From Alphaproteobacteria bacterium (lineage in GTDB: Bacteria > Pseudomonadota > Alphaproteobacteria > ATCC43930 > CGMCC-115725), in the NCBI GenBank assembly GCA_019240125.1, contig JAFAYW010000124.1, positions 1 through 64,000 on the forward strand: a DNA stretch of 64,000 nucleotides. Direction: 5' to 3'. Below, piece after piece: positions 1 through 64,000 of this stretch. The translations under genes and the position numbers were made by a program. Within the stretch, counting starts at the first letter, position 1, and every line of letters begins with the position of its first letter. The notes beneath the pieces are model-generated. The model had not been told where the DNA came from. It did not search any database and worked only from the letters and a program-made list of their open reading frames with translations.

Positions 1-401
1 GCGTCCTCGCGCGAGGGCCCGGCGGTCAGCCCCGACGCCGCAGCCGTCGAGCGCTGGACGATGTCGCGGATCTTCTCGCCGCTCAGCAAGGCCAGCGCAT
101 CGACAAACACCAGCCGCTTGACCCGCTCGCGCATCATCTCGGCGACGTGGCACACCACCATGCCGCCCGAGCTGGTGCCGACCAGCACGACATCCTGCAG
201 ATCCTCGTAAAACATCAGCTGCGCGACCTCATCGGCCTGCGTCTCGGTGGTGATCCCGGGCCGTATCGCGCCGGCGCGCTCGGCGCAGCCATCGAGGCTC
301 GGCGCATAGACATCATGCCCCGCCGCCCGCAATCGCCCCGCCACATCCTGCCAGATCCACCCGCCCTGATACGAGCCGTGCACCAGTACATACGTCGTCA
401 T
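1..401 (-). CDS. alpha/beta hydrolase, 3' end cut by the window edge
   Basis: About 133 codons of a serine hydrolase of the alpha/beta fold, reading off the left edge. The first strand carries an oxyanion-type LVHGS segment (residues 6-10) followed by the GGW common in the salicylate-esterase/MenH-like group. The nucleophile elbow is G75-T-S77-S-G79, so Ser77 is the expected nucleophile; the Asp and His of the triad would lie partly outside the window. The start ATG at 401 follows a GGGGAGG-like ribosome binding site. The substrate cannot be told. The neighbouring SDR is on the same strand, so both may belong to one small catabolic unit. Confidence 0.85.
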   Translation of the reverse strand, partial: MTTYVLVHGSYQGGWIWQDVAGRLRAAGHDVYAPSLDGCAERAGAIRPGITTETQADEVAQLMFYEDLQDVVLVGTSSGGMVVCHVAEMMRERVKRLVFVDALALLSGEKIRDIVQRSTAAASGLTAGPSRED

Positions 402-544
402 CCAATCCTCCCCTAATCGTCCTCGCACCCAGGTCCTGCCGTGGGGCGGGCGCAGCCAAAAATTGCTCACCACAGGGACACACAGGCAGTGAGTCGAAGC
501 GAGTGCGATCTCTCGGTGCCCTCATTGCCTCGGTGGTGAATAAA

Positions 545-1321
545 TCAGTTCCCGCCCGTCACATCGATCGTCACGCCGGTCACGAAATCAGCATCGCTCG
601 ACGCCAGGAAGCAGATCACCTTGGCCTGGTCCGGCGCCTCGGCGACGCGGCGCAGCGGTGTGCGGTCGATCTCGGCAGCCTGCATCTCCTGGCTGCGGCG
701 CTCCCAATGCGGCCGGATACGCTCGGTCAGCGTGAGGCTCGGCGCGATCGCGTTAATGGTGATGCCGAACGGCCCCAGCTCGAACGCCATCTTGCGGGTC
801 AACGCAATGATGCCGCCCTTGGCCGTCGCATAGGCGCTGCTGCTCGCGACACTGAGCCCGCGCCCGGCGATCGACGCCAGGTTGACGATCTTCCCGCCCA
901 TCTGCGCCTTCATCACCGGCACGACCGCATGGGTGAACAGAAACGTCCCGGTCAGGTTGAAGTCGATCAGCTTCTGCCAATCGCCCAGGCTCAATTCATC
1001 CAACGGCGCATTCGGCTTGGCGATCACCGTGCTGCCGCCGACCGCGTTGACCAGAATGTCGATCCGCCCCATCTCGCGCGCCACCGAGGCGACCAGCGGA
1101 TCGACCTGCGACTCGTCGAGCGCGTCGCACAGCCGCCCCTGCACCTGACCGCCCGCCGCGTCGCAAACCGGGCCGAGCTCCGACACCATGCGGTCGAGCC
1201 GCTCCTGCGAAACATCGACCGCGATAACACTCGCCCCCTCGCGCGCCATAATCTCGGCGGTGGCGCGGCCGATGCCGTTCGCCGCCGCGGTGATCAGCGC
1301 CACCTTGCCCTGAAAGCGCAT
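545..1321 (-). CDS. SDR family NAD(P)-dependent oxidoreductase
   Basis: A 258-residue classical short-chain dehydrogenase/reductase. The cofactor loop is T11-A-A-A-N-G16-I-G18, the structural NAVGG is at 92-96, and the catalytic residues are Ser150, Tyr164 and Lys168 (YATAK). A C-terminal VTGVTIDVTGG segment is typical of 3-oxoacyl-ACP reductase-like SDRs. Asp36 after the second strand favours NAD(H) over NADP(H), an inference from the family. The frame stays open 54 nt further upstream, but the ATG at 1321 matches the family N-terminus and has AAAGG six bases before it. It is divergent from the luciferase-like gene at 1404, with a shared 82-bp promoter region. Confidence 0.9.
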   Translation of the reverse strand: MRFQGKVALITAAANGIGRATAEIMAREGASVIAVDVSQERLDRMVSELGPVCDAAGGQVQGRLCDALDESQVDPLVASVAREMGRIDILVNAVGGSTVIAKPNAPLDELSLGDWQKLIDFNLTGTFLFTHAVVPVMKAQMGGKIVNLASIAGRGLSVASSSAYATAKGGIIALTRKMAFELGPFGITINAIAPSLTLTERIRPHWERRSQEMQAAEIDRTPLRRVAEAPDQAKVICFLASSDADFVTGVTIDVTGGN

Positions 1322-1403
1322 CTCCGGCCTTTCCCGGGCCTTCAGGCCCGTGCATGCTGGTGCGAATAGCAGCACGCCAACAGCAGCATAAGGGGGAGGG
1401 GCG

Positions 1404-2222
1404 ATGCAACTCGGGATTCACCTGCCGCATGCCGGCAGCCAGGCGAGCCCGGCCTTGATCAAGGAGTTCGCCCGCCGCGCCGAGGATATGGGCCTCAGCG
1501 ATGTCTGGGTCAGCGAGCACATCATCGTGCCGCGCAAGCAATTCCCGCGCTCGCCCTTATTCTACGACCCGGTCCTGACCCTGACCTGGGTGGCGGCGGT
1601 GACGACGCGCGTGCGGCTCGGCACCAGCGTCCTCGTCTTGCCGATGCGCCACCCACTGCCGCTCGCCAAGGAGCTCTCGACCCTGCACAATTTCTCGGAG
1701 GGGCGCCTGATCATGGGGGTCGGCGTTGGCTGGCTCGAGCCGGAATTCGCCGCCCTCGGCGTGCCCTTTAACGAGCGCGGCCGCCGCATGGATGAAGGCA
1801 TCGCGATGATGCAGGCGGTGTGGTCGCAAGACCCGGTCAGCTTCGACAGCAAATACATCCCCGCCAAGATCGAGGACATGACGATGCTGCCGCAACCGAT
1901 CAGCCCGATCCCGATGTGGCACGGCAGCCGCTCCGAGGCGGCGCACAAGCGCACCGTGCGCCTGGGGCAAGGCTGGCACGGCAGCCAGGTCACCCCCGAG
2001 CAGGCCGTCGACATCGTCAAGCGCCTGCGCCGCGACCGCCCCGAGCCCGAATTCACGATCTCGATCCGCTCGCATTGGGACGGCAAGGATGTGGGGATGA
2101 TGCGCGACCGCATCGCCGCCTATGCCGCCGCCGGCGTGCAACACATCATGGTCCACCCCCAAGACCGCGAAATCGACGACTGGCACACGGTAATCGACGG
2201 GGTGGGAAAGGTGGCGGCGTAG
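1404..2222 (+). CDS. LLM class F420- or FMN-dependent oxidoreductase
   Basis: A 272-residue TIM-barrel protein of the luciferase-like monooxygenase superfamily. It opens MQLGIHLPHAG and has the subgroup's SEHIIVP segment near residue 40, TTRVRLGTSVLVLPMRHP around 70-85, and FSEGRLIMGVGVGWLEPEF around 97-115. This arrangement is typical of the TIGR03619-type proteins often called F420-dependent. Whether the host makes F420 is unknown, so FMN use is equally possible. A GGGGGAGGGG ribosome binding site sits just before the ATG. It is divergent from the SDR gene and may act with it on the same substrate. Confidence 0.88.
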   Translation: MQLGIHLPHAGSQASPALIKEFARRAEDMGLSDVWVSEHIIVPRKQFPRSPLFYDPVLTLTWVAAVTTRVRLGTSVLVLPMRHPLPLAKELSTLHNFSEGRLIMGVGVGWLEPEFAALGVPFNERGRRMDEGIAMMQAVWSQDPVSFDSKYIPAKIEDMTMLPQPISPIPMWHGSRSEAAHKRTVRLGQGWHGSQVTPEQAVDIVKRLRRDRPEPEFTISIRSHWDGKDVGMMRDRIAAYAAAGVQHIMVHPQDREIDDWHTVIDGVGKVAA

Positions 2223-2372
2223 GTCCTTGCCCAATGCACTGGAGGCTCTCTCAGAGCACCTGTTACCGCTCATCGAGCAAAAAATAAGTTCTGCGGATAG
2301 ACGTCGGCCCTTTTTTATCAGCAATAAACTCACCATCTTTGCGAACGTATTAGGAACCTCAGGCTTCGCATT

Positions 2373-2828
2373 ATGGTCCACGTGATCGTTTACAAATCTG
2401 CGACCCTAGCGCCAGCAGAAGTCAGTCGGCTGCGCACGTTGCTGGCAGCAGCCGGCATTGAATGCGATCTTGAGCTCGACATCGAAGAGCTGAATGAGTT
2501 TCTTGATGGTGACTTCGAAGAGGACAAGGAAGGCGATGAGGCGTCCGAGATCGTCCTCATCGTCCTTCTTACCCCAGAATGCGAAGCCGATGATCGACTG
2601 CCACAGGCAGCAGGTAAAGTGGCACGCGCCGGTGGACGCGTTATCGGCGTGTGGCCACGTCACGGCGGCTAAGGGCATGTACCTGATGTGATTGAACAGT
2701 ACGGGGCGGATACGAGCCCGTGGGATATCGAAAAGCTGCGGGTAGCGATTTCAGGCGAGATGGTCGCATGGTCGTCACCTAGCGGAGAACCTCGTTCGGA
2801 GCCGCTTACGCATCGGCATAAGTGCTAG
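2373..2828 (+). pseudogene. small Rossmann/TIR-like acidic protein, interrupted by an in-frame TAA
   Basis: The frame runs 99 codons to a TAA at 2670-2672, then stays open in the same frame for another 51 codons to a TAG at 2826-2828, four bases before the next gene. Upstream part: a beta strand (VHVIVYK), a helix, a very acidic stretch (residues 34-60), then IVLIVLLTPE and GGRVIGVWP, a pattern like the second half of a TIR or nucleotide-binding fold. Downstream part: a sensible amphipathic sequence (PDVIEQYG, SPWDIEKLR) ending RHKC. The simplest reading is one gene of about 151 codons broken by a single nonsense change (AAA, CAA or GAA to TAA). A functional 99-aa product is the alternative. 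The TIR resemblance is weak and the family name uncertain. Confidence 0.6.
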
Positions 2829-2832
2829 TGGG

Positions 2833-3429
2833 ATGAGGGTATACAGTTATGTGATCGACCATGACCTTGGTTTTGCGCCAAACCCATTCCATCGTGTGTG
2901 CTCGCTCGCGGCGTGCAAACCACAGATTCGGCAGCATGCAAGGCTCGGGGACTACGTCGTTGGCACTGGCTCTAAGCCGAGCGGCGGGATTGGGCGTATC
3001 ATCTATTGGATGTACGTCGACGAGATCATCGACTTCAATCAATACTGGTCCGATCCGCGGTTTCGGCACAAACGGCCGGTGATGCGTGGCAGTTTGATGC
3101 TCCGGTATGGCGACAACATCTATCACCGCGACGTGGATACCGGTGACATTGTCCAGGAGGATTCGTTCCACAGCGAGCCATCGGGGCGGGTGAGCGAGGG
3201 AAACCTTCGCCGCGACACAGGCACCACCGACCGGATTCTCCTTGCCCGCAAATTCGCCTACTGGGGCGCGGGAGGACCGACGGTGCCGGCGCAATTTGCA
3301 GATTTTGTGCATCGGACTCAGGGCCATAAGTGCTGTTTCCCTCTTGAGCGAGCTGAGGCATTCGCCGACTGGCTCCGTGAGCAACCGGCACGCGGCTGTG
3401 TCGGTGATCCGACAGATTGGAAATGTTAA
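2833..3429 (+). CDS. Nmad2-family putative nucleotide-modification protein
   Basis: A 198-residue protein that I place in the nucleotide modification associated domain 2 (Nmad2) family, predicted by comparative genomics to act in DNA or nucleotide base modification; its reaction is unknown. Supporting motifs are FAPNPF (14-19), CSLAACKPQIR (23-33) and GDYVVGTGS (39-47), the usual N-terminal signature, followed by a strand-rich core. It starts four bases after the end of the preceding frame and lies 55 bp before the helical-domain gene, so the three plus-strand genes look like one transcript. Codon use is less G+C-rich than in flanking metabolic genes. No enzyme active site can be assigned by eye. 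Confidence 0.75.
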   Translation: MRVYSYVIDHDLGFAPNPFHRVCSLAACKPQIRQHARLGDYVVGTGSKPSGGIGRIIYWMYVDEIIDFNQYWSDPRFRHKRPVMRGSLMLRYGDNIYHRDVDTGDIVQEDSFHSEPSGRVSEGNLRRDTGTTDRILLARKFAYWGAGGPTVPAQFADFVHRTQGHKCCFPLERAEAFADWLREQPARGCVGDPTDWKC

Positions 3430-3484
3430 GCCGCTAAACCGTTGCCGGTCGTGCTAGTCGTCTAGCATAGGGCGAGCGACGGAC

Positions 3485-4483
3485 ATGCCGATGACACCCA
3501 CCTGCGTCTATGACACCTACTGGCGTTTTGCGGCCGAGCGGCAGGCCATGTACATGCGGCGCCTGATCGATCAGCTCGGCCCCTGGACCGCCGATCCTAT
3601 CTTGCGCAACTATAGGTTCACGAACGTTTATCGAGCGGCTGACCGCGTGAGCCAATATCTCATACGCAATGTTCTCTACCGGGAGGATCGCTCCCAATCC
3701 CCAGTTGATGTTTTTTTTCGTACCCTTCTGTTCAAGTTATTCAACAAGATCGACACTTGGCGCTATCTTGAACAGATTCTCGGTCCGTTATCCTGGCACA
3801 GGATCGATCCGAATCGTATCTCACAAGCACTAGGTGGTCTATACAAACAAGGTTACCGCCTCTACTCGGCAGCCTATATCATGCCGGCGCCGCGTTTTGG
3901 TCACGAGCGCAAGTTCGACAATCACCTCGCGCTGCTCATACGCATGATCGAAGACGGGCTGCCGGCACGGCTCGGCAAAGCACGCTCGCTGCGCGCCGCG
4001 TATGAGATGATCAGACCATATCCGGGCCTTGGTCCCTTTCTTGCCTTTCAATACGTGATCGACCTCAACTACTCGACATTGCTTTCGTTCGATGAGGCGG
4101 ATTTCGTTGTTGCCGGTCCCGGCGCTCTCGATGGCATTGCAAAGTGCTTCGCAGACACCGGGCGACAAACGCCGGCAGATATCATCCACCAAATGGTCGA
4201 ATGTCAGCATGGTGAATTTGCGCGCCAGGGCCTTAAATTTCAAGGACTGTTCGGGCGACCATTGCAACCAATAGATTGCCAAAACCTTTTTTGTGAAATC
4301 TCAAAATACGCGCGCGTTGCCCACCCGGACGTACGCGGCACGGGCTCACGCAAACGCATTAAACAATCATATCGGCCTACGTCAGAGATACCTGAACTGC
4401 CCACCTTCCCACCACGGTGGGGCTTATCGGTGCCGGCATCAGTACAGGTCACCGGATTACCCAGGCAGCTCGAATTAATCTAA
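3485..4483 (+). CDS. 5-hmdU DNA kinase helical-domain (aGPT-PPlase-type) protein, putative DNA base hypermodification
   Basis: A 332-residue, largely helical protein matching the helical domain that in some phages is linked to the 5-hydroxymethyl-dU DNA kinase and is related to alpha-glutamyl/putrescinyl-thymine pyrophosphorylases. The diagnostic RFTNVYRAADR lies at residues 44-54. Later come a GLGPFLAFQYVIDL segment resembling a helix-hairpin-helix, and a GPGALDGI motif after an acidic FDEADF. There is no P-loop kinase domain, so this is a stand-alone version; bacterial members are usually annotated only as putative base-hypermodification proteins. The C-terminal 50 residues are basic and Pro-rich. 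It converges on the MazG gene with a 12-bp gap. Function beyond DNA modification is not inferable. Confidence 0.72.
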   Translation: MPMTPTCVYDTYWRFAAERQAMYMRRLIDQLGPWTADPILRNYRFTNVYRAADRVSQYLIRNVLYREDRSQSPVDVFFRTLLFKLFNKIDTWRYLEQILGPLSWHRIDPNRISQALGGLYKQGYRLYSAAYIMPAPRFGHERKFDNHLALLIRMIEDGLPARLGKARSLRAAYEMIRPYPGLGPFLAFQYVIDLNYSTLLSFDEADFVVAGPGALDGIAKCFADTGRQTPADIIHQMVECQHGEFARQGLKFQGLFGRPLQPIDCQNLFCEISKYARVAHPDVRGTGSRKRIKQSYRPTSEIPELPTFPPRWGLSVPASVQVTGLPRQLELI

Positions 4484-4495
4484 TCCAAATATTTA

Positions 4496-6130
4496 CTATC
4501 CGGTCAGGTCACGCGCATCGGACAATGCGAGTGCAGTAGCGCAGATAGTACCACTTGTCTCTGATAACATCGTTCTGAAGGTGATAATCTTTCGCTCCCA
4601 AATCGTGCGTCGTAAGGCCCCGCACGTCTTGATGCTAATTCGGCGGGGATCAAATATTTTCAACTCGATCATTTCAAGAAGTTGCGGCGATGGCTGATCG
4701 TGTCCAACAGCTTGTAATACAGCCCGCTTGAGGGCAGCGTGGCGCGCTCGTTCCATGCCGCCTTCGTCCGCCTCGCCGTCTGATAAGCCGCCATAATCAT
4801 TAATTTTGACAATCGCGTTTCCAAAACCCGTCACCGTACCGGACAAATCGACAAAGACATCGGGACTAAACGTTATTTGTCGTGCCTCTAGGTCGACCGT
4901 TACGGTGCCTTGCTGTTCCGTCCCAAGTTCGTAGAAGACTTTGTGCCCGGCCATAATTGCGTCTTCCCACTCCCAATACTTATTTGTTTCGACCTCAAGC
5001 CCGACGACAAAAGTATGGATAAGATCTAGGAACCGAAATGTTATATCGCTGCGTCGGGGAAAGAGCGGGGTCCGATCACACGGGTTACCCGCGAGCCGAA
5101 CACCCTCCGAATGAATCACCTTAACGATCGCCTCTTCTACAATCGTTGCGCGCGCCCCGTCTTGGACCTCATCAACCTTCGGGTCGTATTTCCGTTTGAG
5201 CTTCAGAACACCGCGAAGCACCGGGGACCAACCAAGGATAGCCGCGTTCGCTATATGGAAAACGTCGTGGAATCGGTAACCATCATCCTCGTAGGAATTG
5301 TCAGTCAGCTCGCTGCCCACCTGCCGGCCGTTCATATACATCCGGGAATGGCCCTCGCCGACCGTCAGAAAGGCGATCTCAAACCTGCGCGGAAACCGCT
5401 GATCAGAACGGGAGACGTCCTCATCATGCAGCCGGGTCGGCGTCCCTCGGGTCATCCTGAATGCGACTTTTTCCTTATTGAATTCGGCAATAGCGTCAAG
5501 CGACAAATCATATAATTTAGCCAACGCAGACACGTGCCAAATAATTTCACCTAAAGCACGCTTCACCGACTTTCGTTTTACCGAGGTATTGAGTTCAATT
5601 TCGATCTTAGGAAGTTTGCGTCGGAGAAGCTGTGCGCCAAGTTGCCAAAGGACAGCAAGGCAAACTTCAAGTAGAACCTTCCGATCGGTCCGTGCAGTCA
5701 AAAAAGCTAAATTCTGGTAGTTATTAAACGTGACAATCTCACTGGTAGGAAAAGTTTTTGCCTCTTCTAGGAACTGCGCGCGCTTCTTTGGATCTAATGC
5801 AGTGCGGAATTTGGCGGACCATCTTTTTCTACCACTTAGCTCTTTGCGAAGGTCCTCTATATCCTGAGCGAGTAGATTTCTCGGGTGGCCGCAAATTTGA
5901 GCTAGGGAAAAGCAATACCATAATACATCGCCTAATTCCGCCTGGATTTCACGTGTCGCTAGTCGGGAAATCTCGGAACCTGAGCCAAGCATCTCTTTCT
6001 TTACGGCGGATAAGACGGAGCCAATCTCGCCTACAAGCCCATAGATGGCTATGTCCCATCTCTCCCGGGATGACTTGTCGATCGACTGGTCGGTCGCTCT
6101 AACAAACGCATCATAGTCGGCGGCGAGCAT
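4496..6130 (-). CDS. tandem MazG-like nucleotide pyrophosphohydrolase with MazG C-terminal domain
   Basis: A 544-residue protein in three parts. Residues ~1-105 are a MazG-type all-alpha NTP pyrophosphohydrolase domain with GEIG and the metal-binding EIQAELGDVLWY. Residues ~130-235 are a second, degenerate MazG-like unit (ALGEIIWHVSALA, where the usual ELGD is altered). Residues ~255-400 fit the MazG-C domain seen in predicted base-modification operons (DDGYRFHDVFHIANAAILGW, then DEVQDGARA and EEAI). The last ~130 residues are not recognised. Such proteins probably hydrolyse non-canonical or modified (d)NTPs. The ATG at 6130 has GAGGAG nine bases upstream. It faces the helical-domain gene and has the lowest G+C of the long genes here. 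Confidence 0.8.
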   Translation of the reverse strand: MLAADYDAFVRATDQSIDKSSRERWDIAIYGLVGEIGSVLSAVKKEMLGSGSEISRLATREIQAELGDVLWYCFSLAQICGHPRNLLAQDIEDLRKELSGRKRWSAKFRTALDPKKRAQFLEEAKTFPTSEIVTFNNYQNLAFLTARTDRKVLLEVCLAVLWQLGAQLLRRKLPKIEIELNTSVKRKSVKRALGEIIWHVSALAKLYDLSLDAIAEFNKEKVAFRMTRGTPTRLHDEDVSRSDQRFPRRFEIAFLTVGEGHSRMYMNGRQVGSELTDNSYEDDGYRFHDVFHIANAAILGWSPVLRGVLKLKRKYDPKVDEVQDGARATIVEEAIVKVIHSEGVRLAGNPCDRTPLFPRRSDITFRFLDLIHTFVVGLEVETNKYWEWEDAIMAGHKVFYELGTEQQGTVTVDLEARQITFSPDVFVDLSGTVTGFGNAIVKINDYGGLSDGEADEGGMERARHAALKRAVLQAVGHDQPSPQLLEMIELKIFDPRRISIKTCGALRRTIWERKIITFRTMLSETSGTICATALALSDARDLTG

Positions 6131-6344
6131 CGTCTGGGCTCCTCGAGTCTCCTAGTCGACCAGACTGCGATTGATCGTGAGATTCAAGTGTGTCGGTCCG
6201 TCACCTATTACGTGAGATCGTGGTACAAAGTTCCGGACCGCCATGAGGGTTCGTAATCGGCCCTTTTACGTTGATCAGGCCTTGCAGAGCAGAGATACGG
6301 GACCAAATAGACGCGTTCCTTATATGTTCCTAGTAGGTGGCAGA

Positions 6345-7178
6345 ATGGAGCGGCGGGACATGCGGGGGCGGTTTGTTCGGGGGATGTCGGGGAACCCGTC
6401 GGGGCGGCCGCCGGGGATACTGAATGAGGCGACGCGGACGGCGGCGGTGTTGCTGGGTGGTGAGGCGGGGGCGCTGACACGGAAGGCGATTGAGTTGGCG
6501 TTGGCGGGCGATCTCGGGGCGCTCAGGCTGTGTCTCGATCGCATCATCGCGCCGCAGCGCGAGGCGCCGGCCGCGTTTGCCCTGCCCCGCGGCGGTCGCG
6601 GCGGGCGGGCGGTGGCCGATGGGGTCGCGGATGAAGCCGGCGCGGCGCTTGGGGCGCTGGTGCGCGCGGCGGCCTCAGGCGAGGTGACGCCGATGGCGGC
6701 GGCTTCCCTGGCGCAGGTATTGGAGACGCAGGCGCGGGTCGGCGACCTCGCCGAACGCCGCCGGGCGGAGCGCGTCGCGGCGCGCCATGACGAGATCGCG
6801 CCGCGCCTCGAATTGCGGGTGACCGTGATGATGGCGCACGAGGCGCGCGCTTTCTACACCGCCGGTCGGTTGTGCGACCCGGCCTTGCAAGACCGCTGTC
6901 GCGAGATGCTGCGGATCGGCAACGCGGCGCTGGCGACGCTGCGGGCGATCCCCGACACGCCGGCCCTGTTGGACGCCGACATGGCATTTCTCGCGGCGCA
7001 CCCGCTGCCGCAATTGCGCGCCAGCGTGCACCCGCTGGCCCTGGACATGCGGCAGGCCTGGGAGCGGGTCGCCGACTGGCTCGATCAGCCGGGCCGCGTA
7101 CAACGGATCGAGGCGCAGCTCGCCGCCCTCGCCGCCACCCAGGCCGCCGACACGCCGACCGCGCCGGCGCCGGGGTAA
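6345..7178 (+). CDS. DUF5681 domain-containing protein
   Basis: A 277-residue protein whose N-terminus (about residues 8-25, RFVRGMSGNPSGRPPG) is the DUF5681 signature, a small basic module mostly seen in prophage and terminase-neighbourhood genes. The rest is Ala/Arg-rich and helical, with a conserved-looking LVRAAASGEVTP repeat-like helix and no enzymatic motif. AGGTGG lies four bases before the ATG at 6345; the frame is open from 6243 but the extra codons have no family support. It is divergent from the MazG gene and followed by an inverted repeat. No integrase, capsid or terminase gene is nearby, so it looks like a phage-derived orphan. Confidence 0.7.
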   Translation: MERRDMRGRFVRGMSGNPSGRPPGILNEATRTAAVLLGGEAGALTRKAIELALAGDLGALRLCLDRIIAPQREAPAAFALPRGGRGGRAVADGVADEAGAALGALVRAAASGEVTPMAAASLAQVLETQARVGDLAERRRAERVAARHDEIAPRLELRVTVMMAHEARAFYTAGRLCDPALQDRCREMLRIGNAALATLRAIPDTPALLDADMAFLAAHPLPQLRASVHPLALDMRQAWERVADWLDQPGRVQRIEAQLAALAATQAADTPTAPAPG

Positions 7179-7205
7179 TGGGCCGCGTTCAATCCAGAGG
7201 CGAAT

Positions 7206-7238
7206 CTCACCTGATCTCGACCTGTTTTATCAGGTGAG
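7206..7238. terminator. perfect 10-bp inverted repeat between convergent genes
   Basis: CTCACCTGAT (7206-7215) is repeated inverted at 7229-7238 around a 13-base spacer. It lies between the ends of the DUF5681 gene and the convergent Ldh gene. It has no clean T-tract, so it may be a bidirectional hairpin terminator, a protein site or an island boundary. Confidence 0.5.
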
Positions 7239-7328
7239 CTCGCCTCCCTCCCCCAACCCCCGGTTATGCCGCGCCGGCCGAATGCTGGCTCGGATACTGG
7301 GTCAGGCGCGGGGACGGTCGAGCCGCGC

Positions 7329-8393
7329 TCAGTCCAACAGCCAGGGGGCGGCGCTGGCCTGGGCGATCTGGCGGATCTGGCGCATTAGCCCGGCGCCGAC
7401 CGGGATGCCGTCGCGCATCCGGGTCGCGGCGTTCTGCCATTGCGGGTCGCCGGCGACCATCACCGGCTGGGCCGGATCGACCGGGGTGGTGGCGCGCAGA
7501 TCGCCGCAGAACCGCGCGACATCGGCCTCGAACGCGCCGGGCTCGCGGAACAGGCCGGGGTCGATCGCGATAAAGCAGTGGCCGATATCGTTGCCTTGCG
7601 GCTTTTTGCAGTGCATCGGGTCGGTGATCAAGGTCGCGCCCGACAGGCAGGCGCCGAGAATGTTGACCATCACCGCCAGGCTGTAGCCCTTGTAGCTGGA
7701 GTTTTCCGGCGAGCCGCCGAGCGAGGTCAGAAAACCGCCCTTCTCGCGCGCCACGGTCGGGTCGACGCTCGGCAACCCCTCCCGGTCGAGCACCCAGCCG
7801 GGCGGGCAATCCAGCCCCTCATTCGCCTTGTTTCGGATGCGGCCGGCGGCAACGGTGGTGGTCGCCATGTCGAGCAGAAACGGGTTGCCGTCGGCGCTCG
7901 GCGCGGCGAACGACCACGGATCGGTGCCGAGCTTGGCCTCCTTGCCAAAGGTCGGCGCCACCTGGATGCTCGACGCGCTGGTGCAGGCCATGCCGATGAG
8001 GCCCGCCTTGGCCGCCATCAGCGTGTAATAGCCGGTGGCGCCGAAATGCGCCGAGTTGCGTACCGCCGTAATCGCCATGCCGCTCTGCCTGGCCTTGTCG
8101 ATCGCCACTTGCATGCCGAATTTCGCCGGCACGTGGCCGAGCCCGCCATCGCCATCGACCAATGCCGAGACCGGCGTCTCCTTGATGATGCGGGGCCGGG
8201 CCTGCATGTTGGCGCGGCCGTCGCGGCGCAATTTGTCATAGCCCGGGATCATCGACATGCCGTGGCTGTCGACGCCGTGCAGATCGGCCCAGCTGAGGAT
8301 ATCGGCGGTCGCCTCGGCATTCTCCTCCGGCATCCCCCAGGACGCCAGGATGGCCTTTAGCTGGGCGCGGTGGGTTTCGTAGGGTGCGGGCAT
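7329..8393 (-). CDS. Ldh family oxidoreductase (malate/L-lactate/ureidoglycolate dehydrogenase type)
   Basis: A 354-residue NAD(P)-dependent 2-hydroxyacid dehydrogenase of the Ldh_2 family, which uses a fold unrelated to classical LDH. The family's HGVDSHG is at residues 39-45, with His44 the likely catalytic base. NSAHFGATGYY, GTDPWSFAAP and LDMATTTVAAG follow in the expected order, and KGYSLAVMVNILGACLSGA near 240 is also typical. The ATG at 8393 follows GGAGGAG; the frame is open to 8630 but that stretch overlaps the divergent CoA-transferase. Substrate could be malate, lactate, ureidoglycolate or a sulfonate analogue. Confidence 0.9.
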   Translation of the reverse strand: MPAPYETHRAQLKAILASWGMPEENAEATADILSWADLHGVDSHGMSMIPGYDKLRRDGRANMQARPRIIKETPVSALVDGDGGLGHVPAKFGMQVAIDKARQSGMAITAVRNSAHFGATGYYTLMAAKAGLIGMACTSASSIQVAPTFGKEAKLGTDPWSFAAPSADGNPFLLDMATTTVAAGRIRNKANEGLDCPPGWVLDREGLPSVDPTVAREKGGFLTSLGGSPENSSYKGYSLAVMVNILGACLSGATLITDPMHCKKPQGNDIGHCFIAIDPGLFREPGAFEADVARFCGDLRATTPVDPAQPVMVAGDPQWQNAATRMRDGIPVGAGLMRQIRQIAQASAAPWLLD

Positions 8394-8509
8394 TTTTGCG
8401 TCTCCTCCGGTTGCCGCGATCTTGGCGCGGCCCGGCCGGGCGGCCAAGTGCGTTGCGGCGAACGCAGCCATCGGCGACAACCGCTTCGTGAGGATTGGGG
8501 AGGCGTGGC

Positions 8510-10744
8510 ATGGCGTTACTGGCGGGGCTGACGGTCGTGCAGCTCGGCGATGGCCTGGCCGCCGCGGTGTGCGGCCGGCTGTTTGCCGATGTCGGCGCCG
8601 CGGTGCACTGTCTTGACCCCGATACAGCATCGCCGCTGACGCAGTACCTTAACCACGGCAAGGCCGTCGCCACGCCGGAGCTGCTGGGTACCGCCGACCT
8701 GCTCGTCGTCGAGGGGGCGCCGCGGCTTTTGCGGGGGCTGGGGCGTGATCCGGAGAGCCTGCGGCGGCTCAATCCCAGCGCCGCGATCGTCGCGGTCTCG
8801 CCCTACGGCCAAACGGGGCCACAAGCCGACGACCCGGCCACCGACCTGACCTTGCTCTACGCCAGCGGCATTGCCCGCATGCTGACCGGTCAGGTCGACG
8901 ATCTGTCGGAGCCGCCTATCCGACCGGTCGGCGAGCAATCCGCCTTTATGGGCGGGCTCGCCGCCGCCTGTGCTGGCATGCACGCCGTGATGGCCGGAGC
9001 GCCCGCGATGATGGATGTGTCGATCCAGGAGGCGCTGGCGACGATCGCGATCACCGAACTGGCCCGCGCCGGCACCATCGGCAAAAGCTGGGGCCGCAAG
9101 CGCCTCAGCGACGGCAACGGCGCCACCGTGTGTATTTTGCCGGCGCGCGACGGCTTCGCCGCGATCTCGCCGCGCGACGATCACCAATGGGCCGCCTGGC
9201 TGACCGTGATGGGCTCGCCCGATTGGGGCACAGAGCCGCGCTTCGCCAAGAAATCCGACCGCGTCGCGAACTGGGACGCCCTGCACGCGCTGATGTCGGA
9301 ATGGAGTCGGCAATACGACAAGCAGCAGATCGCCGACATGGCGCAGGCCGCGCACGTGCCGAGTTTCCCGTTGCGCGAACCGGCCGAACAGCTCGCCTCG
9401 CCGCAGCTGGGGCATCGCAATTTCTTCCGGCCGTTCGGCGTCGCCGGCCGAGTTGTGCAGGTTCCGAGCCCGCCCTTTGGGATAGCTTGCCATTCGGCCG
9501 CGGCTCAAGTCGGCGCCAGCCCCCGCCCCTCATCCTCCCTGCCCTACAGGACGGGCTCCTCCCCCGCTGCGCAGTCACCCGGCGGTGGGCATGCGGCCCC
9601 GCCGCTACCGCTCAACGGGGTGCGGGTACTGGATTTCAGCTGGGTGATTGCCGGCCCGACGACGACGCGCTACCTGGCAGCAATGGGCGCCGAGGTTATC
9701 AAAGTCGAGGCGCCGGGCAGGGGCGATCCCGGCCGTAGTTCAGAACTGCATACCGTTCTAGGTCAAGCGAAGCGTGGCATCGTGCTCGACTTGAAAAACC
9801 CAGCGGGAGTTGCGATGGCGCGCGCCCTCGCTGCGCAATGCGATATGTTGGTCGAGAATTTCGCCACCGGCGTGATGGACCGGCTCGGGCTCGGCGCGGA
9901 CGCACTGCGCGAGATAAACCCGGACTTGATTTATGTCTCGGCCTCCGGGCTCGGCCGCACCGGGCCCGAAGCGCGCGGCGTCGCGTACGGCACTCTATTG
10001 CAATGTTATGCCGGGTTTGCCGGGCTCAACCGTCATCCCCGGATCGCGCCACGTGTTGGACTTGCCTGGCTCGACCCGATGTGCGGGCTGATGTTGGCCT
10101 TTGTCAGCGCCGCTGCGCTGTGGCATCGTCGCCGCAACGGTCAGGTCGCACGCATAGATTTTTCCATGCTGGAGGCGATGCTGTGGACGATGGCTGAGCC
10201 CCTGCTTGCCGCCCAGCTCGAGGCCCCGCCGCGCCCGGTCGGCAATTACTCACCATATCACGCGCCGCATAACGCATTTCGCTGCGCCGGCGATGACGCA
10301 TGGCTGAGTCTTGCGATCTCCGGCACCGCGGAATGGCACCGCCTCTGCGAGATCGTACCGGCGTTGGCGCCGCTCGCAGCATTGGAGGCCGGCCAGCGAG
10401 AGGAGCAGGCGAATGCAATCGACGCCGCACTCTCCGCCTGGGCTGAACCACAAGCGGCGCGCACCGCGGCAGCGCGGTTGGCAGAGGCCGGCCTCGCGGC
10501 AGCGCCCCTCGCCTCCTCCGGCGACCTTGTCGACAGCGAACACCTCAGAGCCCGCGGTTTTTGGGCCGCGCAGACGGCGGGAGTGCTGCCCGGCCTGCCC
10601 TGGCGCGCCAGCTTTGCGCACGCGTCCGGCCCCGCCCCCGCTTTGGGCGGCGATACCGAGATGGTTTTGCACCAGCTACTGCAGCTGTCGCAGTCCGAAA
10701 TCAGCGCGTTGCGCGAGGCCGGCGCACTTGGCTCGTACCCTTGA
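8510..10744 (+). CDS. double-domain CaiB/BaiF CoA-transferase (formyl-CoA transferase type)
   Basis: A 744-residue class III CoA-transferase with two CaiB/BaiF domains in one chain. The first (about 1-290) is short and lacks the normal opening but keeps the acceptor-Asp context MDVSIQEA. A Pro/Ser-rich linker of about 60 residues follows, then a complete second domain opening LNGVRVLDFSWVIAGPTTTRYLAAMGAEVIKVE and retaining IDFSMLEA. Enzymes of this kind move CoA between organic acids; the fusion recalls DddD-like two-domain proteins without showing the same substrate. The ATG at 8510 has GGGGAGG upstream; a TTG at 8495 is less likely. It is divergent from the Ldh gene. Confidence 0.88.
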   Translation: MALLAGLTVVQLGDGLAAAVCGRLFADVGAAVHCLDPDTASPLTQYLNHGKAVATPELLGTADLLVVEGAPRLLRGLGRDPESLRRLNPSAAIVAVSPYGQTGPQADDPATDLTLLYASGIARMLTGQVDDLSEPPIRPVGEQSAFMGGLAAACAGMHAVMAGAPAMMDVSIQEALATIAITELARAGTIGKSWGRKRLSDGNGATVCILPARDGFAAISPRDDHQWAAWLTVMGSPDWGTEPRFAKKSDRVANWDALHALMSEWSRQYDKQQIADMAQAAHVPSFPLREPAEQLASPQLGHRNFFRPFGVAGRVVQVPSPPFGIACHSAAAQVGASPRPSSSLPYRTGSSPAAQSPGGGHAAPPLPLNGVRVLDFSWVIAGPTTTRYLAAMGAEVIKVEAPGRGDPGRSSELHTVLGQAKRGIVLDLKNPAGVAMARALAAQCDMLVENFATGVMDRLGLGADALREINPDLIYVSASGLGRTGPEARGVAYGTLLQCYAGFAGLNRHPRIAPRVGLAWLDPMCGLMLAFVSAAALWHRRRNGQVARIDFSMLEAMLWTMAEPLLAAQLEAPPRPVGNYSPYHAPHNAFRCAGDDAWLSLAISGTAEWHRLCEIVPALAPLAALEAGQREEQANAIDAALSAWAEPQAARTAAARLAEAGLAAAPLASSGDLVDSEHLRARGFWAAQTAGVLPGLPWRASFAHASGPAPALGGDTEMVLHQLLQLSQSEISALREAGALGSYP

Positions 10745-10785
10745 GGAGACGACACTGCGGCGCAGCAGCGGCGGCTCTGTTACGA

Positions 10786-10962
10786 TCAGTCGCGCCGCTT
10801 GCCGTCCAGCTCGCGTGCCGCCCGATCCTTGTCTCGTTCCTCGTTCAGCCGCTCGACCTTGCCGCGGCCATGAAAGACTCGATTTTCGGCGGCGCGGCGC
10901 TCGGCATCCTCGCGACGTTTGGCCTTACGAACCCGGTTGAAATTGATCACGACACTGGTCAT
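10786..10962 (-). CDS. DUF4169 family small protein
   Basis: A 58-residue, very basic, helical protein. The opening VVINFNRVRKAKRR, the following RRAAENRVFHGR and the final ARELDGKRRD are the DUF4169 pattern, known almost only from alphaproteobacteria; its function is unknown. The ATG at 10962 is preceded by GGGAG; an ATG six bases earlier is also possible. Its start lies inside the end of the ribbon-helix-helix gene (38-nt overlap), so the two are probably translated from one message, and the pair is a recurring arrangement in alphaproteobacteria. Confidence 0.85.
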   Translation of the reverse strand: MTSVVINFNRVRKAKRREDAERRAAENRVFHGRGKVERLNEERDKDRAARELDGKRRD

Positions 10963-11299
10963 CGGCATCTCCCTCTGGCCTCGTTCCCCCTGATATCTCG
11001 CCGCAGAGACTAGTCTGCAAGACAAAGACCCGAACCGCGCTGGAGAGATTGCCTGTCCGCCTGGCATCAATCGCGGTCAGCAATGTGGCGACCGAAATAG
11101 CGCGCCGTTCGGCAATCTCGCCCAGTGCGTCCCAAAAGATGGCTTCAAGCGACACACTCGTTGAGTGTCCGGCGATGCGCACCGAACGCTTTACGAGAGT
11201 TTGCGGCGCGCCTGACAGAGCAGCGACGTCAGGAAATTGAGGTGGCGACAAGCCTTTCCTCTGCGGCGCGGTTGATGCAGACACTCGGCACCAGTTCAT
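10925..11299 (-). CDS. ribbon-helix-helix domain protein (RHH_4 type)
   Basis: A 124-residue frame whose core (about residues 37-95) is the small alphaproteobacterial ribbon-helix-helix family: KRSVRIAGHSTSVSLE, then FWDALGEIAERRAISVATLL and NLSSAVRVFVL. Such proteins are likely DNA-binding homodimers. The 35 residues ahead of the core are unusual for the family, so the true start may be further in; a TTG at codon 17 has AGAGGAAA before it, and the ATG at 11299 is used by default. The C-terminal tail after VFVLQ is also longer than usual and runs over the start of the DUF4169 gene. Confidence 0.75.
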   Translation of the reverse strand: MNWCRVSASTAPQRKGLSPPQFPDVAALSGAPQTLVKRSVRIAGHSTSVSLEAIFWDALGEIAERRAISVATLLTAIDARRTGNLSSAVRVFVLQTSLCGEISGGTRPEGDADDQCRDQFQPGS

Positions 11300-11406
11300 C
11301 TAAAGTGGCTCAAGGCGAGAGGTGATGACCGTCGCCTTTGCGGAAGTGCAATCTCCGCTGGCGCCAGCCGCAGCGGCAACTATCCGTTGCCGGATGCGGT
11401 GGTTGA

Positions 11407-12534
<1,128 letters not shown>

Positions 12535-12665
12535 AGTTTGGTTCACGCAGGTAGAGAATCTTGTTTGTACAGGGCTCCGAGCTGGGGGGTTTCGGGGACG
12601 ATGCCGAACGTTTCCTTCAGTCACGCCGATACGATGCGGTGTTCTTTCGTGCGTAAGAGGCGTGC

Positions 12666-13562
12666 ATGATCCGGCCGTCGGTACAGGTGCGCGCCACGCT
12701 TCAGCGCACGACACCGCCATTGCTGATCTTGCTATCGGTGGCAATCATCATACTGGGTAAAGCCGATCAGACGATGTTCGAGTCGCTGCGAACCGCGGTG
12801 GCGGACCGCGCGGCGCCGCTGCTTGATATCCTGTCGCGTCCTCTGAGCGCGGCGTCGTCAGCGGTCGACCATGCGCGCGGTCTGGTGGAGATATACCAGG
12901 ACAACCAACGCCTTACCGAGGAGAACACTCGTCTACTGCAGTGGCAACAGATCGCATTAAAGCTTTCATCTGATAACCAGCAGCTGCGAGGATTGCTTAA
13001 GGCGATTCCGGAAAGTGCGGTTTCCTACGAGACCGCGCGTGTGATCGCCAACTCGGGCGGGCGATATGTGCGCACGGTGATGATTAATGCGGGCACCGAC
13101 CAGGGGCTAGCCCGCGGCCAGGCGGCGGTGGCCAGCGAGGGCCTCATCGGCCGTCTGACCGAAGTCGGTAGCCGCGCTGCCCGTGTGCTCCTGATCACCG
13201 ATCTGAATTCCCGCATTCCTGTCGTCGTCGAGCGCACGCATGCCAACGCGGTGCTGGCTGGTGACAATTCGGAGCGCCCGCGCCTGCTCTATCTCAGCGA
13301 TTCAGCCGCCTTACAGGTCGGCGATCGCATTGTGACGTCCGGCGAAGGCGGCGTCTTTCCCCCTGGCCTGGCGGTCGGGGTTGTGGCGTCGCTCGCGAAC
13401 GGCATCCCGCAAGTGGAGCCGTTTGTCGAGCTCTCGCAGCTTGGCTACGTGGTGGTCGTAGATTACGGCCTCTCGGCCGCCCTGCCGCCGCCAGCATCGC
13501 CGATGGCAACGCGCGCTTCCGCCAAGGCTAAAGGCAGCGACAGCAGCGCCGTAGTTCGCTAG
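12666..13562 (+). CDS. mreC: rod shape-determining protein MreC
   Basis: A 298-residue periplasmic scaffold protein linking MreB filaments to the elongation synthases. One membrane segment (about 18-32), a coiled coil (about 70-115, rich in Q/N/E/L) and then the paired beta domains with the family's RVIANSGGRYVRTVMINAG, VLLITDLNSRIPV and GDRIVTSGEGGVFPPGLAVG. The tail is Ala/Ser/Lys-rich and disordered. AAGAGG precedes the ATG. mreD follows three bases after the stop, so the two are co-translated. Confidence 0.96.
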   Translation: MIRPSVQVRATLQRTTPPLLILLSVAIIILGKADQTMFESLRTAVADRAAPLLDILSRPLSAASSAVDHARGLVEIYQDNQRLTEENTRLLQWQQIALKLSSDNQQLRGLLKAIPESAVSYETARVIANSGGRYVRTVMINAGTDQGLARGQAAVASEGLIGRLTEVGSRAARVLLITDLNSRIPVVVERTHANAVLAGDNSERPRLLYLSDSAALQVGDRIVTSGEGGVFPPGLAVGVVASLANGIPQVEPFVELSQLGYVVVVDYGLSAALPPPASPMATRASAKAKGSDSSAVVR

Positions 13563-13565
13563 CAG

Positions 13566-14099
13566 ATGGCATTGCGTGTCACCAGTATTCCTGCCCTGCC
13601 GCGGGTCAATAACGGCATCGGGCGGGCATGGCCGCTGTTTACGACCCTCGTTATGGCAGTATTGACGATGCTGCCAGTGCGCATCCCCGGCTATGCCGCG
13701 CTGACACCGGCTTTCACCCTGATGGCTGTCTACCATTGGACGATCTACCGCCCGGATCTCCTGCCGTCGACCGGTCTATTTGCGATAGGACTGGTCGAAG
13801 ATTTGTTGACGGGTGCCCCTGTTGGCGCCGGGACCCTCGTGCTATTGATCGCACGCGCGGGAGTCCTGCGTTACCGGCGACTTTTTGTGAACCGCGGTTT
13901 TCCGTTCGTCTGGGCCGGCTTCACCCTCCTAGCTGCCGCCGTTATGGGAATGTTATGGGCGTTCAATTGCCTGATCATGCTGGATCTTATCGATATTCGC
14001 GCAACCGTTTTTCGGCTGGTTCTGACGGTTGCCGCGTTTCCCGCCGCCAGCTTTGCACTGGGGCGCAGCCAGCGCGTACTGATCGACGCGCACGCCTGA
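13566..14099 (+). CDS. mreD: rod shape-determining protein MreD
   Basis: A 177-residue integral membrane protein with about five hydrophobic segments and the family's short cytoplasmic loop with an acidic turn (GLVEDLLTGAPVG, near residue 75). It is the least conserved member of the elongasome set; identification rests on size, hydrophobicity, this motif and its place directly after mreC. mrdA begins 26 bp later. Confidence 0.93.
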   Translation: MALRVTSIPALPRVNNGIGRAWPLFTTLVMAVLTMLPVRIPGYAALTPAFTLMAVYHWTIYRPDLLPSTGLFAIGLVEDLLTGAPVGAGTLVLLIARAGVLRYRRLFVNRGFPFVWAGFTLLAAAVMGMLWAFNCLIMLDLIDIRATVFRLVLTVAAFPAASFALGRSQRVLIDAHA

Positions 14100-14125
14100 C
14101 GCCGTCGGCCTAGCCGGTCCGGTTA

Positions 14126-16048
14126 ATGCCGCGCGAAGACGATAATCAGAAATCTTTCACCCGACGAGCCGCGATCTTGGCGGGCAGCCAAATCGCGCTT
14201 GCCTCGGTGCTCGCCGGGCGGATGTACCAACTTCAGGTGTTACAAAAGGATCGCTACGCGACACTGGCCGACGAAAACCGGATGAACCTGCGGCTGTTGA
14301 CGCCGCCCCGCGGACGCATCATCGATCGATTCGGCGTATCACTTGCCGATAACGACCAAAATTACCGGGTTGTCGTGGTGCCGGAGCAGACAGGCGATCT
14401 AGACGCGACAATCGCCGCCCTGTCTAAGTTGATTGAGATTACCGACGCTGACCATCGCCGGATTACGCGCGAAGCGCGGCGGAACCACAGTTTCGTCCCG
14501 ACCGTTGTGCGGGCGAATCTGACCTGGCAGGAGATGTCGCGCATCGAGGTCGCAATCCCGGAATTGCCTGGCGTCGCGATCGAACAAGGGATGATTAGAC
14601 ATTATCCTTACGGTCCGACGGCAGCCCATGTGCTCGGCTATGTCGCGGCGGTATCGGAAAAGGAGCTGACCGGCGACCCGCTGCTCGAACTGCCCGACTT
14701 CCGGATCGGAAAGAGTGGCATCGAAAAATCGCAGGACCTCAGACTTAGGGGCACCGCCGGCACCAGTGAAATTGAAGTCAACGCCTATGGTCGCGTAGTG
14801 CGCGAGGTGGCCCACCATCCGGGCATTCCGGGCGAGGACATCATCCTCGGCCTCGATATGGCGATGCAGGATTTCGTTATGAAGCGCTGCGCCGGCGAGC
14901 CCAGCGTCTCCTGCGTTGTGCTCGACGCGCTAACCGGTGATGTGCTGGCCATGGTCTCCAGCCCCAGCTACGACCCGACGGTGTTCTCGACCGGCTTGAC
15001 CGCGGCAGTATGGCAGGAATTGTCGACCGATCCCCGCAATCCTCTTACCGATAAGGCGGTGGGCGGTGTCTATCCGCCCGGTTCGACGTTCAAGCCAGTT
15101 GTGGCGATGGCAGCGCTCGACAGTGGCGCCATCACGCCGGACACAGCAATCAACTGTCCGGGCTTCATCGAACTCGGCGACGCCACGTTCCACTGCTACC
15201 AGCGTGGCGGTCATGGGACCCTGCGTCTGCATGATGCCATCAAGAAATCATGTGACGTGTTCTTCTACGAGACCGCGCGTCGCGCCGGCATCGACCGCAT
15301 TGTGGCAATGGCACATCGCTTTGGCTTCGGTGCGCCGCTCGGGCTCGATATTCCGGGCGAGCGGGGTGGCCTGATCCCGACACGAGACTGGAAGATCGCC
15401 ACCACCGGCACCGCGTGGCAGCAAGGTGAGACGCTGATAACCGGCATCGGCCAGGGATCGGTGCTTGCCACCCCGTTGCAGGTCGCGACAATGGCCGCGC
15501 GCCTCGTCACGGGACGGGCGGTCGTGCCGCACCTGGTACGTGATGGTTTGCTGCCACCAGGCGGCGACACACATCCGCCCGCCTTTCCCAGCCTTGGTGT
15601 CAGCGCCCGTCATTTATCCCTGGTGCTCGATGGGATGAGCGCCGTCGTTAATGAACAGGGCGGAACCGCCTATGCGGCACGCATAAATGATCCCATGTTC
15701 GCGATGGGGGGCAAATCGGGCACTTCGCAGGTGCGGCATATTTCCGAGTACGAACGCGAGCATGGCATTCGCAAGGGGACCGATGTGCCCTGGCGTGAAC
15801 GCGACCATGCGCTGTTTGTGGCCTTCGCGCCGGTGGGAGCGCCGCGGTATGTTTGCGCCTGTGTGGTCGAACATGGGGGTGAGACCGGCGGCGGCGGCTC
15901 GGCAGTGGCGGCCCCAATCTGTCGTGATGTGCTGACCGAGGTACAGAAGCGCGACCCGGGGCGGCGTGTACCGCACCCCGAGTCAGTCGCACAAACTCCG
16001 GCGGTCGAGATCGTGCCCGTGGCGGCTCATAGTGATCGTCGAGGCTGA
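14126..16048 (+). CDS. mrdA: penicillin-binding protein 2, elongation transpeptidase
   Basis: A 640-residue class B PBP that cross-links peptidoglycan during elongation with RodA. An N-terminal membrane anchor (about 14-32) is followed by the dimerisation domain (PPRGRIIDRFG near 58) and the transpeptidase domain. The active site is S320-T-F-K323 in PPGSTFKP; the second motif is KKSCDVF (SCD in place of SxN, as in many PBP2 proteins) and the third is GKSGTSQ. Beta-lactams acylate the serine. The ribosome binding site is weak, so coupling to mreD is likely. rodA starts five bases after the stop. Confidence 0.97.
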   Translation: MPREDDNQKSFTRRAAILAGSQIALASVLAGRMYQLQVLQKDRYATLADENRMNLRLLTPPRGRIIDRFGVSLADNDQNYRVVVVPEQTGDLDATIAALSKLIEITDADHRRITREARRNHSFVPTVVRANLTWQEMSRIEVAIPELPGVAIEQGMIRHYPYGPTAAHVLGYVAAVSEKELTGDPLLELPDFRIGKSGIEKSQDLRLRGTAGTSEIEVNAYGRVVREVAHHPGIPGEDIILGLDMAMQDFVMKRCAGEPSVSCVVLDALTGDVLAMVSSPSYDPTVFSTGLTAAVWQELSTDPRNPLTDKAVGGVYPPGSTFKPVVAMAALDSGAITPDTAINCPGFIELGDATFHCYQRGGHGTLRLHDAIKKSCDVFFYETARRAGIDRIVAMAHRFGFGAPLGLDIPGERGGLIPTRDWKIATTGTAWQQGETLITGIGQGSVLATPLQVATMAARLVTGRAVVPHLVRDGLLPPGGDTHPPAFPSLGVSARHLSLVLDGMSAVVNEQGGTAYAARINDPMFAMGGKSGTSQVRHISEYEREHGIRKGTDVPWRERDHALFVAFAPVGAPRYVCACVVEHGGETGGGGSAVAAPICRDVLTEVQKRDPGRRVPHPESVAQTPAVEIVPVAAHSDRRG

Positions 16049-16053
16049 TCGCG

Positions 16054-17205
16054 ATGCTGGGGCTGACCTCCGATGCCGGGCGCGACCAGCGCTTAGCCGA
16101 TAAGCTGCGGGGAATCCAATGGGGCTTGATCCTGATGGTTTGCGCCATCTCGGCCATCGGGTTCGCGATGTTGTACTCCGCCGGCAACGGCAATTGGCAA
16201 CCATGGGCCTCGAAGCAGGCGCTGCGCTTTGCAATTGCGGTGTTGCCGATGATCGGCGCCGGGTTGATCGATATCCGCCACTGGTACCGGTTGGCGTATT
16301 GGATATACGGCGCTGCGCTGCTCTTGGTCGTGGCGGTCGACGTGCGCGGTACCATTGGCATGGGAGCGCAGCGCTGGATCGATATCGGCTTTATGCAGCT
16401 GCAACCATCCGAGGTGATGAAGATCGCGCTGGTTCTGGCGCTGGCGCGCTATTTCCACAGCGTTTCCACGGACAGTGTAGGTAGAATCCGTTATCTCATC
16501 ATCCCTGCCCTGTTGATCCTGATCCCCACCGCGCTGGTTCTGAAACAGCCGGATTTGGGCACGGCAATGATGCTGCTCGCCTCCGGCATCGTGCTTTGTT
16601 TTCTTGGCGGGGTGCGGTTGTGGGTGTTTGCGACCGGCGCCGTCGGCGCCGCAGTGGCGGCGCCGCTCGCCTGGTCGGTATTGCGCGACTACCAGAAGAC
16701 GCGCCTCTACACGTTTCTCGACCCTGACCGGGATCCACTCGGCGCCGGTTATCATATCCTGCAATCCAAAATCGCGTTCGGTTCTGGTGGTCTGTTCGGC
16801 AAAGGGTTTCTCGAGGGCACACAAAGTCATCTGAGCTTCCTGCCCGAGAAACAGACTGATTTCATTTTTACGATGATCGCTGAGGAGCTGGGGTTGATCG
16901 GCGGACTCGCTCTACTGGGCCTCTATGTCCTGGTGGTCGCCTATGGGTTCGCCATCGCGCTGGGCTGTCGCAGCCAGTTCGGGCGCCTGCTGGGGCTCGG
17001 CATCGCCGCGAATTTTTTTCTTTATGCCTTTATCAACATGGCGATGGTCATGGGTGTGATTCCCGTGGTCGGTGTGCCGTTGCCGCTGATCTCCTATGGC
17101 GGCACCGCGATGATCACGGTGCTGTTCGGTTTCGGCCTGTTGATGAATGTCGGCATCCATCGCGACGTGCGGATCAGCCGCGCCGGAGAGAGCCGCCTCA
17201 ACTGA
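16054..17205 (+). CDS. rodA: rod shape-determining protein RodA, SEDS glycosyltransferase
   Basis: A 383-residue SEDS-family peptidoglycan polymerase with about ten membrane segments. It has GAQRWIDIGFMQLQPSE (near 105-122), the large periplasmic loop DRDPLGAGYHILQSKIAFGSGGLFGKG with the essential Asp environment, FLPEKQTDFIFTMIAEELG near 270, and VGVPLPLISYGGTAM near 345. It works as a pair with PBP2 encoded immediately upstream. Confidence 0.97.
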   Translation: MLGLTSDAGRDQRLADKLRGIQWGLILMVCAISAIGFAMLYSAGNGNWQPWASKQALRFAIAVLPMIGAGLIDIRHWYRLAYWIYGAALLLVVAVDVRGTIGMGAQRWIDIGFMQLQPSEVMKIALVLALARYFHSVSTDSVGRIRYLIIPALLILIPTALVLKQPDLGTAMMLLASGIVLCFLGGVRLWVFATGAVGAAVAAPLAWSVLRDYQKTRLYTFLDPDRDPLGAGYHILQSKIAFGSGGLFGKGFLEGTQSHLSFLPEKQTDFIFTMIAEELGLIGGLALLGLYVLVVAYGFAIALGCRSQFGRLLGLGIAANFFLYAFINMAMVMGVIPVVGVPLPLISYGGTAMITVLFGFGLLMNVGIHRDVRISRAGESRLN

Positions 17206-17263
17206 CCGCAAGCTTGCGCCGGGCGTCTCATTGCGGATACTCGACCTGTGTTGGGGAGAGGCA

Positions 17264-17875
17264 ATGGCCGAGAAGGACGAAGCAACCGAAACGAGCCGCA
17301 GGTTGCACGTCACGGTGCTGCTCGTGGCGTCAAGGCGCGCGCTCGATAACGCGCTCGGCGAACTGGGCTTTGCCGAGGACGATGACCGTATTATCGAGCA
17401 CGATGGCCGCCTCGCATTTCTGACGTGCACCCACGAAGAGGACTGCGACGACCTGTTCGCGCTGATCACCGAATTGTCGGCGCGCGGGGAAAGCTGGGAA
17501 TTGCAGTCGCGGATCGATACCGAAGCAGGTCGTGCGGTCTACCAATCATTGGCACGCCACCGCCCGGTTGAGGCGGTCGACGCGGTCGTCGACGAGGAGA
17601 CGGAGCCTGACGAGCCGGACGCGCCGGCCAACGATGTCGAGACGCAAGAGGGCCTGCAGGCTCTGAAAAGGCAATTGCGGCGGATCGAGCCGGCCGAGGT
17701 ATTCGCAACAATCCGCCCGGGCCGCGAAGGACGCGCTACCGCGCGCATCTTGCGCCGCGGGTCGCGCCGGCTGGTCAGCGCCGCGACCGCCTCCGACGAG
17801 GCGACCTTGCGCGGTGTTCTGCGCGATATCCTGCCGAATGTGATGCTCGATGTTGCGATGAAACCACCAGGCTGA
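17264..17875 (+). CDS. uncharacterised protein with acidic linker
   Basis: A 203-residue soluble protein that I do not recognise. The N-terminal part (about 10-100) alternates beta and alpha (RLHVTVLLVASRRALDNALGELGF, then a second strand with CTHEEDCDD). Residues about 103-127 form an acidic Glu/Asp/Pro linker, and the C-terminal 75 residues are basic and helical (LKRQLRRIEPAEVF, then repeated Arg pairs). The ATG at 17264 has GGGGAGAGG. It is 58 bp after rodA and 89 bp before the Liv binding protein; continuous orientation allows an operon with either. No signal peptide or membrane segment. Confidence 0.7.
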   Translation: MAEKDEATETSRRLHVTVLLVASRRALDNALGELGFAEDDDRIIEHDGRLAFLTCTHEEDCDDLFALITELSARGESWELQSRIDTEAGRAVYQSLARHRPVEAVDAVVDEETEPDEPDAPANDVETQEGLQALKRQLRRIEPAEVFATIRPGREGRATARILRRGSRRLVSAATASDEATLRGVLRDILPNVMLDVAMKPPG

Positions 17876-17964
17876 AGCGCGACCCGGTTGCCGGGCTTGT
17901 CGGAGGCCGCGGTTTGGCGCAAAACGTGCTGTAGTTAAGATCAACCACTGGGACGGGGAAACTC

Positions 17965-19200
17965 ATGCCGCTGCGCCGCACGCTGACCCTTTACCTGCCG
18001 GCCTTAGTGCTGGCCGCCGCCTTCGCCTGGCCGGCGCAGTCGGCTGACAAGAGCGTCACCGTCGGGATCAACCTTCCGCTGACCGGCGCGGACGCTCATG
18101 ATGCCGAATTGATCAAGGATGGCGCTTTGCTGGCGCTCGACGACGCCAATGCCAAAGGCGGCGTATCAGGCTACAAGATCAATGTGATGGTATTGGATGA
18201 CGGCACCGCGACGGCGGGTCAGTACGATCCGGCGCAGGCGGCAACCAATGCCCGCAAGATGGTCGGCGATAGCAACGTCGTCGCCGCGATCGGGCCGCAG
18301 ATGAGTGGCTCAGGCAAGGCAATGTCGCCGATCCTCAGTCAGGGCAATCTTGCAATTATTACTCCAGCCTCGACCAATCCGGACATCACTGACCCAAAAT
18401 TTGCCGGCCAGTACCGGCCTGCCGGTAAGGCGGTGTATTTCCGCACCGTGACAACCGACGCGTTCCAAGGACCCAACATGGCGAACTACTTCGCCGATAC
18501 GCTGCACGTCAAATCGGTATACGTGCTGGATGACAGCGGCGCCTACGGTGTCGGACTGGCCGATGCGTTCCAGAGACAAGCCGAAAAACGCGGCATCAAG
18601 ATTCTCGGCCGTGATCAGCTCAACCCGAAGGAAGCCGATTACTCGACAGTGCTGACTAAGATCAAATCATTGAACCCCGACGCACTGTATTACGGAGGCG
18701 TCGCACAAGCCGGTGTGAAGGTCGTCAAGCAGTCCTATGACATCCTGCCCAATATCGTGAAATCCGGCGGTGACGGTGTGTATGGCGCGGAAATCCTCAA
18801 GGGTGCGGGCTATCCAGCGGCCGAAGGTTGGTATGCGACGATTGCGGCGCCCAATGTGCTTGAGAACCCGGACGCCAAACCCTTTGTCGACGCGTTCATC
18901 AAAAAATACGGCATGCAGCCCGACAATTACTCCATAACCGCCTACGACGCAGCGCTGGTGATCCTCGATGCGATCAAGACGGTCGCGGCCACCGGCAAGG
19001 ACGTAGATCGCGCCGCGGTGCGCGACGCGATCCAGAACTCGCACGCGAAGACCCTCCAGGGCGAGGTCAGCTTCGACCAGAACGGTGATATCGCGAGCCG
19101 CGTCGTCAGTGTCTTTAAAATCACCAAGGACGCCAAATTCCCGCTCGACGACGTGCTTCACCAGTACAAGTACATGGGAGCCGCGCCGCAAAGCTCGTAA
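17965..19200 (+). CDS. branched-chain amino acid-type ABC transporter substrate-binding protein
   Basis: A 411-residue periplasmic binding protein of the LivJ/LivK type I fold. A Sec signal peptide (1-26, cleavage after AQSA) precedes VTVGINLPLTGADAHDAELIKDG. Later motifs include NVVAAIGPQMSGSGKAMSPIL, VYVLDDSGAYGVGLADAF and ALYYGGVAQAGVKV. GGGGAAA precedes the ATG. It feeds the permease and ATPase genes that follow (19440-23191). Ligand specificity cannot be read; branched-chain amino acids are likely. Confidence 0.92.
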   Translation: MPLRRTLTLYLPALVLAAAFAWPAQSADKSVTVGINLPLTGADAHDAELIKDGALLALDDANAKGGVSGYKINVMVLDDGTATAGQYDPAQAATNARKMVGDSNVVAAIGPQMSGSGKAMSPILSQGNLAIITPASTNPDITDPKFAGQYRPAGKAVYFRTVTTDAFQGPNMANYFADTLHVKSVYVLDDSGAYGVGLADAFQRQAEKRGIKILGRDQLNPKEADYSTVLTKIKSLNPDALYYGGVAQAGVKVVKQSYDILPNIVKSGGDGVYGAEILKGAGYPAAEGWYATIAAPNVLENPDAKPFVDAFIKKYGMQPDNYSITAYDAALVILDAIKTVAATGKDVDRAAVRDAIQNSHAKTLQGEVSFDQNGDIASRVVSVFKITKDAKFPLDDVLHQYKYMGAAPQSS

Positions 19201-19439
19201 GCGCGGCATGCCGGTCGCGTGATGTCCGAGCCAGCCCGCTACCGTAGTCTGGCACGCAACGCGCGCGTGCTCGCCCGCCTGCGGTCCCTGAGGAAGCAGG
19301 GAACCATCCTTAGAAAACTAACCTGCCCGACGGCAGCACACTGCTTTTGCAGGGACGACAATGCTGTGGTTGTGCTTCAGCCTGGGGCAAGGGCAGCTGC
19401 GGGAGCCATCGGGATCAACGCACCCAGCGGCCCGGTACG

Positions 19440-20366
19440 ATGATCGATTCGGTCCTGTTGCAGCAGATCATCAACGGGCTGAGCCTCGGCGCGATGTATG
19501 CACTGCTGGCGCTCGGCTTCACGCTGGTATACGGCATCCTCGAGCTGATCAATTTCGCGCACTTCAACGTGTTCATGGTCAGCTCGTTTATCGGCATGTG
19601 GGCCTTGCAGTGGCTTGGGTTGTCCGGCCAGAGCACGGTTCTGACCGGCCTGACGCTGGTCGGCACTCTCGTCTTTGCCTTTGCCGTGACGATGGTGTCG
19701 GCCGGTCTGATCGGCGTTACGATCGAGCGCATCGCGCTGCGGCCGCTGCGTGGCGTGCGCGGCACCGCGGCGATGATCACAACAATCGGCGTCTCCTACA
19801 TCCTGTTCAACCTGATCCTGCTCACCGCTGGTGCATCGTCGGAGAATTTCCCCAACCCGCTGCCGGTTGTGCGCTGGAACATCGGCGGTGCGACCCTGCA
19901 ATTGCGTGAGGTTCTGATCTGGTCGATCGCCCTTTTCCTGATGGTTGCGCTGCAGCTCTTCGTCAGCCGCACCAAGCTCGGCAAGGCGATGCGAGCTACA
20001 GCGCAGGATGCCGAGGCTGCCCGCATGATGGGCGTCGATGTTGATCGGGTGATCGTCATCGCGTTTTTTCTTGGCTCTGCACTGGCCGGTGCCGCAGCTC
20101 TGATCTTCGGCCTCTACTATAACTTCACCAGCTTCATCATCGGTTATACGGCGGGTTTGCGTGCCTTTACTGCGGCGGTGCTGGGGGGCATTGGCAGCGT
20201 GACCGGGGCGATGGTCGGCGGTATCCTGATCGGCTTGATCGAGAGCCTGGGTGGACACTTCCTCGCTGTGCGCTGGGCTGATGTCATCATCTTCGGTATC
20301 CTCGTTCTTGTTCTCGTTTTTGCGCCGAGCGGTTTGTTCGGGCGCGCCAACCCGACAAAATCGTGA
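19440..20366 (+). CDS. livH: branched-chain amino acid ABC transporter permease LivH
   Basis: A 308-residue inner-membrane permease with eight or so hydrophobic helices and the LivH hallmarks LSLGAMYALLALGFTLVYGILELINFAH at the N-terminus, the cytoplasmic coupling loop GKAMRATAQDAEAARMMGVDVDRVI, and GLRAFTAAVLGGIGSVTGAMVGG near the end. Start at ATG 19440. It follows a 239-bp gap after the binding protein that contains two short imperfect hairpins (around 19290 and 19343), possibly for differential expression of the highly needed binding protein. Confidence 0.93.
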   Translation: MIDSVLLQQIINGLSLGAMYALLALGFTLVYGILELINFAHFNVFMVSSFIGMWALQWLGLSGQSTVLTGLTLVGTLVFAFAVTMVSAGLIGVTIERIALRPLRGVRGTAAMITTIGVSYILFNLILLTAGASSENFPNPLPVVRWNIGGATLQLREVLIWSIALFLMVALQLFVSRTKLGKAMRATAQDAEAARMMGVDVDRVIVIAFFLGSALAGAAALIFGLYYNFTSFIIGYTAGLRAFTAAVLGGIGSVTGAMVGGILIGLIESLGGHFLAVRWADVIIFGILVLVLVFAPSGLFGRANPTKS

Positions 20367-20399
20367 CGCAGCGCCGCTATCACCGGGTTGAGAACTGAA

Positions 20400-22448
20400 A
20401 TGGCGGCACCGAAGACCGGTATGACCGGCGACACCTTCGCGCGGCTGCGTGAAGCATCGCCAATTGCCGCGATCACCCCCTATCTACGTTCGCGCGTGAC
20501 CGTCACGGTCATTTTCGCGCTGGCGATCCTATTCCCGCTGATCCACCCCAACGATGCCGATGTCGATGCCGCCGCCAATGCGCTGACCTATGCTGCGTTG
20601 GCGCTCGGCCTTAACATCGTGGTCGGTCTCGCCGGGTTGCTCGACCTGGGATATGCCGCGTTTTTCGCCATCGGCGCGTACGCTTATGGCGTCGCCGCGT
20701 CATGGCAGATCGCGCCGGAGTGGTCGAGTTTCTGGGAGTTCTTCCGGACCCTCGGCATGGTCGCGCGGTTTCACGATACCGGCGGCGACGTCGTTCACTT
20801 CCAGGTGTCGTTTTGGCTGATGATGCCGGTCGCCGCGGTCGTGACCGCGTTTTTCGGTGTGTTGTTCGGCGCCCCGACCCTGCGTCTGCGTGGCGACTAT
20901 CTGGCAATCGTCACGCTGGGGTTCGGCGAGATCGTGCCGATCGTAGTGCGCAACATACCGAGCGTCACAAACGGCGCGATGGGGCTTAACGGCGTAATGG
21001 CGCCGCAGCTTTTCGGCTGGAGCTTCGGGGTCAACGCGACGCCCTACTACTATGTCGGGCTAGGCCTCGTTGCCCTTCTGATACTGACCAGCCAACGCCT
21101 CAAATTCTCTCGCATCGGACGTGCCTGGATGGCGATCCGCGAGGACGAGATCGCCGCTGCGGCGATGGGCGTCAACCGGGTCAAGATGAAGCTGATGGCG
21201 TTTGCCACGGGCGCTGCTTTCGCCGGCGCCACCGGCACATTGTTCGTCGCCAAATTGCAGACCGCGACGCCGGAGATGTTCGGCTTTCCCGTCTCGGTGA
21301 TGATCCTGGTGATGATCGTGTTTGGCGGCATCGGCAGCGTCTGGGGCGTCGTGCTCGGCGCCCTAATATTGCAAATGCTGCAATCGTGGTTTCTCGAAGA
21401 CTTGTCGCAATGGCTGCACGCGCTCGGCCGGCTGATCGACGTCGATTGGTTGCAGCAGATCGAGCTGTCCTCATCGATCGAGCTGATTTTCGGCGTGATC
21501 CTGGTGCTGATGATGCTGTACCGGCGCGAGGGCCTGATTCCGGCCACCCGCCGGGTCGCCGCGCTGACTCCTGAGGAACAGACGGCGCAGGTAGCGCTAG
21601 TAGAAGCCGACCGCCGCAGCTTCGACCGTCTGCAGGGGCTCGGTGCTATTGCGCCGGCGATCGACGCGGCGGGCCCGCTACTGGCGATCGATAACCTTAC
21701 CGTCAGGTTTGGCGGCCTGACCGCGTTGCGATCGGTGTCGTTGAATATGCCGGCGCATTCGGTGCTGGCGGTAATTGGGCCAAATGGTTCAGGCAAATCG
21801 ACGCTGTTCAACACGGTCACTGGACTAGTCCAGCCGAACGAGGGGATCGTTCGTTTCGCCGGCGAGGAAATCACGAGCCGCGCTCCGCATATCGTGCTCA
21901 ACCGCGGCATCGCTCGCACCTTTCAGAACATTCGCTTGTTCCCCAACCTGACCGTGCTCGAAAACGTGCTGATCGGCATGCATGCCCGCCTGCGAACCGG
22001 CATGTTCAGCGCTTTAGTGCGCCTGCCAGGCACGCAGCACGAAGAGCACATGGCGCGCGAGCACGCGCTCGAAATTCTCGCGGTGTTCGGCAACCGGCTG
22101 TTGCCGCGGGTCGATCACGTCGTCTCGGGGCTGAGCTACGCAAATCGGCGTCGCGTCGAGATCGCCCGGGCCCTCGCCTCGCAACCCAAACTGCTGCTGC
22201 TCGACGAGCCCACCGCCGGCATGAACCCGGCCGAAACGTTGGAGCTGGCCGAGCAGATCAAGAGCCTCAACAAGCTCGGCCTGAGCGTCGTGTTGATCGA
22301 GCACAAGCTGGATGTCGTGGTAAACTTGGCGCAAAAGGTCATCGTGCTCGATCACGGCGAAAAGATCGCCGAGGGCACACCAAGCGAAGTGCGGCGCAAC
22401 GAAGAGGTCATCCGGGCCTATCTTGGCCGGAGCGCCGCCGTTGCTTGA
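20400..22448 (+). CDS. LivM-LivG fusion: ABC permease joined to ATP-binding domain
   Basis: A 682-residue chain joining two subunits that are usually separate. Residues about 25-385 are a LivM permease (LNIVVGLAGLLDLGYAAFFAIGAY, RLRGDYLAIVTLGFGEI, and the coupling loop GRAWMAIREDEIAAAAMGVN). A 40-residue linker leads into a LivG-type ATPase: Walker A G460-PNGSGK-S467, a LivG-specific IARTFQNIRLFPNLTVLENV, signature LSYANRRRVEIARAL near 577, Walker B LLLLDEPTAGMNP near 600 and switch His in IEHKLD. Start at ATG 20400; a TTG at 20388 is possible. There is no frameshift or stop at the junction, so it is a genuine fusion. Confidence 0.92.
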   Translation: MAAPKTGMTGDTFARLREASPIAAITPYLRSRVTVTVIFALAILFPLIHPNDADVDAAANALTYAALALGLNIVVGLAGLLDLGYAAFFAIGAYAYGVAASWQIAPEWSSFWEFFRTLGMVARFHDTGGDVVHFQVSFWLMMPVAAVVTAFFGVLFGAPTLRLRGDYLAIVTLGFGEIVPIVVRNIPSVTNGAMGLNGVMAPQLFGWSFGVNATPYYYVGLGLVALLILTSQRLKFSRIGRAWMAIREDEIAAAAMGVNRVKMKLMAFATGAAFAGATGTLFVAKLQTATPEMFGFPVSVMILVMIVFGGIGSVWGVVLGALILQMLQSWFLEDLSQWLHALGRLIDVDWLQQIELSSSIELIFGVILVLMMLYRREGLIPATRRVAALTPEEQTAQVALVEADRRSFDRLQGLGAIAPAIDAAGPLLAIDNLTVRFGGLTALRSVSLNMPAHSVLAVIGPNGSGKSTLFNTVTGLVQPNEGIVRFAGEEITSRAPHIVLNRGIARTFQNIRLFPNLTVLENVLIGMHARLRTGMFSALVRLPGTQHEEHMAREHALEILAVFGNRLLPRVDHVVSGLSYANRRRVEIARALASQPKLLLLDEPTAGMNPAETLELAEQIKSLNKLGLSVVLIEHKLDVVVNLAQKVIVLDHGEKIAEGTPSEVRRNEEVIRAYLGRSAAVA

Positions 22449-22462
22449 GCCATCGTAACCGG

Positions 22463-23191
22463 ATGCCTGATCCGATCCTGGAATTTCAGCAGGTTGACAC
22501 GCATTACGGCGACCTGCATGTGCTGAAACAGGTCGATTATCGTATCGAGCCGGGGGAGATCGTCTGCCTTTTGGGAGGCAATGCCTCGGGAAAATCGACA
22601 ACGATGAAGGCAATCATGGGCATCGTTAGGCCCACTCGCGGCGAGATCCGGTTTGCCGGCAGCTCGCTGGCGGGCATCAGCGTCGCCGAGCGGGTGCGAC
22701 GGGGCATCGCGCCGGTGCTCGAGGCCCGCCGACTGTTCCCGCGCATGACCGTGTATGAGAATCTTGAGATGGGGGCCTATACCCGCAAGCGCGGCCCCGG
22801 TTTCGAGCAGGATCTAGAGCGCGTGTTCTCCCTGTTCCCGCGGGTTAAGGAACGGCTGCCACAATTGGCCGGGACGTTATCGGGTGGCGAACAGCAAATG
22901 GTGGCGATCGGACGTGCGTTGATGGCGCGCCCAAAGCTCCTCTGCATGGACGAACCCTCGATGGGATTATCGCCGGTATTCGTTGAGCAGGTTTTCGACA
23001 TCATCCAGGAAATAAACCGCCAAGGCATGAGCATCTTCATGGTCGAGCAGAACGCCAATATGGCGCTGACTATCGCGCATCGGGCATACGTGCTGCAGAC
23101 TGGCCGGGTCGTGCTTAGCGGCGCGGCTGCGGAGTTGCGCCAAAATCCTATGATCCGAGAGGCTTATCTGAGTGAGATGAGGGTCGAGTAG
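22463..23191 (+). CDS. livF: branched-chain amino acid ABC transporter ATP-binding protein LivF
   Basis: A 242-residue ABC ATPase. Walker A is G38-GNASGKST46 (Asn-Ala-Ser instead of Asn-Gly-Ala), the LivF segment RRLFPRMTVYENLEMGAY follows, the signature is LSGGEQQMVAIGRAL, Walker B LLCMDEPSMGLSP, and the switch is VEQNA. It pairs with the LivG half of the upstream fusion to make the heterodimeric motor. ATG at 22463 is used; an in-frame TTG at 22445 overlaps the previous stop and would couple translation. Confidence 0.93.
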   Translation: MPDPILEFQQVDTHYGDLHVLKQVDYRIEPGEIVCLLGGNASGKSTTMKAIMGIVRPTRGEIRFAGSSLAGISVAERVRRGIAPVLEARRLFPRMTVYENLEMGAYTRKRGPGFEQDLERVFSLFPRVKERLPQLAGTLSGGEQQMVAIGRALMARPKLLCMDEPSMGLSPVFVEQVFDIIQEINRQGMSIFMVEQNANMALTIAHRAYVLQTGRVVLSGAAAELRQNPMIREAYLSEMRVE

Positions 23192-23266
23192 GATCGGCTG
23201 CACGTCTTGGGCGGACATTATCGCTGGTTTATGCGTTGACCATGTTGGGAACCGAACCGGTCCTCA

Positions 23267-24601
23267 ATGAAGGCGGCGCTTGGTTTGCTCGAAGACTTAC
23301 ACCTCGTTGACTGGTTGAGCTGGCTCCGGGATGCGGCGATCTCCCGTCCGCTGTTGGAATTGCTCGCGTTGCAGCTCGGCATCGTCACGGCAGCCTTCGG
23401 GCTGGCCTGGACACTTCACTGGGCCACCCGGAGCATCACCGGATCAATCGCGCAGCGGGTCGCCCATTATTTCCCGCCGAACTGGCGCTTCATCGACACG
23501 CGAGGCTTGGTCACCCTGATTTATTCTTGGCTGCTGCTCGTCATCGCGCAGCGCGTCGGAGAATGGCTCAGCTTTGATTTACGGCTCGTCGGGATCGCTG
23601 CAGTGCTCACGGCGCTGTGGGTCGTCTTGCGGGCCTCGACGCGGCTATTTCGCGATGCACTGCTCGCGCGTGTCATCGCGATTATAGCCTGGGCAACCGC
23701 GGCCCTGAGCGTCACCGGACTGCTGCCCCCGACGATCGGAGCCCTCGATGCTGCCGCGCTGACCATTGGCACGGTGCGCCTGTCGCTGCTGATGGTCGTT
23801 AAGGCGATCCTGCTGATCGGGTTGCTGCTCTGGATAGCGCTTGCGTTGTCGCGCATCATCGGCGTGCGTATCCAGCACCTTTCGCTGAGCCCCTCGGTTC
23901 AAACCCTGGCAACCAATCTGATCAAGATTGCCTTGGTGATGATGGCGTTGCTGATTGGGCTCAACACGGTGGGCATCGACCTGACCGGTGTTGCGGTTTT
24001 CAGCGGCGCGGTCGGCGTCGGCTTAGGCCTGGGTCTACAAAAAATCGTCTCAAATTTCGTAAGCGGCATCATTCTGTTGCTGGAGCGCTCGATAAAGCCC
24101 GGCGATGTTATCGAGGTGGGGCATACGCATGGCTCAATTACCGCTTTGGGAGCTCGCTATACCTCGGTGCGTGGCCGCGACGGCAAGGAATACCTCATCC
24201 CCAACGAGTCGCTGATCACCAATCAGGTGGTGAACTGGTCTTATTCAAGCTCCATGGTGCGGCTCGATGTGAGGTTTGGCGTCGGATACGATTCCGACAT
24301 GCGCGAGGCGCGTCGTCTTGCCGTCGAGGCCGCCAAGGGGACCAAACGGGTCGCCGCGACTCCAGAGCCGGTTTGCCACATCACCGAATTCGGCGACAAC
24401 GCCGTTAACATGGCTCTGCGGTTCTGGATCGACGATCCCGCCTCCGGCGTTGCCAACGTTAAGGGCGATGTGTTTCTCGCATTGTGGGATAGCTTCAAAG
24501 AAAACAATGTCGACCTGCCCTTCCCGCAACGCGACATCCGAATCCGCGAACTTCCTGCTGAATTCCGGCGGTCCGGCCGATTGCAGCCGGCTGCCGATTG
24601 A
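23267..24601 (+). CDS. MscS-family mechanosensitive ion channel
   Basis: A 444-residue membrane protein with several N-terminal hydrophobic helices and the MscS pore and beta domain: VAVFSGAVGVGLGLGLQKIVSNFVSGIILLLERSIKPGDVIEV (about 244-285), then the beta-barrel with RGRDGKEYLIPNESLITNQVVNWS. The C-terminal alpha/beta domain ends FPQRDIRI. Such channels open under membrane tension to release solutes on hypo-osmotic shock; the extra N-terminal helices put it among the larger YbdG/YjeP-type members. 75 bp after livF, same strand. Confidence 0.92.
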   Translation: MKAALGLLEDLHLVDWLSWLRDAAISRPLLELLALQLGIVTAAFGLAWTLHWATRSITGSIAQRVAHYFPPNWRFIDTRGLVTLIYSWLLLVIAQRVGEWLSFDLRLVGIAAVLTALWVVLRASTRLFRDALLARVIAIIAWATAALSVTGLLPPTIGALDAAALTIGTVRLSLLMVVKAILLIGLLLWIALALSRIIGVRIQHLSLSPSVQTLATNLIKIALVMMALLIGLNTVGIDLTGVAVFSGAVGVGLGLGLQKIVSNFVSGIILLLERSIKPGDVIEVGHTHGSITALGARYTSVRGRDGKEYLIPNESLITNQVVNWSYSSSMVRLDVRFGVGYDSDMREARRLAVEAAKGTKRVAATPEPVCHITEFGDNAVNMALRFWIDDPASGVANVKGDVFLALWDSFKENNVDLPFPQRDIRIRELPAEFRRSGRLQPAAD

Positions 24602-24668
24602 GCCGTGCGCTGAGACGTCCGAGGACGGCTTCCTGCCGATCGCATTGTCGCCATCCGGCAGGTTGGCC

Positions 24669-25268
24669 ATGATAAGCGCGATGCCAAACGCGGTCGGGAC
24701 CGAATTCTTGCCAACAGCGTCGTTCCTATTTCGCGGGATGCTGCTTGCCGGCTTAGGCACCCTCATGGCGTGCGCTGTCATTGACGGTGCTCCGCTGAGC
24801 GATGCGCAGCAGGCGATGGTGGACCTGACGTTCGGCCCCTCGGACTTTGCCGTGACAGGGCACCTGGATCACCCAGACGGCCGATATCGAATTGGAGAAC
24901 CTATCGGTCTCACGGTTCAGGTCAGCAAGCCAGCCTCGGTCGCGGTGCTGGAAGTGTTGCCCAACGGCGCAACTACTTTGATCTTCCCGAACCGGAGACA
25001 CCCCGAAACCCCTCTTACAGCGGATACGCCCGTAGCCATTCCAGGAGCGGCAACACGCATCGTCGCGGGGGCGTCCGGCTCGATCATCCTCAAAGTGATC
25101 GCCAGCGAACGATCAGGATCCTGGCTGTTCACCCGCAAACCAGATTCCGACAGCGTTTTTAGCGCACTCGGAACAAGCTCGCGCGCAATCGCTAAAGATA
25201 TCAGCTTGTCCCTCAAAGGCGGTGGTACCGCTACCACCGTGCTCATGGTGAGGGTCGAGGGAAGTTAA
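24669..25268 (+). CDS. DUF4384 domain lipoprotein
   Basis: A 199-residue exported protein. A hydrophobic segment (about 19-36) ends in a lipobox-like LMAC, so it is probably a lipoprotein. Residues about 55-190 fit DUF4384, a beta-sandwich module that often follows kinase, caspase or secretion components: YRIGEPIGLTVQVSKPASVAVLEVLPNGATTLIFPN and later GSIILKVIASE. The frame is open well upstream inside the MscS gene, but the ATG at 24669 gives a clean signal peptide. Probably expressed with the channel gene 67 bp upstream; role unknown. Confidence 0.75.
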   Translation: MISAMPNAVGTEFLPTASFLFRGMLLAGLGTLMACAVIDGAPLSDAQQAMVDLTFGPSDFAVTGHLDHPDGRYRIGEPIGLTVQVSKPASVAVLEVLPNGATTLIFPNRRHPETPLTADTPVAIPGAATRIVAGASGSIILKVIASERSGSWLFTRKPDSDSVFSALGTSSRAIAKDISLSLKGGGTATTVLMVRVEGS

Positions 25269-25364
25269 ACTAGACCGGCGCACCCGCCTTATTTTAACTG
25301 GTAGAGAATTGCGGCGAGCGCGTGTCACACCCCGCAACCGACTCGCTGACCATCAGTCGCGAAC

Positions 25365-25385
25365 GCGCGGCCTAACAGGCCGCGC
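25365..25385. terminator. strong GC hairpin between convergent genes
   Basis: GCGCGGCC (25365-25372), loop TAACA, GGCCGCGC (25378-25385). It lies between the ends of the DUF4384 gene and the beta-propeller gene. It lacks a T-tract on either strand, so intrinsic termination is likely but not certain. Confidence 0.5.
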
Positions 25386-25413
25386 CTCGCTGCTGCATCC
25401 AGTGTCGCGAGCG

Positions 25414-27522
25414 TTACTGTGTCGCGACTGCCACGCTTGTTAAGCCGCGGATTACCCCATTCGGATCCGTGAATTGGACGAAGACGCGGCTGCCGCCCGG
25501 GTTGAACGGAATAGAGCCAGTCGCCCGCCCAAAGATCGCAAAGGTCGGCGTACTGCCAGTGCTGCTTGCAGCACTGGTGAGCGATGTCGGAGCGGCAAGG
25601 CAATTGCCGTTCTGATCGGTCGCGCAAATCGTCAGCGCGAGCGGTAGCGTGGCAGAGCCAGTATTGGCTGTGGCGGTTATCATGGTTGATGCGCCAAGAT
25701 TAATCGTCGCCACGGCGAATGCTCCCGCGCCTAGATTGCCGGGAATATGAAGGATGCCATCGTTCTGCATTGTCGCTGCCAGGGCAACAATATCGGGCAC
25801 AGGGGTCGCCGAGGCAGAGAGCAGCAGCGTATCTACGCCTGGCAGCACAGAAGCGCTTAATTGGTTCGCGCAACTGAAATTCAGGCTTACCTGGGCAGGC
25901 GTTATGGCCGCCGTTGGCGTAAGTCCTATGACAAAGCTCTGCGAGCCTCCGGCGGGCACGTTCATTGCCGTATTGGGAGTACCGGTCACGGCATTGGTAC
26001 TCGAGTTTGTTGTTTGATAGTTGAAGGTAACCGGTAGATTTCCGTTCGGCGCAATCGAGCAGGCAAAGGCATCGGTGTTGCCCGCGTTCATGACCGTGCC
26101 GAACGCGGTTGCCGTGTTGCCGACTTGAACCGATCGGCTCGCCGGCAGCACTGCCGCCACCAGGGGCGTCGGGAATGGCGCCGAAAATCCGGTCAAACCC
26201 TGAGCACTGACATTGACCGGCAACCCGGAAACATTGCCAATCGAGGTCAAGGATCCGTCAGCCAGATTGATCTTGAAGGCGCCAACAGTGCCATCGCCGG
26301 CGTTGAGTACATAGAGGTAGCTCGACGTGCTGTCCTGGCCGACGACCACCAGATCGTTGGGTCCGTTGGTCGGGGCGGGGGCTGCATTTGCATTGAGCAG
26401 CTTCAGGCTGCCGTCTGACCCAACCGAGAAACTCGAAATGGCGTTGCTCAGATTATTTGAGACATAGGCATATTTGCCCGTTGTCGGCTCCAGTGCGACC
26501 CAGCAGGTTGCCGTTCCTCCTGTCCCAACGCTGGTGCTGATCGGGGTTAGCGTGCCGGTCGCGCTGACCTTGAATGACGACACAGCGCCGGCTCCGCCAG
26601 CGGGAATGCTCGTGGCCTTACCGAATGTTTCTGTGACGAGAAGGTTATTATTCTTGTCGAAGGTGACGCCAAAGTACGTAGGGAGCCCGGGGCCAGGCGC
26701 CTGCGTTACCACCGGTACACCAGCGTTGCCGTTGGCGTCGACGGGGAACACGTAGATCGAGTTGGTTGCCTTGACGGTCACCAATAGCTGGGTGGCGTCA
26801 GGGGAGAAGCGAACCTGCGCGGCGGAGCGAACAAATGCGGGTGGATTCAAGCCACAATTCAACGTCGGCGACTGCGGAGCCGTACCGAACAGCGGGCAGT
26901 TCTCGCCCGAACCGGTGCCGTTAAGGGCGCCAGGATTGATTGCCTGCACTGAATCCGGAAGCGTTGTCATTTTGCCGGCGGCATCAACCAAGAAGCCAGT
27001 GATATTTGGGACGCCCGTCAGATGCGGCTGGCTGCAGGCGGGACTTCCCGGCCCGCCGGCATTCAAGGCATAGAGGACTTCGCCGGCGGCTGTCGACGCG
27101 ACCGTCAGGCTGTTGGGGTACATGCCGCCCGAGGCGATGCGATCGGCGATCGTCAAAGTGCCGTCGGTGGCGACGTTGAAAGATGTGATCGTACCTTGCT
27201 GGCAGTCGGAGCTGTTTGAGGCAAGGGTTTCGGTGTTGACCGCGAACAATCGATGATGCAGCGCGTCCAAGACGAGCGAACTCTGGGACCCAAGGACATC
27301 GACATTCGATATCTGCAGGCCGCTGCCGCCGCCGCCCGTCGCGACGGTCTGCATCAGGCTCAACGCACCGTTCGCGGCGCGACTGAACACCAGTATCTGA
27401 TTGCCGCCTGCGGAGTTCAGGCTGTTGGTCATTGCATAAACAGCGCCGGCTGCCCACGCTCCCGTCGCCGGTAAAGAGAGCAGTATAGTGTATATCAACA
27501 GTCGAACGATGTGCCGGTACAT
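25414..27522 (-). CDS. secreted YVTN/lactonase-type beta-propeller protein
   Basis: A 702-residue exported protein. A Sec signal peptide (1-25, ending GAWA) is followed by a seven-bladed-propeller-like region of about 420 residues in which blades repeat a pattern of strand, NG, then LxxIxxxxxGG (LMQTVATGGGGSGLQISNV, YAYVSNNLSNAISSFSVGSDGSLKLL, YLYVLNAGDGTVGAFKINLADGSL). This resembles the 6-phosphogluconolactonase/YVTN surface-propeller group. The C-terminal ~240 residues are two or three beta-sandwich-like modules rich in Thr, Asn and Ala. A catalytic role is not indicated; surface binding is more likely. GAGGGAG precedes the ATG. Confidence 0.82.
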   Translation of the reverse strand: MYRHIVRLLIYTILLSLPATGAWAAGAVYAMTNSLNSAGGNQILVFSRAANGALSLMQTVATGGGGSGLQISNVDVLGSQSSLVLDALHHRLFAVNTETLASNSSDCQQGTITSFNVATDGTLTIADRIASGGMYPNSLTVASTAAGEVLYALNAGGPGSPACSQPHLTGVPNITGFLVDAAGKMTTLPDSVQAINPGALNGTGSGENCPLFGTAPQSPTLNCGLNPPAFVRSAAQVRFSPDATQLLVTVKATNSIYVFPVDANGNAGVPVVTQAPGPGLPTYFGVTFDKNNNLLVTETFGKATSIPAGGAGAVSSFKVSATGTLTPISTSVGTGGTATCWVALEPTTGKYAYVSNNLSNAISSFSVGSDGSLKLLNANAAPAPTNGPNDLVVVGQDSTSSYLYVLNAGDGTVGAFKINLADGSLTSIGNVSGLPVNVSAQGLTGFSAPFPTPLVAAVLPASRSVQVGNTATAFGTVMNAGNTDAFACSIAPNGNLPVTFNYQTTNSSTNAVTGTPNTAMNVPAGGSQSFVIGLTPTAAITPAQVSLNFSCANQLSASVLPGVDTLLLSASATPVPDIVALAATMQNDGILHIPGNLGAGAFAVATINLGASTMITATANTGSATLPLALTICATDQNGNCLAAPTSLTSAASSTGSTPTFAIFGRATGSIPFNPGGSRVFVQFTDPNGVIRGLTSVAVATQ

Positions 27523-27701
27523 TACGTTTCGCTCCCTCGACTTATGAATTTTAGTTCCTAGACTTGGGTCCGACTTAGATCAGTTCGTGAAAAAACACGG
27601 CCGCCGCTTGCAAACTGAGCAGAGACCAATCGTGTAGCGCCCAACTCAGGGTTTATTATATCCCGGGCATAAGCCGTGCGTGATTATTTTTTTTGCATTC
27701 G

Positions 27702-27716
27702 GACTAAAAATTAGTC
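27702..27716. other. short AT-rich inverted repeat
   Basis: GACTAA (27702-27707), AAA, TTAGTC (27711-27716), next to a run of eight T at 27687-27694, in the 224-bp gap between the exonuclease end and the propeller start. It may be part of the exonuclease-operon terminator or the propeller promoter; the gap has no coding frame. Confidence 0.3.
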
Positions 27717-27746
27717 GCACCGGCGCATCAATCCAGTCCGGCTGAT

Positions 27747-28586
27747 CTAGTCGACTGCCTCGGCAAGGTCGTAGAGGCGCTTTGCAAGCTGGTTCAATTC
27801 CCACCCCCGCGCGAGTGAGGCCGCTTTACCCCAGTTCGGCTGCTTGTCGGGCAGCTGGGGAATAGGAGCCTCTGCATCCATCGTCGCGATGCGGCGAAAC
27901 AGGCGCAGCTGGTCGGCCTGGGCAGCAAAATTCCCGGCGCCGAGTGCCTCTTCGAGCGTCCTGTATTTGCGCAACAGACTCGCCGCGCCCTTCGGACCGA
28001 CACCTTTGGCGCCTGGCAAACCGTCAGACGGGTCACCACGAAGCGCGATGAAATCGGGAACCTGCTCCGGCTCCACGCCATATCGCTCGCGGACCTCGAG
28101 CGGTCCGATCCGCGCCATTTCGCCAGCCTTGATCGGATGCAGGATGGTCGTCTTTGTAGACGCCAGCTGGAACGCGTCTCGATCACCGCTTGCCACCAGA
28201 GCTGTGCCACCGCGCTTTTCCTCCGCCGTGACCCCCGCGGCAAGGAAATCGTCGGCCTCGTATCCGGCTTTCTTGGCAGTGGCGAACCCGCAAGCCGCGA
28301 CAAATTCGGGCAACAGATCGAGCTGGTCGATCAAGTCGTCATCAAACTTGCGGCCCGCCTGATAGCCCGCGAACAATTTCTGGCGGTACGTCGGCGCGCC
28401 GAGCGTGTCCCAGCCGACCAGCACCGCGCGCGGCTGCTCGTTTTCGTAAAGGCGAAGCAGGATGTTGGCAAAGCCGACAATCGCACCGCCGCCACCATTG
28501 CCCTTGCGCTTAATCGTCTTGGGCAGCGCGTGGTAAGCGCGATGCGCGAACGAGTCACCATCGACAATCAATAACGGCCGGCTCAT
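27747..28586 (-). CDS. 5'-3' exonuclease (FEN-like, DNA polymerase I N-domain type)
   Basis: A 279-residue stand-alone flap/5'-3' exonuclease. Metal-site motifs are VDGDSFAHRAYHALP at the N-terminus, YEADDFLA near 115 and SGDRDAFQLA near 135. The helix-two-turn-helix DNA-binding element is FIALRGDPSDGLPGAKGVGPKGAASLL near 185-212. The ATG at 28586 follows GAGGGCGGG and overlaps the end of the AlkB-like gene by four bases (ATGA), so the two are coupled. It probably removes RNA primers or flaps, or acts downstream of damage repair. Confidence 0.92.
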   Translation of the reverse strand: MSRPLLIVDGDSFAHRAYHALPKTIKRKGNGGGGAIVGFANILLRLYENEQPRAVLVGWDTLGAPTYRQKLFAGYQAGRKFDDDLIDQLDLLPEFVAACGFATAKKAGYEADDFLAAGVTAEEKRGGTALVASGDRDAFQLASTKTTILHPIKAGEMARIGPLEVRERYGVEPEQVPDFIALRGDPSDGLPGAKGVGPKGAASLLRKYRTLEEALGAGNFAAQADQLRLFRRIATMDAEAPIPQLPDKQPNWGKAASLARGWELNQLAKRLYDLAEAVD

Positions 28587-29218
28587 CCCGCCCTCATTTC
28601 CTGGCTTCCCTTCTGCTCCGCCGCGGGGGCGCGGAACGTCACCGAATAGCGCAATGTTTCGGGCGGCGGAATACTGTGCTCCCACTCGTGCCGGACCGCT
28701 CCACGCAGGATATAGGCGGAGCGCGGTGCCAGCATCACGGCCTGGCGCTGCCACCCCGTTCCCTGCCGCCGACGCAGGCGGAAGCGGCACGGCGACAGAA
28801 ACGACACACCGATCACATCGCCAAAGACCGGGCGGTCGCGATGCCAGCCGATCCCTGCGCCCGGCTCATATTCAATGACCAGGGCGTGCCTTAGCAGCGC
28901 GGGTGCGATACCGGCGAAAGCGGCAGCACGATCGCGCAACCACTGCAGAAAATCCGGGATCGGCGGCCGCTCACGCACCTGCCGATTTCCGAAATCGTAA
29001 TGCAGCCCGAATGAAACGACGCGCCGCTTTCCGAGATAGCCGTGGAACTCGAACGGCTCGAAATCGATCGCGCCAAAGGCGGCCACAAGCTCGCGCTCTT
29101 CTGCGGGCGAGATGAAGTCGGCGCGGTAACTAAAGCCGGGCGCCGCCGCAACTTCGGGTTCGAGCAGGCTCAGTTGGCGCGGTTCGGCGCGGCGCAAGTT
29201 GGATTGGCGGGCCTCCAT
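28583..29218 (-). CDS. AlkB-like Fe(II)/2-oxoglutarate-dependent dioxygenase
   Basis: A 211-residue protein of the AlkB superfamily. Iron ligands are His126 and Asp128 (GIGWHRDRP) and His181 (HEWEHSI); 2-oxoglutarate contacts are Arg190 and Arg196 (LRYSVTFR). The N-terminal segment with LVAAFGAIDFEPFEFHGYLGKRR matches the shorter, ALKBH-like bacterial group rather than E. coli AlkB. Members demethylate alkylated bases in DNA or RNA or modify proteins. Its four-base overlap with the exonuclease gene suggests a DNA repair unit. Divergent from the ThDP enzyme at 29266. Confidence 0.9.
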   Translation of the reverse strand: MEARQSNLRRAEPRQLSLLEPEVAAAPGFSYRADFISPAEERELVAAFGAIDFEPFEFHGYLGKRRVVSFGLHYDFGNRQVRERPPIPDFLQWLRDRAAAFAGIAPALLRHALVIEYEPGAGIGWHRDRPVFGDVIGVSFLSPCRFRLRRRQGTGWQRQAVMLAPRSAYILRGAVRHEWEHSIPPPETLRYSVTFRAPAAEQKGSQEMRAG

Positions 29219-29265
29219 CCGCCTAATATGGTGCCGCTAACAGAAATCAGGGCAGGGAGCGCGAC

Positions 29266-31053
29266 ATGAGCGACGCAGCGAGCGGTCCGGGAGGCTTGGA
29301 GCGGCCAGTCCTCGCCAATGAGCCGGGCGATTACTGGGGCAGCGATGCGGTCGCGCTGATGTTGCGCGAGTTGCACCTGCCCTTTGTCGCGCTCAACCCT
29401 GGCGCCTCCTATCGCGGCCTGCATGACAGCCTCGTCAACCTGCTCGGCAATACCGAGCCGCAAATGCTGCTGTGCCTGCACGAAGAGCATGCGGTCGCGA
29501 TCGCACATGGCTACGCCAAGGTCAGCGGGCGGCCGATGGGCGCTGTCGTGCACAGCAATGTCGGGCTGATGCATGCAACGATGGCGATGTTCAACGCCTG
29601 GTGCGACCGGGTGCCGGTCTATGTGCTGGGCGCCACCGGGCCGGTCGACGCCGCGAAGCGCCGCCCCTGGATCGACTGGATCCACACCGCGCAGGATCAG
29701 GGCGCGCTAGTCCGCAACTACACGAAATGGGACGACCAGCCCGCCTCGGTGCCGGCCGCCGCGGAGTCGCTGCTGCGTGCCTATCGCATGATGATGACGG
29801 CGCCATGCGGGCCAGTTTACATCTGCCTCGACGCCGCCTTGCAGGAGAGTCGCGTAGGGGCGTTGCCGCCCCTGCCAGACGCGTCGCGCTTTCGGCCGCC
29901 CGCCGCAGCCATTCCCGATCCAGCGGTCGTCGCCGAGGCCACGGCGTTGCTTAACGCGGCCAAGCGGCCGCTCATGATGATCGGCCGGGTATCCCGCGGC
30001 GAGGCCGAATGGCAGCGCCGGGTGCAGTTGGCTAAGGCGCTCGGCGCGGTAGTGCTGACCGACGCCAAGGCGGGCGCCGGCTTCCCATCGCGACATCCCT
30101 TGCAAGGCCCGCCCGCCGGCAACAATCCGAGCGCCGCGGCGTGCGCCATGATCCGCGAGGCAGATGTGATCCTGAGCCTCGACTGGGTGGATTTGGCAGG
30201 TGCCATCAAGGCGGCCTGTGGTGATCAGCCGCTTGCCGCCAAGGTAACCTCGGCATCGCTCGATCACCTGATCCATAACGGCTGGAGCATGGATTATCAG
30301 GGACTGCCGCCAGTCGATGTGCATCTTGCCGTCGAGCCGGACATTGCCGTCGCGGCCTTGTTGCCGGCGATAAAGCGCCGCGAGGAGGCGTGGCCGGGGC
30401 GCACCCCCTCCCCGGCCATTCAGCTCCCCGCGCCGGCCGGCGAAACCATCGCGCCACTAATGTTGCCAGCGGCATTGCGCGAGGTGCTGGGCTCACGGCC
30501 AGCCTGCCTGATCCGCTATCCGCTCGCCTGGACCAATGACACCTGGGAGGTGGCGCATCCGCTCGATGCTCTCGGCGGCGATGGCGGCGGCGGGATTGGC
30601 GGCGGCCCTGGCATGGCGGTCGGGGCGGCCCTGGCATTACGCGGCTCGGGCCGGCTAGCGGTCGCGGTGCTCGGCGATGGCGATTTCCTGATGGGGGTCA
30701 CCGCAATCTGGACGGCGGTGCATTACAAGGTGCCGCTGCTGATCGTGGTGTCGAACAACAACTCGTTCTTCAACGATGAACTGCACCAGGACCGCATGGC
30801 GCGTCAGCGCAATCGCCCGGTCGCCAATCGCTGGATCGGACAGCGCATCGCCGACCCGGAGCCTGACCTCGGCATGCTCGCCCGCGCGCAAGGTGCGGAA
30901 GGATTTGGCCCAATCCGCCGCCCCGAAGAGTTAGTCACAGCCTTGCGAAACGCGATCCGTTGTGTCGATGCCGGTGGCGTCGCGGTCGTCGATGTGCGGG
31001 TGGAGGCGGGATACGCGCCCGTGGATAACGCAGCTGTGACCCGAGGAGGGTGA
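29266..31053 (+). CDS. thiamine diphosphate-dependent enzyme (acetolactate synthase large subunit-like)
   Basis: A 595-residue ThDP enzyme with the three usual domains. The N-terminal PYR domain has the activating Glu in LCLHEEHAVAIAHGYAKVSG (about 69-88). The middle domain (about 205-350) binds no visible FAD motif. The C-terminal PP domain has GDGDFLMGVTAIWTAVHY and the metal ligands in SNNNSFFNDE (about 465-505). A Gly-rich GGDGGGGIGGGPGMAVG precedes it. Relatives include acetolactate synthase, benzoylformate decarboxylase and oxalyl-CoA decarboxylase; which reaction applies is unclear. A GCAGGGAG ribosome binding site precedes the ATG. Confidence 0.9.
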   Translation: MSDAASGPGGLERPVLANEPGDYWGSDAVALMLRELHLPFVALNPGASYRGLHDSLVNLLGNTEPQMLLCLHEEHAVAIAHGYAKVSGRPMGAVVHSNVGLMHATMAMFNAWCDRVPVYVLGATGPVDAAKRRPWIDWIHTAQDQGALVRNYTKWDDQPASVPAAAESLLRAYRMMMTAPCGPVYICLDAALQESRVGALPPLPDASRFRPPAAAIPDPAVVAEATALLNAAKRPLMMIGRVSRGEAEWQRRVQLAKALGAVVLTDAKAGAGFPSRHPLQGPPAGNNPSAAACAMIREADVILSLDWVDLAGAIKAACGDQPLAAKVTSASLDHLIHNGWSMDYQGLPPVDVHLAVEPDIAVAALLPAIKRREEAWPGRTPSPAIQLPAPAGETIAPLMLPAALREVLGSRPACLIRYPLAWTNDTWEVAHPLDALGGDGGGGIGGGPGMAVGAALALRGSGRLAVAVLGDGDFLMGVTAIWTAVHYKVPLLIVVSNNNSFFNDELHQDRMARQRNRPVANRWIGQRIADPEPDLGMLARAQGAEGFGPIRRPEELVTALRNAIRCVDAGGVAVVDVRVEAGYAPVDNAAVTRGG

Positions 31054-31141
31054 GGAATGATGCTTAATTGGGCTCAAACGCTGGCATGGATTTTCCGGTA
31101 GAGGCATATAATCGCCATCTAAACCAACGGTGGAGGCGTAT

Positions 31142-31363
31142 ATGCGTGCAGCGTTGTTGGCGTCGGTGACTGCGATCGGCGTGTTGGGTTTGACGGCGGC
31201 AAGCCAAGCGGCGCCGAGCGCGGTTCATGGGCTCGGCATCGGAACGCCCGCGCCGGGCATCGAGCAGGTGCGCGGCGGCTGTGGGCCAGGATTTCACCCG
31301 CAGGGATGGCGCGACCGCTGGGGTTACTGGCACCGCCGGTGCGTTCCCAATCGTTGGTGGTAA
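31142..31363 (+). CDS. small exported GCG...CVPN-type protein
   Basis: A 73-residue secreted protein. A signal peptide (about 1-23, ending ASQA) leads to a mature peptide of about 50 residues containing GCGPGFHP and ending WHRRCVPNRWW. Two cysteines are placed as in the alphaproteobacterial GCG_CRPN group of tiny exported proteins, whose function is unknown. The ATG at 31142 has GTGGAGG upstream. It is followed by a strong terminator, so it is probably transcribed alone. Confidence 0.75.
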   Translation: MRAALLASVTAIGVLGLTAASQAAPSAVHGLGIGTPAPGIEQVRGGCGPGFHPQGWRDRWGYWHRRCVPNRWW

Positions 31364-31392
31364 ACGCCCCACGACAACTTGAACGCCAACGA

Positions 31393-31423
31393 CAAGCCCG
31401 GGATTTCCCGGGCTTGTTTCTTT
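31393..31423 (+). terminator. Rho-independent terminator
   Basis: Perfect 10-bp stem CAAGCCCGGG (31393-31402) and CCCGGGCTTG (31407-31416) around ATTT, followed by TTTCTTT. It ends transcription from the small exported protein gene and lies between it and the convergent low-complexity gene. Confidence 0.9.
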
Positions 31424-31448
31424 GCTGAAGCAGCTTGAGCGTCAGCAC

Positions 31449-32186
31449 TCAGTGGCGGTGACCACCGCCACCGCCACCCGCATGGAAGCCGGCGCCGCCA
31501 TGCCCGAACCCGCCGCCAAATCCTCCGCCATGGACGCCGCCCCCGGGGAAGCCTCCAAATCCGCCGGCTAGATGCGGGCTACCGGCCCGGCCACCGCCAT
31601 GGGCAAACCCGCCACTCCAGTGGCCTCCGCTGACACGGCCTCGCCAATCGCCGCCATGCCCCCAGCCGCCGCCCCAATCCCAGGCACCAAACCCGACCTC
31701 GAAGGGATCATAGGCGTACTGATCGTACCAACCCGGATACGCCCCGGAATTATAGCTGTAAGCCGGTGTGTATCCGTAGGGATCGGCTGAGCCGTAGGTG
31801 CCATAAGATTGCGTAGTGTATGGGGAGGTGTATTGGGGATAGTACTGACAGTAATAAGCGTTGTAATTCGGATACTGGCAGTACGGATTGGCAGTTGTTG
31901 CCGTTTGATATTGATATGGCTGGGCGGCCTGGTACTGATAGCCCGATTGATATGCCTGCGCGCTATTGGCAGGGTACTGATAACCGGGTTGGTACGCCTG
32001 AGTAATGGTGGCCGGGTATTGGTAGGCCGGTTGGTACTGCGTATTGCTGGTCGGGTACGGGTAGGCTGGCTGAAGGGCTTGGGCACTGGCAGGAGCGCTG
32101 CAGATGACCCCGGCCGCTATCATCCCGGCAGCCGCGGTAGTCCCAATGGTAAGCATTCGACGTAAGCGCGGGATCAAGCGAGGCAT
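31449..32186 (-). CDS. exported Tyr/Gln/Pro- and Gly/His-rich low-complexity protein
   Basis: A 245-residue exported protein of very biased composition. A signal peptide (about 1-36, ending APASAQA) is followed by about 100 residues of imperfect repeats of the form AYQ-x-x-YQYPA (aromatic, Gln, Pro), then a Tyr-rich section, then from residue about 165 a Gly/His/Phe-rich tail ending GGGGGGHRH. There is no recognised domain. The first half resembles adhesive or phase-separating Tyr/Gln repeats and the second a Gly-rich metal-binding tail, but both are composition-based guesses. The ATG at 32186 has AAAGGTG nine bases upstream. Confidence 0.75.
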   Translation of the reverse strand: MPRLIPRLRRMLTIGTTAAAGMIAAGVICSAPASAQALQPAYPYPTSNTQYQPAYQYPATITQAYQPGYQYPANSAQAYQSGYQYQAAQPYQYQTATTANPYCQYPNYNAYYCQYYPQYTSPYTTQSYGTYGSADPYGYTPAYSYNSGAYPGWYDQYAYDPFEVGFGAWDWGGGWGHGGDWRGRVSGGHWSGGFAHGGGRAGSPHLAGGFGGFPGGGVHGGGFGGGFGHGGAGFHAGGGGGGHRH

Positions 32187-32412
32187 GGGCGAGGCACCTT
32201 TGAACGGTATGGGCTGGACAGTATTGGTGCTTAGCAAACCATTATAATCACGGCCTGTTTTCGATAGATCGCTTAAGCTCAACAAGACGCTTCTAATAAA
32301 CCCGTTACGATTATAACGTAGAGTAAATTCTCTTTTCTTGCGCTCATGATGCTGCACAACCATTTGATGAGACGACGCAGCCACTATGTTGCTGCGGATT
32401 CGGGAGCTTTAG

Positions 32413-32871
32413 ATGTTTCGCTTCGTGCTGCTGTTCGCGGTAGCCATGGGACTTGCTGGGTCACCGGCCTCAGCCGCGTCCGAGGTGGCGGCAAATCCCA
32501 ATATCGCGCGGGTGTGGTTTCTCTGGCCATCGGATTTGGCACCGAGCTACGACACCGGCGCCACGCCGACCATCTATGTCAACGGGCGGCCGCTTGCTGT
32601 CATTCGTGGTGGCACCGCGTTTTATCGAGATTTCCCAGCGGGTACCTACGGGCTGTCGATCGATGCCTACGGTACTGAAACCGGGCAGGTCGAAACCGTC
32701 CGACTGATGCCGGGAACGCAGACCTTTCTGCAGGTACAGTATGACCGTACTTGGGAACATGGCTATGTCGGCGGCCGGGGGATGACGGCGTTCAGCTTCT
32801 TCATCACACCGATGTCGGCGCAACTTGCCGCGGCTTATCTGCCGACGATGACCAATCTCGGCCCACGCTGA
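32413..32871 (+). CDS. exported DUF2846-like protein
   Basis: A 152-residue secreted protein. The signal peptide is about 1-22 (SPASA). The mature part has ARVWFLWPSD, a strand pair TPTIYVNGRPLAVI, then FYRDFPAGTYGLSIDAYG and LMPGTQTFLQVQYD, the small beta-sandwich order of DUF2846-like proteins (often lipoproteins, but no lipobox Cys here). Function unknown. The 226-bp region upstream, shared with the divergent low-complexity gene, is AT-rich and probably holds both promoters. Confidence 0.72.
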   Translation: MFRFVLLFAVAMGLAGSPASAASEVAANPNIARVWFLWPSDLAPSYDTGATPTIYVNGRPLAVIRGGTAFYRDFPAGTYGLSIDAYGTETGQVETVRLMPGTQTFLQVQYDRTWEHGYVGGRGMTAFSFFITPMSAQLAAAYLPTMTNLGPR

Positions 32872-32936
32872 ACCCTTCCGCCGGACGCTGTCTCGTATAA
32901 TGCTGGTGCCAGATAACCGGCCGTAAGGGACACGCG

Positions 32937-33356
32937 ATGAGCAATCCGGCATTCAGTTTCGATCACGTTCACATTATCAGCGAAGACCCGCATGCCTCGG
33001 CGCGCTGGTACGTCGACATGCTCGGGGCGACGATCGCCCGCGACACGATCGCCCGGGGCGCCCCGCAGATCTTTGTCGAACTCGGCGGCATGACGATCCT
33101 GATCCGCGGCAAACGGCCGGGTGAAGCGCCGGCCACACCGCGCGCGATCCGCCCCTTCTCAGACTATTCCAGCCACGACGAATGGGGCACCGACCATTTC
33201 GGCTTTATGTACAAGGGCGACCTCGCCGAGTTTTGCGAGGAATTGCGCGCTAAGGGCGTGAAATTCCCCGTTGAACTCAAGGGCGGCGTTGGCGGCACCC
33301 CGCTCTGCTACATCTCCGCCCCGGATGGAGTCAGCATTGAACTGATGCAGCGCTGA
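32937..33356 (+). CDS. VOC family (glyoxalase/dioxygenase-fold) protein
   Basis: A 139-residue vicinal-oxygen-chelate protein with two beta-alpha-beta-beta-beta modules. Likely metal ligands are His10 in FDHVHI, His in WGTDHFGF (about residue 83) and Glu in SIELMQR at the C-terminus. Members include glyoxalase I, extradiol dioxygenases and epimerases, and substrate is not readable here. Its end lies 18 bp from the convergent acyl-CoA-dehydrogenase-like gene. Confidence 0.88.
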   Translation: MSNPAFSFDHVHIISEDPHASARWYVDMLGATIARDTIARGAPQIFVELGGMTILIRGKRPGEAPATPRAIRPFSDYSSHDEWGTDHFGFMYKGDLAEFCEELRAKGVKFPVELKGGVGGTPLCYISAPDGVSIELMQR

Positions 33357-33374
33357 CGCCGCCCGCTACACGGC

Positions 33375-34577
33375 TTAGATAAAGCGCAGCTCGACATCCT
33401 TACCCAGCAGGTGCTTGCCGATATTCTCGAAATGGCTGGCACGCCCCTGCAGATGCTGCGACACGGTATGCGCATCGCGGAACCGCCGCTGGAACAGATT
33501 GTCGGCAAAGATCGAGGTGGTGCCCGCCATCTCGTAGAGATGGTTGGCCACGGCCGTCGCGGTGCGGATGGCCGAGGTGCCGGCGGCGCGGATGCGCACG
33601 CGCTGATGAATGGTCGGCGCTTCCTGGGTCAACAGCGTCTCCTCAACCTCGCGCAGGTTCTGCACCATGAAGATGCGGGCTGATTCGAGCTTCGTATAAG
33701 CCTCGGCGACACCGGCTTGCACCAGCGCGTTATCGGCCAGCGAATTACGGGTCCAGCGCGCCACTTTTTTCGTCGCAAGCTCGATAAAGCTGTCGAGCAT
33801 GCCGCGGGCGTTGCCGAGCGCCACCGACCCGAACCCCGACGCATAGAGGCTGCTGGCGGTGAAACGATAGGGAATGCCCTGTTTCAGCCGCTCGGCATCG
33901 GGCCAGCGCGTCAGGGTGGTGATCGTGAACTGGTCCGGCACGAAGACATCATTGAGGACGTAGCGGTCGCTGCCGGTGCCGCGCAACCCCAGCACGTCCC
34001 ATACATCGACGACCGTCGCCGCCGATTTCGGGACCAGCAGCGTACGCTCCGCCGGCTGCCCTTTTTCGTCCTTTAGCGGGTCGCCATCTGCTCCGACGAC
34101 CGGACAATGTGCGCCGAGCCAGGTGGCATGGTGACAGCCGCTGCCGAAATCCCAGGTGCCGCTGACGCGATAGCCGCCCGGCACACGCACCGCCTTGCAG
34201 TCGCTCGAGGAACCCCACGCCAGCGCCGAGCCGGGCTTGCCGAGCACTTCGCGCGCCGCTTCGGGATTGAGATACATGGCGGAAATCGCGCACACATTCA
34301 TCTGGCTGAGGCACCAGGCGGTGCTAGCGTCGCCACGAGCGATCGCCTCGATGACCTGCACATAGGTCGAAAGCGGCGCTTCGCCGCCATCGAGCCAACG
34401 CGGCACAAACAGCCGGAACAGCCCAGCCTGGTGCAGTGCCGAGACGACTTGAGGGGTCAGTTCACGCTGCGCCTCGATTTCCGGCGCTGCGGCCGCGATC
34501 ATCGGAGCCAGTGCGCGGGCGCGGGCGACATAATCGCTTCCGCTCTGCTGCGCATCGAAAATCGGCAAGTCGTTCAT
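33375..34577 (-). CDS. acyl-CoA dehydrogenase family protein, flavin monooxygenase-like
   Basis: A 400-residue protein of the acyl-CoA dehydrogenase fold, closer to the two-component monooxygenase branch (HsaA, DszC/SfnB, hydroxylase types) than to true fatty-acid dehydrogenases: LTPQVVSALHQAGLFRLFVPRWLDGG at the N-terminus, ARGDASTAWCLSQMN near 85, and GYRVSGTWDFGSGCHHATWLGA near 130-155. The usual catalytic Glu of dehydrogenases is not evident. Such enzymes need FMNH2 or FADH2 from a partner reductase, not seen nearby. Divergent from the NtaA/DmoA-type gene, consistent with a flavin-dependent degradation locus. Confidence 0.85.
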   Translation of the reverse strand: MNDLPIFDAQQSGSDYVARARALAPMIAAAAPEIEAQRELTPQVVSALHQAGLFRLFVPRWLDGGEAPLSTYVQVIEAIARGDASTAWCLSQMNVCAISAMYLNPEAAREVLGKPGSALAWGSSSDCKAVRVPGGYRVSGTWDFGSGCHHATWLGAHCPVVGADGDPLKDEKGQPAERTLLVPKSAATVVDVWDVLGLRGTGSDRYVLNDVFVPDQFTITTLTRWPDAERLKQGIPYRFTASSLYASGFGSVALGNARGMLDSFIELATKKVARWTRNSLADNALVQAGVAEAYTKLESARIFMVQNLREVEETLLTQEAPTIHQRVRIRAAGTSAIRTATAVANHLYEMAGTTSIFADNLFQRRFRDAHTVSQHLQGRASHFENIGKHLLGKDVELRFI

Positions 34578-34781
34578 CTACGTGTCCTCACTCCTGCACT
34601 GGCAATCCGCCGACTGCCATCTCACCGGCCCCGAATTGCTATCGCCTTGATCTCTATCAAAGACCGGGCCGTTCATCCAATGCCGAGGACATGTACCAGA
34701 CAGCACTGGGATGGCGGCTTGCTCACAGCGCCCTGGCGCTTCTAGGCTGTGGCCGGGTCGATCGCGGCGAGGAGGGACGTC

Positions 34782-36104
34782 ATGAGCCGGCAGCTGCACC
34801 TCAATCTTTTTTTCCACAGCCGCGGGCACCATGAGGCCTCCTGGCGCCATCCCCAGACGTCACCCTATCCGCTAACCGATATCCGCTATTATCAAGACCT
34901 TGCACAGCGCGCCGAGGCAGCGAAGTTCGACTCCATCTTCCTCGCCGACCAACTGGCGCTCGGCGATGACGTGGCGCAGGCGGCGCGCACCTGGCTGGAG
35001 CCAATTACGGTACTGGCCTCTCTTGCCGTGTCGACCAGCCGGATTGGTCTGATCGCGACGGCTTCAACCACCTATACCGAGCCGTTCAATCTGGCGCGGC
35101 AATTCGCCTCGGTCGACCACATCAGCAATGGCCGTGCCGCGTGGAACATCGTGACCTCCTGGCTGGCGACGGCGGCGCGCAATTTCGGCGGCGCCGGCCA
35201 GGTCAGCCACGCCGACCGCTATGCCCGCGGCGAAGAGTTCATGACCGTCGTCAAGGCGCTGTGGGACAGCTGGGCGCCGGACGCGATAGCTGACGATCGC
35301 GCCGGCGGCCTTTACGCCCACGGCGAGCGCATCCGGCCGATCAATCATCGCGGCGATTTCTACCAGGTCGCCGGCCCGCTCAACACGCCGTGCTGCCCTC
35401 AGGGCCGGCCGGTGCTGGTGCAGGCGGGGTCGTCAGATACCGGCCGCCGCTTCGCCGCGCGCCACGCCGAAGCTGTGTTCACCGCGCATATGGCCAAGGA
35501 AACTGCGCAGGAGTTCTACACCGACCTCAAGCAGCTCGCCGCCGCCGAGGGCCGCAAGCCGGAGCAGGTGCTGATCCTGCCGGGGCTTAGCCCGATGATC
35601 GCCGGCACCGAGGCCGAGGCCCAGTGCCTGTTGCGCGAAACCAACGACCTGGCCGACCCCGAAGTTGGCCGCAAGCGGCTGTCCGGCCGTTTCGGCGGCC
35701 ACGATTTCTCGCACCTGCCGTTGGACAAGCCGCTCTCTCCCGATGACTTTCCCGAGCCCGGCACGGTACAGGCGGCGCGCAGCCGCACCGAAGTCATCAT
35801 CAACCTGGTGCGACGCGACAGGCTGACCCTGCGCCAGCTCCTCGGCTATCTCGCCGGCGCGCGCGGCCACTACGTCACCGCCGGGACGCCGGAGCAGATC
35901 GCCGATCTGATGGAGGACTGGTTCAAGGAAGGCGCCGCCGACGGCTTCAACGTGATGCCGCCGCTCCTGCCGCTGCAATTCGAGGTGTTCGCGACAGAGG
36001 TCGTGCCTCTTCTGCAACGTCGAGGCCTGTTCCGCACCGAATATGAAGGCACGATGCTGCGCGATCATTACGGCCTTGAGCAGCCCGCAAGCCAATTTGC
36101 CTGA
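34782..36104 (+). CDS. NtaA/DmoA family FMN-dependent monooxygenase
   Basis: A 440-residue luciferase-like monooxygenase of the NtaA/SnaA/DmoA branch. Typical features are HLNLFFHSRGHHEASWRHP at the N-terminus, FDSIFLADQLAL near 45, SRIGLIATASTTYTEPFNLARQFASVDHISNGRAAWNIVTS (about 88-128), and NTPCCPQGRPVLVQAGSSDTGRRFAARHAEAVFTAH near 205. Relatives oxidise nitrilotriacetate, dimethyl sulfide or similar compounds with reduced FMN. GAGGAGGG precedes the ATG at 34782. Confidence 0.9.
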   Translation: MSRQLHLNLFFHSRGHHEASWRHPQTSPYPLTDIRYYQDLAQRAEAAKFDSIFLADQLALGDDVAQAARTWLEPITVLASLAVSTSRIGLIATASTTYTEPFNLARQFASVDHISNGRAAWNIVTSWLATAARNFGGAGQVSHADRYARGEEFMTVVKALWDSWAPDAIADDRAGGLYAHGERIRPINHRGDFYQVAGPLNTPCCPQGRPVLVQAGSSDTGRRFAARHAEAVFTAHMAKETAQEFYTDLKQLAAAEGRKPEQVLILPGLSPMIAGTEAEAQCLLRETNDLADPEVGRKRLSGRFGGHDFSHLPLDKPLSPDDFPEPGTVQAARSRTEVIINLVRRDRLTLRQLLGYLAGARGHYVTAGTPEQIADLMEDWFKEGAADGFNVMPPLLPLQFEVFATEVVPLLQRRGLFRTEYEGTMLRDHYGLEQPASQFA

Positions 36105-36111
36105 TTAGATC

Positions 36112-36128
36112 ATGGCGTGGTGCGCCAT
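36112..36128. terminator. small hairpin between convergent genes
   Basis: ATGGCG (36112-36117), TGGTG, CGCCAT (36123-36128), directly after the NtaA/DmoA-type stop codon. No T-tract, weak evidence for termination. Confidence 0.3.
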
Positions 36129-36237
36129 TCACAGCGCAGCAACGTAAGCGCCGCGCAAGATCCCACTGACGCTCATTCCAGTCGTCATGCGGATGGGCAG
36201 GCGTCATCCCGCCGCCCTTCCGAATGCGCGGCGATTG

Positions 36238-37848
36238 TCACTGCACGGTGGTGACACCCATGGCTCGGCCAAAGCGGCGAGCGCAATCGAGGGCATCGCC
36301 ATATTTGCGCATAGTCGCGGTGTGATGCACCTGTGCCAGGAGAAAGCGCTCGCGATCCCAGGAGCGATTGTTCTGGTAGTCCTCCAGCAGGGTGTGGCCG
36401 ATTTCCTGGTTGTGCGGATCGTTGCCCATCCAACAAGCGAAGAGAGCAAGCTGCTGCACCAGCTTGTCGCGGTCACCGCCATTGTTGAGATAGGCTCGCG
36501 TCCACGCTACTGCCATCGGACCATTGAGTTCCAATACCGCGGCCTCGATCTGTTGCAGAAGGTCCGTACCGGACATCTTGGCGGCCGCTGCTGGAACCTC
36601 CAATGTCGAGGCTGCCGCATCGCCGAGATGATGCTGGTGCCATGCAGCGCGGTTCAGGTATGACGCAGCCGTAAAGAGGAGCTTGATGCGCTGCGGATGG
36701 TCAAAATTGTCCCAGAACCAGGCGAAGGTGTTGAGGTAGTCCGAGCAGTGTTGCGGCAGCGAGAAATTCGTCGAGCCAGCGGTTTCAAGTATCAGTTGCG
36801 CGGCGCCCAATTGAATGATGTCGAGGCAGTTTCGCGGGCTTTTGCCGGCGAGTAATAGATCAGCCAGTAGCGGGATGTAGTTAGGCTCCGGCTCACGGAT
36901 CAGCGCGTGCAGCAGCTTTTGGCTGTTCTCTACCGTCAGCAGCTCGGTGTTGAGCAGAAGAGCGCGCTCCTTTTCGGTCGTGCCCTCATATGGCATTGCA
37001 TGGATCGAGTCTTTCTCGATGAACACGGTGATAATGTTGCCGGCCATCTCGTAGCTGGAGTACCAGCGGGGGCCGACCGCAATGTCGAGTGCGGCGGCAT
37101 ACACCACGTCATGCGCGTTGTCCCAGCCCAGCGCGTCACCCAGCTCGACCATCGCGCGTGCGCGGAATGCCTTGTGCCCGGTGGTATAGGAACGGTTATA
37201 GAGCGCCCGGTCCTGCACATCGATCAGCCCGGCGAACACCGCTTCGGCCAATACCTCGCGGCGTTCGTCGGGATTCTGCATCAGTCCGAGGAAGACGCGA
37301 TAGGCATCGACCACCTGGCCTCGATGCACTAATTGCATCCACTTGTCGAGACGCTCGCGCAGGGTGCCGTCAAGAATCACCGGCTGCTGATCGGACCACC
37401 AGATTTCCGGCGCCGGCGGCGGCCCCGGCGGCGGTGTCCAACCGGGTTTGCGAGCGGCGTGATGACCCGGTGCCTTCAAAATGCGCTGGTTCCAGATGTC
37501 GAGCGCCGTTGGCATGTACCACACGGTGTGCGCATAAGGCAGTCCGGAAAGCTCAGGTGGCAGCAGCTTGCTCATGTGTAATGCGATACGCGCACTTAAC
37601 AAGCAGTGATCGTTCGGAACAAAGTTCACAAAACCATTATCGATGCGTTCGTGATACGGCACATGCGTTATTGGCGCGTGGATGCGAACGCCTTCCGCAA
37701 TCAACTCGGTCAGGGGTCGGCCGGCGCGCAGCAGATCGTAATAAACTTCACTGGCGCCAACTGAATCCCGCGCGAGGATCCGCTCTTCCAGGCGCTGATA
37801 GAGCGAGACAGGCTTTCTTTCGTTACTGGTAACGGGTTGAGGCTGCAT
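36238..37848 (-). CDS. unrecognised His-rich, mainly helical protein
   Basis: About 536 residues, with no signal peptide or membrane segment. I cannot name a family. The sequence looks entirely alpha-helical, with recurrent His/Glu pairs: HVPYHERID and NDHCLLSARIALHMSKLLPPEL in the first third, YTTGHKAFRARAMVELGDALGWDNAHDVVYAAALD in the middle, and HYHH-like WHQHHLG late. The first and second parts look like a loose internal duplication, and the spacing recalls di-metal helical bundles (questin-oxidase-like proteins were considered without convincing motifs). A Pro-rich stretch (PPPGPPPAPE) separates the parts. Starts at 37869, 37854 and 37848 are possible; 37848 has GGAG at proper spacing. 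Divergent from the RutA-like gene across 183 bp, hence likely co-regulated with it. Confidence 0.7.
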   Translation of the reverse strand: MQPQPVTSNERKPVSLYQRLEERILARDSVGASEVYYDLLRAGRPLTELIAEGVRIHAPITHVPYHERIDNGFVNFVPNDHCLLSARIALHMSKLLPPELSGLPYAHTVWYMPTALDIWNQRILKAPGHHAARKPGWTPPPGPPPAPEIWWSDQQPVILDGTLRERLDKWMQLVHRGQVVDAYRVFLGLMQNPDERREVLAEAVFAGLIDVQDRALYNRSYTTGHKAFRARAMVELGDALGWDNAHDVVYAAALDIAVGPRWYSSYEMAGNIITVFIEKDSIHAMPYEGTTEKERALLLNTELLTVENSQKLLHALIREPEPNYIPLLADLLLAGKSPRNCLDIIQLGAAQLILETAGSTNFSLPQHCSDYLNTFAWFWDNFDHPQRIKLLFTAASYLNRAAWHQHHLGDAAASTLEVPAAAAKMSGTDLLQQIEAAVLELNGPMAVAWTRAYLNNGGDRDKLVQQLALFACWMGNDPHNQEIGHTLLEDYQNNRSWDRERFLLAQVHHTATMRKYGDALDCARRFGRAMGVTTVQ

Positions 37849-38031
37849 CTGCATGCTCCACGAAGGCATCGGATTGGCTGGCGCTGTGATTTCCGCAAGT
37901 TTCGGGCCACCCCCTTCACGCCGAGCATACCCATGCGCGTTTCCTGGGGGATCACAGAGCGCGGCTATGCATCGCGCTGAGGCTGGCACCGCGGTTGCAG
38001 GACATCCCCTACTCAGGCGGAGATCGTCTTC

Positions 38032-39114
38032 ATGCAAGTCGGTGTGTTTATCCCGATCGGCAATAACGGGTGGCTCGTCTCGACGACGTCGCCGCAATAC
38101 ATCCCGAGCTTCGACCTCAATCGCGAGGTGGTTCAGAGGGCCGAGCAATACGGCTTCGACTTTGCCCTTTCCATGATCAAATTGCACGGGTTCGGCGGCC
38201 CATCGCAATACTGGGACTACAACCTCGAATCGTTCACATTGATGGCTGGATTGGCCGCCGTTACGAGCCGCATCCAGCTATTTGCGTCAGTGGCCGTGTT
38301 GACGATGCCCGCGCCTCTCGCGGCGCGCATGTCGGTGACAATCGACTCGATCTCTCACGGCCGCTTTGGGCTGAACATCGTCACCGGCTGGCAGATGCGC
38401 GAATATTCGCAGATGGGCATCTGGCCCGGCGAGACGCACTACCTGCATCGCTACGATTATTGCGGCGAATACGTCTCGATCCTGAAAGAGCTGTGGGCCG
38501 ATGGGCGCAGCGACCTGAAGGGCGAATATTTTACGATGGACGATTGTCGGCTGCTGCCTAAACCGCAGGCCCACATCCCAATCATCTGCGCGGCACAGAG
38601 CGATCGCGGCACCAGGTTTGCCGCCGAATATGGCGACTATAATTTCTGCGCCAGCCTTGGAGTGAACGAGCCGATGCGGGTGGCACACAGCGTCTCGCGC
38701 CTGGTTACCGCTACCAAAGAAGCCGGCCGAACCGTGCCGGCCCTGTTGCTGACGATGGTCATCGCCGACGAAACCGATGAGGCGGCACTGGCGCGGTGGG
38801 GTCACTACGTTGACGGCACTGATTTCGAGGCACTTGCCTACCGCGACGAGCAGTCGACGATGGACAGCAACCCCGACCCCTACTCGACCGCACGCCGTCG
38901 CCTGTCACATGGCAGCGCCCTCTTGCCCTGCAGCCACGGCGTACTGGTCGGCTCATATGCCAAGGTTGCGCATTTACTCGACGAGATGGCGACAATCCCC
39001 GGCGTCGCGGGCGTGATGCTAACCTTCGACGATTTCATCAAGGGCGTCGACACCTTCGGCCGGCATGTGCAGCCCTTGATGGCGTCGCGGGCACAGGTGG
39101 CCGCGGCGGCATGA
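38032..39114 (+). CDS. rutA: RutA-like pyrimidine oxygenase (LLM flavoprotein)
   Basis: A 360-residue luciferase-like FMN monooxygenase that matches RutA along its length: MQVGVFIPIGNNGWLVSTTS, QYGFDFALSMIKLHGFGG, LESFTLMAGLAAVTSRIQL, SISHGRFGLNIVTGWQMREYSQMGIWPG, RYDYCGEYV, and VGSYAKVAHLLDEMATIPGVAGVMLTFDDF. RutA opens the uracil ring with flavin-activated oxygen. The remaining rut genes (B-G) are absent from this window and the gene instead leads a Liv-type transporter operon, so it may act on a related N-heterocycle or imported pyrimidine. Its TGA overlaps the next ATG (ATGA). Confidence 0.82.
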   Translation: MQVGVFIPIGNNGWLVSTTSPQYIPSFDLNREVVQRAEQYGFDFALSMIKLHGFGGPSQYWDYNLESFTLMAGLAAVTSRIQLFASVAVLTMPAPLAARMSVTIDSISHGRFGLNIVTGWQMREYSQMGIWPGETHYLHRYDYCGEYVSILKELWADGRSDLKGEYFTMDDCRLLPKPQAHIPIICAAQSDRGTRFAAEYGDYNFCASLGVNEPMRVAHSVSRLVTATKEAGRTVPALLLTMVIADETDEAALARWGHYVDGTDFEALAYRDEQSTMDSNPDPYSTARRRLSHGSALLPCSHGVLVGSYAKVAHLLDEMATIPGVAGVMLTFDDFIKGVDTFGRHVQPLMASRAQVAAAA

Positions 39115-40274
39115 TCGCCACCCCCCTCACCCGGCGGTATCTCGCGAAACTCGGGGCCGGGACCTGTCTCGCGCTCGCAGCGCCCGCAATTCTGGCACAT
39201 GCCGCTCCGGCCAGCCTCCATCTGGGTCAGATCGAGTCGTTGACGGGTCCGTCCTCGCCGGCCGGGTTGCGCGGTCGCGCCGGCACTGAGGTGGCGATCG
39301 CCGATCTGAACAAGAACGGTATCGAGATCGGCGGGACGACCTACAAGATCGAGACAACCGTCGGCGACTGCGCGAACGATGCCCGCCAAGCCATCACATT
39401 GCTGCGGCAATACGCGGCCACCGACATGCTCTGCTCGATCGGCCCGACCAATTCAGTTGGGTATGTGCCGATCGTACCCGTCGCCGGACAGCTTAATTTC
39501 GCGATTGTCGGTGACGGTTCGGTGGCGGTGATCAAGGCCTGGAACCCCTATGCCTACCGGGTGAACCCGACCAATGCGAGCGCCACGCCTGTGTTGCTGC
39601 AGAAAGTCATCGCCAGGGACAAGGTAAGACGTCTCGCGGTGCTGTACGACCAGACGCAGGACGGCCAGCGCGCAGACTCCGATATGTGCAAGCAACTCGC
39701 CGGCAAACTCAGCTATGAGATCATCGCCTTTGAGGCGTTCCGGACGGGCGACCCTGATTTCTCACCACAGATCTCGACAATCCGCGCGGCCAAACCAGAC
39801 GCGATCTTCCTTGCCGCGGCACCCGGCGACGGCATCAAGATGGTCCCGCAGATCCGCGATGCTGGTCTCGAAGTTCCGCTGCTCACCGGCTCCGGTGCCT
39901 TCCAGGACCCGGTTTACTGGACCGGAACAAAGGGCCTGATAAAGGGCTGTTACACCTGGATATCGCTCGATCTGCAGAACCCCGCCAACCCCGCCCTGAA
40001 TGCGTTTGTCGAGGCATACCGCGCATCGCATGAGGGGCAGATCCCGGCGGCCAACGCGACGTTCGGAGCGGACGCGCTCTACGCCGTCGTCGCTGCGCTG
40101 AAGATGGCCGGCAAGGCAGAACGCGGTTTACTGAACGAGGCGCTGGCGGCGCTCGACACCACAACCCCGCTGGGCACTCACGTGCAGTTCAAGAACCCAC
40201 CGAGCGGCGACAATCTCGACCCATCGGTACTGGCTGTACAGGTTAATGGGCCCGGCAGCTATCTCGCGGTGTGA
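39111..40274 (+). CDS. ABC transporter substrate-binding protein, Tat-type signal (copy 1)
   Basis: A 387-residue type I periplasmic binding protein. The N-terminus has a twin-arginine motif (LTRRYLAKLGAGTCLALAAPAIL), suggesting export by Tat. The mature part opens LHLGQIESLTGPSSPAG and has GPTNSVGYVPIVPVAGQ, LAVLYDQTQDGQRADSDMC and FEAFRTGDPDFSPQI. It is about as long as, and clearly homologous along its length to, the next gene, a tandem duplication. It overlaps rutA by four bases, so transport and oxidation are linked. Ligand unknown. Confidence 0.9.
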   Translation: MIATPLTRRYLAKLGAGTCLALAAPAILAHAAPASLHLGQIESLTGPSSPAGLRGRAGTEVAIADLNKNGIEIGGTTYKIETTVGDCANDARQAITLLRQYAATDMLCSIGPTNSVGYVPIVPVAGQLNFAIVGDGSVAVIKAWNPYAYRVNPTNASATPVLLQKVIARDKVRRLAVLYDQTQDGQRADSDMCKQLAGKLSYEIIAFEAFRTGDPDFSPQISTIRAAKPDAIFLAAAPGDGIKMVPQIRDAGLEVPLLTGSGAFQDPVYWTGTKGLIKGCYTWISLDLQNPANPALNAFVEAYRASHEGQIPAANATFGADALYAVVAALKMAGKAERGLLNEALAALDTTTPLGTHVQFKNPPSGDNLDPSVLAVQVNGPGSYLAV

Positions 40275-40311
40275 GCGGGTGCTGCGGCAGACCAGGGAAG
40301 CGGAGGACATC

Positions 40312-41493
40312 GTGCGGCGTTCACCCATTTTCAGAACCGGGCCGAGCCTGACCAGGCGACGCTTTGGCGCCGGCCTCGCGGTTGGGGCCGGGGCGTTTTT
40401 GGCGCCATCGATTCTACGCGGCGCCGAGCCGGACGCGATCCGGGTGGGGCAGACGGAGGCGCTGACAGGACCGTCTTCTGCCTATGGCATTCGCGCCGCC
40501 AACGGGGCGAAGCTCGCGGTCGAGCAGATCAATGCGACCGGCGTACAGATCGGCGGCGCGACATACAAGTTCGATTTCTCCTTTAACGACATGGCAAATG
40601 ACACGCGCCAGGCAGTGACACTGCTCCGGCAATACGCCTCGCAAAGCGACATTATCTGCGGCATCGGCCCGACAAATTCGGTCGGGTTCGTCGGTATGGT
40701 GCCGGTCGCCGAACAGCTGAGCTTTCCCTTGATCGGAGACGGCTCAGGCGTGCCGTTGAAGGAATGGAACAGCTGGGTAGTACGGGTTAATCCAGTGAAC
40801 GCCACCGGCACGCCGGTCCTGCTTAAGAAAATCGTCGCGAAAGAGAAGATCAAACGCCTCGGCGTTATTTTTGATCAGACGCAGGACAGCCAGCGCTCCG
40901 ATGCGGAGATCTGTAAATCGTCCGCCGGTTTGATCGGCTACGAGGTTGTTTCCTACGAGGCGTTCCGCACCGGCGACCAGGATTTCTCGCCACAGATCGC
41001 TTCGCTGCGCGCCAACAAGCCGGATGCGATCTTTGTCGCGGCGGCAATGGGCGACGGCGTCAAGGTGGTGACTCAAATCCGCGAGGCAGGCTTTGACAAG
41101 TCACTGATCTCGGGAGTCAGCTCGTTTACCGATCCGCTCTATTGGGACAGCACCAAGGGCGGGGTCAAGGACGGATTCTGCTGGCTGGCTGCCGACCTGC
41201 AGGCGCCGAGCCCATCATTGAAGAAGTTTCTTGACGACTACAAAGCCAGATACGACCAGCAGGCCACCGCCTATTGCGCCTATGGCGCCGATGCTGTGTT
41301 CACCCTCGCCGCCGCGTTGCAAAAGGCCGGTAAGGTCGATCGCATGGCTCTGCGCGACGTGGTCACTAAGATCGACCACACGACCCCGCTCGGCACCCAC
41401 GTCAAGTTCAACAACCCGCCCAACGGGGAAAATCTCGACCCGACAATTGTCACGGTTCAGGCGACCGGGCGCGGCGTCTATCAGTCAATTTAA
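40312..41493 (+). CDS. ABC transporter substrate-binding protein, Tat-type signal (copy 2)
   Basis: A 393-residue binding protein paralogous to the preceding one: IRVGQTEALTGPSSAYG, GPTNSVGFVGMVPVAEQ, LGVIFDQTQDSQRSDAEIC and YEAFRTGDQDFSPQI align position for position. The start is GTG at 40312, with GGAGG five bases upstream; it gives a twin-arginine signal (LTRRRFGAGLAVGAGAFLAPSIL). The upstream frame is open to 40246 but overlaps the previous gene. Two binding proteins for one permease pair suggest two related ligands. Confidence 0.9.
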   Translation: MRRSPIFRTGPSLTRRRFGAGLAVGAGAFLAPSILRGAEPDAIRVGQTEALTGPSSAYGIRAANGAKLAVEQINATGVQIGGATYKFDFSFNDMANDTRQAVTLLRQYASQSDIICGIGPTNSVGFVGMVPVAEQLSFPLIGDGSGVPLKEWNSWVVRVNPVNATGTPVLLKKIVAKEKIKRLGVIFDQTQDSQRSDAEICKSSAGLIGYEVVSYEAFRTGDQDFSPQIASLRANKPDAIFVAAAMGDGVKVVTQIREAGFDKSLISGVSSFTDPLYWDSTKGGVKDGFCWLAADLQAPSPSLKKFLDDYKARYDQQATAYCAYGADAVFTLAAALQKAGKVDRMALRDVVTKIDHTTPLGTHVKFNNPPNGENLDPTIVTVQATGRGVYQSI

Positions 41494-41508
41494 GCCGTCC
41501 GCAGCGTC

Positions 41509-42297
41509 ATGCTTGAAATCGTGGGATTGACCAAACGGTTTGGCGGGCTTCTCGCCGTCAACTCGGTCGACTTCGCGGTCGAGCCAGGCGAAGTGGTGTC
41601 GCTGGTCGGGCCGAACGGTGCCGGCAAGACCACCGTATTCAATCTGGTCACCGGCGTCTTGTGGCCCGATGCGGGCAAGGTGTGGTTTAACGGAACCGAT
41701 GTCACCGGTCTGGCAGCGCATCGCCGCGCGCGGCTCGGCATGGCTCGGACGTTCCAGAACATCCGCCTGTTCAGCCACCTCAATGCGCTTGAAAACGTCA
41801 TGGTCGGACTTGTCTCACAAGGACGCGCCGGCGTGCTGGCGTCGCTGGCCTGCACCCGCGCGGAGCGCACCGAGCGCCGCGATCTGATCGAACACGCCGA
41901 GCGTCTCTTGGACTGGGTCGGCGTCGGCGATAACCGGTTTCGCCTTCCAGGCCACCTGCCCTATGGCGATCAGCGCAAAGTCGAGATTGCCAGAGCGCTC
42001 GGGCTTAAACCCAAATTGCTGATCCTCGACGAGCCGACAGCGGGAATGGTCGCGAAGGAGGCGCATGGGGTGATCGACCTGATTGCACAGTTGCGCGCCA
42101 CCGGCGTCGCTCTACTGCTGATCGAGCACAACATGAACGTCGTGATGGCGGCATCAGATCGCATCGTCGTGATCAGCTCTGGCGCTAAGATCGCGGAAGG
42201 ACCGCCGGCCGCGATCCGCGCCGATCCACAAGTGATCGAAGCCTATCTCGGCACCGAGGACGATGATGCAGAGGGTGATGCCGAGGGAGAAGAATGA
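41509..42297 (+). CDS. livG: ABC transporter ATP-binding protein LivG (system 2)
   Basis: A 262-residue ABC ATPase of the LivG type. Walker A is GPNGAGKTT (about 34-42), the LivG-specific MARTFQNIRLFSHLNALENVMVG follows, the signature region is LPYGDQRKVEIARALG, Walker B LLILDEPTAGM, and the switch is IEHNMNVVM. The tail is acidic (EDDDAEGDAEGEE). It overlaps the next gene by four bases (ATGA) and starts 15 bp after the second binding protein. Confidence 0.93.
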   Translation: MLEIVGLTKRFGGLLAVNSVDFAVEPGEVVSLVGPNGAGKTTVFNLVTGVLWPDAGKVWFNGTDVTGLAAHRRARLGMARTFQNIRLFSHLNALENVMVGLVSQGRAGVLASLACTRAERTERRDLIEHAERLLDWVGVGDNRFRLPGHLPYGDQRKVEIARALGLKPKLLILDEPTAGMVAKEAHGVIDLIAQLRATGVALLLIEHNMNVVMAASDRIVVISSGAKIAEGPPAAIRADPQVIEAYLGTEDDDAEGDAEGEE

Positions 42298-43016
42298 CAG
42301 CCCTCCTCCGCATCGACGATCTGGCGCTGTCTTACGGCGCGGTGCCGGCGGTCGACGGCGTATCGCTTGAGATCGAACCCGGCGAACTGCGCGTCATTTT
42401 AGGCGCCAATGGGGCCGGCAAGACGACAATCATCAAGGCGATCCTCGGGCTGAAGCGTCCCCATAGAGGCACATTGCGATATAACGGCGAGTACGATCTG
42501 GCGTCGCTGAAGCCGCACCAGATACACGGCCTCGGCATCGCATGGGTGCCCGAGGGGCGGCAGCTCTGGCACACGATGTCAGTGTTCGACAACATACGCA
42601 TGGGAGCCTTTGAATCGAAAGACCATGCCGCCGTTGCGCGTCGCATCGATGAGATGTTCGCGCGCTTTCCACGTCTGCGAGAGCGGCGCGAACAGCTCGC
42701 CGGCTCGCTCAGCGGCGGTGAGCAGCAGATGGTGGCGATCGCCCGTGCGCTGGTCTCCGGGCCGCGCCTGTTACTGATGGACGAACCGTCGCTGGGGTTG
42801 GCGCCGCTCGTGGTGCGCGACGTGTTCGCGCTGACCCGCGAGATTAACGCCATGGGCATCGCGATTCTGATGGTCGAGCAGAATGCCCGACAGGCGCTGC
42901 GGGTGGCGGATGCCGCCTATCTGCTCGAAACCGGTCACATCGTCGATCAGGGGCCGGCAAAGGAGATCGCCGGCCGCGACAGCGTCAAGGCCGTGTTCCT
43001 CGGCGGTGCGGCATGA
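42294..43016 (+). CDS. livF: ABC transporter ATP-binding protein LivF (system 2)
   Basis: A 240-residue LivF-type ATPase: Walker A GANGAGKTT, WVPEGRQLWHTMSVFDNIRMG, signature LSGGEQQMVAIARAL, Walker B LLLMDEPSLGLAP and switch VEQNARQAL. It forms the heterodimeric motor with the overlapping livG product. It shares only general LivF similarity with the first system at 22463, which has a variant Walker A. Confidence 0.93.
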   Translation: MTALLRIDDLALSYGAVPAVDGVSLEIEPGELRVILGANGAGKTTIIKAILGLKRPHRGTLRYNGEYDLASLKPHQIHGLGIAWVPEGRQLWHTMSVFDNIRMGAFESKDHAAVARRIDEMFARFPRLRERREQLAGSLSGGEQQMVAIARALVSGPRLLLMDEPSLGLAPLVVRDVFALTREINAMGIAILMVEQNARQALRVADAAYLLETGHIVDQGPAKEIAGRDSVKAVFLGGAA

Positions 43017-43038
43017 TGGCTAATCAGGCAAGGGGCAC

Positions 43039-43917
43039 ATGATGGACCTGTTGTTGCAGCAGGCCTGCAATGGGTTGGTGATCGGCAGCACCTACGCCGT
43101 TGTGGCACTCGGCTTCGCACTCGCCTTCTCGGTATTACGGGTGGTGCATTTCGCGCATCCCGACATCTTCATGATCGGCATGTTTTCGGGGCTTGTGGCG
43201 GCAAATTACTGGCCGGCGCTGGGTTTGGTAACTGCTATCCTGACCGGAGCGGCTGGCGCCGCTGCAATGGGCTATTTCGCCGAGCGGACGATTATCGGGC
43301 CATTGCGTGGCCGCGACATGCTGACGACGCTGATTGGCACGCTCGGGCTGTCGATTGTGCTGCAGAACGGCATGGCCTTGATCGTCGGGCCTGACCCGGT
43401 CGCCTATCCGGCCCTGATCCCGGCAAAATTCTTTGATATTGGTCCAGTCATGCTGACCCTACGGCAGATCGTCAATCTCGGTCTGTCTGTCGTGCTGCTC
43501 GGGCTCGTGAGCCTGTTCGTCCGCTTTACGAAGACGGGCAGAGCCACCCGTGCGATTGCCGAGCGGCCGGATGTCGCCGCCGCTTTCGGGGTCGATGTCG
43601 CACGCATTTGCCAGATCACGATCGTCTTCGCATCAGGCCTAGCCGGAGTGGCGGCGGTGTCAGTCGGCTCCCTGTACGGGTCAGCCTCTGCGTTTGTTGG
43701 ACTGCTCTATGGGCTGAAGGCCTTCACCTGCATGCTGGTGGCCGGCAACCGGCACATCGAAGGTGTCGTGGCTGTGGCGATCGGTCTCGGCATCGTCGAA
43801 GCGCTGGTTACCGGCTATGTGTCGTCGAGCATGAAAGACGCTGCCGCGTTTGTTGTGCTGATCGGGGTCCTTTACGTGCGGCCGAACGGCATGTTCGGCT
43901 CCTACGCCGCAACCTGA
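43039..43917 (+). CDS. livH: ABC transporter permease LivH (system 2)
   Basis: A 292-residue permease with LivH features: GLVIGSTYAVVALGFALAFSVLRVVHFAHPD at the N-terminus, a coupling loop RFTKTGRATRAIAERPDVAAAFGVDVARI, and YGLKAFTCMLVAGNRHIEGVV in place of the common LGG-GSxxGA stretch. AAGGGG lies before the start, where ATG ATG is doubled. The divergence from canonical LivH fits a ligand other than branched-chain amino acids. Confidence 0.9.
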   Translation: MMDLLLQQACNGLVIGSTYAVVALGFALAFSVLRVVHFAHPDIFMIGMFSGLVAANYWPALGLVTAILTGAAGAAAMGYFAERTIIGPLRGRDMLTTLIGTLGLSIVLQNGMALIVGPDPVAYPALIPAKFFDIGPVMLTLRQIVNLGLSVVLLGLVSLFVRFTKTGRATRAIAERPDVAAAFGVDVARICQITIVFASGLAGVAAVSVGSLYGSASAFVGLLYGLKAFTCMLVAGNRHIEGVVAVAIGLGIVEALVTGYVSSSMKDAAAFVVLIGVLYVRPNGMFGSYAAT

Positions 43918-43929
43918 AGGAGGTACGCC

Positions 43930-44859
43930 GTGCCGAGTTTCGGGTTTTTCGAGCCCATCCTGATCTTTACGCTGCTGAACGTAACGATGGCGCTGGGTCT
44001 CTACATCACGGCGCTGTCGGGGCAGCTGTCCATGGCAACGGCGGCGATCGCCGGTGTCGGCGGCTATCTCTCCGGCGTTTTGACGGTAAAGTTCGGCGTG
44101 CCTTTCGCCGCTGCGGTAGCCGCCGCTACTATTGCCGGCAGCCTGGTCGGCGCCACGCTGGCGTTGCTGACCGCAAAGATGCGCGACTTCATCTTGAAGC
44201 TAACCACGCTGGCCTTTGGTGAAGCCTTAGCGGTGGTCGCGTTCAACTGGGACTACATCGGTGGCGCTAACAGCTTCACCGGGCTCCAGCTTCATACCGG
44301 GCTTGGCACTTGTGCGCTGGCTGTCGCGGTTGCGTTGTTTGTGGCGTGGCGGTTCGACCGGTCGCGCCTCGGGCTGGCGGCACGGGCGGTGCGTGATGAT
44401 CCGCTGGCCGCAGGAGCGATGGGAATTTCAGTGCCGGGGATTCGCATCACCACCTTCGCGCTTGGCGCCGCCATCGTTGGCATGGCCGGCGCGATCCAAG
44501 CGCATTACGTGCTGGTGGTCAGCCCGTCCGATCTCGGTTTCTTCGTATCGCTCAACTACATCATCTTCCTGCTGTTCGGCGGGTTGCAGACGATGTGGGG
44601 GCCGATCCTGGGCGCGATACTTCTGACCGTGTTGCCTGAGGCGCTGCGCTTCGCGAACGAATACCGACTGATCGCCTATGGAATGATCATCATCGCAGTC
44701 GTGTTGTGGCGGCCGGATGGCTTGCTACGTCGCGTGCCGCTTGGGATACCGCTGAACCTGTTTGGCTTGAAGCTCAGCTCCGGCCGCCCAAGGCGCTCGC
44801 CGACTCTGCCGCCACGAGACCTGCTGTTGGGCGAACTCTCCGGCGGTCCGGCGGAATAG
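43930..44859 (+). CDS. livM: ABC transporter permease LivM (system 2)
   Basis: A 309-residue permease starting at GTG 43930, which has a strong AAGGAGG upstream. It has MALGLYITALSGQLSMATAAIAGVGGYLSG, the coupling loop LGLAARAVRDDPLAAGAMGISVPGIRI, and VSLNYIIFLLFGGLQTMWGPILGAILLT. Here LivM is separate from LivG, unlike the fused version in the first Liv cluster, so the two clusters are not recent copies. Last gene of the rutA-led operon. Confidence 0.92.
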   Translation: MPSFGFFEPILIFTLLNVTMALGLYITALSGQLSMATAAIAGVGGYLSGVLTVKFGVPFAAAVAAATIAGSLVGATLALLTAKMRDFILKLTTLAFGEALAVVAFNWDYIGGANSFTGLQLHTGLGTCALAVAVALFVAWRFDRSRLGLAARAVRDDPLAAGAMGISVPGIRITTFALGAAIVGMAGAIQAHYVLVVSPSDLGFFVSLNYIIFLLFGGLQTMWGPILGAILLTVLPEALRFANEYRLIAYGMIIIAVVLWRPDGLLRRVPLGIPLNLFGLKLSSGRPRRSPTLPPRDLLLGELSGGPAE

Positions 44860-44880
44860 CTAAGCTCTTTACCCCGCGAC

Positions 44881-44903
44881 CCGGCGTTCACCCTGATCGC
44901 CGG
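44881..44903. terminator. hairpin between convergent genes
   Basis: CCGGCG (44881-44886) and CGCCGG (44898-44903) around an 11-base loop, in the 55-bp gap between livM and the convergent acyl-CoA dehydrogenase gene. No T-tract. Confidence 0.4.
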
Positions 44904-44914
44904 AGTACTATGGC

Positions 44915-46090
44915 TCAATACGATTTCGGCAGCCTCAACACCCGTTCGGCGATATGCGACAGGATCAGCTGCGAACTGATCGGGGCAATCCTGGCGATCT
45001 GAATTTCCCGAAAGAACCGCTCGACCTGAAACTCGCGCGCGTAACCCATGCCGCCATGCGTCAGGACAGCGGTCTCGCAGGCGCGATGCCCCGCTTCCGC
45101 TGCGAAATACTTGGCTGCATTGGCATAGGCGCCGACCGTGCCGGCATCCTCCCCCGCGTCATAGGCGGCTGCCGCACGCAACACCATCAGTTCCGCTGCC
45201 TCAAGATCGATCCAGCGCTCGGCCAGCGGGTGTTGGATGCCCTGGTTCTGGCCGATCGGGCGGCCGAACACAACGCGTTCGCCGGCATAACGCGCGGCCC
45301 GTGCGAGCGCCGCCCGTCCCAGCCCAACCGCCTCGGCGGCTATCAGAATCCGCTCCGGGTTCATGCCGTGCAGAATGTACTGAAACCCCTTACCTTCCTC
45401 GCCGATGCGGTCCTCGGCGGGCACCTTGAGGCCGTCAATAAACACCATGTTCGAGTCGACGGCGGCACGGCCCATCTTGTGAATCTCGCGCACCTCGACC
45501 TTGCTGCGGTCGAGGTCGGTATAAAACAGCGTCATTCCGTGGGAGGGCCGCGCTGCCTCCTCGATCGGTGTCGTGCGTGTCAGGATCAGCATCTTCTGAG
45601 CGACCTGCCCTGTCGAGGTCCAGATCTTGCGGCCGGAGACGCGATAACCGTTGCCCGCGCGCACGGCGCGGGTCTTCAAGCGGGTCGTATCGAGGCCGAC
45701 ATCCGGCTCGGTCACCGCAAAGCAGGCTTTCTCGGTGCCGGCGATCAACGGCGGCAGGAACCGCGCCTTCTGCTCCTCGGTGCCGAAGACGACCACCGGG
45801 TGCAGCCCGAAAATATTCATGTGCACTGCGGAGGCACCGCTGAAGCCTGCGCCCGACTGTGCCACAGCCTGCATGACGACAGCCGCTTCGGTGATGCCAA
45901 GCCCGCTGCCGCCAAATTCCTCAGGCATTGCCACCCCGAGCCACCCCGCCTCAGCCATCGCGCGGTGGAACTCGTGCGGAAACCCGCCGCCATCATCCTT
46001 GGCCAACCAGTAATCATCGCCAAATCGCTCGCAAAGCCGTGTCACGGCCTCACGGATTTCCAGCTGATCGACGGTCAGAGCGAAGTTCAT
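44915..46090 (-). CDS. acyl-CoA dehydrogenase
   Basis: A 391-residue FAD enzyme with the normal acyl-CoA dehydrogenase layout: GWLGVAMPEEFGGSGLGITEAAVVMQAVA (about 45-75), the flavin-binding CFAVTEPDVGLDTTRLKTRA (about 125-145), and YRVSGRKIWTSTGQVAQKMLILTRT. The C-terminal helices include VFGRPIGQNQGIQHPLAERW, and the GGMGYAREFQVERFFREIQIARI segment that precedes the usual catalytic region. It introduces a 2,3-double bond in an acyl-CoA and passes electrons to ETF. The ATG at 46090 follows GAAGAGG. Divergent from the molybdopterin oxidoreductase. Confidence 0.92.
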   Translation of the reverse strand: MNFALTVDQLEIREAVTRLCERFGDDYWLAKDDGGGFPHEFHRAMAEAGWLGVAMPEEFGGSGLGITEAAVVMQAVAQSGAGFSGASAVHMNIFGLHPVVVFGTEEQKARFLPPLIAGTEKACFAVTEPDVGLDTTRLKTRAVRAGNGYRVSGRKIWTSTGQVAQKMLILTRTTPIEEAARPSHGMTLFYTDLDRSKVEVREIHKMGRAAVDSNMVFIDGLKVPAEDRIGEEGKGFQYILHGMNPERILIAAEAVGLGRAALARAARYAGERVVFGRPIGQNQGIQHPLAERWIDLEAAELMVLRAAAAYDAGEDAGTVGAYANAAKYFAAEAGHRACETAVLTHGGMGYAREFQVERFFREIQIARIAPISSQLILSHIAERVLRLPKSY

Positions 46091-46226
46091 GGCGCCTCTT
46101 CGGTCCTCGGTGACATCGCTCGCATGCGCCATGCTACCATATGGGTTCGCCCCCGGATCGGCGAGAGGCTGCCCCGGAGGCAGCTATTTTGCCTGTGCGG
46201 GACCAGACCTTCTTCGGAGCCTGACT

Positions 46227-48287
46227 GTGCCGCTCGATATTGCCTACAGCGTCTGCCCACATGATTGCCCGAGCGCCTGTGCGCTCGAGGTCGAGCGCAT
46301 CGACCACGTCAGGATCGGCCGTATCCGAGGAGCACGCGGCCAGACCTACACGAGCGGCGTGGTATGCGCCAAGGTCGGGCGCTACGCCGAACGCCAGGAT
46401 CATCCCGATCGCCTCTCGGTGCCATTGCGGCGTGTCGGTGACAAGGGGCGTGGCCGCGATGCGTTTGTGCCGATCGCCTGGGATGAGGCGCTAGACGCAG
46501 TTTCGGAGAGGCTGACGCGCGCCACGCAACGCCACGGTTCGGAGGCGGTGTGGCCGCATTTCTATGCCGGTACGATGGGCATGGTGCAGCGCGATGGCAT
46601 CCAGCGATTACGCCACGCGATGCGCTACTCAAGGCAGAATTCGACGATCTGCGCGGCGATGACCGATGCCGGCTGGGCCGCTGGGGTCGGCGCTCGGCGC
46701 GGCGTCGATGGACGGGAGGTCGCCAAGTCGGACCTGATCGTGTCCTGGGGTGGCAATCCCGTGTCCACCCAGGTCAATCTGATGACGCACATTACCAAGG
46801 CGCGACGCGAGCGCGGCGCCAAGTTCGTCGTGGTCGATCCCTACCGGACACCGACCGCCGAGGTCGCCGATGTGCATCTGGCGCCGCTGCCCGGCACCGA
46901 TGGAGCACTCGCCTGTGGCGTTATGCATGTGCTCTTTAAGGAAGGCTTCGCCGACCGCGAGTACCTCGCGCGTTATGCCGACGATGCCGACGGGCTTGAG
47001 GCGCATCTCGCCAGCCGCGATCCAGCTTGGGCCGCATCGATTACCGGCTTGTCCGAAGCGGAGATTATCGATTTCGCCCGTCTATATGGGCGTACCAGAC
47101 GCAGTTATATCCGGCTCGGCTATGGCTTTTCGCGGCAGCGCAACGGCTCGATGCAGGTATTTGCGGTCACCTGTCTGCCGACAGTGACCGGCGCTTGGCA
47201 ATACGAGGGTGGCGGCGCGCTACTCTCCAATCACGGGCTGGTTCCGCTCGATCGCACGTTGATTCAGGGCACCGATGTCATGGATCCGACCACTCGCCTA
47301 CTTGACCAATCGCGCATAGGCCCGATTTTATGCGGCGACAAACGCGACATTGGCGACGGGCCGCCGGTGACGGCGCTGTTCATCCAGAACACCAATCCGA
47401 TGGTTGTGTCGCCTGAATCGGGGCGTGTACGGCAGGGCTTTGCCCGCGACGACCTGTTCATCTGCGTGCACGAGCAATTCATGACCGAGACGGCAGCAAT
47501 GGCCGACATCGTCCTGCCTGCAACGACCTTTCTTGAACACGACGACATGTATACGGCCGGCGCACATACCCACCTGCAGATCGGCCGCGCCGTCGTGCCA
47601 CCCTACGCCGAGTGCCGCTCCAACCATCAGGTGATCTGCGATCTGGCGAAACGGCTTGGAGCAGTACATCCCGGGTTCGACATGACCGCTTTTGAGCTGA
47701 TCGAGACGACTCTCGAGACAAGCAGGCTGCCCAACCCGTCGCAGTTTGAAAACGGTACCTGGCTCGACTGCGTGCAGCCGTTCGCGACGACGCATTTTCT
47801 CGATGGTTTCGGCCACACCGATAAGAAATTTCACTTCCACGCCGACTGGTCGCAGATCGGCCCGGACCATGCGACTCTACCGAGCCTCCCGGACCACGCC
47901 GAACTGAACGACGATGGCGATCCCGAGCGGCCCTTCCGTCTGGTGCCGGCGCCATCTCGATCGTTCCTCAACACCAGCTTTAACAACACGCCGTCTGGTA
48001 TCGCACGTGAGGGACGCCCGACCGCGCTGATCCATCCTGTACCCTTGGCCATGTTGGGCCTTTCGGAAGGAGACAGAGTACGAATTGGCAATGACAAGGG
48101 CAGTGTCGTGGTCCACGCCAAGCCTTCGGACGGCATGCAGCAGCGAGTGGTCATCGTCGAGGGCATATGGCCGAACCATGCGTTTGAGGAAGGAATCGGC
48201 ATCAACGTGTTGACCAGCGCCGATCCGGGTCCCCCCCATGGTGGCGCCGTGTTTCACGACACCTCAGTGTGGCTGCGCCCGGCGTGA
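46227..48287 (+). CDS. molybdopterin-dependent oxidoreductase (DMSO reductase family)
   Basis: A 686-residue molybdenum enzyme. The N-terminal iron-sulfur site uses Cys10, Cys14, Cys18 and Cys47 (Cx3Cx3Cx28C). Molybdopterin-binding segments include LIVSWGGNPVSTQVN, KFVVVDPYRTPTAEVADVHLAPLPGTDGALA and LFIQNTNPMVVSPESG. The C-terminal domain has LIHPVPLAMLGLSEGDRVRIGND and ends FHDTSVWLRP. A cysteine in NSTICAAM may be the Mo ligand. There is no Tat signal, so it is probably cytoplasmic, like formate dehydrogenase or assimilatory enzymes; the substrate is unknown. GTG start at 46227 with GGAG seven bases upstream. Overlaps the VWA gene. Confidence 0.9.
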   Translation: MPLDIAYSVCPHDCPSACALEVERIDHVRIGRIRGARGQTYTSGVVCAKVGRYAERQDHPDRLSVPLRRVGDKGRGRDAFVPIAWDEALDAVSERLTRATQRHGSEAVWPHFYAGTMGMVQRDGIQRLRHAMRYSRQNSTICAAMTDAGWAAGVGARRGVDGREVAKSDLIVSWGGNPVSTQVNLMTHITKARRERGAKFVVVDPYRTPTAEVADVHLAPLPGTDGALACGVMHVLFKEGFADREYLARYADDADGLEAHLASRDPAWAASITGLSEAEIIDFARLYGRTRRSYIRLGYGFSRQRNGSMQVFAVTCLPTVTGAWQYEGGGALLSNHGLVPLDRTLIQGTDVMDPTTRLLDQSRIGPILCGDKRDIGDGPPVTALFIQNTNPMVVSPESGRVRQGFARDDLFICVHEQFMTETAAMADIVLPATTFLEHDDMYTAGAHTHLQIGRAVVPPYAECRSNHQVICDLAKRLGAVHPGFDMTAFELIETTLETSRLPNPSQFENGTWLDCVQPFATTHFLDGFGHTDKKFHFHADWSQIGPDHATLPSLPDHAELNDDGDPERPFRLVPAPSRSFLNTSFNNTPSGIAREGRPTALIHPVPLAMLGLSEGDRVRIGNDKGSVVVHAKPSDGMQQRVVIVEGIWPNHAFEEGIGINVLTSADPGPPHGGAVFHDTSVWLRPA

Positions 48288-49000
48288 GTGACCAGCCGAA
48301 GATCCCGGCGCAGCATCGCTCTGCCGAGGTCGACGCTTTTCTGCGCGATCTGCGGCGCGCCCCCTCGCCGCGCGCCCGCGGGGGGCGCGGACGGCTGATC
48401 TTCGCGCTTGATGCCACCGCGAGCCGCGAGCTGAGCTGGGATCGGGCCTGCCGCATCCAGGGAGAGATGTTCGACGCGACGTCGGCGCTTGGCGGCCTTG
48501 ATGTCAAACTGGTTTTTTACCGCAGTTTTAGCGAATGCAAAGCCAGCCGCTGGCTCGGCAGCGCCGCCGACTTGCACCGCGCGATGCGGTCGGTTTCGTG
48601 CGTCGGCGGAGAAACGCAGATCGAACGGGTCTTCAATCACGCGCTTGCCGAGACCAAGCAGCAGCGCGTCAACGCCCTGGTCTTTGTCGGCGATGCGATG
48701 GAAGAGAGCGTCGACAAGCTGTGCCAGCTCGCTGGCGAACTCGGGCTCAAGGGCGTACCGGTCTTTATATTTCACGAGGGCGACGACGCTATCGCCGCTC
48801 GCGCGTTCCAGCAAATCGCCAAACTGTCCCGTGGGGCCTACCTGCGCTTCGATCTCGCCAGCGCCGACCACTTGAAGGAGCTGCTCGCGGCGATCGCCGT
48901 GTATGCCACCGGCGGCTATCGTGCGCTGACCGATTATAGCGGCGATAAGGGTGGCGACGTGTTGCGGCTAATGAGGCAGTTGGCGCCTGACAAAACTTGA
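48284..49000 (+). CDS. VWA-domain-like protein coupled to the molybdoenzyme gene
   Basis: A 238-residue protein of von Willebrand factor A-like fold: LIFALDATASRELSWDRACRIQGEMF (a partly degenerate metal-ion-dependent adhesion motif, DATAS for DxSxS), VKLVFYRSFSE, GGETQIERVFNHALAET and ALVFVGDAMEESVDKL. It starts at a GTG overlapping the previous stop (GTGA). VWA proteins often help insert metal cofactors or assemble complexes, so a maturation role for the molybdoenzyme is possible, but this is inference from the overlap. Confidence 0.78.
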   Translation: MSDQPKIPAQHRSAEVDAFLRDLRRAPSPRARGGRGRLIFALDATASRELSWDRACRIQGEMFDATSALGGLDVKLVFYRSFSECKASRWLGSAADLHRAMRSVSCVGGETQIERVFNHALAETKQQRVNALVFVGDAMEESVDKLCQLAGELGLKGVPVFIFHEGDDAIAARAFQQIAKLSRGAYLRFDLASADHLKELLAAIAVYATGGYRALTDYSGDKGGDVLRLMRQLAPDKT

Positions 49001-49008
49001 CCTCCCGT

Positions 49009-49029
49009 GGGTTATCCGCGGAGTAACCC
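49009..49029. other. 21-bp near-perfect palindrome after the VWA gene
   Basis: GGGTTA (49009-49014), TCCGCGGAG, TAACCC (49024-49029); the centre TCCGCGGA is itself palindromic. It starts nine bases after the VWA stop. It could be a terminator stem without T-tract or an operator. The rest of the gap to 49209 has another imperfect GC stem around 49091-49138 and no coding frame. Confidence 0.4.
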
Positions 49030-49209
49030 GCCCCAAACTCATATCACTGGGTGATTCCGCAATGCGATGGCCGGGGAGACGGCCTCGACGCGCCTCCTAC
49101 TATCCGGGTAGGGACTATAGTCGAGGAGCAGGCGCGATTAACCCGACTATAACCTTGGTTCGCACACACTCTGGGCGAGGCTAGATATTCCGGTCCGGTC
49201 AGCACAACG

Positions 49210-50598
49210 ATGCCATGGCGACTTGTACCGATGGGCTTGATGGGCGCAAACCCGGATAGCAGCGGAACCCGGGGGCCACAAACCCGACGGCATAGGCTGC
49301 GATCCGAGTTGGCGCGGCGGCTTGGTCGGTTCCGCTACGGCATCTCAGCGCTCGATCAGATGGCGCTGAGCATCTTCGGCTTCGGTTTGAACCTTTATCT
49401 TGTGCGGGCGCTGTCGGCGACGCATTTCGGCATCCTGTCGTGGTGGCTGACGATTGGGCTGCTGTCGATCAACCTGCAGAATACCCTCGTCACGAGCCCG
49501 CTCAGCATCCATCTGCACGCCGCGTTTGATCCGGATCGCGAACGTCGCCTCGAAGCGGCGATCAGCGGCGTAAACCTGGTTTTGACCTTGGTCATCGTGA
49601 TCATCGCTGTCGCAGTCAATAGCGTCCTCGATACCGAATGGACGCCCCATGATGCATTCACCGCCATCGCGATCCCGGTGTTCCTCGCTGCCGGGATGCT
49701 GCGCGAGTATCACCGCAGCGTCGCGTTCAGCCGCAACGATATGCCGATGCTGATCTGGACCGACGCGCCCTACTTGACCGTCACCACCCTGTGCCTCACA
49801 GCGATGATGATATGGCCAAACCGGTTCGCAAACGTGCCGAGCGCGCTGTTGGCCCTCTCTCTTGGCTGCATTGTCAGTTATGCCCTGGTGCATAGTCGGC
49901 TGCCACGGACGGGATCGCGAAGTACCTGGCGATACTGGCTGCGCGACTATCGACCGCTGATGGGCGACCTCAGCTGGGCCACTATTGGCGGACTCGCCGG
50001 GCATCTGCAGGCGCGCGCCTATGTCTATATCACAGCCAACGTGGTCAGCGCGGCGGGGCTTGCCTCAATCAACGTCGTGGGCATCCTGTTTCGGCCGGTG
50101 CGGCTGATGCTGTTTGCCTGGAGCCGCTCGGCCCTGCCCGTGCTGACGCAGCAGCTCTCCAGCGGCCGCATCAAGGAGTTTGACCGCGCCTTCCTGACCG
50201 CTCTGGGAAGCGCCATTCTCGCGAGCATTGTGTGGCTCGGCGTGTTGCGGCTCGGCTGGGCGCCAATCGATCGATATTTCCTGCTCGGCCGGTATCCCGA
50301 TGCAGAGATTCTGATCATCTCGTGGGCGATTGCAGCCGCCATCAATGTGATCGACTTCACCGTCTCGATAGCCTTGCAGGCCGCACGCGAGTTCCGCTTC
50401 CTCGCCGCCGCCACGCTGGTCAGCGCGCCGATCACCTTGCTGGCCACCGCCGCCGTCGTCTACTGGCAGGGCTATACCTGGACAATGTATGGCACGGCAT
50501 TTGGCAACGCGGTGGCATTGGCGATGTGCGCAGTCCGTCTCTACACCGTACGACGCAAGCTGATCCTCCAGAGCGCTGCACCGGCCAAATCAACCTAG
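49210..50598 (+). CDS. polysaccharide flippase-like (Wzx/MATE-type) membrane protein
   Basis: A 462-residue integral membrane protein with about twelve hydrophobic helices, resembling the polysaccharide-biosynthesis/flippase (MVF) fold: FGFGLNLYLVRALSATHFGILSWWLTIGL (about 57-85) opens helix 1, with GGLAGHLQARAYVYITANVVSAAGLASINVVGILFRP in the middle. No glycan-synthesis genes are nearby, so its substrate is open. Later ATGs at 49231 and 49240 are possible starts. Ends six bases from the convergent MetE-like gene. Confidence 0.78.
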   Translation: MPWRLVPMGLMGANPDSSGTRGPQTRRHRLRSELARRLGRFRYGISALDQMALSIFGFGLNLYLVRALSATHFGILSWWLTIGLLSINLQNTLVTSPLSIHLHAAFDPDRERRLEAAISGVNLVLTLVIVIIAVAVNSVLDTEWTPHDAFTAIAIPVFLAAGMLREYHRSVAFSRNDMPMLIWTDAPYLTVTTLCLTAMMIWPNRFANVPSALLALSLGCIVSYALVHSRLPRTGSRSTWRYWLRDYRPLMGDLSWATIGGLAGHLQARAYVYITANVVSAAGLASINVVGILFRPVRLMLFAWSRSALPVLTQQLSSGRIKEFDRAFLTALGSAILASIVWLGVLRLGWAPIDRYFLLGRYPDAEILIISWAIAAAINVIDFTVSIALQAAREFRFLAAATLVSAPITLLATAAVVYWQGYTWTMYGTAFGNAVALAMCAVRLYTVRRKLILQSAAPAKST

Positions 50599-50603
50599 CC
50601 GGT

Positions 50604-51791
50604 CTAGGACACGGGTCTGGCCCCGCCTCCGGTAGCGAAATAGAGGCGCGGGTCTGCGGCGCGGATACGGGCCTCCGGAAGGCCCAATTCGCGGCGGACG
50701 ATGTTGGCGCCCTCGACCAGCGATACGCATTTGTAATAGGCGATGCGGCGCGACAACCCCTCGCGGCCAAAGCCGCAATCGGTAGTGATAATCAGCCGCT
50801 CGGGCGGAATGTATTCGAGGGCCCTGCGGATCAGATTAGCAACGTGCTCGGGCGGTTCGACGACCGTATTGGTATGGCTGACGACCCCGATCCCGATCTT
50901 CTTGTCGGTCGCGTATTTAGCGAAGAGCGGCAGGTCGCGCCCGTTTGTGGAGGCGCACTCGAACGTCATCACATCGCAATTCAGCTGCAACAGATGCGGC
51001 AAGGCCCGCTCGTAGCTCGGCACATCCCAATAGACGCGTTGCTGGTTCGGGTTGCCCCAGCAGCAATGCACCCAGATCTCGGCATCGACGCCAGTCAATT
51101 GCCGATTGAACGCCTCGGTCTGAAATTCCAGATCGCTTTCCTTGCAAGTGTCGAGCAGGCTCATGCTGTGATGCCGCGGCTCCTCGACCTGAATTACCGG
51201 GCAGCCCGCCGCCGCCAACTCCTTGAACTCGGCATTCATGATGTCGCACAGGTCGAGCACCAGTGTCTTGTCGTCGTGGTAATGCTCGTCCCACAGCATG
51301 CTGGCGAGGCCTGGGCCGCAGATTGCACCGAACTTGACCGGTCGGTCGGTCAGGCGCTGCGCCATCTGCCAGATCGCGGTGTACTCCAACGGCCCGCGGC
51401 TGAGCCTGTCGGTGACCACGCCCGGCTGATACGCTTCCTGTACCTCCCACAGGATCTTGCCCGGCCGCAGACCGTGCCGTTGCATCCAGCCGCGCGAAGT
51501 GTCGCGATGGCCGTTGACCCCGCCAAGCCGCTCGATCGGATAGAAGAACCACGACTTGCCCCCGACCGCGAGATCGAAGCGGCTGTCGCCGTCGGTGACA
51601 ATGTCGAGCCCTGCGGCCTCCTGCGCATTGATCACCGCAGCGACCGCATCGATGTATTGTTCGCGAAACAGCGAGTCACCCATCATTGTCTTGAACGAGC
51701 GGCCGGCGAGGCTCGCATCGAACCACAACGGTCGCGGGTACGAGCCGGTGATTGCGGTTGGCATGATCATGTCGCGTGTGGTCGTCAGCAT
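50604..51791 (-). CDS. cobalamin-independent methionine synthase C-domain-like protein
   Basis: A 395-residue protein related to the C-terminal, zinc-binding barrel of MetE but lacking its N-terminal half. Seen are ITGSYPRPLWF near the start, DIVTDGDSRFD, VIQVEEPRHH, the zinc site candidates in WVHCCWGNP, FECAS and TTDCGFGRE (His, Cys, Glu, Cys). Such stand-alone proteins catalyse methyl transfer or act in degradation pathways; not necessarily methionine synthesis. Start chosen at ATG 51791 from the usual MLTTTRDM-type opening; two further ATGs lie within ten codons. Confidence 0.85.
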   Translation of the reverse strand: MLTTTRDMIMPTAITGSYPRPLWFDASLAGRSFKTMMGDSLFREQYIDAVAAVINAQEAAGLDIVTDGDSRFDLAVGGKSWFFYPIERLGGVNGHRDTSRGWMQRHGLRPGKILWEVQEAYQPGVVTDRLSRGPLEYTAIWQMAQRLTDRPVKFGAICGPGLASMLWDEHYHDDKTLVLDLCDIMNAEFKELAAAGCPVIQVEEPRHHSMSLLDTCKESDLEFQTEAFNRQLTGVDAEIWVHCCWGNPNQQRVYWDVPSYERALPHLLQLNCDVMTFECASTNGRDLPLFAKYATDKKIGIGVVSHTNTVVEPPEHVANLIRRALEYIPPERLIITTDCGFGREGLSRRIAYYKCVSLVEGANIVRRELGLPEARIRAADPRLYFATGGGARPVS

Positions 51792-51957
51792 CGGCAGCCC
51801 CAGACGCCAGAGAACCAGCATATTAGACACGCGCCGGCGTGCCCGAAAAGCCGCTTCGCCAGAATTTGGCGCAACGCCTCAGACCCAATTCGCGCTGGTA
51901 CTGGCATAGTCATCTGGCTACTGATGGCCGCGCACCGTAGCAGCCTGGGAACACCGC

Positions 51958-53577
51958 ATGCCCTTCGAAGTGCCTGTTTTGATTGTCGGCGGAGGGCCTG
52001 TCGGCTTGACCGCGTCCATACTGCTGTCGCAGCGGGGCATCCGCTCGCTGCTAGTCGAGCGCCATCCCGGCACCGCAATCCTGCCGAAAGCGCGCGGTAT
52101 AAATGCGCGCTCGATGGAAATGTACCGGCAGGTTGGCGTCGAACAGCAGATCCGCGACGCCGGGCTCTCGCCTGAGCGCACCGGCTTTATCATCTGGACC
52201 GAAAGCCTCTCGGGCCGCGAGATTGAACGGCGCATCCCTGGCCGTATGTCGGCTGCCAACCGCAGCGCCAGTCCGGTGCTGAACTGTTTGTGCGCACAGG
52301 ATTATCTCGAACCGGTGTTGCGCCGCTTTGCTGAAGAGCTGGCTCCCGCCGAACTCCGGTTCAACGCGGAGATGACGGCAGTAATACAAGATGATCAGGG
52401 TGTTACGGCAACCATAACCGATCGGCTGGACGGCAGCGAGACCGCGGTTAAGGCCCAATACGTCATTGCCGCTGATGGGGCGCAGAGCCGCGTCCGCAAG
52501 CTCGTCGCCAACAAGATGATCGGTGAGGAAGGCGTCTATGACAGCGTCAACATTCTGTTCAATGCTGATTTACGGGAATGGACGGCCGATCGGCCGGCGG
52601 CCTTGTATTTCGTCGAGCAACCGGAGCTGCGCGCTACGTTCCTGACGATCAACGCGCATGATCGCTGGAGCTTTCTGATCCACAGCCTCAAGCATTACGG
52701 CTATACGCCGCGGGATTTTACACCTGACCGCTGCATCGAGCTTATTCGGCAAGGAGTCGGCAAGCCGGACTTGCCCGTCGATATTCTTGGTGTCAGCGTT
52801 TGGGAAGCCTCGGCCATGGTGGCGGATCGCTATCGCGATCGGCGCCTGTTCCTCGCGGGCGACGCGGCGCACGAAATGCCGCCGACTGGCGGATTCGGTA
52901 TGAATACTGGGGTCCAGGACACCCAGAACCTGTGCTGGAAGCTGGCGGCGGTGCTCAAAGGCCAGGCTAGGCCTGCCTTGCTGGATACCTATCACACCGA
53001 GCGGCAGCCGCTCGGCCAGCTGATCACCAGGACCAGCCTGGAAAACTCGCTATCTATGGGCCGTACTGCCCGACAGGACAGCGCCAAGCTGCCGCGCTCC
53101 GAATTCCTCAACGAGCAAGGACTGATCTTCGGGGCCTCCTACGAGTCTACGGCCGTAGTACCGGACGGCTCTGCCATCCCCGTCAATCCAGATCCGATTA
53201 CGCAGTATGTTCCGACCGCCCGCCCGGGAAGCCGCGCGGCGCATGTCTGGCTCGAACGCGGCGGCGAGAAGGTCTCGACGATCGACCTAATCGGCGGCCG
53301 CTTCGTCCTGCTCGCGGGGGCGGAGGGCCAGGCGTGGTGCGATGCGGTCCATCACCTCGCCTCGGCGCAGCGGCCGGAGATGGTTGCCCATCGCATCGGT
53401 GGGGACGCTGCCTTAAGCGATCCAAACGGCGTCTGGCGTCGTGCATATGAGATCGAACCCACCGGCGCGGTTCTGGTCCGCCCCGACGGCTATATCGGCT
53501 GGCGCAGCGCCCGCGGCGCCGCAGACCCCACTGCTGTACTGAGCAAGGTGCTGGACAGCATCCTCAGTATCGGGTGA
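51958..53577 (+). CDS. FAD-dependent monooxygenase (aromatic hydroxylase type)
   Basis: A 539-residue class A flavoprotein monooxygenase. FAD/NADPH motifs in order: GGGPVG (dinucleotide fold, near 11-16), AADGAQSRVR (DG motif, near 170), and LFLAGDAAHEMPPTGGFGMNTGVQD (GD motif, near 298-322). A thioredoxin-like C-terminal domain follows (about 420-535), ending as in phenol hydroxylase/MhpA-type enzymes. It probably hydroxylates an aromatic ring. Divergent from the MetE-like gene over a 166-bp region, which suggests shared regulation. Confidence 0.92.
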   Translation: MPFEVPVLIVGGGPVGLTASILLSQRGIRSLLVERHPGTAILPKARGINARSMEMYRQVGVEQQIRDAGLSPERTGFIIWTESLSGREIERRIPGRMSAANRSASPVLNCLCAQDYLEPVLRRFAEELAPAELRFNAEMTAVIQDDQGVTATITDRLDGSETAVKAQYVIAADGAQSRVRKLVANKMIGEEGVYDSVNILFNADLREWTADRPAALYFVEQPELRATFLTINAHDRWSFLIHSLKHYGYTPRDFTPDRCIELIRQGVGKPDLPVDILGVSVWEASAMVADRYRDRRLFLAGDAAHEMPPTGGFGMNTGVQDTQNLCWKLAAVLKGQARPALLDTYHTERQPLGQLITRTSLENSLSMGRTARQDSAKLPRSEFLNEQGLIFGASYESTAVVPDGSAIPVNPDPITQYVPTARPGSRAAHVWLERGGEKVSTIDLIGGRFVLLAGAEGQAWCDAVHHLASAQRPEMVAHRIGGDAALSDPNGVWRRAYEIEPTGAVLVRPDGYIGWRSARGAADPTAVLSKVLDSILSIG

Positions 53578-53649
53578 CCCTTTCCGGCCAGTGCTCATGA
53601 ACGGGTGCCGGCCGAACGGTCGGTCGGGCGGTCCCCCGCGGCAGCTGAT

Positions 53650-54015
53650 CTAGAGCCGGAAATGCTCGTCGATAATGTCGATGTTTCGCAGATTGGCCTT
53701 CCACGCCACGTCGAATAGATCACCGAGCACTGGGACGCTGCCGAGTGCGGCCTCTACACCGACGTTAGTCAGCATGCGGGCAAGCTTGTTCCGCGGTAGG
53801 CCAAGTCGGCGCGCCTCGTAGACGATATAGAGGGATATCAGGCTCAGTACGGCATCGCCGGCGCCGGGTGCGAGCCCGATGATGCTGTTGAGTCCGAAAC
53901 GAAAGCGCGTTCCCGGCACCCGGGCCGCACCGTCAATCAGCCATGCCAGCCGGCGCAAGCGCGCGATTCGGGTGATCGGATCAGCAGCGGCGATGTAACC
54001 CCAGGTCCCGTCCAC
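53650..54015 (-). CDS. DUF4112 domain-containing membrane protein
   Basis: A 121-residue protein matching DUF4112: LAWLIDGAARVPGTRFRFGLNSIIGLAPGAGDAVLSLISLYIVYEARRLGLPR, then MLTNVGVEAALGSVPVLGDLFDVAWKANLRN. It has two weakly hydrophobic segments and is likely membrane-associated; function unknown. A 16-bp tandem repeat lies just upstream of its start. Confidence 0.85.
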   Translation of the reverse strand: MDGTWGYIAAADPITRIARLRRLAWLIDGAARVPGTRFRFGLNSIIGLAPGAGDAVLSLISLYIVYEARRLGLPRNKLARMLTNVGVEAALGSVPVLGDLFDVAWKANLRNIDIIDEHFRL

Positions 54016-54058
54016 ACCGTCCTCGTTACACTCGGTTCGTTTATACGTAAACGGCCAA

Positions 54059-54136
54059 GCGTCTAGCTTGATCCGCGTCTGGCTTGATCCACGTCTGGTT
54101 TGATCCGCGTCTGGTTTGATCCGTCTGGCTTAATCC
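54059..54136. repeat. tandem repeat, 16-bp unit, about five copies
   Basis: Four 16-bp copies (GCGTCTGGCTTGATCC with single-base variants) at 54059-54074, 54075-54090, 54091-54106, 54107-54122 and a fifth 14-bp copy to 54136. It sits between the kup stop and the DUF4112 start, both on the minus strand. A variable-number repeat or multiple-site element; no spacers, so not CRISPR. Confidence 0.9.
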
Positions 54137-54210
54137 ACCGGGGCGGTGCCGCGCGCTCCAGCACTAGGCTGACAGGCACGACCCCTGAACCGTTGCTCGA
54201 GTTCAGCCGC

Positions 54211-56175
54211 TCAAATGTCGACTTCGGTGCCGAGTTCAATGACGCGGTCAGGCGGGATATGGAAAAACTCCGTGGGTCGAGTAGCGATACGGGCCAATGC
54301 GGTATAAAGGCGTTCTCGCCAGCGCGCCATACCCGGACGTGCGGTCGATTTGACATTGGCTCGGCCGATGAAAAAGGAAACTTTACGCGGCGTCAGATCG
54401 AGATCAGGAATGCCGGCGCGACGCAGCGCCCGCGGCACGTTCGGCGTCTCCGCAAATCCAAATCGCAGCAATATACGCCAGAAACCCTCGCCAAGATCAG
54501 TCGTCTCGATTCGATCATGCGTCGTTACGTAAGGAATGTTCTCGGTCAGTACCCGCACGACGAGCACGGTTTTATGCAAGACCTTGTTGTGCCGCAGATT
54601 GTTTAGCAGGCTGATCGGTGCGTGGTCGGAGTGACCGGTCAGAAACACTGCGGTCCCCGAAACGCGCGCCTCGGCCTCGCGGCAGCCCTCGCGCACCAGG
54701 ACGTCGAGTGGCACCGCATCTTCAGCGAGCCGAACGCCAACCAGCTGACGCCCTCTACGCCACGTCGTCATCGTGACGAAGACAACAATGCCGACCGCCA
54801 GCGGGAACCAGCCGCCGCTTGGGATTTTCAAAGCGTTGGAGCTGAACAGCGCGAGATCGACACTGATGATCGGAACCAGAATTGCGGCGACCTTCAGCCA
54901 TGACCAGCGCCACAGATGGCGGGTGATGAAGCCCGCGAGGATTGTGGTGATCGTCATCGTGCCGGTTACCGCGAAGCCATAGGCGGATGCCAAGGCACTG
55001 GAGCTTTGAAAGCCGAGCACCAGCGCGATAACCGCGATCAGCAACAGCCAATTGATCTGCGCAACATATATCTGGCCGCGTGTTTGATCCGAGGTCTGGA
55101 ACACATCGAGCTGCGGCAAGATGCCGAGTTGCATCGCCTGCCGCGACAACGAGAACGCCCCTGAGATCACCGATTGTGAGGCGATCACGGTAGCGGCACT
55201 CGACAGGATGACGAGCGGCAGCAAGCCCCATGTCGGCGCCAGGTGGAAAAACGGATTATCGATTGCGCTCTTATCCGCAAGCACGAGTGCTCCCTGGCCA
55301 AAATAATTCAGCACCAGCGCCGGCAGAACCACGACGAACCAGGCCACCTTGATCGGCAGCGCCCCGAAATGGCCCATATCCGCGTAAAGCGCTTCGCCGC
55401 CGGTAATTGCCAGCGCAACCGTGCCGAGAACGATGAAGCCGCTGAGCGGAGAGTCGATAAAAACGCGCGCGGCGTGGCCTGGGTTGATCGCCCAGAGCAC
55501 GCTGGGGTTGGCGGCAATTTCCACGACCCCGGCCGCGCCAATCACCACAAACCATACCGCCATGATCGGCCCGAAAAACAAGCCAACCCGCTCTGTCCCT
55601 CCCTTCTGCAGAAGAAAGAGCCCAACCAGCACGATCACGGTCAGCGGCACCACCGATTTGTGGAAAACGGGCGTGGCAACCTCGAACCCTTCAAAGGCGC
55701 TCAATACCGAGATCGCCGGCGTAATCATGCTGTCTCCGTAAAACAGCGCGGCACCGCCGATTGCCAGCATCGTAAGGATCCATCGGGCGCGATCCGTCTT
55801 AGCCGGCTCCAGGGCCAGTGCGAGTAGGGCCAGAATACCGCCTTCTCCGTGATTATCGGCCCGCATGATCAGCACTACGTATTTGATCGCGACGACGATG
55901 ATCAGCGCCCAAAGCACCATCGACAGAATGCCCAGTACATGCGGCGGGTCCAGGGGCAACCCATGCTCGGGGTTGAAGCATTCACGGAACGTATAGATCG
56001 GGCTGGTCCCAATATCGCCGAATACAACACCGAGAGCGGCCAGGCCCAATCCCGCGATATTAGGTGGACGATGCGTGCGCCGCGTCGAGTGTCGCGAGGC
56101 ATGCGCATGCCCAGCAGGGATCACCTCCTGCTCGGTCAGTCCCGAGCCGACCGGCGGGCGGGCGCCCTCAGCCAT
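54211..56175 (-). CDS. kup: KUP/HAK/KT family potassium transporter
   Basis: A 654-residue potassium uptake protein with about twelve membrane helices: LGLAALGVVFGDIGTSPIYTFRECF (about 42-66), the family signature, MRADNHGEGGILALLAL near 128, GDSMITPAISVLSAFEGFEV near 172, and GGEALYADMGHFGALPI near 286. The cytoplasmic C-terminal domain follows from about 470. It imports K+ with protons. The first 35 residues are hydrophilic and His-rich, longer than in many relatives. GAGGGGG precedes the ATG. Confidence 0.96.
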   Translation of the reverse strand: MAEGARPPVGSGLTEQEVIPAGHAHASRHSTRRTHRPPNIAGLGLAALGVVFGDIGTSPIYTFRECFNPEHGLPLDPPHVLGILSMVLWALIIVVAIKYVVLIMRADNHGEGGILALLALALEPAKTDRARWILTMLAIGGAALFYGDSMITPAISVLSAFEGFEVATPVFHKSVVPLTVIVLVGLFLLQKGGTERVGLFFGPIMAVWFVVIGAAGVVEIAANPSVLWAINPGHAARVFIDSPLSGFIVLGTVALAITGGEALYADMGHFGALPIKVAWFVVVLPALVLNYFGQGALVLADKSAIDNPFFHLAPTWGLLPLVILSSAATVIASQSVISGAFSLSRQAMQLGILPQLDVFQTSDQTRGQIYVAQINWLLLIAVIALVLGFQSSSALASAYGFAVTGTMTITTILAGFITRHLWRWSWLKVAAILVPIISVDLALFSSNALKIPSGGWFPLAVGIVVFVTMTTWRRGRQLVGVRLAEDAVPLDVLVREGCREAEARVSGTAVFLTGHSDHAPISLLNNLRHNKVLHKTVLVVRVLTENIPYVTTHDRIETTDLGEGFWRILLRFGFAETPNVPRALRRAGIPDLDLTPRKVSFFIGRANVKSTARPGMARWRERLYTALARIATRPTEFFHIPPDRVIELGTEVDI

Positions 56176-56324
56176 CTTGTCCCCCTCGATCGTTCTGCGC
56201 GTTCCTCGGGCTTTAACACCTAAATGGCAACTGATGTTCGAGCAAATCGATCGTTATTCGCTCTGCTTGTGTATTCTGGACGTTGACCGAGTTCGACAGA
56301 CCTATCTTACAGAGGCCGGGGAGC

Positions 56325-56669
56325 ATGCAGGTGCGCTCGCGTAACGAGTACGAAATAGCTGACCGCGAAGTCGTCGCCGACGGCAGCGATCTTCGCGTAC
56401 AGGTACTGACGCTCGCTCAGGGCCAATGCGTACCCTGGCACTATCACAGCGAAATCACCGACAGCTTTGTCTGCCTTGAGGGGCCGATGATCGTAGAGAC
56501 GCGAGCACCGCGGCAAAACTACCGGCTAGAGCCGGGTCAGCGTTGTGCGGTGCCCGCGAAAGTCGCGCATTATGTCCATGGCGAAGCCGATGGGCCCTGC
56601 AAGTTCATGATTGTTCAGGGTATCGGCATTTATGATTTCGTCGCCGTGGGCCAGGATCGACAACGATGA
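56325..56669 (+). CDS. small cupin-domain protein
   Basis: A 114-residue single-domain cupin. The first motif is VPWHYHSEITDSFVCLEG (His-x-His and Glu-containing), and the second is around GQRCAVPAKVAHYVHG with a further His. A metal is likely bound by these His residues. Function unknown (isomerase, dioxygenase or binding protein). The ATG at 56325 follows GGGGAG; divergent from kup. Confidence 0.85.
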   Translation: MQVRSRNEYEIADREVVADGSDLRVQVLTLAQGQCVPWHYHSEITDSFVCLEGPMIVETRAPRQNYRLEPGQRCAVPAKVAHYVHGEADGPCKFMIVQGIGIYDFVAVGQDRQR

Positions 56670-56959
56670 TTGCTGAGGAGGCAGCCGTGGTCCCACTCCC
56701 CGCGATGTGAAACACCCGCTCACCCCGTTTTCGACAAGAGGCGCCCCGCGCCGCCCCTCCAGCCGCGCCCGGTTGCTCGCCGCCTTTGAGCGACGCTCGC
56801 TGGACCTCGGTCGTGCTGCGTCGTGGTTGTCACACCAGTGGCCCTTTGCTCCGGTTGGGGCTGAGCAGCCGGCGAGATCCCGTTCAGCTTGTTGCTCCTA
56901 ACAGCAAAAAACCGGACGATTGGGGTTGGATTGATCGCAAGGGCGAGATCTTAACGAGC
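56670..56959. other. 290-bp non-coding stretch before the sensor kinase
   Basis: Open frames exist here but none has a family match or good start; the chosen kinase start is at 56960. It presumably holds the promoter of the kinase-FecR-lipoprotein operon. No clear repeat or hairpin seen. Confidence 0.5.
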
Positions 56960-59098
56960 ATGCCCGCCGACGACTCAACTCCACACGCTAAGATGCCGGG
57001 TCGGCGCTCGGATCAGAAACCGGATCTCCGCGACAAAACAGGACCATCTTCGGGACAAACCCCCCGCCCCATACTGCCATCTCTGGCCGCGCCTGCGCTT
57101 TGTCTCGCATTGGCGCTAATTTGCGGCGCATGGCCGAACGGTTTCTTTGAGACCTCACGAAACTGGCTGTTCGATGTCGATCAGCGGCTCGGGCCGGCCG
57201 AACGTGGCCAATCCCATGTCACTTTGATCAACATCGACGCCGATTCTATCCAACGGATCGGTCAATGGCCCTGGCCGCGCGATAAACTGGCACAGCTGGT
57301 CACCGCAGCGAAAGCGGCACGAGTCATCGGCATCGATTTATTGCTGAGTGAGCCCGACCGATTGTCGCCGGAGAACTGGGTGCGCGACCATCCAGGGATC
57401 GCGCCTGAGATCAGGAATGCGCTGCTCGGCCTGCCCTCGACCGATGCGATTCTGGCGCAGGGTATACGCGACTCACCGGTCGTGATGGCGGCGGTGGCCG
57501 TCCCTAAACCGACGCCCCAAAGCACTGCCTCGGCCATTGCGCCGCCGATCATCGAGGTCGGTCGCGACCCCCGACCGGAGATGCCGAATTACGGTGGCGT
57601 TGTTCGGCCCCTGTCGGCATTTGCGGCCGCGGCGCATGGTCTTGGCCTTGTGACCCTGCCCCCTGAACCCGATGGCGTGATGCGCCGCATCCCTGCTCTG
57701 ATGGCTGTCGGAAACGAGCTCGTCCCCAGCTTTGTTCTCGAGGTGATGCGGCAATGGACCGGCGCGGATAGCATCGTCGCGCGTGGCGATGCCGCCGGGC
57801 TGGCGGAAGTCACGGTGGGCGACTTTGTTCTGCGCACCGACCAGCAGGGCCGGGTTTGGCCGCGCTACGCCGCCGAACCCCCTGTTCAGGCTGTTTCGGC
57901 CGCGACGGTACTTGAGGGGCGGGTTCCCGCATCTGTCTTCCGCGACCGGATTGTCCTGATCGGCGTCAGCGCTCCGGGCCTAGGGGACGTGATCGTCTCT
58001 CCACTGCGACGTCCCGAACAAGGCGTTGCCGTTCACGCGCAGCTGATCGAGAGCCTGCTGGCGGGCGATTTCTTGTGGCGGCCGCCGCTCGCGCTTGGCG
58101 GCGAATTGATCCTTGCGCTCATTTTGGGCGTTGCCGCGATGACGTCGCTGGGCCGCGTTCGACCCGGCGTGTACGCCGGTGCCTTCGCCGCGACGCTGGT
58201 ATTGTTGATCCTCGGCGCCTGGTTTTCCTTTTCACGAGCTGGCCTCCTGCTGGATTGGACATTCCCGGTATCGGCCTTGCTGGTGACCAGCATCATTGCG
58301 TTAACGACGCGGGTCACGCGCGAGATCCGGATACGGCGTCACCGCGAGCAAGATCTGGAAACCGCGCTGCTGCTCGCCGAGGCGGCGGACCGCACGAAGA
58401 CGGAATTCCTCGCCAATGTCAGCCACGAACTCCGCACACCCCTGTCAGCGATTATCGGCTTTTCCGATGTTATGCGTACCGGCGTGCTGGGGCAGCTACC
58501 GAGCCGATACGTCGGCTACGTGACGGATATTCACTCGAGTGGCGTGCATCTCCTCGGGATCATCGAGGAGGTTCTTGATCTGTCGGTCATCGATCTTGGT
58601 GGGGCGCGGGCGGGGCACGATCCGGTGGACGTCGAAGCATACCTCCACGAATCGGCTCGGGTTGCGGCGCCGCGGGCCGTCGCACGCAACGTCAGGATCG
58701 TCTGCGATATTGCGGTGGCACTGCCAATTCTGAGCGTCAGCGCACGCATGTTCAAACAGATGATCGCCAATCTGTTGTCCAATGCCGTAAAGTATTCACC
58801 GGAAGGTGGCGAAATTACCCTCGGCGCCTTCGTTTCGGACAGATGGCTCGTTGTGTCAGTGCGGGATCGAGGCCGCGGCATGGCGAAGGCGGATCTGCCA
58901 AAGGCTTTGACGCCGTTCGGGCGGCTTCAATCCGCCCGCTTAGCCCAGGAACCGGGTATCGGCCTGGGCCTATCTCTCACCAAGTCCATGTTGGAGCTGC
59001 ACGGCGGCATGCTGAAAATCGAGAGCGAGATCGATCAAGGGACAACAGTCGCGTTATGGTTTCCACCGACGCGCCTCATCGAGGAGTCTGGAACATGA
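56960..59098 (+). CDS. CHASE2-domain sensor histidine kinase
   Basis: A 712-residue membrane sensor. After a Ser/Pro-rich cytoplasmic start and one membrane helix (about 36-54) comes an extracytoplasmic CHASE2 domain (about 60-340: FDVDQRLGPAERGQSHVTLINIDADSIQRIGQWPWPRDKLAQLV, and FRDRIVLIGVSAPGLGDVIVSP), then three helices and a kinase core. His489 in SHELRTPL is the phosphoacceptor; N-box NLLSNAVKYSPEGG, G1 VRDRGRGM and G2 GIGLGLSL complete the ATPase. No response regulator is adjacent. Its stop overlaps the next ATG. Confidence 0.93.
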   Translation: MPADDSTPHAKMPGRRSDQKPDLRDKTGPSSGQTPRPILPSLAAPALCLALALICGAWPNGFFETSRNWLFDVDQRLGPAERGQSHVTLINIDADSIQRIGQWPWPRDKLAQLVTAAKAARVIGIDLLLSEPDRLSPENWVRDHPGIAPEIRNALLGLPSTDAILAQGIRDSPVVMAAVAVPKPTPQSTASAIAPPIIEVGRDPRPEMPNYGGVVRPLSAFAAAAHGLGLVTLPPEPDGVMRRIPALMAVGNELVPSFVLEVMRQWTGADSIVARGDAAGLAEVTVGDFVLRTDQQGRVWPRYAAEPPVQAVSAATVLEGRVPASVFRDRIVLIGVSAPGLGDVIVSPLRRPEQGVAVHAQLIESLLAGDFLWRPPLALGGELILALILGVAAMTSLGRVRPGVYAGAFAATLVLLILGAWFSFSRAGLLLDWTFPVSALLVTSIIALTTRVTREIRIRRHREQDLETALLLAEAADRTKTEFLANVSHELRTPLSAIIGFSDVMRTGVLGQLPSRYVGYVTDIHSSGVHLLGIIEEVLDLSVIDLGGARAGHDPVDVEAYLHESARVAAPRAVARNVRIVCDIAVALPILSVSARMFKQMIANLLSNAVKYSPEGGEITLGAFVSDRWLVVSVRDRGRGMAKADLPKALTPFGRLQSARLAQEPGIGLGLSLTKSMLELHGGMLKIESEIDQGTTVALWFPPTRLIEESGT

Positions 59099-59526
59099 GG
59101 TCGGTCCTGATCCTCTTGCTGCTGCTGTTCAGCTTTTCGGCGATGGCCGAAGAACCCATCGTTGGCGCGGTGAAGACCCTGTCCGGCACAGCCAATGTTC
59201 GGCGGAATGGATCGGAGCAGCAGTTGCAATCCGGCATGGCAATCTGCGAACAGGATCTGGTCGAGACCGGGGACAATGGACAGGTCGGCATCACCTTCCG
59301 CGATAATTCCCGCCTCGCTATCGGGCCCAACAGTCGGGTTGCCGTGTCGCACTTTGTCTTTAAGCCGGCGCAGCGGCAGTATGGATTCGTCGTGCAGCTG
59401 TTGCACGGCACACTGGAGTATATTTCCGGGTTGACGGGCAAGCTGTCGCCGAACAGCATCTCGATCGAGACACCGACATCAACCATCGCGGTGCGCGGCA
59501 CTCACCTGCTCACCCGAGCCGAGTAG
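59095..59526 (+). CDS. exported FecR-domain protein
   Basis: A 143-residue protein with a signal peptide (1-18, ending AMA) and a FecR domain (about 25-135): GAVKTLSGTANVRRNGSEQQLQSGM, DLVETGDNGQVGITFRDNSRLAIGPNSRVAV, and a final TPTSTIAVRGTHLL. It overlaps the kinase by four bases (ATGA) and has GAGGAG upstream. FecR domains are found beside CHASE2 sensors in several phyla, suggesting periplasmic interaction with the sensor; inference. Confidence 0.9.
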   Translation: MRSVLILLLLLFSFSAMAEEPIVGAVKTLSGTANVRRNGSEQQLQSGMAICEQDLVETGDNGQVGITFRDNSRLAIGPNSRVAVSHFVFKPAQRQYGFVVQLLHGTLEYISGLTGKLSPNSISIETPTSTIAVRGTHLLTRAE

Positions 59527-59531
59527 ACATC

Positions 59532-60122
59532 ATGCGGTTATGGACGGTTCTGTCGCTCGCATGGCTGTCGTTATTGGCTGGCTGCGTGCTGCCCGCCAAT
59601 GTCGTCGTGGATTTGCCGGATGATGAGGGCAATACGGGCCAAGTCATGGTCTCAAATGCCAGCGGCAATACCGAATTGGCCAAGCCGTTGGCCGCCGTGG
59701 GACTAGAGCAGGGCGTCCCTCCGGGGCAGCCGTTCATCACGGATCAGGTGGCGGTTAAGAAGGTTTTCGCCAAGGTTCTTGAAGCCACGCCGCGTCAGCC
59801 CGTTTGGTTCACCATCAATTTCGACCCGGGGACTATGCTCATCGCCGCCGCGTCAAACGCGGATATGGCGCGCGCGATCGATGCCGCGCGGTCGATGAGT
59901 TATTCGGAAATCACGCTAATCGAGCATTTCGATCCTGGCATGCCCGCTGATCCCAACACTGCGTTAATGATGGCGCGGGCCCAAGGCGTTGCGGGCAGGC
60001 TCGTCAAAGCAGGTATCAGCCCCACCGCGATCGATATCGAGAATTATGGGCCGATCGCTCCAGTCTCAACCCTTCCTGGAGCGCCGCAGCTGAACGTACC
60101 GCTGGAGATCGTCGTTCGGTGA
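59532..60122 (+). CDS. OmpA-like domain lipoprotein
   Basis: A 196-residue lipoprotein: signal peptide with lipobox LLAGC at Cys18. The C-terminal half (about 90-180) resembles an OmpA/peptidoglycan-binding module (VWFTINFDPGTMLI, then ARAQGVAGRLVKAGI), though the usual paired Asp/Arg binding residues are not clear. It is five bases after the FecR gene stop. The three-gene unit (sensor, FecR, lipoprotein) looks like an envelope-monitoring system. Confidence 0.78.
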   Translation: MRLWTVLSLAWLSLLAGCVLPANVVVDLPDDEGNTGQVMVSNASGNTELAKPLAAVGLEQGVPPGQPFITDQVAVKKVFAKVLEATPRQPVWFTINFDPGTMLIAAASNADMARAIDAARSMSYSEITLIEHFDPGMPADPNTALMMARAQGVAGRLVKAGISPTAIDIENYGPIAPVSTLPGAPQLNVPLEIVVR

Positions 60123-60167
60123 TATTGATCACGCTCCGGATACTACATCGCTGGTCGCGGCCGCCAC

Positions 60168-60257
60168 TCAGACACTCATCAGCAGGCTAGTTGCTGCGTT
60201 GATCGCCAAAAACAAGGCGCCTACGCTGATCGCGACCGTCCAAATTACTACGCTCAT
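60168..60257 (-). CDS. possible 29-residue membrane peptide
   Basis: A 29-codon frame with one hydrophobic helix (SVVIWTVAISVGALFLAI, then NAATSLLMSV) and GGAGAGG four bases before its ATG. It is in the 337-bp gap between the lipoprotein and LigD genes, which otherwise shows only an inverted repeat. No homologue is recalled; small single-helix proteins of this size often act on transporters or kinases. Needs conservation evidence. Confidence 0.45.
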   Translation of the reverse strand: MSVVIWTVAISVGALFLAINAATSLLMSV

Positions 60258-60356
60258 CGTTCCTCTCCGGTCAAAACGACCGGGCACCTGAATAACGCTG
60301 CTAGCTTAGCCAAACCTTACCGAACCGCCGCCAAGCCGGCCCATCGCTTCGGATTT

Positions 60357-60390
60357 CCCTAAAATGCTCGAGATCGGCAGGTTTTTAGGG
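60357..60390. terminator. inverted repeat downstream of ligD
   Basis: CCCTAAAA (60357-60364) and TTTTAGGG (60383-60390) with an 18-base loop, about 70 bases past the end of ligD on the minus strand. Candidate terminator for ligD, modest evidence because the loop is long. Confidence 0.4.
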
Positions 60391-60459
60391 CCGTAGAAAG
60401 CCCGTCAGAGGGACGTTCAAGGCTGAACGGAGTCGGCATCGGAACGCCACCATGGGCAT

Positions 60460-63123
60460 CTAGATGCCGACTTCGCGCCGGACTTTGCCGCTGATGATCT
60501 GACGCTGCTTAGCCATATCCGCCCAGGGATTGGCGTTCATTGTGGACAGGTAGTCAGGCACCGTCAGTACCGTGAAGGCCGCAGGTGTCACGCCCCTTTC
60601 AAGTGCCTCCCAGGAGATCGGCATCGCAACCGGAGCCCCTTTCCGGGCGCGCGGAGAATAGGCACCAACGGCGGTGGCGCCGCGTCCGTTACGCAAGTAG
60701 TCGATGAAGATGCGGCCGGTGCGGGCGCGCTTTGCCATATTGGCAGTGAACCGGTCCGGGTAAGCCTTGACGAATTTGTCGGCGACCCACTTCGAGAATT
60801 CCTTGATCGCATCCCATTCCAGCTTCGGCGCAATTGGAACAACAACGTGCAGCCCCTTCCCGCCGGTGGTTTTGACAAAGCTGCGCAAGCCAATGCCGTC
60901 GAGCGCCTCTCGCATATCGATCGCCGCTTCCGTAACCCGCTCCCAGGGCAGGCCTTCATCGGGGTCGAAATCGAAGGTTACGCGGTCTGGGTATTCAATC
61001 TTGCCGACGGACGAGCCCCAAGGGTGGATTTCTAGGACCCCCATCTGCGTTACCGCGATGAGGCCCGCCAAATCATTGATGACAAGATAGGTTTCGCTGC
61101 CAGACCGCTCGGGAATTTCGACGCGGCCCAGCGCATTCGGCACGCCAGAGCTGAGATGCTTCTGATAGAAGCATTGCTTGTCATACCCTTCGGGGCACCT
61201 CACCAGGCTGAGCGGCCGATCGGCGAGTTCGGGCAGTGCCCAATCGGCAATTGCCCGATAATACTCGGCGAGCGTAAGCTTAGTAATACCTTCCTCGGCG
61301 TAAAGCAGCCGGTCCGGATGGCTCAGCCGTACTCCTTCGAGGGTGACGCTGCCGTCGCGCCCCGGGGTCGCCGCTTCGCGTGCCTGCGTCGGAGCCGGTC
61401 GCGCGGCGCTACGTTTGCGGGCGGTTTTTTCCGTCTCGGCGACAGCCACGCCTGATTTCGGATCGTACACGACCTCCTCCGGGGGCTTGTCCTCGCGCAG
61501 TCCGACAAACGCGGCATGCCGGAGTATGTTATCAGCCGTCCAGTTCGAATACTGCACCTCGGCGACGAGCCGCGGCTCGACCCAATGCACGCCCTTCTTG
61601 GCGAGGCCAGCCGGCAATTTGGCGGGCGAACTGCGCCGCTCTAATTCCTTCAGACGGGACGCGAGCCCGACGAGTACGCGGTCGTTGAACCCGGTGCCGA
61701 CCCGCCCGCCATAGACCAAGGCGCCCTGTTTGTCGTAATAGCCGAGGATCAGCGCGCCGAACCCGTGCCGCGTGCCGGCAGGGTCGGTAAAGCCGACTAC
61801 CACAAACTCATCGTGGTTGAGACATTTGACCTTGAGCCACTCGCTGCTGCGGCCGCCGCGATATGGTCGGTCTGCGCGTTTCGCGACAATCCCTTCGAGT
61901 TCGTAGCCGCAGACGAATTTGAGAAAGTCCGGTCCCCGCCCCTCCTGATGGTCGCTGTAGCGAAGCATGCCGTGCGCATCGCCACCGATCAGTTCGGCCA
62001 GCGCCGCCTTGCGGTTAGATAACGCGGTGCCGGTGAAATCGTAGCCATTATGGTAGAGAAGATCGAAGGCGAAATAGACGAGGTCGCCGGTCTGGCCACG
62101 CGAGATCGCGTCTTGCAGGGCCGCGAAACTGGTGCTGCCATCCGGCGCGAGCGCAACCAGCTCACCATCGATGATTGCGGTATCGAGCGGCAACGAGGCG
62201 AGGACCTGGGCTAGCGCCGGAAATTTCCCGGTCCAGTCCAGCGCCTTGCGTGTCAGGAGGCGGACCTCGCCGCGCTCGATCCGCGCCAGAATGCGATAGC
62301 CGTCATACTTGATCTCGTGCAGCCATTCGGCGCCGTCGGGGGCCTTCTCAGCCAGCGTGGCGAGTTGCGGCTCAACCGTCTCCGGCATCACCCGCTTGCG
62401 CGCGCCGGCAGGGCGTTGGACAGCCGTCTTCGATGATTGGTGCTTTCCCGCTGATTTTGAGGCCGATTTGGCTGCCGGTGGGTCGGCCGGCACCTCGCCT
62501 TTGCCCGAATCCCAAACCCGGTCTTTATTTTTGGCGATCACCTCCATCGAACGGCCGCTGGCGACGCTCAGCGGATTGTCATCGACCAACGCCGTGTCGC
62601 TTCCGGGGACCGCCACATCATCGCGCTCCTTGATCAGCAGCCAATTCTCGTGGTCGCCGGGACGCTTTGGTGCCGCCTTACCGCCCATCCGCACCAGCGC
62701 CCAGTTGCCATGCAGTTTCGTGCCATCGAGGCGGAATTTCAGTGCGCCGTTTTTGTAGGCGGTTTCCGCGTCGGGTTCGAGCGAGGTCCAGGTGCCGCGA
62801 TCCCACAGCAGCACCGTGCCGCCGCCATACTGCCCCTTGGGAATGATGCCCTCGAACCCGCCGTATTCGATCGGGTGATCCTCGACATGGACGGCGAGGC
62901 GCTTTTCGGCGGGATCAAGGCTCGGTCCCTTCGGCACCGCCCAGCTTAGCAGAACGCCATTCAGCTCCAGGCGGAAATCATAGTGCAGCCGCGTCGCTGC
63001 GTGTTTCTGCACGACAAACGACAACGGCGCCGGCTTCGCGCGCTTGCCATGCTTTGCGGCAACGCCCGACGGCTCCGGCGTTTTGCCAAAATCACGCTTG
63101 CGTTGATACTCCTCGAGCGCCAT
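60460..63123 (-). CDS. ligD: multifunctional DNA ligase D (phosphoesterase-ligase-polymerase)
   Basis: An 887-residue three-domain NHEJ ligase in the order 3'-phosphoesterase (about 35-190: HYDFRLELNGVLLSWAVPKGPS and HPIEYGGFEGIIPKGQYGGG), ATP-dependent ligase (about 265-560, with the adenylated Lys272 in EIKYDGYR and ELEGIVAKR) and polymerase/primase (about 610-870, with FDFDPDEG as metal site and KTTGGKGLHVVVP). A Lys/Ser-rich linker joins the first two. It normally partners Ku for double-strand break repair; no ku gene is in this window. The ATG at 63123 has AGGAG upstream; the frame is open further but covers a dispersed repeat. Confidence 0.96.
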   Translation of the reverse strand: MALEEYQRKRDFGKTPEPSGVAAKHGKRAKPAPLSFVVQKHAATRLHYDFRLELNGVLLSWAVPKGPSLDPAEKRLAVHVEDHPIEYGGFEGIIPKGQYGGGTVLLWDRGTWTSLEPDAETAYKNGALKFRLDGTKLHGNWALVRMGGKAAPKRPGDHENWLLIKERDDVAVPGSDTALVDDNPLSVASGRSMEVIAKNKDRVWDSGKGEVPADPPAAKSASKSAGKHQSSKTAVQRPAGARKRVMPETVEPQLATLAEKAPDGAEWLHEIKYDGYRILARIERGEVRLLTRKALDWTGKFPALAQVLASLPLDTAIIDGELVALAPDGSTSFAALQDAISRGQTGDLVYFAFDLLYHNGYDFTGTALSNRKAALAELIGGDAHGMLRYSDHQEGRGPDFLKFVCGYELEGIVAKRADRPYRGGRSSEWLKVKCLNHDEFVVVGFTDPAGTRHGFGALILGYYDKQGALVYGGRVGTGFNDRVLVGLASRLKELERRSSPAKLPAGLAKKGVHWVEPRLVAEVQYSNWTADNILRHAAFVGLREDKPPEEVVYDPKSGVAVAETEKTARKRSAARPAPTQAREAATPGRDGSVTLEGVRLSHPDRLLYAEEGITKLTLAEYYRAIADWALPELADRPLSLVRCPEGYDKQCFYQKHLSSGVPNALGRVEIPERSGSETYLVINDLAGLIAVTQMGVLEIHPWGSSVGKIEYPDRVTFDFDPDEGLPWERVTEAAIDMREALDGIGLRSFVKTTGGKGLHVVVPIAPKLEWDAIKEFSKWVADKFVKAYPDRFTANMAKRARTGRIFIDYLRNGRGATAVGAYSPRARKGAPVAMPISWEALERGVTPAAFTVLTVPDYLSTMNANPWADMAKQRQIISGKVRREVGI

Positions 63124-63172
63124 TGCGGCTCCTATCTCGCGGGCGTAACGAGTTCCGCATCCCCTCGGTTCC

Positions 63173-63262
63173 GTCATTGCGAGAGCGAAGCGTCGCAATC
63201 TAGAGCCGGCGAGGACCCAAGTGGAACCAGATTGCCGCGTCGCCTTTGGCTTTCGCAATGAC
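63173..63262. repeat. 90-bp dispersed palindromic repeat element
   Basis: GTCATTGCGAGAGCGAAGCG at 63173 and its near-inverse ending GCTTTCGCAATGAC at 63262 flank a 26-bp centre. This is the familiar GTCATTGCGA...TCGCAATGAC mobile-palindrome type scattered in alphaproteobacterial genomes. It lies between the ligD start and the HAD gene end. Confidence 0.75.
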
Positions 63263-63270
63263 AGTGAGGC

Positions 63271-63987
63271 TCAGCAGCTGAGTTGCGTCGCTAGGTCCTC
63301 AAAGCTGGTCGCGACGTAGGTGAAATCGTGCTCGGCCTTGAAGTCGCGGTCTTGCTTCTCGCCCTTCTCGTAGGGGCGATTGATATAGGCGGTCTTCATG
63401 CCGTGCTTTGAGGCGGCGACGAGATCGTTGTTGTGCGCCGCCGTCATCATCACCGCGCCGGGATCGCCCGAGCCGAGCAACTCGATCGCCGACTGGTACA
63501 TCGCCGCATCGGGCTTGTAGGCCTTCGGAATGTCGGAGGCGAGCACCGTGTCCCATGGCAGCCCGCAATGCTTGGCCATATCGGTCAACAGCCGCACCGT
63601 GCCGTTCGACAAGGTCGCGATGATGTATTTGGTCTTAATGCGGGTGAGACCTGGCACCGAGTCGGGCCAAGGCTTGAGGCGGTGCCAGGTGAGGTTGAAC
63701 CACACCTTGTCTTCTTCGCTGAGCTTGCCGGCGACGCCGAACTTGTCGAGCAGCTGATCGAGCGCCATGCGGTGCAGCGCATCGAGATTGGTCCACGGCA
63801 ATTCGCCGGTGCGCACCTTGTTCATCGACGGCGCATAGAGCCCACGCCACTGATCGGCAAATTCCTGCCAATCAACACCGCTGATGCCGAGCCGCCCGCC
63901 GAGCGCCTCGCCATCCGCCGTAACCGCCCCGCGCCAATCCACCACGGTGCCGAACACATCATGCACCAGCACCTTGATCTCGCTCAT
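63271..63987 (-). CDS. haloacid dehalogenase type II
   Basis: A 238-residue HAD-superfamily hydrolase of the L-2-haloacid dehalogenase type. The nucleophile Asp10 is in VHDVFGTVVD, followed by LPWTNLDALHRMALD (cap domain), TLSNGTVRLL (motif II Ser/Asn), a Lys in KAYKPDAAMY (motif III), and MMTAAHNNDLVAASKHGMKTAYINRP (motif IV). It removes halide from 2-haloacids or acts on related substrates. The ATG at 63987 follows GGGAGCGG near the window end. Confidence 0.9.
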   Translation of the reverse strand: MSEIKVLVHDVFGTVVDWRGAVTADGEALGGRLGISGVDWQEFADQWRGLYAPSMNKVRTGELPWTNLDALHRMALDQLLDKFGVAGKLSEEDKVWFNLTWHRLKPWPDSVPGLTRIKTKYIIATLSNGTVRLLTDMAKHCGLPWDTVLASDIPKAYKPDAAMYQSAIELLGSGDPGAVMMTAAHNNDLVAASKHGMKTAYINRPYEKGEKQDRDFKAEHDFTYVATSFEDLATQLSC

Positions 63988-64000
63988 CGCCGCTCCCTAC

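Follow-up and report, generated by a model that had tools for sequence, protein, structure and literature searches.

Many bacteria have kinases, cyclases and phosphatases that carry CHASE2 domains, and what they recognize was stated to be unknown in 2016 (PMC5192318, in excerpt). The excerpts of the same report describe the BiofilmReg operon in Burkholderia contaminans and its relatives, as well as a version of it in P. aeruginosa PAO1 that has two genes. In Campylobacterota, a CHASE2 adenylate cyclase is clustered with a FecR-domain protein (excerpts of PMC9239204), and in S. meliloti the outer-membrane protein NsrA feeds the cyclases CyaK and CyaD1/D2 (excerpts of PMC7529298), which are named as CHASE2 enzymes in an excerpt of PMC13001267. 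A further system of related layout is YfiBNR of Pseudomonas aeruginosa, in which YfiB and YfiR control YfiN (excerpts of PMC4655355 and PMC4887326). The pairing of CHASE2 with FecR has thus already been published; in the open-access literature searched, as far as its excerpts extend, we found no description of a trio that adds a lipoprotein to this pair and occurs with differing outputs.

We analyzed a stretch of 64,000 nucleotides from an alphaproteobacterial genome assembly (GCA_019240125.1; "the window" denotes this whole stretch), in which three closely packed genes on the + strand encode, in this order, a CHASE2 sensor histidine kinase of 712 amino acids (positions 56960 to 59098; putative start ATG at 56960, stop codon TGA at 59096-59098), a stand-alone FecR-domain protein of 143 amino acids with a signal-like N-terminus (59095 to 59526; ATG at 59095, stop at 59524-59526) and an OmpA-like lipoprotein of 196 amino acids with its lipobox cysteine at residue 18 (59532 to 60122; ATG at 59532, stop at 60120-60122). 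The kinase and FecR genes share an ATGA start/stop overlap of four bases (59095-59098, + strand), and a gap of five bases (59527-59531, + strand) lies between the FecR stop and the lipoprotein start; these coordinates confirmed the overlap and the gap by which the original prediction had tied the genes into one transcript. A sequence scan of positions 56600-60470 returned no promoter-like site (0.8 in shuffled sequences) and a single terminator-like site located within the kinase gene (3.4 in shuffled sequences), so that the evidence for co-transcription is the spacing of the genes and their conserved adjacency. The upstream neighbors, a cupin gene and kup, and the downstream neighbors, ligD and a HAD gene, are all unrelated to the operon. 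That the three genes form one unit was confirmed, and the proposed grouping of a sensor, an exported FecR protein and a lipoprotein was likewise supported, with export predicted from the signal-like pattern of the FecR N-terminus.

The product of the first gene was assigned by Pfam, hydropathy, kinase boxes and an AlphaFold model. Its Pfam scores were all above the cut-off (CHASE2, 172 bits; HisKA, 58; HATPase_c, 84), the H, N and G boxes were all found, and the architecture consists of an N-terminal hydrophobic segment, CHASE2, further hydrophobic segments, HisKA and HATPase_c. The reading frame stays open upstream of the ATG. The CHASE2 region (amino acids 41-468) was modeled with a mean pLDDT of 94.9; its sequence had no match in the PDB at E values up to 1, a Foldseek search with the model gave no match at an E value of 0.001 or better, and the best VIA Z score was 4.7. 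The modeled domain appears to lack a solved relative, which does not show that its fold is novel. The best NCBIfam matches of the kinase were DivJ (159 bits) and PdhS (157.8 bits), short of the equivalog level at cut-offs of 1000 and 2000, respectively, and other kinases of the genome scored these models as high or higher; as judged from the sequences, what is shared with DivJ and PdhS is the kinase core only, as is the case for those other kinases. The genome holds 7 CHASE2 matches, two of them at contig ends.

FecR, with a Pfam score of 43.1 bits (cut-off 24), is the sole domain over the cut-off in the second protein, the N-terminus of which is, by its sequence pattern, a hydrophobic signal-like stretch. 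The assignment was further supported by the model (pLDDT 91.4) and its structure matches, the closest of which was the cell-surface anchoring domain 5ix9 (Z 10.8 over 74 residues at 1.9 Å; Foldseek E value 1.1e-3). The periplasmic signaling domain of PupR (6ovk_R) was also matched (Z 8.1, 84 residues, 2.4 Å), so that the likeness to FecR/PupR cell-surface signaling lies in the fold of the FecR domain. Iron-citrate or sigma-factor regulation, which the name FecR would bring to mind, was considered and rejected: unlike FecIRA-type systems, the FecR protein of the window carries no anti-sigma part, and neither a sigma factor nor a TonB receptor is present among the four neighboring genes.

The third protein scored 19.3 bits against Pfam OmpA, below the cut-off of 27.2. 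A family profile built without the window sequence recovered it at 76 bits, covering 172 of 196 residues, and its counterpart from Pelagibius clears the Pfam OmpA cut-off at 60.8 bits; for these two reasons we regard the window lipoprotein as a divergent OmpA relative, an assignment for which we also used the alignment and the fact that its relatives adjoin FecR. A lipobox (LAGC) is present as a pattern. The alignment showed that D134 and R149, which we take to be the wall-binding Asp/Arg pair of OmpA structures, are kept in the window as in 39 of 40 aligned rows, and that the NRR motif kept in 38 of the 40 rows is missing. As for the outer-membrane or wall-binding lipoprotein of the original prediction, wall binding is uncertain for the window copy owing to this missing motif. 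The second row without NRR comes from the same assembly (contig C118), where the domain is the C-terminal part of a large TPS exoprotein with a TPS domain and MBG repeats. On another contig of this assembly, C110, a FecR gene, a gene for a ShlB-type transporter and a CHASE2-SpoIIE gene lie together; the assembly is rated 6.53% contaminated, which bears on treating C110 and C118 as parts of one organism.

We consider it probable that the three genes constitute a trans-envelope signaling unit laid out like YfiBNR, in which the lipoprotein and FecR would gate CHASE2. The lipoprotein would be held at the outer membrane, its OmpA domain facing the cell wall; FecR, once exported, would serve as a periplasmic adaptor, and the CHASE2 kinase would act as receptor in the inner membrane. 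Changes in the state of the wall or of the outer membrane may alter the lipoprotein-FecR pair, which would then bind or release the CHASE2 domain and thereby switch the cytoplasmic enzyme. This proposal draws on what was read from the sequences, namely the domains present, the signal and lipobox patterns, recurrent adjacency, co-variation and differing outputs, the last three of which are described below. It is also in line with the fold match between FecR and the periplasmic signaling domain of PupR, and NsrA offers a precedent for an outer-membrane protein that feeds CHASE2 cyclases.

Conserved co-occurrence, which the original prediction had suggested looking for, was found in the family, in the class and in other proteobacterial classes, so that the failure to recur which the prediction had named as its refutation did not arise. 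A first scan of genome contigs with the lipoprotein returned no relative. Among 61 relatives, the lipoprotein was present in 7 genomes, including that of the window, with a distribution of 0/7 in the other genomes of the genus, 6/29 in the rest of the family and 0/24 in more distant genomes. In all six genomes from the rest of the family a FecR match adjoins the lipoprotein. A seventh family genome gave a weaker lipoprotein match in a copy with a broken reading frame, and CHASE2 adjoins 6 of these 7 family loci, the exception being L045. OmpA-domain matches are common in the class (328 of 385 genomes). Among the 27 listed near-full-length matches to the lipoprotein in these 385 genomes, 26 have FecR within 1.1 kb; the one that does not is a fused form from the same genome as the window. 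Of the 26 listed FecR-lipoprotein rows, 12 have CHASE2 at a distance of up to 5 kb, and a profile added one more; some of the contigs end nearby.

The gene-order, locus, triad and distance results that follow, like the CHASE2 adjacency at the family loci and the one row added by profile above, were obtained with profiles built without window sequences (FecR, 8 sequences; OmpA, 5; CHASE2, 5; PP2C, 4; HK, 2; REC, 2), so that the match to the window is independent and the HK and REC profiles are narrow. Among the best 80 of 464 CHASE2 loci, FecR was found within 5 kb at 44, and at 37 of the 54 loci that have at least 3 kb on both sides. The lipoprotein was found within 5 kb at 26 of the 80, all of them also with FecR, in a count that requires at least 100 bits for the lipoprotein and excludes the broken copy of L140 and a partial OmpA match without FecR in L138; at the other 54 loci, some with short flanks, it was not found within this distance. 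A chance neighborhood was rejected in view of the 26 CHASE2 loci among these best 80 and by the adjacency in 26 of the 27 listed lipoprotein matches. Triads were observed in Alpha-, Beta- and Gammaproteobacteria and in one Desulfobacterales MAG. The order CHASE2 kinase, FecR, lipoprotein of the window is also that of Pelagibius litoralis DSM 21314 (L141) and of three MAGs (L051, L176 and L188), and L046 shows the same order with a hybrid kinase followed by a single-domain receiver gene.

CHASE2 does not need the lipoprotein in general, as follows from its absence from the 7 other genomes of the genus searched and from the 54 loci where it was not found within 5 kb. It is conceivable, although rather unlikely, that FecR is the only partner of CHASE2 and that the lipoprotein, as a wall anchor or as a regulated product carried along, has no role in sensing. 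Such a reading would fit the larger share of FecR than of the lipoprotein at the best 80 of 464 CHASE2 loci, the divergence of the OmpA domain in the window and the published CHASE2-FecR units, which include no OmpA lipoprotein in the excerpts of PMC9239204 and PMC5192318. Nevertheless, the lipoprotein keeps to FecR in nearly all of the listed cases, including compared rows without CHASE2, it co-varies with both FecR and CHASE2, and in Burkholderia FecR is fused to LysM, another wall-binding domain (excerpts of PMC5192318). The relay across the envelope retains our preference; the missing NRR motif and the distribution within the genus speak against it, as do the 54 loci and the share of FecR-lipoprotein rows with CHASE2 nearby.

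We also classified the part behind CHASE2 in 44 triads (43 loci and the window, with CHASE2 >150, FecR >80 and OmpA at least 70 bits within 6 kb; L139 and L140, presumed duplicates of L092 and L051, L052, which has no lipoprotein, and loci without all three parts were omitted). According to labels taken from sequence patterns, some examples of which were confirmed by Pfam, 16 triads carry a SpoIIE/PP2C phosphatase, 11 a SHELRTPL-type ("DivJ-like") kinase, 5 an NtrB-like kinase, 2 a class III cyclase, 1 a hybrid kinase and 1 another output (L102, with the kinase encoded separately, in a gene that includes a receiver part), while 8 have none. The output-free triads are all from Burkholderiales, and in them CHASE2 is followed by no more than a short tail; in the one that was checked (L170), no other Pfam domain was found in the CHASE2 protein. 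The 44 triads show three gene orders. The kinase is therefore one of several outputs found behind the same three envelope parts, a point that the original prediction had missed.

On the CHASE2 tree 6 label changes are needed, the minimum for 7 labels; PP2C needs 3 and the SHELRTPL type 2, with two of each forced by well-supported branches, from which it follows that outputs are indeed exchanged, but seldom and mostly clade by clade. The window forms a supported group (97/88) with L046 and L051, although the kinase of L046 differs. Pairwise distances of CHASE2, FecR and the lipoprotein correlated across 42 triads (0.87, 0.83 and 0.85), and none of 1000 permutations gave values as high; from the references of this comparison, three alignments were picked by hand, which contained the window with 65 of 95 (A5), 39 of 55 (A6) or 52 of 66 (A7) of them. 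At the level of the sequences, the correlated distances show joint inheritance and not contact, since common inheritance also yields such a correlation.

These results bear on a second alternative, that FecR and the lipoprotein make up an independent envelope or adhesin-anchoring pair and the CHASE2 enzyme, a frequent neighbor only, controls something else. The similarity of the FecR model to an anchoring domain, the many FecR matches in very long open frames and the OmpA-like domain at the end of a large TPS exoprotein from the same genome as the window agree with it; CHASE2 adjacency across 44 triads that differ in output and show three gene orders, and the persistence of FecR and the lipoprotein beside an output-free CHASE2 protein in Burkholderiales, make it very improbable. 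The occurrence of the three envelope parts with different enzymes across many proteobacteria hints at a common mechanism for monitoring the envelope. As a tentative extension, CHASE2 might in origin be a receptor for a protein ligand rather than for a small molecule, the ligand being FecR held by a partner bound to the wall or the outer membrane, with a kinase, a PP2C phosphatase, a cyclase or no enzyme behind the same gauge. The holding partner in that reading would be the OmpA lipoprotein here, LysM in Burkholderia, and a barrel or a TPS exoprotein elsewhere. The recurrent trio, with constant envelope parts and a differing enzyme, names likely input partners of CHASE2, which could be tested with a few purified proteins.

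The operon encodes no response regulator, and the original prediction had placed the target elsewhere. This was borne out on the contig of the window (C10; 72,384 bases), which holds none of the 96 receiver matches of the genome; the search for orphan response regulators showed that a number of these 96 lie in open frames shorter than 160 amino acids. Receiver genes were found in the stretch searched for none of the 11 triads with a SHELRTPL-type kinase, the window included, and nearby in all 5 NtrB-like triads, in a comparison whose rows are not independent, the NtrB-like ones being a single clade, and whose home-made profile (2, then up to 23 sequences) may miss some receivers. The difference between 0/11 and 5/5 indicates that a missing regulator is usual for the kinase type of the window, and suggests that this absence goes with the kinase type and not with a damaged operon. 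A truncated two-component operon was considered unlikely, as the stretches of the window and of the 10 other triads of its type, 5.6 to 13 kb long, showed no receiver gene.

The target of the kinase is most likely a shared orphan receiver. On contig C289, a gene for a single-domain receiver is followed by a REC-REC-GGDEF gene, a pair that resembles divK-pleD. DivK is a target of such kinases in Caulobacter and Brucella, and on these two grounds the C289 pair is the first candidate target, albeit a doubtful one; the guess is weak because, in the kinase core, 11 further kinases of the genome come about as close. The chances seem evenly balanced that a regulator other than DivK/PleD, encoded elsewhere in the genome, is dedicated to the kinase, for instance another orphan single-domain receiver. 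The short receiver frames and the similarly near kinases of the genome are both in line with such a regulator, and nothing direct counts against it. It departs from the trans-envelope relay only in the target.

Compared with the described systems, the operon resembles BiofilmReg in placing the gene of a CHASE2 histidine kinase next to that of a FecR-domain protein, which in the window is predicted to be exported and to be joined by a putative wall-binding module; in the excerpts of PMC5192318, BiofilmReg has a FecR-LysM fusion, mostly a CreB-type regulator as first gene and a DUF4136 protein as last, whereas in the window FecR stands alone, LysM and regulator are absent, and the OmpA-like lipoprotein may fill the wall-binding place. 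The Campylobacterota cluster differs, according to the excerpts of PMC9239204, in its cyclase output, in a TPR protein and a phosphodiesterase, and in having no OmpA-like lipoprotein. With the NsrA system the window would have in common an outer-membrane protein upstream of inner-membrane CHASE2 enzymes (excerpts of PMC7529298 and PMC13001267), but there the receptor is a beta-barrel instead of a lipoprotein and the output is a cyclase (excerpts of PMC7529298). YfiBNR combines, as is proposed for the operon of the window, an outer-membrane OmpA-type lipoprotein, a small periplasmic protein and an inner-membrane receptor enzyme (excerpts of PMC4655355 and PMC4887326), and YfiB chains match the profile of the window's lipoprotein family. 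It has a YfiR-type adaptor and a diguanylate cyclase receptor where the window has FecR and a CHASE2 histidine kinase, and the likeness between both systems lies in the layout and, apart from the OmpA domain, does not reflect common descent.

At locus L170 (4617-7302), genes for a FecR-domain protein and a lipoprotein accompany that of a CHASE2 protein which carries nothing but a short tail behind the CHASE2 domain. The same form of CHASE2, with FecR and lipoprotein retained, was found at seven further loci (L164, L169, L180, L196, L199, L202 and L211), the hosts of all eight loci being Caballeronia, Paraburkholderia and one Burkholderiales MAG. At locus L050, a STAS gene and a gene of the metallo-beta-lactamase fold lie upstream of a CHASE2-SpoIIE gene on the same strand (8473-11925, minus strand), an arrangement which hints at partner switching as the output.

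The lipoproteins encoded at L090, L096, L098, L101, L104, L106, L107 and L111 have an additional N-terminal region, bearing a conserved Cys-Trp pair, ahead of the usual part. Homology to the window's lipoprotein (108 bits) was also detected in the C-terminal domain of a large TPS exoprotein encoded on contig C118 of the window's own genome (L112 and L117; 18431 to approximately 30240, minus strand); this exoprotein contains MBG and YDG repeats.

Contig C110, also from the window's own genome, holds a second CHASE2-FecR unit (L052, 4754-9320), composed of a FecR gene, a gene for an outer-membrane transporter (ShlB/POTRA) and, in convergent orientation, a CHASE2-SpoIIE gene; the TPS transporter gene occupies the place expected for the lipoprotein. 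On contig C289 of this assembly, the gene of a single-domain receiver precedes that of a REC-REC-GGDEF protein (L213, 560-2437), and the two form a divK-pleD-like pair.
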